Virus record (IMG/VR): IMGVR_UViG_3300020463_000065
Location: 1-33,715 of that record
Source: a virus
DNA length: 33,715 bases
Reading direction: 5' to 3' (one strand)
Positions 1 to 33,715 of the stretch are shown one piece after another. Numbering within the stretch: position 1 is the stretch's first letter; every line of letters starts with the position of its first letter. A model generated the notes under the pieces. It saw only the letters and a program-made list of their open reading frames with translations. It made no database searches and was not told where the DNA came from. Position numbers and translations under genes: made by a program.

Positions 1-697
1 CAGCATTGATGTTGTAGGCATTCATTGTTTTATAGAACCTACCACCCTGTCCACCAGCGAATCCTGTCATGTTGTTTGTGGAACCTGCGTTGGCATAACT
101 TGATCCATATGCCGCAGTTCCGCCACCTGTAGTTCCACCACCACCATAAGTTTGGTTTGGTGTTATCTGTGTGGCACTCAATCTCTGTAGGTTAGGGTTG
201 ATGTCCCTGATCACATACTGTTCTGGCTTCTTGCCTTCTGATTCGTTTACTACTATCCTGTCGACTTTGGCGTTGTCAATGTACAACCACTTTAGTGTTT
301 CTGGATCTCGCACGAAGAAGCAGTCTCCGTACTTCAGTGCATTCCTGAATATCCTGAAGATCCTCTTGCTAAACTTGTTTGACTTGGTCCATTGTTGCAA
401 AGCCTTCTTCAGAAGTTTTACTTCGTGTTCCGTTGTCTCATCTTTGAATACAAGATCGAAAGGAGTTTCATTCTCTGTGTTCTTCTGTGTTGAAAATTCT
501 GCTAGGATGTCTAGTGCCGCGTTGATCTCCGAGTCTGAATCCATTTGGTCATACTGGAAGTATCTCTGTATCCTGTTGGGGTGTCCTGTGTAAACGTCCG
601 GCAAGTAAGAACTGTAGTTCCTCTTGGCGAAGTTGGGCACTTTCTCACCTGATATAGGAGAAAGGTTAGCGTCTTTAAAATATTTTTTCCAAGCCAT
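1..697 (-). CDS. 20: Portal vertex protein gp20 (T4-like), 3' end cut off by the window edge
   Basis: This is the N-terminal 232 residues of a T4-type portal, the dodecamer at the capsid vertex through which DNA is packaged and to which the tail binds. It starts MAWKKYFKDANLSPISGEKV. The conserved portal segment follows: RIQRYFQYDQMDSDSEINAALD, then a KYGDCFFVRDPETLKWLYID stretch matching the gp20 region that ends in 'D...v..i'. Residues about 193-226 form a Gly/Thr/Ser/Asn-rich insertion (YGGGGTTGGGTAAYGSSYAN and on) that T4 gp20 lacks. The ATG lies 6 bases after the stop of the upstream tape-measure-like gene, so the two are probably cotranscribed from the minus-strand late promoter near 2760. 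No strong ribosome binding site is seen. The frame stays open to base 1. Identification is from recalled family sequence; the length is unknown because of truncation. Confidence 0.85.
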   Translation of the reverse strand, partial: MAWKKYFKDANLSPISGEKVPNFAKRNYSSYLPDVYTGHPNRIQRYFQYDQMDSDSEINAALDILAEFSTQKNTENETPFDLVFKDETTEHEVKLLKKALQQWTKSNKFSKRIFRIFRNALKYGDCFFVRDPETLKWLYIDNAKVDRIVVNESEGKKPEQYVIRDINPNLQRLSATQITPNQTYGGGGTTGGGTAAYGSSYANAGSTNNMTGFAGGQGGRFYKTMNAYNINA

Positions 698-703
698 ACT
701 TTA

Positions 704-2695
704 TTATACTAGACTTCCGCCCATGTTTGCAAGTTCATTATTTGTTGTTTTGGTATTTTTTTCTGTCATCATGTTAACCGCTACTAACTTATTTAAGTGG
801 TTCTCCATGTTTACGTTAGTTTTGACAAGGTCATTTAATGTGCTTGTTAGGGCCGTCATGTTCATTGCGGTTGTATTGTTGGTGATCGTGTCGCCTGCTG
901 TGGTATTCGTGGTTGTGGTTGATCCTACTTCTGCAAGTAACCCGGCCAGTTGTCCTATGTCGTTCTTGGGTACAACCGCTTCCGTGCCGTGTAGCATGGC
1001 CGGTGTGCCTGATCCGAAGTCCCGGAATCCCTTTGAACCTTTATTGAATTTGGGCATTATTGCATCATCGATGTTGAAGTATTCAAATGCACCACTGTTC
1101 TGATCTGTGTTTTTGAAACTGAACATGCTGGCCGCCGAATCCTTGAATTCTTTCTTTTCTGTGATTTCCTCTCCCATCAGGAACTGTCCTATCTGTTGTA
1201 CCTTGTCACCTATCTTCTTGATTCCATCGTTAAGTGTTGTGTCTAAAAGGTTGGCCAGTTTGTCTATGCCCTTGCCGGCCTTCTCGCCGGAGAATATGAA
1301 TGGGTTGAGTGCCTTGAATCTAGCAGTCTCTAGTGCCTCCTTGGTCTTGTCCACTTCACCTGTGGTCAGGTTCAGCACCTTCGCTATGTTGTCGCCCGCC
1401 GCAGTAAGTTCTCCTGTGATGTCAGCCTCGTCAACCGCAGTACCAATTGAAGCCGCAACAGCGTTTAAAGCCTCACCAAATCCACCACCGGCAAGTGCGG
1501 CCTGACCAAAGGCCTTGCTGTTTTGCATCACATCACCTGATATGGTCTTGATGCTGTTCTGGAACGCCACAAGGTCTCCGGTGTTCTGGAACTGTTTGAT
1601 TGCGTCGTTGAACGCACCGCCTGATAGGGCAGTAAGTTCTTTGCTGGTGTCACTGATAGGTGCACCCAGTCCTATGACTTCCTTGGCCAGTTGCTGTAAA
1701 GGCCCTGGCAACGCACTCACACCCAGTGACAATGTCTTAGCATCTTTGGCCGCCATTCCCTGTAGTTGTGATTGGAATACACCGTCTGCGGCCATAGCCA
1801 TGTTTTGGTTATTAAGTTCGTCAACACTCTCACCGGTCAGTTTGCTCAACAAGACGAGGTCCTTTGTGTAGGCTCTCGTGCCCGCCAACAGTTGGTCCTG
1901 TGTCATCTTGGTTGTGTTACCCCTTGCCCTTTCCAACTCTAGGAATGTGCCCAGGAATGTTGAGGTCTCGTCCAGTGTGAGTCCGAACTTTGCGAACTCG
2001 TTCATGGTCATGTCCCTCAGTCCTCGCATGAAACCTGTTATCTGTGGAACACCTTGGTCTACTGAACCAAATAATTTTGCCAGTGTTCCGCTGTTGCTCT
2101 GTATCAGTTCCGTGAACTTGGCCAATGGCATCTGTGCATCTTCCTGTGCCTTACGCAAAGTGACAATAGAAGATCCAAATGATGCTCCCGTCTGTGCCAG
2201 TGTTCTGAACACTCCCACGTTTGCATCTATGTCTTTGGCCAATTCTTTGGAAACTTTGCCAATTATCGACAGGTCTGCCACACCAGCGTCGATTACGTCC
2301 TCCAGTCCTTTGAAACTTTTCGTGGTGTCGGAAAGTGCCAGTGCTGTTTTTATCATGGCAACGCCAACTCCTATTGTGGCATCCTTTAATATTTTGAGTC
2401 CTTTAACAACTAGCCCTATCGGCGATGGTATACCCTTGATGACTTGTTTGAAGTTCTTGACGTCCTTCTTGGCGGCCTCTATGGCGTCACCAAACTCGTG
2501 GAAATAGCCCTCGCCTTCTTTGACTCTCTTCTGGTAATCCCCTAGGGTCTTTGTAAGAACTTTCTGCGTGTTGGCAAATATCTTGCTATCGTTGTTATTT
2601 TTGAGAACGGTCTTACTGGAACTACCAAGGGTCTTAGCCAGACCAGCGAAATTTTTCTGTAAATCTTTTAACTGTTGTTCTAAATCCTTGTCCAT
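704..2695 (-). CDS. Tail tape measure-like protein (663 aa)
   Basis: Probable tape measure protein, which sits inside the tail tube and sets its length. The strongest evidence is the C-terminal region (residues about 570-600): after a Gly/Phe-rich segment comes GTPAMLHGTEAVVPK, the hallmark 'HG.EAV.P' box of many phage tape measure C-termini. Residues 1-60 are Lys/Leu-rich and heptad-like. The middle is long, Ala/Gly-rich and helical, with hydrophobic stretches such as those near residues 80-120. At the usual 1.5 Å per residue, 663 residues would span about 100 nm, close to a T4-type tail; T4's own tape measure gp29 is about 590 residues. No sequence match to gp29 was recognised, so I give no gene symbol. 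It is the first gene of a minus-strand pair with gp20 and lies divergent from gp26, near whose T4 counterpart gene 29 also lies. The long ORFs on the other strand here are shadows. Confidence 0.7.
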   Translation of the reverse strand: MDKDLEQQLKDLQKNFAGLAKTLGSSSKTVLKNNNDSKIFANTQKVLTKTLGDYQKRVKEGEGYFHEFGDAIEAAKKDVKNFKQVIKGIPSPIGLVVKGLKILKDATIGVGVAMIKTALALSDTTKSFKGLEDVIDAGVADLSIIGKVSKELAKDIDANVGVFRTLAQTGASFGSSIVTLRKAQEDAQMPLAKFTELIQSNSGTLAKLFGSVDQGVPQITGFMRGLRDMTMNEFAKFGLTLDETSTFLGTFLELERARGNTTKMTQDQLLAGTRAYTKDLVLLSKLTGESVDELNNQNMAMAADGVFQSQLQGMAAKDAKTLSLGVSALPGPLQQLAKEVIGLGAPISDTSKELTALSGGAFNDAIKQFQNTGDLVAFQNSIKTISGDVMQNSKAFGQAALAGGGFGEALNAVAASIGTAVDEADITGELTAAGDNIAKVLNLTTGEVDKTKEALETARFKALNPFIFSGEKAGKGIDKLANLLDTTLNDGIKKIGDKVQQIGQFLMGEEITEKKEFKDSAASMFSFKNTDQNSGAFEYFNIDDAIMPKFNKGSKGFRDFGSGTPAMLHGTEAVVPKNDIGQLAGLLAEVGSTTTTNTTAGDTITNNTTAMNMTALTSTLNDLVKTNVNMENHLNKLVAVNMMTEKNTKTTNNELANMGGSLV

Positions 2696-2725
2696 ATGGT
2701 TATTTTTACCGCCTTTTTATACGCA

Positions 2726-2733
2726 CATAAATA
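2726..2733 (+). promoter_or_regulatory. Late promoter box CATAAATA
   Basis: CATAAATA differs by one base from the T4 late promoter TATAAATA. It ends 43 bases upstream of the gp26 ATG, almost the same spacing as the exact box in front of gp48. It lies upstream of the opposing box at 2759-2766, so transcripts from the two promoters would overlap. Confidence 0.55.
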
Positions 2734-2758
2734 TTGACACTTACATGCAATTAATGTA

Positions 2759-2766
2759 TATTTATA
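2759..2766 (-). promoter_or_regulatory. Late promoter box TATAAATA (minus strand)
   Basis: The plus strand reads TATTTATA, an exact TATAAATA late box on the minus strand, 64 bases upstream of the tape-measure-like ATG at 2695. It is the likely gp55-dependent promoter for that gene and the portal. Confidence 0.7.
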
Positions 2767-2775
2767 GAATAAAAA

Positions 2776-3633
2776 ATGACTGAAAATATCAACCCGTTAC
2801 AGAAGTACTACAGGCAACCGGCCATCTACATCAAGTTACCCAGTGGTGGAAAATACTATTCCAAGGAGGTGTTCACACCAACAGAGACGGGGGAGATACC
2901 GATACTGCCGATGACAGCCAAAGACGAGCTGACATTTAAGACTCCAGATTCAATGATCAACGGTCAGGCCACTGTAGACGTGATAAAGAGCTGTGTGCCG
3001 AATCTACTTGATCCGTGGAAGATGGTCAACTACGACACGGATGCAGTACTGCTGTCTATCAGGATAGCAACATTTGGCGAGACCATGGATGTGTCTTACA
3101 CAATTCCAGGTCCGGATGAACAACAGACATCGACCGTGAACCTGCCTGCACTATTGGAAGATTTGGGAAAAATTACGTTGGAAGATTATGCGACTACTAC
3201 CAAAGGATTCAAGGTGAAAATACAACCACTAGATTACAAAACCTTGACCAAGGTACAGATTGCCAAATTTGAGCAACAGAAAATGTATGGCACAATAAAT
3301 TCAAGCACGTTGACAGAGGATCAGAAACAGACAGCGTTCTCAAAGAGCTTCGAGACACTGAACACAGTGAACTTCTCACTGTTGCTGGACAGCATACAGG
3401 AAATCACAACACCAGATGGTGCAGTGGTCACAGACAAGCAACAGATCATAGATTTTGTGAACAATGCTGACACAGTCACGGTAAAAGAGATCGAAGAAAA
3501 ATTGACTGCTTTGAGATTACAGGCACAGATGAAACCCATAAAGGTCAAGGCCACAGAAGATCAGATCAAGAAAGGCGTGCCGGCAACATTTGAAGTGCCG
3601 ATCACATTCGACAACTCAAATTTTTTCGGATAA
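2776..3633 (+). CDS. 26: Baseplate hub subunit gp26-like (T4_baseplate family)
   Basis: 285 residues. The N-terminus reads PLQKYYRQPAIYIKLPSGGK, then YY, then GEIPILPMTAKDEL. This 'i.LPS.Gk.y ... v.pMtakdEl' signature is that of the T4 gp26 / T4_baseplate family, a hub component acting early in baseplate assembly. In T4-like marine phages these proteins are longer than T4 gp26 (208 residues), and this one fits that longer form. The C-terminal half (residues about 150-285) is Lys/Gln/Thr-rich and mostly helical, ending FDNSNFFG. The leader is A-rich (AATAAAAA directly before ATG) and has no Shine-Dalgarno sequence, as also seen for gp6. A late promoter box lies 43 bases upstream. The next gene starts 11 bases after the stop. 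Confidence 0.7.
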   Translation: MTENINPLQKYYRQPAIYIKLPSGGKYYSKEVFTPTETGEIPILPMTAKDELTFKTPDSMINGQATVDVIKSCVPNLLDPWKMVNYDTDAVLLSIRIATFGETMDVSYTIPGPDEQQTSTVNLPALLEDLGKITLEDYATTTKGFKVKIQPLDYKTLTKVQIAKFEQQKMYGTINSSTLTEDQKQTAFSKSFETLNTVNFSLLLDSIQEITTPDGAVVTDKQQIIDFVNNADTVTVKEIEEKLTALRLQAQMKPIKVKATEDQIKKGVPATFEVPITFDNSNFFG

Positions 3634-3644
3634 CCCTGCTGACA

Positions 3645-3857
3645 ATGGGGGACTCTGACATTGTCAAGTACCTCAAAGATTTTGAAAGCGAATCAAAAAA
3701 TCTAAAACTAGAACTGTTCAAGGTGTGTTGGTTCCTGCGTGGAGGAGTAACATGGCAAGAGGCACTGAACCTTTCACCAGATGAGCGTACTATAGTGTCA
3801 CAACTGGTAAAAGATAACATGGAAACTACCAAGAAAAGTGGTCAACCTTTCTTCTAA
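3645..3857 (+). CDS. Small baseplate-associated protein, candidate gp51-like (70 aa)
   Basis: 70 residues, acidic in the N-terminal half, then CWFLRGGVTWQEALNLSPDE, a short helix and a KSGQPFF C-terminus. The combination 'RGG.t..EAl.LSpdER..I..lv.dN.etTKksG.PFF' recalls short proteins encoded next to gene 26 in T4-like marine phages. In T4, gene 51 (baseplate hub assembly) lies beside gene 26, so a gp51-like role is plausible by position. It is far shorter than T4 gp51 (about 250 residues), and I cannot align the two from memory. It is almost certainly a real gene: it follows gp26 by 11 bases in the same transcript, and a candidate promoter for the next genes follows its stop. Confidence 0.5.
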   Translation: MGDSDIVKYLKDFESESKNLKLELFKVCWFLRGGVTWQEALNLSPDERTIVSQLVKDNMETTKKSGQPFF

Positions 3858-3869
3858 GATATAGTATAC

Positions 3870-3875
3870 TATAAT
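3870..3875 (+). promoter_or_regulatory. Possible sigma70-like -10 box TATAAT
   Basis: TATAAT inside TAGTATACTATAATGG, about 35 bases upstream of the coiled-coil ORF at 3910. No convincing -35 element is seen at 16-18 bases, so it may be an activated (middle-type) promoter or chance. The palindrome TAGTATACTA overlaps it. Confidence 0.3.
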
Positions 3876-3909
3876 GGTGTTAGAAAATGCAGATAATTAA
3901 CATTTACAT

Positions 3910-4227
3910 ATGTCCGAAAAAGACCTAGTCAAGGAACTTAAATCAGCCATCACAGACATCACCCAAGACCGTGATGATACTCTTATTAAAATGAAGGCCA
4001 AGGATAGCCGGAACAAGCAAGTGTTGATCAAACTGGAACACGCTACAGCAGACGTGCAGAGCCTGGGCCACAAGATAGGCGAACAGAATAAAGAGATAGC
4101 CGACTTGCAGGCCAAGTTGGATACCAAGGAGAAACTTTTAGATGAGGCACTCCAGAAATTGAAGGACATACATGGCGACTCAACCGAAAAAACAAACACC
4201 CACACAGACGATCCAGACCTGGATTAG
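3910..4227 (+). CDS. Hypothetical coiled-coil protein (105 aa)
   Basis: Unrecognised. It is almost entirely charged and heptad-like from residue 1 to about 88 (runs such as EIADLQAKLDTKEKLLDEAL), with no Gly or Pro breaks until HGDSTEKTN. It should form one long, soluble parallel helix. The last 17 residues are Thr/Asp-rich and probably disordered. There is no signal peptide or membrane segment. The following gene begins 56 bases before its stop in another frame, so the two are translationally linked. Position after gp26 suggests a phage structural or assembly role, but nothing in the sequence proves one. It does not resemble UvsY as I recall it. Confidence 0.7.
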   Translation: MSEKDLVKELKSAITDITQDRDDTLIKMKAKDSRNKQVLIKLEHATADVQSLGHKIGEQNKEIADLQAKLDTKEKLLDEALQKLKDIHGDSTEKTNTHTDDPDLD

Positions 4228-4693
4228 GGATTTCGTAACCAAACCCAATCCCATATTCGGTGACCTACCACCATGTCCGTTCGCACAGAAGGCCATAGTG
4301 GATGGCAAGGTCAAATTCCTCGAGTTGGACGGCATTGGTGAGTTCGGGACAATATTCACACACATATGGAATTTCAACTTTGACAAAAAAGATGTGTTGG
4401 TGATCATAGCGGAGCCAGACCAGTTCACTGCCAAGCAGACGGTGGAGATAGCAGACAAGCTCAACTTTGCGTTCATGCCACGTGATGTTGTTGTGCTGGA
4501 GGATCATCCAAAAATTAAAGAGTCCGTGAAAGGAATAAAACTCAACAACGGTCATTTCATATTGTTCCTGGCACAGAAGTTAAGCAAGTTGAACAGGTTT
4601 TCCAAAATGCTAGAGTCAGGACCCTACTATAAAAATTGGTCTAAAGACTACCTTAAATCAGTGAAAGGTTTCCGAGATCGGAAAAGTCAGTAA
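4172..4693 (+). CDS. DUF1415-like hypothetical protein (173 aa)
   Basis: The start is supported by AAGGA six bases before ATG, although it overlaps the previous gene by 56 bases. Residues 17-42 read WIRDFVTKPNPIFGDLPPCP, then FAQKA and a short K-rich segment. The 'W...V......CPFA..a...gkV.f' pattern is like the start of the DUF1415 family (bacterial proteins with W...V..LnLCPFA). The later DVLVIIAEPDQFT followed by a helix also fits that family's 'lLv.Pd...f..' core. The function of DUF1415 is unknown. The single Cys in CPFA could be functional. The gene ends inside the 3' end of the convergent acyltransferase-like gene, with a 41-base overlap. Confidence 0.6.
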   Translation: MATQPKKQTPTQTIQTWIRDFVTKPNPIFGDLPPCPFAQKAIVDGKVKFLELDGIGEFGTIFTHIWNFNFDKKDVLVIIAEPDQFTAKQTVEIADKLNFAFMPRDVVVLEDHPKIKESVKGIKLNNGHFILFLAQKLSKLNRFSKMLESGPYYKNWSKDYLKSVKGFRDRKSQ

Positions 4694-5414
4694 GTTTACT
4701 GTCCCTCCTACACAATCGTTTGTACTGTTTCTTGTTGGTGCTCCATTCGGTGCCGGTCCACCACTCGAAACCCCGGTAGTTGGCCTTGTACTCCGATGAC
4801 TGCTCGTAACCGGATCCCATGTAGAAGTACCTCACGTGGTTGTCCGAGGCCCACTCTATCTCCATGTCCAGCGTGATGTCCGATATGGGTATGTTGTTGG
4901 CGTGTATCACGCTCTCCAGTCCCGCCAGATCCTGTGAGTCATAGGTGTCTATGGTTGAGTAGTTGTCCTCCTGGTACCTGTATCTTTTCTGTTTGGTGAA
5001 ACCCACCACGTTGTCAGCGGTGCCCAGGTAGAACACCACGAACTGGTCACGTTTGTGGTAGTGTGCGAAGGGGTCGTAGTCCGCGCCAAAATTTTTCCGC
5101 TTCATGTACTGCTTGTAGATAGAGGGCAGGCTCAACAACTTAACCATCTCACTTGCGTCTATTATCTTGTAACCCACCTTCTCGCCATTGTAGGTGTGTG
5201 ATTTGTACCTGGGACGGTATAGGTCCAGGTTTATGCGTGTGCTACGTGATTGGTAGAAAACCTCGTTGTGACCATCCATGGGATGGTCCAGCGCCAGCCA
5301 ACCTCGATCTATCGCTTCCGCTTCTTCGTCGGAGTCCACAATGGCCATGGGCCGGCATATCACCAGATCCTGTTGTTCCTGTTTGCCGAAAGTGTGATCG
5401 AAGAGTAGTTCCAT
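4653..5414 (-). CDS. GNAT-fold acyltransferase-like protein resembling aminoacyl-tRNA-protein transferase (253 aa)
   Basis: Not a standard T4 gene. Residues about 115-221 look like the C-terminal acyltransferase half of arginyl/leucyl-tRNA-protein transferases (Ate/Bpt). They have DPFAHYHKRDQFVVFYLGTA then VVGFTKQKRY, where Ate has 'f....l.av.v.D..'. An internal DLAGLESVI helix stands where Ate has 'sLG.ysal.EI'. Last is VRYFYMGSGYEQSSEYKANY followed by RGFEWWTG, very like Ate 'YyyLGyYi..c.kM.YKa.y.P.ell'. The N-terminal Cys cluster of Ate is absent; Cys20 and Cys236 are isolated. If the relation holds, it would move an acyl or aminoacyl group onto a protein or small acceptor; the substrate cannot be read. 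It may instead be another GNAT branch. Its 5' side abuts the structured, gene-free region at 5.4-5.86 kb, which on this strand would be its leader. The Shine-Dalgarno is weak. Confidence 0.6.
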   Translation of the reverse strand: MELLFDHTFGKQEQQDLVICRPMAIVDSDEEAEAIDRGWLALDHPMDGHNEVFYQSRSTRINLDLYRPRYKSHTYNGEKVGYKIIDASEMVKLLSLPSIYKQYMKRKNFGADYDPFAHYHKRDQFVVFYLGTADNVVGFTKQKRYRYQEDNYSTIDTYDSQDLAGLESVIHANNIPISDITLDMEIEWASDNHVRYFYMGSGYEQSSEYKANYRGFEWWTGTEWSTNKKQYKRLCRRDSKLTDFSDLGNLSLI

Positions 5415-5436
5415 GCTAATACTTAAGGTATTGTCA

Positions 5437-5830
5437 AAGACGGCTTACGCCATCTGAAACTTCGCTTTACGCTCGTTTCTTTTTTCTAACTTACGCAGTT
5501 GTAAAAAACTTGAACGCATTGTGCGTTCCCTGTGGTAGATGAGCAGTCACAATTCGGCTATCTCTAGCCGAACTGACTTAAACCCTGTGGTGAGTTCACA
5601 GTCACTATACATCGCTACTGGCGTCGGGCGGTTGTGCTGTACCCGTTTGCTCATTCATTACAACGCGAATCTACCAAACCCCTGTATAATGGTTCCTGGT
5701 AAATCTGAGGTCTATCTTTTTCTAGGAGCCTCATCATTTTTTGCTGTTTGCATCTAAGGATTCACCTGTCGCTTGTTAGCCGCATTTCCTTGCTCACTGG
5801 TTGCGATGCTATGTTTGCCTGATTGAAATT
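5437..5830 (-). ncRNA. Candidate structured noncoding RNA or long structured leader
   Basis: No plausible protein gene fills 5415-5904, but inverted repeats are dense. 5553-5560 pairs with 5565-5572 (8 bp), extended by 5545-5549 with 5574-5578. 5512-5518 pairs with 5522-5528 (7 bp). 5440-5445 pairs with 5450-5455. 5585-5589 pairs with 5597-5601, and 5707-5710 with 5729-5732. A long-range helix joins 5534-5545 to 5648-5654 plus 5671-5675 (12 bp with one bulge). Strand choice: read on the minus strand, two loops become GNRA tetraloops (GAGA and GUAA) and one stem gains a G-U pair that would be C-A on the plus strand. It could be a free RNA of about 400 nt or the 5' leader of the acyltransferase-like gene. 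Exact ends are unknown. I looked for tmRNA, RNase P, group I intron and tRNA signatures and found none. Confidence 0.5.
5528..5605. repeat. Imperfect 23-bp direct repeat, two copies
   Basis: Copies at 5528-5550 and 5583-5605 share CCCTGTGGT at one end and CAGTCAC at the other, 17 of 23 positions in all. They flank the 5553-5572 hairpin, so they are probably part of the folded RNA (two alternative partners for the long-range helix) rather than a mobile-element scar. Confidence 0.55.
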
Positions 5831-5841
5831 TAAAAAGATGT

Positions 5842-5858
5842 AGTGTGCCTATCACACT
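5842..5858. repeat. Inverted repeat AGTGTG-CCTAT-CACACT
   Basis: A perfect 6-bp inverted repeat with a 5-base spacer, 46 bases before the GIY-YIG ATG. Read on the minus strand it is followed, after a few bases, by TCTTTTT and could be the first hairpin of the structured RNA. Read on the plus strand it lies in the nuclease leader and could be an operator or mRNA hairpin. Confidence 0.45.
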
Positions 5859-5904
5859 TGTTTATATGAGTTTTATTTGTAGGTCAATCTTTTTGGCTTT
5901 AAAT

Positions 5905-6318
5905 ATGGCTATGCATTGGACGTACCAAGGAAATAAAATTACCAACATGCCGGAAGATGTTGTGGGATTTGTCTATCTAATAACAAATACAACCAACGGT
6001 AGGATGTACATAGGCAAGAAACTGGCCAGGTTCAAGAGATCCAGACCTCCACTCAAGGGCAGGAAGAACAAGCGTAGATACAAGGTTGATTCGGACTGGC
6101 AGGACTACTATGGATCAAGTGACGACCTGACGATAGATGTCAACAAACTTGGTAAAGACAAATTCACAAGGGAAATACTTTTCTACTGCAAGTCCAAGGC
6201 GGAACTTTCCTACGTGGAAGCACGTGAACAATTCGCACACAAGGTACTGGAATCAAACGATTATTACAATGGTCACATCCGTGTGAGGGTGCATGGCAAA
6301 GGAATATTGAAGAAATGA
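5905..6318 (+). CDS. GIY-YIG endonuclease, free-standing (137 aa)
   Basis: A compact GIY-YIG nuclease with little beyond the catalytic domain. Residues about 20-39 hold the defining motif: VGFVYLITNTTNGRMYIGKK. A basic loop follows (KRSRPPLKGRKNKRR), then WQDYYGSS, LGKDKFTREIL, and the conserved acidic helix SYVEAREQF, whose Glu binds the metal. This layout matches free-standing endonucleases of T4-like marine phages and T4 Seg-type homing enzymes. It cuts DNA, probably in phage intergenic or competitor sequence; the target is unknown. I chose ATG 5905 (ATG 5911 is also possible) over the GTG at 5845, because the latter would add a hydrophobic tail across the inverted repeat. The stop overlaps the next start (ATGA). 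It stands between the RNA-like region and an AT-rich block, as expected for an element that moves with its neighbours. Confidence 0.85.
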   Translation: MAMHWTYQGNKITNMPEDVVGFVYLITNTTNGRMYIGKKLARFKRSRPPLKGRKNKRRYKVDSDWQDYYGSSDDLTIDVNKLGKDKFTREILFYCKSKAELSYVEAREQFAHKVLESNDYYNGHIRVRVHGKGILKK

Positions 6319-7214
6319 TTGTGGTTGGATATAGCACCGGAGGCCATGGTAGATTTTTACAATATCTAGTTAGATGTTACGTGGCAGGCAAAATTTTACC
6401 AACGCCTTTCAACGAAAACGGAAATTCTCATAATCAAAATCACGAAGACGATATTTGCGTCGCTTACGATTTATTAGATAAAGGTATGAATAAAAAATTT
6501 ATGAATGAAGTAAAGGCAGGCAAATCGAAGTTAATAACTGTCTATCCCGATACTAATGATGATTTTTTGTATCAACTTAAAAATACTTTTGATAGAGTTG
6601 GTAATCTCACATCTTCGGGTGCGAAACTTGTAGAACATGATATTGTAGAATACATCAGACAAACAGGAGCACCTTTAAATTGGAAACAAGAATTTTTACA
6701 ATATTATAACATAGATATGGAAACACAAAAAGTGCCCCGAATGGTGTTAAGGAACTATTTTTTATTTTTGATGTACACTTACTTCAACCATGGGATCTGG
6801 ACAAGCAAACAATATCTGGAAAATTTTTCATCATCATTAAAAGTAAAACAATTATTACAATATAACGAAATAAAATCCTTTTTAGATAATTTTTTCCAAA
6901 AAAATCTTGACTTTGCAGAGATACATCAAGTATTTTTGCAAAAAAATAATGTGTTGTCTAATATAGAAAAAGAAAATGAAATTATAGAAGCAGTAGAAAA
7001 TAATGTAAATTTAATGATTACAGGGTTAGATTTGATTACTGAATCTAGTATTTTATATCGTTTAGAGAAAAAATATTTTGATATTCCGTTTAACTTAGGT
7101 AACAACTTTTTCACAAATACAAAAGAAATTAAAGATTATATAGATCATTTTCCTGCCTATTTAAAAAAACCAAATAAAATATTTCAGCAATATTTTAAAT
7201 TTTACCAACCGTAA
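6315..7214 (+). CDS. Hypothetical protein, possible P-loop/sulfotransferase-like N-terminus (299 aa)
   Basis: Function not recognised. It opens with a strand-loop-helix, IVVGYSTGGHGRFLQYLV, resembling a nucleotide- or PAPS-binding loop at the extreme N-terminus (as in sulfotransferase-like phage proteins), but it lacks GKS/T, so the match is weak. Residues about 70-90 (KSKLITVYPDTNDDFLYQL) could be the second strand of such a fold. The remainder is Asn/Lys/Phe-rich and helical. No signal peptide or clear membrane segment. Codon use is strongly A/T at third positions (AAA, TTT, AAT, TTA), unlike the structural genes on either side, which suggests separate acquisition. It is translationally coupled to the GIY-YIG gene by a 4-base ATGA overlap. 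Confidence 0.6.
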   Translation: MIVVGYSTGGHGRFLQYLVRCYVAGKILPTPFNENGNSHNQNHEDDICVAYDLLDKGMNKKFMNEVKAGKSKLITVYPDTNDDFLYQLKNTFDRVGNLTSSGAKLVEHDIVEYIRQTGAPLNWKQEFLQYYNIDMETQKVPRMVLRNYFLFLMYTYFNHGIWTSKQYLENFSSSLKVKQLLQYNEIKSFLDNFFQKNLDFAEIHQVFLQKNNVLSNIEKENEIIEAVENNVNLMITGLDLITESSILYRLEKKYFDIPFNLGNNFFTNTKEIKDYIDHFPAYLKKPNKIFQQYFKFYQP

Positions 7215-7222
7215 ACTACGCC

Positions 7223-7266
7223 AAAAAAAAACCCCCGACTCGTAAAAGCCGGAGGCTTTGGGTTTT
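7223..7266 (-). terminator. Rho-independent terminator of the histone H1-like gene
   Basis: The outer stem pairs 7228-7234 with 7260-7266 (AAAACCC/GGGTTTT). An inner stem pairs AAAGCC 7245-7250 with GGCTTT 7254-7259 around a 3-base loop. On the minus strand it ends in a run of nine T (7223-7231), 19 bases after the stop at 7285. On the plus strand it ends in only four T, so it may weakly terminate the 299-residue gene's transcript too. Confidence 0.85.
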
Positions 7267-7284
7267 GCAAAATCCAATAATCGA

Positions 7285-7479
7285 TTACGCCGCTGTCTTC
7301 GCCGCGTTCTTGACTTCCTGAATTTCTTTTCTTCTGGCTTTGATCAACTTAGACAGATTTGCCAATGCTTTTCTGGCTCTAGTTGCAGATGCTTTGACAC
7401 CTTTCTCAACGAACTTACCATTCTCTTCTGAGTAAGTTTGAATCTCTGTCATGATCGATTCATGTGTTTCATTTGACAT
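7285..7479 (-). CDS. Histone H1-like (Hc1-type) basic protein (64 aa)
   Basis: 64 residues in two parts: an acidic helix (MSNETHESIMTEIQTYSEEN) and a basic, Ala/Lys/Arg-rich helix (KASATRARKALANLSKLIKA, then RRKEIQEVKNAAKTAA). The 'KgvkAsatRaRkaL..L.Kl.K..RkEi.e.K' pattern matches the Hc1 family of bacterial histone H1-like proteins that coat DNA, and similar small proteins are common in marine T4-like phages. It probably binds phage or host DNA. It is a single-gene unit: a strong Shine-Dalgarno (AGGAG seven bases before ATG) at one end and an intrinsic terminator at the other suggest high expression. It sits on the opposite strand to its neighbours. Confidence 0.75.
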   Translation of the reverse strand: MSNETHESIMTEIQTYSEENGKFVEKGVKASATRARKALANLSKLIKARRKEIQEVKNAAKTAA

Positions 7480-7523
7480 ATGTTTTTCTCCTTCTATTGT
7501 CGTACGATATAATTAATTAACAT

Positions 7524-8069
7524 ATGTTTAATTTAAGCACACAAGATGTGGTTTTGTCAATAGAAAAAGCACCTTTGAAAGTTGTTAGGGGAATAATTTA
7601 TCAAGAATACGCAAACTTTTTTGGTAATACCTATGAATTAGATTTTGGTAAAAAAGAAAATTTTGATAAATTAGAAAATCAAACACAGTTGAACAGAGTA
7701 AAATTGTCCAAGGACAACGAAGTAATGAAAAAACTTACGGTGTTTTTTATGAACACAACCATTACTAAAACACTTGAAAAAAAATTTAACACAACTCTCA
7801 AGTTTGATTCTGTGGATGTTTGGATAGATGGTAAAGGATACAAACTTCCGCCCCATGTGGATGACTCTAGAATTAAATTACATCTGCAGGTTTATCTCAG
7901 CAATAACAACGAAGGCACATCACTTTACAATCCAGAGGGAGAATTGTTATATACTTTTCCATTTAAGGTAAATTATGGATATGCATTATACAACGGTGCA
8001 TACAGTTATCACGGTGTAGAAGAAGTTGAGGAAGACGGAAGGACTAGTTTATATGTTAGATACAGTTAG
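7524..8069 (+). CDS. 2-oxoglutarate/Fe(II)-dependent dioxygenase-like protein (181 aa)
   Basis: The C-terminal half has the double-stranded beta-helix signature of the 2OG-Fe(II) oxygenase family, as in prolyl-4-hydroxylase-like proteins. It shows H111-V-D113 (LPPHVDDSRIKLHLQVYLSN), then GTSLYNPEGELLYTF, then the distal H163 in YSYHGVEEV, and R173 with S175 (DGRTSLYVRYS) where the 2-oxoglutarate carboxylate binds. All three metal ligands and the cosubstrate Arg are present, so it is probably active; the substrate is unknown. Residues 1-100 are a less conserved N-terminal region. Codons are AT-rich like the genes on either side. No clear Shine-Dalgarno is seen; a TATAAT lies only about 10 bases before ATG. 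It overlaps the next gene by 17 bases, so the two are probably produced together. Confidence 0.75.
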   Translation: MFNLSTQDVVLSIEKAPLKVVRGIIYQEYANFFGNTYELDFGKKENFDKLENQTQLNRVKLSKDNEVMKKLTVFFMNTTITKTLEKKFNTTLKFDSVDVWIDGKGYKLPPHVDDSRIKLHLQVYLSNNNEGTSLYNPEGELLYTFPFKVNYGYALYNGAYSYHGVEEVEEDGRTSLYVRYS

Positions 8070-8856
8070 TAAAGTTTTACATCCTATCGAAGACGAGTAT
8101 TTGTCAAATTTAAAAAGTAACTTTTTTTCTCAACCGCAAAAGCAAGTCAGCACAACAGAATTTAAATTGTTAGCCAACGATTGGTTTCAAAGCAGTAAAT
8201 TAAACAATATATCAGGTTGGGATAAATTTCCGCATACTGATATAATGCTTGGTTGCACCCATTTTATAGAATCCACTTGTCTAAGATACGGGTGGAATAT
8301 ACAGCACATACCAAACGAGTATTCTTATTATTCATTGAATGGCAAACGTCCAACAGAGATTGAAAATCTTGAAGAGAACACACCTTTGATTATCAGTTTG
8401 CCCACTTGGCAATATTGTAATATACATCCAGATTGGAATGAAATTTTAAAGATAGCGGAACAAAGGAATATAAAAATTCACATTGATGGAGCCTGGTTTC
8501 AATCCGCACGTAATATTGATTTTGATTTTGATCATCCAAACATCCAAAGTTTTGGTATGAGTATAGGAAAAGGTATAGATGTGCAATACAATAGAATTGG
8601 CTTACGATGGAGCAGACAAAAATCAATCGACAGTATCACAATAATGAATCAATTTGATCAAATACATCATACAGCAATTACTTGTGGGGCCTACATTATG
8701 CAAAATATCGATAAGGATTATGCATGGAATCATTATGCTGAAGCAAACAAAAAAATTGCAGATAAAAACGGACTAATACAGACAAACAGTTGTCATGTTT
8801 TAAAAGATAAAGAAAATAATTTATGGGGAATTGGAAAAATTGTTGCTAAACAATAA
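8053..8856 (+). CDS. Short PLP-dependent aminotransferase-like protein (267 aa)
   Basis: Resembles the large domain of fold-type I PLP enzymes. A cofactor-loop-like segment (MLGCTHFIESTCLRYG) is followed by LIISLPTWQYCNIHPDW and EILKIAEQRNIKIHIDGAWF. In the last, D145 is placed like the Asp that binds the pyridine N. Next is IQSFGMSIGKGIDVQYNRIG, where K173 is in the position of the Schiff-base Lys. The Asp-Lys spacing of 28 fits aminotransferases. It is much shorter than usual (about 400 residues): the N-terminal arm and most of the C-terminal small domain are missing. It may therefore be a reduced enzyme or a PLP-binding relic. I use ATG 8053; a TTG at 8026 would lengthen the overlap with the dioxygenase. 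AT-rich codons. It converges with gp46 and overlaps its 3' end by 11 bases. Confidence 0.6.
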   Translation: MLDTVSKVLHPIEDEYLSNLKSNFFSQPQKQVSTTEFKLLANDWFQSSKLNNISGWDKFPHTDIMLGCTHFIESTCLRYGWNIQHIPNEYSYYSLNGKRPTEIENLEENTPLIISLPTWQYCNIHPDWNEILKIAEQRNIKIHIDGAWFQSARNIDFDFDHPNIQSFGMSIGKGIDVQYNRIGLRWSRQKSIDSITIMNQFDQIHHTAITCGAYIMQNIDKDYAWNHYAEANKKIADKNGLIQTNSCHVLKDKENNLWGIGKIVAKQ

Positions 8857-10621
8857 TTTCTACATCGTTAGCATAGTTTGTAAATCCATTTTCTTTTATA
8901 ACTTTTAGTACTGAATTTACTCTGCTGACCAATTCATCTTTGTGTGATATCAAAAATATATTTTTTTTCTGTGTTCTGCTCATGTCCTTTAGTACTGCCA
9001 TAGAACTCTCAACTCCTGATATGTCCATACCAGCATCAACAAGTTCATCGATGAATAACAAGTTGATCTGTTGATAAAGGCTTTCCCAAACATCTCTGAA
9101 CGCCCAACTCAGACTTAATATCAATCTGTTTCTTTCACCTCTGCTCAAGTTGTCAAAGTCTAGTTCTCTGCCTAGTTCTTCGATACGCACACTTAGATCT
9201 GATTGGAAAGTTACCGTGTGCGGCAGTTTCACTTTGCCCAAGAAGTATGCTAAACGTTGATTCAAGTATGTTAAGTTTTGTTCTATAATTCTTGTTCTTA
9301 TGAAAGAATCTTTTGCCGTCAGTAACTTGTACAAGAATTCTTGGTGCCTGTGCAAGTCCTCTAATTCATTTGCTTTCTCAAAATCAATTTTTTGTATGGC
9401 CGTTTTTGTAAGTTCTTCTACTTGTTCTGCATATGGATCATGTTTCTTCTCATTCTGTTCTAGTTGACGATTTAGATCCTTCAATGATCCCTTGTGGTTA
9501 TATGCTTCGTCCATTGTGTCATAGTATGTGTCTGGTGTAACACCTAGGTCGCCGATTTCGTCTATACCCTGTTGTATTTTTGCAAGATCACTTTCAAGTT
9601 TTGAACTGTATTCCTTGGATTCGGTCAGTGTTGCTTTGAGTTTGTCTACAAGATGTGTGTGCTTGTCGTCTAATAATTCTTGTTCACATGTTGGACATTT
9701 TTGTTGTGCGGCATATTCCAAATCACCCTCAGTTTTGTCCACTGTGTTTTTTGCTTTTGTGTATGAGTCCTCGTGATATGCTTTTTCTTTTTGTAAACTT
9801 AATAATTTAATGTAGTTTTCATTGTGCTTCTGCAGACGTTTGTGTGAGTCTAGTTCTTTTTTAATGTCTACTTTCTCTAGTTCTGCTATTGCTTCTGCAA
9901 AACTTTGTGAATCTTCTTCTTTCTGTCTTTGCCAAGCACTTGACCTTATCTTTAAACTTTCAATTGATTCTTTTATTTTTTCATTTGACGCTTCTTTGGC
10001 ATCTATTTTTAATTTTTCTTCAGTCAGTATTTGTTTGGTTGCTTTTTGTTTTTCTTTAAGTAGATCTGCTTTTTGTGAGAGTAGTGTTATACCAAGCAAC
10101 TGTTCAATAATTTCCCTTTGTTCGTTTGCTTTGGTTGACAAAAATGGTTGTGTGTATGTGTTCAACGCAATTATGTTTTTAAACATGGAATGGGTCATAC
10201 CCATCAACTTGTTTATTTCGATCTGTGTTTCTCTGTTCTCACCTTGTGCTTCGTTGCTTTCCGTATTTTGTTCAATGTTGTTTGCATAAAATTTAAATAT
10301 CTGAGGTTTTCTTCCACGTTCTATTGTGTATTCAACATTGTTTTTTACAAACTTGACACTAACCAACATTCCTTTTTCGTTGGTTTTGTTTACGAGATTG
10401 TCTCTCCTTATGTTTGTCAATGCTTCGCCAAAGAACACATATGAAAGTGCATTAATGATTGTAGTCTTACCAGTACCATTCCTAGCACCAGCGTCATCAC
10501 CACCCAGGTCCATGTTCTCACCAATCACGAGCACAAGATTTTTGTTTGCAAAATTTATTGCTTGAGCCTGATTGCCCACACTCATGAAGTTTTTTACTGT
10601 GAGTTCTTTAATCGTTAGCAA
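8846..10621 (-). CDS. 46: Recombination endonuclease subunit gp46 (SbcC/Rad50-like ATPase, 591 aa)
   Basis: ATPase partner of gp47 in the T4 Mre11/Rad50-type complex that resects DNA ends for recombination-dependent replication. N-terminal ATP-binding part: IKELTVKNFMSVGNQAQAIN, with NGTGKTT and Lys52 as the P-loop Lys. A long coiled coil follows, interrupted by a zinc hook C309-P-T-C312. The C-terminal ABC part has signature L492-S-R-G-E, Walker B LLFIDE (D525, E526) and a distal ISHKDE. An insertion (MDLGGDDAGAR) precedes NGTGKT, so the first Walker A Gly is displaced. The start is TTG at 10621, with AGAGG about eight bases upstream inside the overlapping small gene; the first ATG would remove the first beta-strand. 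Last gene of the gp55-gp47-small ORF-gp46 operon. Confidence 0.93.
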   Translation of the reverse strand: MLTIKELTVKNFMSVGNQAQAINFANKNLVLVIGENMDLGGDDAGARNGTGKTTIINALSYVFFGEALTNIRRDNLVNKTNEKGMLVSVKFVKNNVEYTIERGRKPQIFKFYANNIEQNTESNEAQGENRETQIEINKLMGMTHSMFKNIIALNTYTQPFLSTKANEQREIIEQLLGITLLSQKADLLKEKQKATKQILTEEKLKIDAKEASNEKIKESIESLKIRSSAWQRQKEEDSQSFAEAIAELEKVDIKKELDSHKRLQKHNENYIKLLSLQKEKAYHEDSYTKAKNTVDKTEGDLEYAAQQKCPTCEQELLDDKHTHLVDKLKATLTESKEYSSKLESDLAKIQQGIDEIGDLGVTPDTYYDTMDEAYNHKGSLKDLNRQLEQNEKKHDPYAEQVEELTKTAIQKIDFEKANELEDLHRHQEFLYKLLTAKDSFIRTRIIEQNLTYLNQRLAYFLGKVKLPHTVTFQSDLSVRIEELGRELDFDNLSRGERNRLILSLSWAFRDVWESLYQQINLLFIDELVDAGMDISGVESSMAVLKDMSRTQKKNIFLISHKDELVSRVNSVLKVIKENGFTNYANDVEIIV

Positions 10622-10772
10622 GTTGTTTCCTCTTCCATTCGTTATATCCTCTCAGCCACTCTTCCTGCGTTACAGGTTTTGCAAGTTGATCCAAAAGTGA
10701 TTGTTTGGTTACAGGTTCCTCGAGATCACCTTTCAACACTTTTATCAATTTCTTTTTACTAATTCGTGACAT
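10608..10772 (-). CDS. Small ORF between gp47 and gp46 (54 aa)
   Basis: 54 residues, starting MSRISKKKLIKVLKGDLEEP and containing QLAKPVTQEEWLRGYNEWKR. Basic N-terminus, then a helix with Trp and Tyr. Its ATG lies inside the last codons of gp47 (14-base overlap), and its stop lies 14 bases inside gp46. It thus bridges the two subunit genes in a third frame and supplies the Shine-Dalgarno for gp46. No function recognised. The tight double overlap and conserved-looking composition support a real gene, perhaps acting with the nuclease or only coupling translation. T4 also has small genes around 46, but I cannot equate this with one of them. Confidence 0.7.
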   Translation of the reverse strand: MSRISKKKLIKVLKGDLEEPVTKQSLLDQLAKPVTQEEWLRGYNEWKRKQLAND

Positions 10773-11781
10773 CTAGATCGTTGTAAATTGCTGTTAATAC
10801 GTTCTTGTCATAGACTTCTGAATCCACACCCTGTAATTGTTTTATAACGATTTGATCCACGCTGTCAAACTTCTGCACTTCTACCAGTGGTTGTCGTGCG
10901 TTGTCCACTTGCTCTGGGATCAGTTGCAGTTCCCTCAAATCGTATTTGTCTATAAACGTTTCTCTGACAAAGTTTGCTTCTTCATACGAGATTTTTATGT
11001 CTAGCGTGACTCTCACATACATTTTTGGTTTTAAGTATTTGTCTGGGTCTTCTAGCAACTCCGAAACTTTTATTGTGATATACCTCGGCATATCGGGCCA
11101 GTTAATATACTTGGGTTCTTTCCCATAATCAATGATCATCATGCCGCGATCGTCATCCCATGCGTCAGCATAGTTGTGCGGGAAAGCGTTGCCCATGTAT
11201 GTTACGTTCTTCATCACTTGTCTTTTATGGAAGTGTCCTGAGAATACCTGTCCACAACCTTCAAAATGATCAGTCTGTATTCCGCCCACATCCGGCATCT
11301 CTACCATGGCGTTCATTTTGAAATATGGCAGTTCAAAATGTCCAAAAACATATTTTTGGTTTAACTTCTGTATCTTTTTCCATTCGTCTCCTACTATCCA
11401 CGGAATGATTGCAACATCGTCCTCGACTATCCAATCATTTACAAGATGAATGTTTGGAATATTCCTGATATATTCCATTGAATTGATTTCTCTTTTTTCT
11501 CTGTAGAAAAGATCGTGATTCCCCATCATGACATAGACTTTCTCAAAAGCCTGTCCAAGCCTTTCCATGTTAGACACAGTGTAGTTCATTGTGGAAACAT
11601 TTGTCGCAGATCTATGATGATGCCAATCACCTAGGAATATACAAGTCTCGCAACCTTCTGCCTTGGCCTGTTCTATGAACCAATAGATGAACGCTTCACA
11701 GTCGTCGTTGTGTACACGACTGTTGCCCTTCATCCCGAAGTGTATGTCCGTGAAGCAGGCCACTTTTTTAAAGAATGCCAT
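10759..11781 (-). CDS. 47: Recombination endonuclease subunit gp47 (SbcD/Mre11-like, 340 aa)
   Basis: Calcineurin-type metallophosphoesterase that forms the nuclease of the gp46/gp47 complex. Metal-binding motifs in order: D12-x-H14 (FTDIHFG), GDWHHHR with D52, G87-N-H-D90, a GHFE segment, and SGHFHKRQ near the end of the catalytic domain. The remaining C-terminal part (about 130 residues) should contact gp46. The length matches T4 gp47 (339 residues). It starts 3 bases after the gp55 stop, and its own stop overlaps the start of the small ORF. All metal ligands seem intact. Confidence 0.93.
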   Translation of the reverse strand: MAFFKKVACFTDIHFGMKGNSRVHNDDCEAFIYWFIEQAKAEGCETCIFLGDWHHHRSATNVSTMNYTVSNMERLGQAFEKVYVMMGNHDLFYREKREINSMEYIRNIPNIHLVNDWIVEDDVAIIPWIVGDEWKKIQKLNQKYVFGHFELPYFKMNAMVEMPDVGGIQTDHFEGCGQVFSGHFHKRQVMKNVTYMGNAFPHNYADAWDDDRGMMIIDYGKEPKYINWPDMPRYITIKVSELLEDPDKYLKPKMYVRVTLDIKISYEEANFVRETFIDKYDLRELQLIPEQVDNARQPLVEVQKFDSVDQIVIKQLQGVDSEVYDKNVLTAIYNDLDVTN

Positions 11782-11784
11782 TTA

Positions 11785-12765
11785 TTACCACCTCTTCTTG
11801 ACTATTGGTTTGTGATTGCTCATGTCAACTTTTCTAGAGTTAACACTTGCAAAATCTTCTTTATCGATCTTACCTTTTTTCTTCAGCACTTTGTTTAATT
11901 TTGCAATACCGGTCTTATTGACCTGTCGCACCTCACCGTGTATTGTTTTCATTCTTTTTTTGTGTATCGGCGAACTGGCATCATTTTCATTTTGTCTTGT
12001 AAAACTAGGCATCATGTTGTTCTGTTCGAGCAGATCATCTCTGATTGCTTGATTCTTCTTTTCGATGTTCAAGATTCTTGTGAAACTGTTTGTTATGGCC
12101 GCTGTGTAATATGCGAAAGGATTGTCTGATTTAGATTCATCAAACTGCAAGCCAATTTGGCTCAGTTGCATCAACGCCTGTGATTGCATCTCATCGTTGT
12201 AGGTGTATCCTCTCCAGTTGGCCCTCGTGCCGTATCTCTCGCAAAGTTTCATGTACATCATTGCCAGTTGATTGGTCATCTTGCCATGGTCACATGAGAA
12301 GTGTCCGTTGTCCATTCCACCTATCCAGTGTGATTTTCCTACGCATACAAGTTTACCCTTCACATCGAATCTGTAGTGTTGGAATGGTGGGAAGTTTACT
12401 TTGCTGTGATGGTCCGCCACGGTCTTAGGATTTTTCTTTCTCTGGTCGTCCATGGGCACGTGATCGAACATCATTACTCTGAACACAAGATCGGTCTTGT
12501 CTATCTTTCTCGGACTCACTGTGTAGTCCACTAATTTAATTTTTTTTAGTCCTGCTGTTTTGGCCTCTTCCCATGCTTCTTGTGTCAAACGTTTGGCCTT
12601 GGCCTTACGTGCCTGTGCTACCGCACTTGCATTGATTTTCTTTAGGGTGGGCACTATGAGATCAAACTGTGAGTCTTCTTGTGCTATGTAAGAACAGTAT
12701 GTGTTCTTGCTGGCATGTATCTGCAGAAGCAGATCTCTGTTGTTCAGGTACTTGACTCTCTTCAT
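11785..12765 (-). CDS. 55: Late-transcription sigma factor gp55 (326 aa)
   Basis: Sigma70-family factor that directs host RNA polymerase to phage late promoters. The N-terminus VKYLNNRDLLLQI matches T4 gp55 (YVNNKELLQAI). Residues about 165-250 (QLAMMYMKLCERYG, then GYTYNDEMQSQALMQLSQIG and FDESKSDNPFAYYTAAITNS, then FTRILNIEKK) match the gp55 sigma-region-2 core line by line, including 'FDE.K..NP.AY'. T4 gp55 is 185 residues. This one has an extra N-terminal insertion (residues about 30-160, with an HHSKVNFPPFQHYRF / GKSHWIGGMDNGHFSCDHGK segment) and a longer basic C-terminus. Matching TATAAATA boxes occur in this window. Strong Shine-Dalgarno (AGAAGGA) before ATG. First gene of the nuclease operon; its own promoter should lie in 12766-12856, where I see no clear consensus. 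Confidence 0.85.
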   Translation of the reverse strand: MKRVKYLNNRDLLLQIHASKNTYCSYIAQEDSQFDLIVPTLKKINASAVAQARKAKAKRLTQEAWEEAKTAGLKKIKLVDYTVSPRKIDKTDLVFRVMMFDHVPMDDQRKKNPKTVADHHSKVNFPPFQHYRFDVKGKLVCVGKSHWIGGMDNGHFSCDHGKMTNQLAMMYMKLCERYGTRANWRGYTYNDEMQSQALMQLSQIGLQFDESKSDNPFAYYTAAITNSFTRILNIEKKNQAIRDDLLEQNNMMPSFTRQNENDASSPIHKKRMKTIHGEVRQVNKTGIAKLNKVLKKKGKIDKEDFASVNSRKVDMSNHKPIVKKRW

Positions 12766-12856
12766 AAATTCCTTCTCTGTATATAATGTAAAGTGACCAC
12801 AAACAGGTCTGTTGAATCGTGCCGTATGGTGAATTAAGTGCGCCTAGAATAATGCC

Positions 12857-12864
12857 TATAAATA
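12857..12864 (+). promoter_or_regulatory. Late promoter box TATAAATA before gp48
   Basis: Exact T4 late consensus, ending 44 bases upstream of the gp48 ATG. It drives the baseplate operon. It also argues against the in-frame upstream starts near 12819 and 12852 for gp48. Confidence 0.85.
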
Positions 12865-12908
12865 TAGTTAAAGTATACGAAATTTTACAAAGGAAAGCAA
12901 CCATTATA

Positions 12909-13739
12909 ATGGCATTTGGTGAAATAGGAAAAATAGTTAAGAACGTGGGATCGGGCATATTCAATAGGACCTTGGGCAGGCTTACGGGTGCCGGTATTTC
13001 CACAGACTCCAGGATCGTCAACGCTAGGGCAAAATGGTCAGGACGTAGCGACAAGACTGACTGGCGTGTGAGATTGCAAGTTCCAGACGGACCATTGACA
13101 CAGTTCTTTGATTTTGCCAATAATCCGATCATGAAACCTCTAGAACCATCACAGGGTATGTTCTGGCCCCTGACACCCACAATGCAGATAGCACACCAGG
13201 CCGCCTACAACGCCATGGATATGACACACAGCAATTTTCCACACCAGGCCTATCAGAACTCACAAATTGATTCTTTAAACATTATTGGAGAATTTCCTGT
13301 GCAGAACAGCGATGATGCCAAGCACTGGGTAGCCACAGTGAATTTTTTAAGGACAGCAACAAAAATGTTTTTTGGTAGTGACGATGGCCTTAACGGACTG
13401 AAAGGTAATCCTCCACCGATACTGCATCTTTATGGATACGGGGATCACATGTTCAACAGGGTACCAGTGGTGGTAAACTCATTCAACATAGAGCTGAGGC
13501 AAGGCATAGATTACATTTCAACAAAACAGACTCAAGTAGGTTATGGGCAAGGCAGAGTGGATCCCACTTTGGCGGCGGCAGTGGAGGCCGGTGAATCACA
13601 GACCTGGGCACCAACACTGTCAAACATATCGGTGTTGATAACACCGATCTACAGCAGAGATGAGGTCAAGAAGTTCTCAATGAAGAAATTCGTCAACGGT
13701 GAACTCAACGGCAAAGGCGACGAGGTAGGATTTATCTAA
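12909..13739 (+). CDS. 48: Baseplate tail-tube cap protein, gp48-like (276 aa)
   Basis: Matches the protein called gp48 (tube cap/initiator of the tail tube) in T4-like marine phages. It has FDFANNPIMKPLEPSQGMFW followed by PLTPTMQIAHQAAYN, SNFPHQAYQNSQIDSLNIIG, HWVATVNFLRTATKMFFG and GNPPPILHLYGYG. Last is TWAPTLSNISVLITPIYSRD and a VKKFSMKKFVNGEL tail. gp48 and gp54 of T4 are related and both cap the tube; only one such gene is present here, so the label 48 rather than 54 follows usual practice. I use ATG 12909, downstream of the late promoter and preceded by AAGGAAAG at a rather long spacing. The stop overlaps the gp53 start (TAATG). Confidence 0.7.
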   Translation: MAFGEIGKIVKNVGSGIFNRTLGRLTGAGISTDSRIVNARAKWSGRSDKTDWRVRLQVPDGPLTQFFDFANNPIMKPLEPSQGMFWPLTPTMQIAHQAAYNAMDMTHSNFPHQAYQNSQIDSLNIIGEFPVQNSDDAKHWVATVNFLRTATKMFFGSDDGLNGLKGNPPPILHLYGYGDHMFNRVPVVVNSFNIELRQGIDYISTKQTQVGYGQGRVDPTLAAAVEAGESQTWAPTLSNISVLITPIYSRDEVKKFSMKKFVNGELNGKGDEVGFI

Positions 13740-14038
13740 TGGCCGAGTACTCAAGAACATCACCGTATTTTGCAACAGGCGAAACAAGCAATTATCTAGA
13801 CGTACTCAATCCGAGAACTATAACAGCCGAACAGGACGATCAGAGTTACACCATAGAGAGAACATATGCATACAGGCCAGACCTATTGGCCTATGACTTG
13901 TATGGCTCGCCGAGGTTATGGTGGGTGTTCGCACAACGTAACCCAGACCAAATAGAAGATCCTATATACGATTTCAGACCCGGAGTCACGGTGCAACTGC
14001 CTAAGAAAGAGAACCTGCTCAGAGATCTAGGGATTTAG
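13739..14038 (+). CDS. 53: Baseplate wedge subunit gp53 (99 aa)
   Basis: Wedge protein that locks neighbouring wedges in the baseplate. It shows YAYRPDLLAYDLYGSPRLWW, VFAQRNPDQIEDPIYDFRPG and VQLPKKENL. This is the LysM-like C-terminal block of gp53, where 'YGs..lWW.ia..N...dpi.di.pG..i..P' is diagnostic. It is about half the length of T4 gp53 (196 residues), keeping mainly this block, as is usual in marine relatives. The start overlaps the gp48 stop by one base; the next gene begins 2 bases after its stop. Confidence 0.85.
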   Translation: MAEYSRTSPYFATGETSNYLDVLNPRTITAEQDDQSYTIERTYAYRPDLLAYDLYGSPRLWWVFAQRNPDQIEDPIYDFRPGVTVQLPKKENLLRDLGI

Positions 14039-14040
14039 AC

Positions 14041-16311
14041 ATGGCAAAAAACATAACAACATCAAGTGTTGATCTTAACGCTAAGGTATCCACACACTTC
14101 AACATTCACAATGACAACGCCAAGACCGTGGATGACAAAATTTTCGTCCATAATGTTTCCACACCAAACGAATTGCACAAGTTCGCATCTTACAATGCAT
14201 TGTTCACGCTGTCGGCATTGAACCAGGCAGACATAGAGAACACCAAGACACTGCTCACCAGCAGACCACATGACATAATAATAAAGAGCGGGGGCATAGC
14301 GGACAGCAATTTTGGAACGCACATGGAATCATCCGCCAACAACAGGGAGAGTCGTAGAGACCCCAACAACGCATTCAATAAAACAATAGACAAAGCAAGG
14401 ATAGGTGCAGTGTTGGGCAAGAGTTCCAGAACCTTCAAAAAGGATCGTGACCTCTACTTCAACGAGGTACGGATGAATGCCATACCGGGCCTCAACGAGA
14501 AGAGGAGGTTAACATCGGTTACACAGATCAACATGACCATCATAGAGCCGGCGGGCATAACCCTGTTCGAACGTATGAGGGCCGCGGCCGCCAACAACGG
14601 TTATCTGGATCACTTGGATGCTCCTTACTTGTTGACGGTGGAGTTTGCGGGATTTGACGAGCACGGTAACCAGCCACCAGGCATCAAAAAAGAAAGATTG
14701 AAAAGATTGATACCGATTAAGATGACCAACATGAAGTTGGACGTCAACCAGGGAGGCACGGTGTACACCGCGACGGCGATACCCTACAACGAGTTTGCAT
14801 ACCTTGACCAGTACAACTATCCAAGGACATCGGGAACACTTTTCTCCCGAGACCAGAAATTGAACACGGTGGTACAGGACCTAGAGGACATACTGAATCT
14901 CCAGAACGAGGACGAAACAAAAACTTCCGGGGTCAGCATACCAGACAAGTACGAGATAAGCATAGACAAGTCATTCGACCCACAGGGTGTCACGATAAAC
15001 AAAGAATTCTTTAATCAGTCGCCGATGATATCACAGGCAGTAGACACGGGAGATGTACCAGTGGACTTCATGAAGATCAACACCACGACCAGTGTAATAA
15101 AAGTACTGGAGGAAATAATGAAGTCAGATCCACGGTTCTCAGACATAAGTTTCAAGAAATGGAAGAGCAAGGTAGCAGATACATTGTCTGGCATTGACGC
15201 CACAGGTGGCGCACAAGCGGTGTACGAAGCGTCCAAGAACAAATCTAACATGTGGTTCGATTACTTCAGGATAAGGTCCAGCGTGGTCCCAACCGAACAG
15301 TATGACCTCAAACGACAGACCAACGTCAAGAAGATCAAGTTCGTTGTCTCACCGTATCGTGTACACGCATACTCTCTGTCGATACCGGGCGTCAGCACAG
15401 GACAGAATTTCAAGAATTTCGTGTACAAGACCTACAACTACATTTTCACCGGAGACAACGTGGACGTGTTGGACCTAGACATCAACTACAAGGTGGCCTA
15501 CTTCCAGAGCAGGCTCAAGGACGTGGAGGGTGACGAGTCAAGAAAGAACAAGTATGCTCAGAGTTCAACAGCAAAGCAAAGGGGAACGGATAATCCAGAT
15601 GACACTGTACAAGATCAAAATCTGACCTACAGGAGCAATCCCGGCCTGGCCAAATCGAATAGCACAAACAAGACAGGTGGTGGATTCACTTTCGTGGATC
15701 AGTTTATAGATGAGCTCACACATCCACTGGCGGACATGGTGAACGTCAGGATGGAGATACTGGGAGACCCGGCCTGGTTGGGACAGTCGCAATTCATTCC
15801 CGCGGTGCCAGAGAAAGTGGCAGACGGGGTCAGCAAGGATGACACAATAGATTTTTGGAGGGGAAATTTAAACGCGGTTTGGGACGTGAAGAGGGGTTGC
15901 TACAATCCAGACCTGGCGGAACCGATCATTATGTTGAACTTCAAGATGCCCACAGACCTGGACAACAAGACGGGCATATATGAGATGGGATCATCACAGC
16001 AGGGAATGTTTTCGGGCCTGTACAGGGTGGTCCAAGTGGAACACAATTTCAATAGTGGAAGATACACCAATGTGTTGCAACTGACTCGTTTCAACAACCA
16101 GGGTGTTTACATATCAAGTCCGGTGGATGAATATGTATTAAGTGTGTCCGGTACAGGTGATAGTTACGTTACCACGAAGAAAGAAGCGGATGAATTTGCA
16201 CAGTATCTGAAAGATGAGGGCAGTGGCCTATCAGAAGTAATTAACATAGGAAGAAAGATTAAGGACCTCTACACAGAGGCCAAGAACATATTCAGCAGGG
16301 GAAGATTATAA
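14041..16311 (+). CDS. Probable central baseplate hub protein (gp27 position, 756 aa)
   Basis: Lies directly before gp5, the spike it should hold. Residues about 130-210 (RMNAIPGLNEKRRLTSVTQI, then NMTIIEPAGITLFERMRAAA and LDAPYLLTVEFAGFDEHGN) look like the first tube-like beta-domain of phage hub proteins. The C-terminal part has MEILGDPAWLGQSQF and, near residues 655-690, GLYRVVQVEHNFNSGRYTNV and LQLTRF. This 'G.y.V..veH.f..G.y...L.l.R' ending is typical of gp27/gpD-like hubs. It is about twice the length of T4 gp27 (391 residues), the extra mass being in the middle (residues 250-560). It is thus a functional analogue by position and end motifs, not a clear sequence match to gp27. The stop overlaps the gp5 start (TAATG). 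Confidence 0.65.
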   Translation: MAKNITTSSVDLNAKVSTHFNIHNDNAKTVDDKIFVHNVSTPNELHKFASYNALFTLSALNQADIENTKTLLTSRPHDIIIKSGGIADSNFGTHMESSANNRESRRDPNNAFNKTIDKARIGAVLGKSSRTFKKDRDLYFNEVRMNAIPGLNEKRRLTSVTQINMTIIEPAGITLFERMRAAAANNGYLDHLDAPYLLTVEFAGFDEHGNQPPGIKKERLKRLIPIKMTNMKLDVNQGGTVYTATAIPYNEFAYLDQYNYPRTSGTLFSRDQKLNTVVQDLEDILNLQNEDETKTSGVSIPDKYEISIDKSFDPQGVTINKEFFNQSPMISQAVDTGDVPVDFMKINTTTSVIKVLEEIMKSDPRFSDISFKKWKSKVADTLSGIDATGGAQAVYEASKNKSNMWFDYFRIRSSVVPTEQYDLKRQTNVKKIKFVVSPYRVHAYSLSIPGVSTGQNFKNFVYKTYNYIFTGDNVDVLDLDINYKVAYFQSRLKDVEGDESRKNKYAQSSTAKQRGTDNPDDTVQDQNLTYRSNPGLAKSNSTNKTGGGFTFVDQFIDELTHPLADMVNVRMEILGDPAWLGQSQFIPAVPEKVADGVSKDDTIDFWRGNLNAVWDVKRGCYNPDLAEPIIMLNFKMPTDLDNKTGIYEMGSSQQGMFSGLYRVVQVEHNFNSGRYTNVLQLTRFNNQGVYISSPVDEYVLSVSGTGDSYVTTKKEADEFAQYLKDEGSGLSEVINIGRKIKDLYTEAKNIFSRGRL

Positions 16312-18809
16312 TGAGTTTAAACAATTATCTGAAGGGTGGCGCATCAAATCCCAAAGCACCAGGCAAGGACCAGAGTTGGGCTGGTGCGAACGCAGGACCC
16401 TACTTAGGTGTGGTCAAAGGCAACAAGGACCCCACAAGGATGGGCAGGTTGAGTGTCTTGATACCATCATTGGCACAGGCATCTCCAAATGCGGGTACGG
16501 AATCACAATTGATCACATGTGAGTATCTCTCTCCTTTCTATGGAGCCAAGGGTGTGAAACACAACATTCCAGGATCAACGGAATACGAACACAGCCAGCA
16601 CTCATACGGTTTCTGGGCGGTACCGCCTGATCTTGAAACCACGGTGTTGGTCATATTCGCGGAAGGCAAGATGAACCAGGCCTTCTGGATAGGGTGTGTG
16701 CAGGACCCCTACACCAATCACATGACACCAGGCATAGCGTCAAGCGAAAAGACATGGGACAAAACGGACGGAGGACCAGCAGGACAGTTAAGCTCAGACG
16801 TGGACAAACAAGAAACTTATGGATCGACCAACGTACCAGCAGGAGAGCTCAACAGAGCGGCCACTGGTGCACTGCCAAAAAATAATTACGAAGCATATCC
16901 AAAACCCATACACCCATTCGCAGATACTCTGCTGAAGCAAGGCCTAAGTGCAGACGATGTTAGAGGTAACACCTCTAGTTCAGCAAGGCGTGAATCTCCC
17001 AGCCAAGTATTTGGCATAAGCACACCTGGTCGTAAAGACACAGGATCGACAAAACAAAAGGTAGGTGCAAAGGATTCAGGAGCCACAGACCATGTAACAA
17101 GAAAGACCGGACACACATTGGTCATGGATGACGGTGCAGTCGACGGCACAAACCAACTTACAAGATTGAGGACAGCATCAGGACATCAACTGTTGATGCA
17201 TGACACTGACGGAATAGTCTACATAGCCAATGGTAGTGGTAACGCATGGATAGAAATGAATGCGGATGGCAGGATCGATTTGTATTCGGGAGTGGGAGGG
17301 ATCAACATGAGAACCCAAGGTGACTTCAACCTACACAGTGATTCCAACATAAACATGCACGCCGGTGGACAGATCAGGATGAGTGCAACCGGTGAGATTG
17401 TACAGAGTGCAGGCACTTACATGATGAACCTGGGAGATAAGGGCATATTCAACAGCTCACAGTCGGGTTCAGTCAGGGACTACGCCAGGGACGGGATAAG
17501 TTCATTCACAGAAGGCACACAACTACATGGAGCCGGTGGAGCAATACACCTGGCAGGAGCACAGGTGCATTTCAACTCCACAGGTGCAAGTACAACCTGG
17601 GGACCAAAATGGTTGAACACGGGAGCCGCAGGCATGACAGAAAGACAAGAGGGAGATGTGGAATTGACCAAGAAAGGTATAGAGCCACTGCAATCTTTCA
17701 CTAAGAAAACAAAGACTACAGTCCACAGGTTCGTCACGCACGAACCGATGGCGAGATTCAAGGCTTTCACATCGGAAGGACTTTTACCGATAGGCGGAGC
17801 AGATAATGTCAAGCAGTGGTACAGGCTTTCCAGCACACCAGGTACGGTGGAGTACATGGAACAGAGAAACAGATTGTCCGATAAACCACCTGTCAGAGAT
17901 GGACAGGCCCAGGCTGATTTTGAAAGAATACTAAAGGAAAGGATGGGCAATTCAACTAATGCGGCCAAGGCACGAGAGATATTGGCAGAGGTTGGAAACA
18001 ACTATGACAAGACATTCAACGTGATAAACCAGGCCATGGGGGCGTGGCCCGAGGTAGAAAGCATATCTAACAGGTTAAAGAACTTCAACCTAAGCGACTC
18101 TGTGAAAGATATCAAGAGCAATCTGACTACGCAGTTGTCCAATCAAGTGATAGAAAGCATATCAGGCAACGGTGCAGTGCAGTTGTTCAAGGACAACGTG
18201 TTTGTCAACAATGTTGGGGAGTTGTTCACACTAGGTGGCGGTGGCGGAGGAAACGTTTTAGATGAATTTGGCACCAGTGGAAACGTGTATGGCACAAGTT
18301 TAAATGATGTGCTTAAAAACGTATCGGGCATAACAGGAAACCTTAACCTAGGAAACATAGGATCAGTGGCAAACGACATAAGCACGGTCACAAACGTGTA
18401 CAAGAATGTCATGGGAGGCAACATCACAAACGTGTCACAGATTGCCAGCATAGCAAACACGGCCGCGGGCTTCTTTAAAGCAACTAAGACCGGACCAGGA
18501 GGTGCATACATAAATCCATCGCAGTTCTCGACCATGATGAAATCAGTTGGCACGTTTGCAAACACAGCCATAGCCAGTGTAGGAAGTTTTTTCAGAGGGT
18601 TCAGTGATGCAAGATTGAAAGAAGATATCAAATTAGTTGGCCGGTCACCTCTAGGCATCAACATATATTCGTTTAAATACAAACAGTCAGCAGGAACATA
18701 CGAGGGCGTGATGGCACAGGAGGTTCCATGGGCGAGAGAGATGACAGACACAGGATACTACATGGTGGACTACAGCAAGGTGGATGTGGAATTTAGGAGA
18801 TTGAACTAA
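16311..18809 (+). CDS. 5: Baseplate spike gp5-like without lysozyme domain, with C-terminal S74 chaperone (832 aa)
   Basis: Cell-puncturing spike. Residues about 28-140 form an OB-fold like gp5/VgrG (YLGVVKGNKDPTRMGRLSVL, GFWAVPPDLETTVLVIFAEG, WIGCV). Residues about 265-385 form a beta-helix-type repeat (TGHTLVMDDGAVDG, RTASGHQLLMHDTDGIVYIA, INMRTQGDFNLHSDSNINMH). T4 gp5 has a lysozyme between these parts; here residues 150-260 are a Ser/Thr/Gly-rich linker without a recognisable catalytic E/D/T triad. Unusually, after a Gly-rich stretch near residue 641 the protein ends with S765-DARLKEDI and GINIYSFKYK...GVMAQEVP. This is the intramolecular chaperone of endosialidase (peptidase S74), which trimerises beta-helices and then cleaves itself off at that Ser. 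TAATG overlaps at both ends. Confidence 0.85.
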   Translation: MSLNNYLKGGASNPKAPGKDQSWAGANAGPYLGVVKGNKDPTRMGRLSVLIPSLAQASPNAGTESQLITCEYLSPFYGAKGVKHNIPGSTEYEHSQHSYGFWAVPPDLETTVLVIFAEGKMNQAFWIGCVQDPYTNHMTPGIASSEKTWDKTDGGPAGQLSSDVDKQETYGSTNVPAGELNRAATGALPKNNYEAYPKPIHPFADTLLKQGLSADDVRGNTSSSARRESPSQVFGISTPGRKDTGSTKQKVGAKDSGATDHVTRKTGHTLVMDDGAVDGTNQLTRLRTASGHQLLMHDTDGIVYIANGSGNAWIEMNADGRIDLYSGVGGINMRTQGDFNLHSDSNINMHAGGQIRMSATGEIVQSAGTYMMNLGDKGIFNSSQSGSVRDYARDGISSFTEGTQLHGAGGAIHLAGAQVHFNSTGASTTWGPKWLNTGAAGMTERQEGDVELTKKGIEPLQSFTKKTKTTVHRFVTHEPMARFKAFTSEGLLPIGGADNVKQWYRLSSTPGTVEYMEQRNRLSDKPPVRDGQAQADFERILKERMGNSTNAAKAREILAEVGNNYDKTFNVINQAMGAWPEVESISNRLKNFNLSDSVKDIKSNLTTQLSNQVIESISGNGAVQLFKDNVFVNNVGELFTLGGGGGGNVLDEFGTSGNVYGTSLNDVLKNVSGITGNLNLGNIGSVANDISTVTNVYKNVMGGNITNVSQIASIANTAAGFFKATKTGPGGAYINPSQFSTMMKSVGTFANTAIASVGSFFRGFSDARLKEDIKLVGRSPLGINIYSFKYKQSAGTYEGVMAQEVPWAREMTDTGYYMVDYSKVDVEFRRLN

Positions 18810-19219
18810 TGGCATACGGAGATTCAGGTAACGGACTTTCAAACAAAACAGTGACATTCAAGGGTTTCAGTTCACGTGCGGACAAGAAGAACTTCAAACT
18901 GTATGACTTCGAGGTCGCCAAGCAGGACCTGATCAATAGGTTAAGTGTACGTAAAGGCGAGAGGGTTGAGAATCCGGAATTTGGAACAATCATATATGAT
19001 GCGATATTCGAACCATTCACGGAAGCACTCAAAGACGCCATAGTAGAGGACATCACTGCCAACCTAAATGCAGATCCACGCATCTCCACAGAGGAAATAC
19101 TGGTATCTGAAGCAGACAAGGGCATAGCCATACAGGCCACTATCACGTATGTTCCCCTCAATATCACTGAAAAACTGCAATTCAACTTTGACGAGAACTC
19201 ACTGTTGCGCCTATCTTAA
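18809..19219 (+). CDS. 25: Baseplate wedge subunit gp25 (136 aa)
   Basis: A member of the GPW/gp25 family, the small wedge protein also conserved in type VI secretion (TssE). It has LYDFEVAKQDLINRLSVRKG followed by ERVENPEFGTIIYDAIFEPF, containing the canonical 'GER..nPeFG' box (residues about 49-60). The C-terminal strand pair ITYVPLNITEKLQFNF fits the family fold. The length matches T4 gp25 (132 residues). One-base TAATG overlap with gp5. It precedes a fresh late promoter for gp6. Confidence 0.93.
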   Translation: MAYGDSGNGLSNKTVTFKGFSSRADKKNFKLYDFEVAKQDLINRLSVRKGERVENPEFGTIIYDAIFEPFTEALKDAIVEDITANLNADPRISTEEILVSEADKGIAIQATITYVPLNITEKLQFNFDENSLLRLS

Positions 19220-19239
19220 AGTACGCATATAATATATCC

Positions 19240-19247
19240 TATAAATA
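19240..19247 (+). promoter_or_regulatory. Late promoter box TATAAATA before gp6
   Basis: Exact late consensus in the 53-base gap between gp25 and gp6, ending 25 bases before the gp6 ATG. The predicted leader is short and A-rich and has no Shine-Dalgarno. It allows the two very large downstream genes to be made apart from the upstream operon. Confidence 0.85.
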
Positions 19248-19272
19248 CCGTTGTTAACATTAATAAAAAACA

Positions 19273-22200
19273 ATGGCCACAACAGATAGACAGAACAGAT
19301 TACTAGTAGCGGAAGATTGGAGGAAGATCTACCAGGCCTTCCAACAGGCAGATTTCAAGAGCTACGACTTCGAGACACTTAGAAGGACAATGGTGGCGTA
19401 TCTCAAAGAGAACTACCCAGACGACTTCAACGATTTTGTTGAGAGTTCTGAGTACGTGGCACTCATCGATCTTATAGCATACATATCCCAGGCACTGTCA
19501 TTCAGGGTGGACCTTAACGCAAGGGAAAATTTTCTTGAGACAGCGGAGAGGAGGAACTCCGTTTTAAGATTAGCGAGACTGATCAACTACAACGCAAAGA
19601 GGAACCTACCGGCGACCGGTCTTCTAAAAATTGATTCAATTTCAACAACACAGGATGTCGCAGATTCAACAGGAACAAATCTAGCAAATGCAAACATCAT
19701 CTGGAATGATTCTGCAAACGCAAACTACAGAGAGCAGTTCACTGCTGTACTGAACGCGGCCAACCAAACAGGACAACTATTTGGCAATCCAAGGGAGTCA
19801 GGGAAAATAGGTGGAATAGACACAGAAGTGTACACATTAAGTTCCAACCAGTTGGACCTACCCATATTTAAATTCCAGCAGTCAGTGGGAGGCACACCGA
19901 GATCATTTGAGATAGTTCCCAGCACTATAACAGATTCTGATTCGATATTCGAATCCACACCAATACCGGGAACAGGTCTCACATACACTTATAGATCAGA
20001 TGGATCTGGAGACAGTTCAAACAACACAGGATTCTTTTTCTTATTCAAACAAGGAATAATGGAGAACCAAGAGTTCACGGTGGACACAGCAACAACAAAT
20101 TACGTAAAAAGTTTTCCAACAGCGGATATCAACAACTCGGACGTGTGGTTATATAAGTTAGACCAGTTTGGACAACTAGCAGAATCTTGGACGAAGGTTC
20201 CATCGCTGTCTGGTAACAATGCAATATACAATTCATTGTCCAAGGCAGAGAGAAACACCTACAACGTGGTGACAAAGAACAACGATGCGATTGACCTGGT
20301 GTTTGGCGATGGCAATTTCTCTAACATACCTCTAGGAAGTTTTAGGACCTACTACAGGGTCAGTGACAACGCCAAGTACGCGATACAACCGGCGGACATG
20401 CAAGGGATATCATTGACAGTACCTTACACAGACGCCAACGGAGCACAGCAGTCATTGAGTATGAGTGTAAGTTTGAAGGCCAGCGTGTACAATTCAGCGG
20501 CAACGGAATCAAATGATGCTATCAAAGAGAAAGCCGCACAGGTATATTATTCTCAGAACAGGATGATCACGGCAGAAGACTACCAAGTGGTACCACTGTC
20601 AGCGTCACAGGAGATTGTCAAAGTGAGATCTGTAAACAGATCAGCATCTGGCATATCTAGGGCCAAGGAGATATTGGATCCAACAGGTGCGTATTCCAAT
20701 GTGAACGTGTTTGCAGAGGATGGCATACTGTACAGGGAAGAATCGCTACAGCAGTTTACATTCACGTTCAACAACAGGAGTGATATACAGACAACAATAG
20801 ACACATCTGTTGAAGCGAAACTGAAAGAAGCATATGCTAGACAGTTCTACTATTTGAAGTACGGTACAAAAGATGCCAGCACATTAAGTGCTACCTGGAA
20901 CTCCACTACAACTGGTACCAACACTAACACAGGATATTTCACGTCAGGTGGTGCGTTGGTCATAGGTGATTCAGCAACTTCCAACATGAAGTTTGCAAAA
21001 CCTGGTGCATTGGTTAAATTTACATCACCAGACACACGGAAATTCTTAAACGGCATATTAGTATCATCAACAACTAACAACGCCGAAGACAGAGCATGGG
21101 CCAAGATAGGTGCAGTAGTGCTAGATGGTGCCAACGGCGGAATAGGAAACCTAGAGTCGGGTGTTGGACCAGTCACACTCAACAACATAGTGCCAAATGG
21201 TTCGATCATAAGTGCGATCATACCGAACTTGACCACAACATTCTCCGCAACACTAGAAGCAGACTTATTGGACAGGATAGCGGCATACGAGGAGTTCGGG
21301 TTAAGATATGACATAGATTCAGAGACATGGAAAGTGATCACTTCTACCAACCTAAGCACTAGCACAGTTTTCGATCTAGCAAGAGCAGGATCAACTGCAG
21401 GTAATAATGCAGACGCCAGTTGGTGGTTCAAGTTCACCAATGATAGCAACACCTACACAGTACAATACAGGAAACTGGATTACATATTTGAGTCAGAGTC
21501 GCAGAACAAGTTCCACTATGATGTGGAAGAGAAAATTTATGACTACACGTCGGGCAAGAGTGTTAAGGACACAATAAAAATACTTAAAACAAACAACATT
21601 GTATCGTCCGGCAACAGCGTTGGATATCCTATCACGTGGCAAGTGGTTGATGTTATAACGGAAGCAGATGGTTTCCAGGACAACAGGAAAGTTAAGATTG
21701 GCTTTCATGATAATGATGATGATGGTGTCGTTGACAATCCAGAACTTTTTGACATATTCGTTGAACCCACAATATCGGAATCAACAAAATTTATATTCCA
21801 GGAGAAGTACATTTCATATGACAACATAGAGAGATTCAGGCCATATGCGGCGACCAACTTTGTGGTCTCAAAGAACGAAACGGACATAAATCTCAACACG
21901 ACAACGTACACTGATGGACAATTATTTTATTTCTATGACAGTGCAGAGGACGTTATCAAGAAGTACAGTTCTACAACAAATACTCTCACATCCACAACAG
22001 ATTACAGAGCAAGAAAAGGCAGGAGTTCAATTGACTTCCAATATAAACATCACGCGGGACAGGAAACTAGGATAGATCCTAGCGTTTCAAATATAGTTGA
22101 TGTTTACCTGTTAGAGAGGACATACGATAACTTGTACAGGATATGGTTACAGGACGGCGGAAGCCGACCCACTGTGTCTACAGCAGATCAGTTAAGGATC

Positions 22201-22755
22201 AACTACTCAGGAACACTCAACCCATTGAAATCAATGTCAGATCAGATAATATATCATCCTGTAAAATACAAGATACTGTTCGGTTCAAACGCCGACGAAC
22301 AACTACAGGCGACATTCAAAGTTGTCAAGAATCCCAAGACTAATGTGTCGGACGCAGTGATCAAAACCAGAGTCATCGCCGCAATTAACGAATTTTTTGC
22401 ACTAGACAACTGGGATTTCGGAGACAGTTTTTACTTCACAGAATTAGCCGCTTACATTCACAATCAACTAGCACCAGATTTACTGACAGCAGTGATTGTG
22501 CCCAACCAGTCGGGACAGGGGTTTGGGTCCTTGTTCCAACTAGACTCAGCGGCAGACGAGATTTTCATCAGTGGGGCCACCGTTGATGATGTGTCAATAA
22601 TAACAGCACTAGGAGCCAACCAATTGGCGGCATCCGGTACTGTGGTCACATCAACATCAACTGCCACGTCAAACAGCACAACAGGATCAGCAGTGTCAGG
22701 CTCTACTACAACAGGTTCCGGTTCAAGCACCGGCAGTAGTGGATCAGGATACTAA
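19273..22755 (+). CDS. 6: Baseplate wedge subunit gp6 (1160 aa)
   Basis: Core wedge protein that forms the inner ring of the baseplate with gp7 and gp25. The N-terminus is a near-diagnostic gp6 block: FKSYDFETLRRTMVAYLKEN, DDFNDFVESSEYVALIDLIA, YISQALSFRVDLNARENFLE, TAERRNSVLRLARLINYNAK. Residues about 330-460 (IDLVFGDGNFSNIPLGSFRT, then a KEKAAQVYYSQNRMITAEDY helix) match the baseplate J-like domain. T4 gp6 is 660 residues; the extra length lies in residues 530-1000 and in the tail. The last 40 or so residues are almost only Ser, Thr and Gly, an unusual low-complexity end. TAATG overlap with the next gene. Confidence 0.9.
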   Translation: MATTDRQNRLLVAEDWRKIYQAFQQADFKSYDFETLRRTMVAYLKENYPDDFNDFVESSEYVALIDLIAYISQALSFRVDLNARENFLETAERRNSVLRLARLINYNAKRNLPATGLLKIDSISTTQDVADSTGTNLANANIIWNDSANANYREQFTAVLNAANQTGQLFGNPRESGKIGGIDTEVYTLSSNQLDLPIFKFQQSVGGTPRSFEIVPSTITDSDSIFESTPIPGTGLTYTYRSDGSGDSSNNTGFFFLFKQGIMENQEFTVDTATTNYVKSFPTADINNSDVWLYKLDQFGQLAESWTKVPSLSGNNAIYNSLSKAERNTYNVVTKNNDAIDLVFGDGNFSNIPLGSFRTYYRVSDNAKYAIQPADMQGISLTVPYTDANGAQQSLSMSVSLKASVYNSAATESNDAIKEKAAQVYYSQNRMITAEDYQVVPLSASQEIVKVRSVNRSASGISRAKEILDPTGAYSNVNVFAEDGILYREESLQQFTFTFNNRSDIQTTIDTSVEAKLKEAYARQFYYLKYGTKDASTLSATWNSTTTGTNTNTGYFTSGGALVIGDSATSNMKFAKPGALVKFTSPDTRKFLNGILVSSTTNNAEDRAWAKIGAVVLDGANGGIGNLESGVGPVTLNNIVPNGSIISAIIPNLTTTFSATLEADLLDRIAAYEEFGLRYDIDSETWKVITSTNLSTSTVFDLARAGSTAGNNADASWWFKFTNDSNTYTVQYRKLDYIFESESQNKFHYDVEEKIYDYTSGKSVKDTIKILKTNNIVSSGNSVGYPITWQVVDVITEADGFQDNRKVKIGFHDNDDDGVVDNPELFDIFVEPTISESTKFIFQEKYISYDNIERFRPYAATNFVVSKNETDINLNTTTYTDGQLFYFYDSAEDVIKKYSSTTNTLTSTTDYRARKGRSSIDFQYKHHAGQETRIDPSVSNIVDVYLLERTYDNLYRIWLQDGGSRPTVSTADQLRINYSGTLNPLKSMSDQIIYHPVKYKILFGSNADEQLQATFKVVKNPKTNVSDAVIKTRVIAAINEFFALDNWDFGDSFYFTELAAYIHNQLAPDLLTAVIVPNQSGQGFGSLFQLDSAADEIFISGATVDDVSIITALGANQLAASGTVVTSTSTATSNSTTGSAVSGSTTTGSGSSTGSSGSGY

Positions 22756-25700
22756 TGGCTGACAATACAACTAACTCATTAACCAATAACGAAGTTGTCA
22801 AGCAAGGAAACAACGAGTACAGGCGTACGGTACAACACCTACCAGCATTCTATAGGACAGACGCCAATCAGAGATTCTTGTCAAGTACAATGGATCCTTT
22901 GGTACAGAAAGGTTCACTGGAGAGGGTGGACGGTTACATAGGTAAACAGGATGCCTACACTAGATCAATCAATGACAGGTATATCGGTGCAACCAGCAGG
23001 GATAGATTCGCATATCAACTAGAGCCTGCAGTGACTTACACAGACAAGGATACCACTTCTGTCAATCCAGAAGATCAAGTTAAATTCACAGGAACATATG
23101 ACGACTACATAAACCAGATCAAGTATCTAGGTGGCAAAGTCAACAACCACGACAGGTTGAACAAAGAGACTGTGTACAGTTGGAACCCAGCGATAGATTA
23201 CGACAAGTTGGTGAACTATAGAGAGTACTACTGGATACCGGAAGGCCCCGGAGCCATAGAAATAGATTCAGTTGGCCCAAGTGCAGTAGCGGAATATTCT
23301 GTGGAGAATCTGGCACAAGGCGCCTACAACTTTACACACAGAGAAAATGAAAACAATCCTATCCTGACCCTATACAGGGGAAACACATACAAGTTTAACG
23401 TAAATGCCAAAGGACATCCGTTCTGGATAATGACAGAGCCATACAAGAGCAAGATTTCGTCAGACGGTTCTACGTCAACAATATTTGACACAGGAGTGAC
23501 CAACAACGGTGCGGACCAAGGAACAGTAACATTCACAGTTCCAACAACAGGTGCACCTGATACATTATATTACCAATGTGGCAACCACGATGCCATGTAC
23601 GGCATACTACAGATCAAAGACGTTACAAGCACCACCAACATAAACGTAGAGGACGATATCATAGGTGCTAAAAATTACAGTCTTAGGACACTAGATCTTT
23701 CCAATGGGATGAAGATTAAATTCACAACCTCCTTGGTTCCAACCGCATACCAAAACAAAGAGTACTATGTGGAAGGGGTCGGCGATGCGATAACGCTTAC
23801 CGATGTAGAGGATTTAATTACGCCAGGCACTTATGCAACAGAATCTACAATACTATACGATCAGGTAGGGTATGATTCAAGACCTTATGCAAAGGCATAT
23901 TACACGCCAGAGGCAAAAGACTACATCACAATCAAGAGAGATTCGCGAGACCAAAACGCTTGGTCTAGATACAATAGATGGTTCCACAAGTCTATCATTG
24001 AGGAGACAGCAAGGGTCAGTAGTTTCACTCCTACACTAAACGAAACTGATAGGGCTAAAAGACCAATAATAGAATTTGATTCTGGATTAGCACTTTACAA
24101 TCACGGGACAGTGGCCAAAAGATCTGTGACGTTGTATGACACAGTTACAACAGATGCTTTTTCATCGGTGGTTAAACAAACAGGTTACATTGTTGACGGA
24201 CTGGCACTAGCCAACGGAATGAGGGTAGTGTTTGCATCAGACACAGATCCTTTGGTAAAGAACAAGATATACGATGTGAACTTTGTGACAGCAGGAGATT
24301 CAACGCAGGTCATTAATTTGACGGAGGCATCTGACGCCACACCAACTGATAACGATTCCATATTCATAGAGTTTGGAACAACGAACCAGGGCAAGAGTTT
24401 CCGTTATGATAGCACCACAGAAACTTTTGTGGAAGCACAACAGAAGACGGGGACGAACCAACAGCCGTTGTTCGGCATGTGGGACAATGATCACACATCA
24501 TTTGACGATTCAACGACATATCCTAATTCAACCTTTGCAGGTGCGAAAGTTTTCTCTTTCGCAACTTCAGACACGGCCACAACAGACACTGTGTTAGGAA
24601 TCAAGGTCAAATACAACACCATCAACAATGTGGGAGACATTGTTTTTGATTCTGATCACACGTCAGGAACATTTACTTACAAAAGTGGATCTAATACAAT
24701 CACAAAGAACCTGGCCGAAGGACACCTGCACTACACGACTAGTAGAGCGACACACAATTCAAGGAGTGCATGGATAAAAAGAACAAATGAAAGCAAACAG
24801 CGTGTCACAAGGACTCTAATTGTTGAAGCAACAGAGAAACAGTTGTTCCCGATAGACTTCTATAAAGATTCAGCGGACCTCACAGATTTGGAAGTGTCAG
24901 TGTCTGTGAATGGATCAAGGAAGACACTGACTACAGATTACACCCTGGAGACAGGAACAAAAAACAAATATATAAAATTTAACAAGGCACTAGAGGTTAA
25001 CGACCAGATACGGATAGCGGCACACAGCAGTGCTGACAAGATAGCCGACAAGGGCATATATGAAATACCAGAGAGCTTGTCAACCAACAGTCTCAACCAG
25101 CAGTTGGGCACGTTCACGTTTGGACAGATACTGAACCATGTGCGAGATATACTTGACAAGAATGAGGATGTCACGGGTACGATACCGGGAGTATCAAACC
25201 TAAGGGACAAACCAGATGCAAGGTTAAAGGGTGGTAGCATACACCAGCATGAGGCACCATTGCTCTCTGCCGTGTTCAACATCATAGACCAGCAAGCCAA
25301 CTTTGCCACAGCAACAGACTACGTTAACCAGGAGTACGAGAAATGGTACAACGCATTCCTCACACACGCAACAGGAACAGCATATGAGGGAGTAGCCGCT
25401 GACAGGGTTAACGAGATAATCTCCGCGATCACGCCAGGCAGGAACAGCACTTTTCCGTTCTACTATGAGGACATGGTGGGCTGGGGAGAGAATGCTTCAA
25501 CGAGATCATACACAGTAATGGGATCATCACAGACAGACTATGCACTAGACTCACAGCACGACATCACAATACTGAGCAATAGGGCAGTATACGTTTACCT
25601 TAATGGTGTTCAATTATTGCTAGGAACGGATTACACGTTCAGCACAACAGATGACAGTGTGAGTATTAGCAAGGCATTGGTAGAAGGCGACAAGATTGTG

Positions 25701-28700
25701 ATCAAGGATTATACGGATACAACTGGAAGTTACATGCCACCATCACCGACCAAACTAGGAATGTACCCCAAATTTACGCCTGAGACATTTACAGACACAA
25801 CCTATATAACAGACACAGCGGTCATTAGGAAACACGACGGTTCCATAATAAAAGCATATGGAGACGAGCGTGATGATTTAATTTTAGAACTTGAAAAAAG
25901 GATCTACAACAATATAAAAGTAGAACATGATCCAGCATTACTAGACATACATGATGTATTGCCAAGTGCTTTCACGTCAACGGAATACACACTGCAGGAA
26001 ATAGATAGTGTGATGGGCTCAGATTTCTATCAGTGGGCGGGACGTAACAGTGTTCAATACATCAACAACACGGTGTTCTCAGAGGGATCACCATTCACTT
26101 ACAACTACGCAAGATCAAAAGGTAGACTGATAGGTGAGAACCTACCAGGGCACTGGAGAGGCATATACAAATATTTTTACGACACGGACTCTCCGCATGT
26201 GAGACCATGGGAGATGATGGGGTATTCAGAGAAACCCAGCACGTGGGACGCGACCTATGGAACTGCCCCATACACTTCAGGCAATGATGTGTTATGGAAT
26301 GCAATAGCAACGGAACCTGGAAGATACGGGAAACCATTAATTCAAACCTACCTACCCGTTGACGCATCAGGTAACCTACTAGACCCATTAGCGGCAGGAT
26401 TGGTTGATAACTTTGACATACCAGGGAGGCAGAACGCTTGGAAGTTTGGTGATCAAGCACCAGCGGAAACGTCATGGAGGAGATCCAGTTCTTACCCGTT
26501 CACAGTAATGAAGACTCTGGCACTTACCAAACCGGCAAAATTCTTCTCAAACTTTTTTGATCCTTCGAGATTAACAACGAATACAGCAGGAAATCAAATA
26601 GATAAAGATACAGGCATTAGGGTTTCATTAGCAACAGCCAAATACCATTTAGAGACAGTGACGGACCTGGCAACTGGTGTCACAACAAGATACCAAACAG
26701 CGGGTCACCAACCGTTCGTGGTCAACTATCTAATATCACAGAACCTAGACAGCAAAATTTTCTACTACGACAAGATGAAGAACCTCACTGTGCAGTTAGC
26801 ATACAAGTTGGGAGGATTTACTGACAAGGACAACATAAAAATTCTAACAGACAGTGTGTCTCCGGGATCGACTTCAGGATCAAAATTTATACCGGATGAG
26901 AACTACAAGATATTATTCAGGACTTCTAATCCTGTAGAGAGTTTTTATTACTCGGGTGTGCTGATAGAGAAGAACACAGACATCAGTGAGGATGGATCCA
27001 CAGTGTTGGGCGGATATAAGGTGCTAGGTTACAGTACCGTGAAACCGTACTTCAACTTCAACTATCCTACCAAAACAACAACGGCAAAGGCAATATCTGT
27101 AGAAGGGTCAACTGTAATTGAACAGTACACAGCATATCAAGAAACGACACAGACTATACCTTATGGATATGTCTTTGATACTATACAGGACGTGGCTGAT
27201 TTCTTATTTGGATACGGTAACTGGTTGGAAGGCCAGGGTTTCCGATTTAACAAGTTCTCAAATGAACTAAAGGAAACACTCAATTGGGCAAATGCCGTAA
27301 GGGAATTTTTATTCTGGACCACACAGGAATGGTCCCCGGGATCAGCAATCACTGTGTCACCAGCCGCAGATGGCCTTGAACTGGATACAAACAACAGCAT
27401 TGTTGGCAAATTAAGGAACCTAGCAGGCGACTACTCGTTGTTAGATTCCGGAGGAAGGAAGATAGATATCAATGAGATATCGACCAAACGTTTGGGCAAG
27501 ACATTTGAGTTAGGGATCAAGTCCGACACAGTGGGTCTTTATAATATCGCACTGAACACAGTACAGAAGGAACATGTATTGCTGTTCGACAACAGCACAG
27601 TATTCGCAGACATAATATATGATCCGTACACAGGATTCAGACAACAGAGATTGAAAGTGGTAGGTTGGAAGACTGCGGGATGGAACGGAGATTACTACGC
27701 ACCAGGATTCGTGTTCGATGCCGCACAAGTTACATACTGGACGGCCAATACTGACTACAAAATTGGAGACAGTGTGGAGTACCAAGGCAAGTTCTATGTT
27801 GCAAAAACAAATCATAACTCGGGAACAACTTTCGAAACAACTAGTTGGAAACTCAAAGACAATAAGCCAGCACCACAATTGATACCTAACTTTGATTACA
27901 AGATTTCACAGTTTAATGATTTTTATGAATTAGAGACAAACAACTTTGATGAATCTCAACAAACACTGGCGCAAAGGTTAACAGGATACCAATCAAGAGA
28001 CTATCTAGAGAACCTATTCGTTAATGATGTGTCACAGTACAAGTTCTACCAAGGATATATCAGGGAGAAAGGCACGCAGAATGCCATAGACAAGATCCTT
28101 AAGGCCAAGTATGAGGGCGAGGACATCAGTCTTGACCTTTACCCTGAATGGATGATACGTACAGGTAATTTTGGTAATACAGATTCCATAGAAAATATAC
28201 AGATTGTTCTTAAAGATGACCAGATAATAGCAAACCCACAGAGTATTGAACTTTTAGGCACATCAAATGAGACGGCTGAATATTCAAGATCAGATGCCAT
28301 AATCAAAGACGAATTCTACTACAAACCGGTCGAGTACACAGCATCTACGACATTCAAGAGATTGGACTACACCAAAGAAGGGGTCAGCAGGGACACAGCA
28401 CAGGTTTTCAAGACGGCAGGATACCCACAACTACAACAAGTGCAACACACGGCATTCAACATAGAGGACATACTGAATCTCGATATGAATGCAATAACAG
28501 CCAACGATTTGGTTTGGGTTGCCAACAAAAGCAATCTAGACTGGGACGTTTTCAGGATATCGAATGCTGGTATCAAGATAGCAAACTTACACTTGATCAA
28601 TGATGCATCACAGTTGGAGATCACTTTCACAGACTCACACAACCTGTCAGCCGCAACGACGACAGCAGAGGCCGACTACTTTGGAATATCAAACAGTGAG

Positions 28701-31700
28701 GAAGCAACACTGAATGGTGCGTATCAGGTATCATCGACCCCAGACCACAAGACAGTGGTTATAGACTACACAGGCAACGTGGGATTTATACCAGCACTGG
28801 AAGACGGATCAACGGCTGACAGTTACGGAAACATACACAAATTTATATCTGTAAGATTGGCATCAATGAACAATGTAAATGATTTATTGAATTACGATGA
28901 TTACACGGACAAAAACGAAGCAATAGAACAACCAGGCGACAAAGTGTTTGCAGATGCGGATACATCAGGATTGTGGCGTGTGTACGAGAAACAGGATCCT
29001 TACACCCTTAAATTATTGCTCTCCCCAAACACATCTACTGCTGAACAGGAGTTCGGACACAGGATAGTGGCAAGAAACGATGGAAGGACGGTGATAGTAT
29101 CTGCACCGGGCAAAGCTCAGGGAGAGGTACACTTCCTGTTCAGGTCATCGACAGAAGCAGGTACTACTTTCCAGACACAGTCGACAACAACCATGACCGA
29201 AAACAACGACAACACTAGCAGATTAGGTGAGTCACTGTCAATGAGTACAGATGAAAACTTCGTGGTTGCAGGGGCACCATACACAAATGCAGTGGGTGCC
29301 GACGGAAGCACTAGATTTATCGATTCAGGACTGATTAAAATTTACATATGGGATCCAAACACATTCAAATATGGAATACTGAACACTATTACGGCACCTA
29401 CAGACGGATCAACGGCAAATGAAAATTTAAATTTTGGATGGGCACATAAAATATCCGAGCCAGGAATAACCTCAACTAGGTCAACAGCAGACAAATATCT
29501 TTTTGTGTCAGCACCAGGACACGATAATGATCGTGGTAGAGTCTACATGTACACGTGGGGAGTGGGTGCAGATGGCTCCACATATGATACATGGACGCAA
29601 GACTACACCATAGAGGCGCCGGCAGGTGGTAGAGGACAGAGATTCGGGCATAGAATACAAGCCAACGACAACGGTGACATACTGGCAGTCAGTTCACTGG
29701 CACCTGGCAACGCAGGTAAGGTAGAAATATTCATTAAGACATCGCAAAGCAATGACGGAAGCACACAGAATTCCTTCGCACTGGCACAGACCATAACAGG
29801 TGTCGCCAACGACGGATCATCACTAAACACTGCTTTCGGTGAATCAATAGCAATGAGCAAGGATGGCACTACTTTGATAGTTGGTGCACCGGGAGTGGAC
29901 GGTGTACAAAATGCAGATGCAGGAGCCATATATTACTACAAATGGAATGCTGATGATTCAACAAACACGTACACACTGCAACAGACCATAGGCGCACCTA
30001 GTTCGAGCACCAACATGAAGTTTGGCACGAGCCTAGATCTCAACGACAATGGAACAAGGCTTGTGATAGGAGCGGAAAACTTCGCCAGTTCAAGGGAGAT
30101 GAAATTTGATTCTGGGGAGACAACATTTGACCTACAGGATACTAACATAGTAGATCCGAACACCCAATCGGGAGGCGCATTTACGGCAACAATGTATAAT
30201 ACCAAGTTTATAATTGATGACAGATTAAAATCAGAAAATATGTCAGAAAATGATGACTTCGGACGTGGCATTTACATGATTGACAATTCGGTATTCGTAG
30301 GCGCACCAGATGATGATGGGAACACAGGTGCAGACGGAAGCACCAAGACAGTGAATGACGGAACAGTTGCCTGTTACGATCTGACAGTGAAGGGAGAGTA
30401 TGCCTGGAAGAACTTGGTGACAGAGACGGCACTGATGGACACAGACAAACTAGGCAAAGTGTTCGAGTTTAATAATAAAACAAAACAATTACGTGACTAC
30501 TACGATCTGTATGATCCGGTTAAGGGCAGGATACTAGGAGTGGCAGACAGAGAGATTAACATAAAGACAGCCTGGGATCCGGCATCCTACAATGTAGGTG
30601 ACAACCCTAACACAAAAACATCTTGGGACGATAAGCACATAGGTGAGGTATGGTGGGATCTTTCAACAGTGAAATGGCTATGGTACGAACAGGACACACA
30701 GGAATACAAACACAATCACTGGGGACAGACCTTCCCGGGTTCAAGTATAGATGTGTATGAATGGGTGGAATCAAGATTACTGCCAAGCGAATGGAACAGA
30801 ACCCAGGTCGAGATTGGACGTACAGTTTCAGGCACAGCATTGTATGGTGACGACTCGCGGTACACAGTGAGACAGAAGTACGATTCGAGACTAGACAAGT
30901 TTGTCAACTACTATTACTATTGGGTCAAGGGCATGACTACTATGCCGACCAACAGCGTGGTCAATAGGAAAAACACAGTGGCCTATGTAGCAAATCTTAT
31001 ACAGAATCCTGGTGCATTTGACTTCAAGTATTACTCAGTCACAGACACAAACAAATTTTTACTTAACAACGTAAAAAATCTAGTCAATAACGACATAGTG
31101 TTGAACATAGATACAAGGACCAACACTTTCGAGGGTGACTCCCACAGCGTGTGGAAGTTGGTCAGGGAAGGTGATGCAGAATACAAGCCTGGAATACAGA
31201 TGGAAACACGTTGGTGGGATTCTTTGATAGGGAAAAATTCTGCAGGAGACATTGTGCCAGATATAGATCTTCCATTGAATGAGCGATATGGAAACAAGAT
31301 CAGACCAAGGCAGAGCTGGTATGTGGACAGGTACAACGCACTTAAAGAGATAATAGACTACGCCAACACAGTATTGAAGAAAAACCAATTGGTAGGACAG
31401 ATCAGTCTATCTAACCTAGACTCAAAGGATCCAGAGCCTACAGCACAGAGCCTTGAATGGGATAACTCAGTCAACACTTACGCTGAACTGACTTACGTCA
31501 ACACAGCAGACATATCAGGTACAACAAACTATCTAGTCAAGGCCGACGAGACGGCCAACAACTATTGGGCGATATACACCTGGGATGGCTCCACATGGTC
31601 AAGAACTAAATTACAGACCTACAACACCTCTGCATACTGGAGTTACACAGACTGGTACAAGACGGACGGCGACATGGTACACAACGAGAACACCAAGATT

Positions 31701-33715
31701 GACAAACAGGTCACATACCAATATGAATTGGACAAATTGGATCTTGCCATAGGTAAACACGTCAAAGTGACATCAGCGGACACAGGCGGATGGAAACTGT
31801 TCATGAAAACTGCCTCAGGATGGGAAAACGTCGGGACAGAGAATGGAACAATAAGATTAAGCACAAAACTTTATGATTACTCACAGGAAGCCACAGGTTT
31901 TGCCGGTGAGGACACGTTTGATGACAACTTCTTTGATCAAGAGCCAAGTATCGAGACAAGGAAAGTGTTGACAGCATTGCGAGATGAATTGTTCATAAAT
32001 GACCTAGCAGGAGAATACAACACATTATTTTTTACAGGACTGAGAAAGGTACTTTCAGAACAGACATACGTGGACTGGATGTTCAAGACATCATTCATAA
32101 ATGCCAAAAACAGCGTTAGACAACTGGACCAAAGAAAAACATACACAACAGGTACAGACAATTGGATAGAAAGTTACATCAATGAGGTCAAACCCTTCCA
32201 CACAAAACTGCGTGAATATAGACTAGGGTATGACAAGACGGAAACACAGGACGGTATATTCTCAGATTTTGACAATCCAACTTTTTATGATACCGCGACA
32301 GGCAAGATCAGAAGTCTCAACGTTGAATTAGACACAGCAAAATTGACAGAGTTCCCACACCAGATGTGGTACGACTACCATAAGAAGTACGTGGAGTCAA
32401 TCATAGTGACAACAGGTGGATCAGGATATGAAGTTGCTCCTGCTGTGACAGTGTTGGGCGGAACTACAGGATCAACGGGTCCATTCCAGATACAAGCAAC
32501 GAGTACATCAGGAACCACAAGTGGACAGTTTGGATATTATTACCCGTTGTTTACAAGTGAGAAACAGGCAGAGATATACGACACACAGAATTCAGGATCA
32601 GGAACAACCAAGGCATACACGTTTGATGGGTTGACAGGTACATTCTATGGTCCAACAACATCAGTGAGAGAGTCAGAGAGTGACAAAGGAAGCGGATTCA
32701 AGATGTACGTAACGCCAACTACAACATCGGCCACGGCCACAGCAATCATACAGAACGGTGCAGTAACGAAAATCACAGTGACAGGTATAGGTGCAAACTA
32801 CACAGCAACACCAACAGTTATTTTATCAGGTGGTAAGAAGGATGGATCAACACCAACGGATACTGCCAAGGCATACGCAAATCTAAACAACGACCTTGTC
32901 AGAGATTTTGACACAACGATGAAATTTGATAGGGTTTCTAGCACATCTCGTGTGGTGGACTGGAAAGCATCAACGGCGTATGCTTACAATGACTTGTTGA
33001 GATATAACAATCAACTCTACAAAGTTACAAACGCATTCACGTCAAGCACAGACTTCGATGACAACATAGGTAAAGTTTACAAGGTCTACGGCAACGAGAC
33101 AGGATTAACAGCGGCGGACAGGACCAAAGGTTTCTACACACCAGGTTCGGGAATGCCGGGCAACGAACTTGACCAAGTGATGACAGGTGTGGACTACGGT
33201 GGAACAATGGTCACAGGATTATTATTCAATCAAGAAGCAGGTTGGGATAAAGCAGGTTGGTATGACTTTCCTTGGGACAACTATGGAGCATCTAGAGTCA
33301 AGGCATTCAGGGCCGATGGTTCCACAGCGGCATACACGTTTGACACAGCACCTGCAACTAGCGAAGTATTTCAAGTATATCTCACACAGGATGACAGCAC
33401 ACGGAGAAAACTCTCAGATGTTATTAGAGGAGATGGTTCCACAGTAACTTTCACTATAAGTGAAACACCAGAATCTAACGCTTTGGTAGAGTTCATACCT
33501 TTTGACGATGATGGTGTGCTTACGCCAACTGACGATAGAACTTTAGATTCTATTATTAAAGGTGGACTGTTCACATCAGCACTGGGACACGCACCAAGTG
33601 ACATTGTGTTAGAGGGTGACGGTTTTGTCTCACCAGATACCAGTTACGCACCAGAAGAGGTTGTGCCTGGACAGATGTTTGACACATTAGACATCAAGGT
33701 GTACACTTCTCCAGA
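22755..33715 (+). CDS. Giant virion/baseplate protein at the gp7 position, runs off the window (>3653 aa)
   Basis: Open in one frame from the ATG overlapping the gp6 stop to the window edge. In T4 the gene after 6 is gene 7 (wedge, 1032 residues). The start here (VQHLPAFYRTDANQRFLSST) fits a wedge role, but I cannot align it to T4 gp7. Modules seen: a cupredoxin-like domain with H221, C275, H278 and M281; a CBM5/12-like module at about residues 1660-1703 (YKIGDSVEYQGKFYVAKTNH) and another at about 3400-3436; seven FG-GAP-like repeats at about 2097-2530 (for example FGESIAMSKDGTTLIVGAPG); and two 'GsGY..aPtV' repeats at about 3215-3360. The tetrapeptide DGST recurs about ten times. It probably forms the wedge rim and carries host-surface or fibre-anchoring modules. 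The C-terminus is outside the window. Confidence 0.8.
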   Translation, partial: MADNTTNSLTNNEVVKQGNNEYRRTVQHLPAFYRTDANQRFLSSTMDPLVQKGSLERVDGYIGKQDAYTRSINDRYIGATSRDRFAYQLEPAVTYTDKDTTSVNPEDQVKFTGTYDDYINQIKYLGGKVNNHDRLNKETVYSWNPAIDYDKLVNYREYYWIPEGPGAIEIDSVGPSAVAEYSVENLAQGAYNFTHRENENNPILTLYRGNTYKFNVNAKGHPFWIMTEPYKSKISSDGSTSTIFDTGVTNNGADQGTVTFTVPTTGAPDTLYYQCGNHDAMYGILQIKDVTSTTNINVEDDIIGAKNYSLRTLDLSNGMKIKFTTSLVPTAYQNKEYYVEGVGDAITLTDVEDLITPGTYATESTILYDQVGYDSRPYAKAYYTPEAKDYITIKRDSRDQNAWSRYNRWFHKSIIEETARVSSFTPTLNETDRAKRPIIEFDSGLALYNHGTVAKRSVTLYDTVTTDAFSSVVKQTGYIVDGLALANGMRVVFASDTDPLVKNKIYDVNFVTAGDSTQVINLTEASDATPTDNDSIFIEFGTTNQGKSFRYDSTTETFVEAQQKTGTNQQPLFGMWDNDHTSFDDSTTYPNSTFAGAKVFSFATSDTATTDTVLGIKVKYNTINNVGDIVFDSDHTSGTFTYKSGSNTITKNLAEGHLHYTTSRATHNSRSAWIKRTNESKQRVTRTLIVEATEKQLFPIDFYKDSADLTDLEVSVSVNGSRKTLTTDYTLETGTKNKYIKFNKALEVNDQIRIAAHSSADKIADKGIYEIPESLSTNSLNQQLGTFTFGQILNHVRDILDKNEDVTGTIPGVSNLRDKPDARLKGGSIHQHEAPLLSAVFNIIDQQANFATATDYVNQEYEKWYNAFLTHATGTAYEGVAADRVNEIISAITPGRNSTFPFYYEDMVGWGENASTRSYTVMGSSQTDYALDSQHDITILSNRAVYVYLNGVQLLLGTDYTFSTTDDSVSISKALVEGDKIVIKDYTDTTGSYMPPSPTKLGMYPKFTPETFTDTTYITDTAVIRKHDGSIIKAYGDERDDLILELEKRIYNNIKVEHDPALLDIHDVLPSAFTSTEYTLQEIDSVMGSDFYQWAGRNSVQYINNTVFSEGSPFTYNYARSKGRLIGENLPGHWRGIYKYFYDTDSPHVRPWEMMGYSEKPSTWDATYGTAPYTSGNDVLWNAIATEPGRYGKPLIQTYLPVDASGNLLDPLAAGLVDNFDIPGRQNAWKFGDQAPAETSWRRSSSYPFTVMKTLALTKPAKFFSNFFDPSRLTTNTAGNQIDKDTGIRVSLATAKYHLETVTDLATGVTTRYQTAGHQPFVVNYLISQNLDSKIFYYDKMKNLTVQLAYKLGGFTDKDNIKILTDSVSPGSTSGSKFIPDENYKILFRTSNPVESFYYSGVLIEKNTDISEDGSTVLGGYKVLGYSTVKPYFNFNYPTKTTTAKAISVEGSTVIEQYTAYQETTQTIPYGYVFDTIQDVADFLFGYGNWLEGQGFRFNKFSNELKETLNWANAVREFLFWTTQEWSPGSAITVSPAADGLELDTNNSIVGKLRNLAGDYSLLDSGGRKIDINEISTKRLGKTFELGIKSDTVGLYNIALNTVQKEHVLLFDNSTVFADIIYDPYTGFRQQRLKVVGWKTAGWNGDYYAPGFVFDAAQVTYWTANTDYKIGDSVEYQGKFYVAKTNHNSGTTFETTSWKLKDNKPAPQLIPNFDYKISQFNDFYELETNNFDESQQTLAQRLTGYQSRDYLENLFVNDVSQYKFYQGYIREKGTQNAIDKILKAKYEGEDISLDLYPEWMIRTGNFGNTDSIENIQIVLKDDQIIANPQSIELLGTSNETAEYSRSDAIIKDEFYYKPVEYTASTTFKRLDYTKEGVSRDTAQVFKTAGYPQLQQVQHTAFNIEDILNLDMNAITANDLVWVANKSNLDWDVFRISNAGIKIANLHLINDASQLEITFTDSHNLSAATTTAEADYFGISNSEEATLNGAYQVSSTPDHKTVVIDYTGNVGFIPALEDGSTADSYGNIHKFISVRLASMNNVNDLLNYDDYTDKNEAIEQPGDKVFADADTSGLWRVYEKQDPYTLKLLLSPNTSTAEQEFGHRIVARNDGRTVIVSAPGKAQGEVHFLFRSSTEAGTTFQTQSTTTMTENNDNTSRLGESLSMSTDENFVVAGAPYTNAVGADGSTRFIDSGLIKIYIWDPNTFKYGILNTITAPTDGSTANENLNFGWAHKISEPGITSTRSTADKYLFVSAPGHDNDRGRVYMYTWGVGADGSTYDTWTQDYTIEAPAGGRGQRFGHRIQANDNGDILAVSSLAPGNAGKVEIFIKTSQSNDGSTQNSFALAQTITGVANDGSSLNTAFGESIAMSKDGTTLIVGAPGVDGVQNADAGAIYYYKWNADDSTNTYTLQQTIGAPSSSTNMKFGTSLDLNDNGTRLVIGAENFASSREMKFDSGETTFDLQDTNIVDPNTQSGGAFTATMYNTKFIIDDRLKSENMSENDDFGRGIYMIDNSVFVGAPDDDGNTGADGSTKTVNDGTVACYDLTVKGEYAWKNLVTETALMDTDKLGKVFEFNNKTKQLRDYYDLYDPVKGRILGVADREINIKTAWDPASYNVGDNPNTKTSWDDKHIGEVWWDLSTVKWLWYEQDTQEYKHNHWGQTFPGSSIDVYEWVESRLLPSEWNRTQVEIGRTVSGTALYGDDSRYTVRQKYDSRLDKFVNYYYYWVKGMTTMPTNSVVNRKNTVAYVANLIQNPGAFDFKYYSVTDTNKFLLNNVKNLVNNDIVLNIDTRTNTFEGDSHSVWKLVREGDAEYKPGIQMETRWWDSLIGKNSAGDIVPDIDLPLNERYGNKIRPRQSWYVDRYNALKEIIDYANTVLKKNQLVGQISLSNLDSKDPEPTAQSLEWDNSVNTYAELTYVNTADISGTTNYLVKADETANNYWAIYTWDGSTWSRTKLQTYNTSAYWSYTDWYKTDGDMVHNENTKIDKQVTYQYELDKLDLAIGKHVKVTSADTGGWKLFMKTASGWENVGTENGTIRLSTKLYDYSQEATGFAGEDTFDDNFFDQEPSIETRKVLTALRDELFINDLAGEYNTLFFTGLRKVLSEQTYVDWMFKTSFINAKNSVRQLDQRKTYTTGTDNWIESYINEVKPFHTKLREYRLGYDKTETQDGIFSDFDNPTFYDTATGKIRSLNVELDTAKLTEFPHQMWYDYHKKYVESIIVTTGGSGYEVAPAVTVLGGTTGSTGPFQIQATSTSGTTSGQFGYYYPLFTSEKQAEIYDTQNSGSGTTKAYTFDGLTGTFYGPTTSVRESESDKGSGFKMYVTPTTTSATATAIIQNGAVTKITVTGIGANYTATPTVILSGGKKDGSTPTDTAKAYANLNNDLVRDFDTTMKFDRVSSTSRVVDWKASTAYAYNDLLRYNNQLYKVTNAFTSSTDFDDNIGKVYKVYGNETGLTAADRTKGFYTPGSGMPGNELDQVMTGVDYGGTMVTGLLFNQEAGWDKAGWYDFPWDNYGASRVKAFRADGSTAAYTFDTAPATSEVFQVYLTQDDSTRRKLSDVIRGDGSTVTFTISETPESNALVEFIPFDDDGVLTPTDDRTLDSIIKGGLFTSALGHAPSDIVLEGDGFVSPDTSYAPEEVVPGQMFDTLDIKVYTSP

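Follow-up and report, generated by a model that had tools for sequence, protein, structure and literature searches.

A structured RNA of no known family encoded between two genes of marine phages

To place the feature in its genomic context, we first examined the window, i.e., the whole 33,715-nt stretch of DNA that was analysed (the virus record IMGVR_UViG_3300020463_000065), which derives from a marine T4-like phage. Between an acyltransferase-like gene (4653-5414, minus strand) and a gene for a GIY-YIG nuclease (5905-6318, plus strand) lies a stretch, 5437-5860, that holds no credible gene. Pfam classifies the GIY-YIG protein as SegE, although its relatives are annotated as 'NAD synthetase' in many cyanophage records and in PHROG 447, a label that looks wrong. 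The acyltransferase-like gene resembles arginyl-tRNA-protein transferase (ATE1), as 5 of 20 homologues match ATE_C in Pfam and its predicted model (pLDDT 83) best matches human ATE1 (Foldseek E 5e-6), whereas tblastn found no relative of it in INPHARED; whether it acts with the element described here is not known. Further along, the window encodes a small histone H1-like protein of the Hc1 family (7285-7479, minus strand; Pfam E 3e-12).

A sequence-only reading had proposed that 5437-5860 is an uncharacterised structured RNA of about 400 nt read from the minus strand, with at least six local hairpins, GNRA tetraloops and a 12-bp long-range helix, and that it could be a free RNA, a regulatory leader or a ribozyme remnant. 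Folding showed that the minus strand is strongly structured (-123.9 kcal/mol, z = -4.8, 0 of 100 shuffles as good), and more so than the plus strand (z = -2.3). Comparison with Rfam 15, which had been named as a check, gave 0 matches at the curated gathering score in the window and in 33 loci, and relaxed searches of the window and divergent members gave only short, chance-level hits. A resemblance by eye to conserved regions of RNase P was dropped because no RNase P model matched, and ARAGORN predicted no tRNA or tmRNA.

We next sought homologues of the region. Using the two flanking genes as anchors, we found it in most neighbouring contigs at 75-95% DNA identity over about 500 nt. An exact scan for its most conserved string, GGTACAGCACAACCGCC, returned at least 120 stretches in IMG/VR and 33 hits in GTDB genomes, of which only four belong to the family, all on marine MAG contigs that also carry the phage neighbour genes. 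Removal of duplicates left 110 distinct 430-nt cores. A second scan that allowed a changed stem added five stretches, three of them distinct: L325 (same as L337) and L329 at 155-158 bits, and L343 (same as L346) at 52 bits, where L numbers denote individual loci carrying the RNA and the lineages they represent. This gave 113 non-identical versions in IMG/VR phage contigs and marine MAG contigs, whereas 29 of the 33 genome-contig hits of motif D (the invariant loop described below) and 22 of 27 hits of the second pattern carried only the motif and are chance. Identity to the window falls from 96% to 43%, yet a covariance model built from members at about 60% or more found the divergent ones over its full length with E from 2e-14 to 5e-7; as those members share the 17-nt search motif by selection (about 15 bits), the 16-40 further bits are the independent evidence. 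Whole records carry one copy each, and the cultured phages Melnitz-3, P-SSM2 and Yut3 carry none. At the settings used, no record matched by blastn in INPHARED (six lineages as queries) or in the plasmid collection PLSDB, and 288 other genomes of the class of the Pelagibacter MAG held no copy under strict filters. Searches of the literature, which covered open-licence PubMed Central papers only, found no description of it. In the same 110 loci, the RNA is more conserved (87% nt identity on average) than the two flanking genes (78.5% and 82.6%).

These comparisons resolved a conserved core at 5809-5438 and a probable transcript of about 5855-5438, close to the 5437-5860 proposed earlier, with the following features (percentages are paired cells; "both-sided" gives the pairs that change on both sides).

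5882..5887, minus strand: -35 box TTGACC of the RNA's promoter, supported also by column conservation
5861..5866, minus strand: -10-like box TATAAA (TATATA/TATAAT-like in other lineages), supported also by column conservation; transcript start inferred near 5855
5820..5855, minus strand: variable 5' leader with AGGCA-type repeats, from sequence comparison
5750..5809, minus strand: 5' domain of helix 5809-5805/5754-5750, helix 5791-5788/5759-5756 and hairpin 5781-5768 (96.8%, 96.6% and 82.5%; both-sided 3 of 5, 3 of 4 and 4 of 4); pair 5790-5757 E<0.05
5707..5732, minus strand: hairpin P1 with conserved GGC and AGAAAnAGA (100%; both-sided 5 of 6); 5731-5708 and 5724-5713 E<0.05
5669..5704, minus strand: hairpin P2 (10+2 pairs), whose loop takes part in the pseudoknot (97.6%; both-sided 11 of 12); 5698-5675 and 5696-5677 E<0.05
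5683..5690, minus strand: 5' strand of the pseudoknot, AUUAUACA (98.7%; both-sided 6 of 8)
5604..5611, minus strand: 3' strand of the pseudoknot, UGUAUAGU (as the 5' strand)
5625..5645, minus strand: hairpin D, CGGG-UACAGCACAACCG-CCCG, with an invariant loop (motif D); 5645-5625 E<0.05; stem compensated in L192, L325 and L343
5580..5603, minus strand: twin hairpin 1, with matched loop sequence 5591-5583 (ACCACAGGG)
5550..5575, minus strand: hairpin E with GNRA loop, between the twins (98.9%; both-sided 5 of 11); 5569-5556 E<0.05
5526..5548, minus strand: twin hairpin 2, with matched loop sequence 5536-5528 (ACCACAGGG)
5456..5479, minus strand: 3' hairpin T1, cap GAGCG..GCGAA (98.8%; both-sided 5 of 7)
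5438..5455, minus strand: 3' terminal hairpin T2 with GNRA loop (99.5%; both-sided 3 of 7); terminator role uncertain (short T run)

To evaluate whether the fold is supported by compensatory changes, whose absence the sequence-only reading had said would count against it, we applied a covariation test that shuffles parsimony substitutions on the tree, which gave the seven pairs with E < 0.05 over all column pairs that are listed above, all of them 94-100% canonical and within nested helices. On a 60-sequence alignment, 55 named pairs form standard pairs in 94.2% of 3,284 pair cells, against 36-41% when partners are slid, and 35 of the 55 change on both sides. The pseudoknot between the loop of P2 (5690-5683) and 5611-5604 also covaries, although its best pair just misses the alignment-wide threshold (E = 0.067), with three pairs having per-pair p of 8e-7 to 3e-4. 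Divergent lineages have a different complementary pair of strings (7-10 bp) near the same places, for example CUUGCGUGGG/CCCACGCAAG in L251, and GCCGUUAU/AUAACGGU in L171 against GCCUUUAU/AUAAAGGU in L237, though tested one by one these are often near chance. A second pseudoknot is possible between the invariant GCGUUG (5666-5661) and ACAACC (5634-5628) of the invariant loop of hairpin D, but as neither side varies, covariation gives no information on it. A 5' hairpin at 5856-5842 in one fixed register and a hairpin in the variable linker after twin 2 did not hold up across the family.

Evaluating the individual claims further, we found that the earlier observation of a gene-free, strongly structured stretch is confirmed, as are its local hairpins and GNRA loops. 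The latter are conserved as a class, with hairpin 5575-5550 having GAGA in the window and GAAA/GUAA/GCAA/GCGA elsewhere (56 of 60 GNRA) and hairpin 5455-5438 having GUAA or another GNRA loop in 72 of 96. The argument for the minus strand was also right, since in supported helices G-U occurs 249 times and A-C 6 times on that strand. A protein frame conserved across the region, which had likewise been set out in advance as evidence against an RNA, was rejected: the only notable ORF (5539-5757, plus strand, 72 aa) is full length without a stop in 17 of 96 homologues, while 48 have a stop inside the best match. By contrast, the proposed long-range helix (5534-5545 with 5648-5654 and 5671-5675) is not supported, as a 3-pair version of its inner part is paired in only 85% of cells (16 of 60 sequences fail at the middle pair), its covariation is not above the null (p about 0.39), and strand 5671-5675 belongs to the proven hairpin 5704-5669; the real long-range element is the pseudoknot. 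Apart from this helix, the interpretation as an uncharacterised minus-strand structured RNA fitting no known family is supported, and of the three options it offered, the free RNA is favoured.

To assess whether the RNA might form its own transcription unit, we searched upstream of it and found a TTGAC box and a TATA-like box separated by 13-19 nt in 70 of 109 loci, against 0.5% of shuffles. In the window the spacing is 15 nt, two shorter than in several relatives. Minus-strand transcription, the remaining point that had been named as a test, was not examined and no transcript has been seen, and because T2 is not followed by a strong U run, a separate 3' end is not proven. The variable leader carries one to several AGGCA-type repeats in many lineages (5820-5850 in the window), to which we assign no meaning.

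The 3' arm held a further feature in the two hairpins that flank hairpin E, which in each phage carry the same 5-9-nt loop sequence while that sequence differs between lineages: ACCACAGGG twice, ACCACAGAG twice, AGUACA twice, AGCACAU twice, AACGUGAUG twice, ACAUGAUG twice, AGAUGAU twice, GGUAAU twice, AGAUAGA twice, and AAAUCAAG twice in L325 against GAAUCAAG twice in L329. Among 28 representatives below 80% identity, the mean longest common string was 7.4 nt within a phage against 4.6 nt across phages of mismatched lineages, with 0 of 20,000 permutations as high. On the tree, four position pairs (5591/5536, 5590/5535, 5589/5534 and 5585/5530) change mostly on the same branches (5, 4, 3 and 5 shared), and the sister pairs L181/L215 and L325/L329 changed both loops alike. 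The stems closing the twin loops pair in only 66-68% of cells, so their exact presentation is uncertain. No third site in the RNA covaries with the loops as a complement, neither the loop string nor its complement is enriched in nearby phage DNA, and the 9-mer is not enriched in four large contigs.

We then compared the neighbourhoods. In most lineages the RNA lies in one region between genes 46/47 (recombination nuclease subunits) and 51/26 (baseplate), named here by resemblance of the protein sequences, next to a SegE-type GIY-YIG gene on either strand; in two divergent lineages this gene is replaced by a PDDEXK_15 nuclease (L251:10702-11223 and L185:6634-7164). In L192, L207 and L236 (contigs of 330, 69 and 111 kb) the neighbours are different and no such nuclease was seen nearby in the stretch read. 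The downstream gene is not constant either, which argues against a leader.

Taken together, we propose that this is the gene of a free-standing, trans-acting phage RNA of about 420 nt, transcribed from the minus strand by host-type (sigma70-like) RNA polymerase, probably early in infection. In this view, it folds into a pseudoknotted core with an invariant 13-nt loop (UACAGCACAACCG) and a 3' arm displaying two hairpins with the same loop sequence, which would be two binding sites for one partner that differs between phage lineages, such that the RNA would work as a bivalent scaffold or decoy during infection. A new, deeply conserved, structured phage RNA class is well supported. Our analyses demonstrate the fold, the strand, the conservation, the non-coding nature, the single copy per record and the concerted change of the two loops, whereas independent transcription (from the promoter and varying neighbours), early timing, the binding of one partner and the biological role are inferences. 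We put the probability of this reading as a whole at roughly 0.55; that the element is a structured RNA is nearly certain, that it is free-standing is likely, and that the twin loops bind a common partner is as likely as not, being a reasoned hypothesis for which no partner was found. One partner bound twice is the simplest reading of the loops, with recombination (conversion) between the two copies being the main alternative. More tentatively, and somewhat less likely than not, the RNA could represent a new class with a constant pseudoknotted body and two identical, exchangeable recognition loops, whose shared sequence is retuned in each phage lineage to hold one rapidly changing host or phage partner at two points.

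Among other explanations, two are unlikely but survive about equally well. The RNA could be the partner of the neighbouring nuclease (GIY-YIG or PDDEXK), as in RNA-guided or RNA-associated mobile nucleases, given its position in most loci and that two matched variable loops could be guides. However, linkage to one nuclease family is not obligatory, since the nuclease type changes or, in the L192, L207 and L236 lineage, no such nuclease lies nearby in the stretch read, and a 58% identical GIY-YIG gene in phage Melnitz-3 and about 40% identical ones in a cyanophage and a Stenotrophomonas phage occur without the RNA. The lack of an enriched target in local phage DNA or in four large contigs leaves guiding undecided, as host targets were not searched, and the co-location is largely a shared locus between genes 46/47 and 26/51. 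Alternatively, the RNA could assemble into a homo-oligomeric particle like GOLLD or ROOL with the twin loops as intermolecular contacts, as it is phage-encoded, large, single copy, pseudoknotted and conserved without an obligatory protein gene. Against this, there is no Rfam similarity, no tRNA genes, near which GOLLD and ROOL are frequently located, occur in the window or in 14 loci checked, most twin loops are not self-complementary, and no internal site covaries with them as a complement; oligomeric state was not measured here.

Less likely still is a cis-regulatory 5' leader of the ATE1-like gene, even though in the window and many close relatives this gene follows on the same strand, 24 nt after the last hairpin, with no strong terminator between them. 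In L038 and L056 the gene is 1.4-2.1 kb away, in L164 it is divergent, in L189 and L205 its remote relative lies further downstream on the other strand, and the subfamilies of L237, L215, L192 and L185 have no such gene detected nearby, yet the fold persists in all. A remnant of a self-splicing intron or another ribozyme, suggested by the GIY-YIG neighbour and compact pseudoknotted fold, is very unlikely because the element is intergenic, no Rfam intron or ribozyme matched even at E up to 10 in the window or E up to 5 in two divergent members, and a structured core conserved more than its flanking genes is not a decaying remnant, although catalysis as such was not assayed.

Few large structured RNAs of phages are recognised, and the function of most is unknown. 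This one is evidently kept under strong selection across many uncultured phages, including T4-like phages and contigs up to 330 kb, yet it is absent from Rfam and was not found in the phage isolates searched. The concerted twin loops give an unusually direct handle, as the partner should be found by comparing lineages with different loops, and loop swaps should move specificity.

Among known systems, the cyanophage cis-regulatory RNAs manA, wcaG and PhotoRC-II (PMC2864571) are likewise structured RNAs found mostly in marine sequences and in T4-like phages, but they precede metabolic or photosynthesis genes, whereas this RNA has no fixed downstream gene and no model match. Nuclease-associated RNAs such as HEARO and TnpB-associated reRNAs (PMC11061315 for the latter) share a structured RNA often beside a nuclease gene, but here the nuclease type changes or is absent, relatives of the nuclease occur without the RNA, and no model matched. 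In CsrB-type sponge RNAs a repeated loop sequence could similarly titrate one binding protein, though our RNA has two loops only, no constant GGA pattern, a loop sequence that changes between lineages and no Rfam match. GOLLD and ROOL RNAs (PMC12286853) are also large, pseudoknotted, phage-encoded structured RNAs of unknown function, from which this RNA differs in having no sequence or model similarity, a clearly shorter length (about 420 nt against 659 nt and more), no tRNA genes nearby and matched twin loops. What is new is the RNA family and its twin-loop design, while as a broad kind it joins phage RNAs of unknown function such as GOLLD and ROOL.
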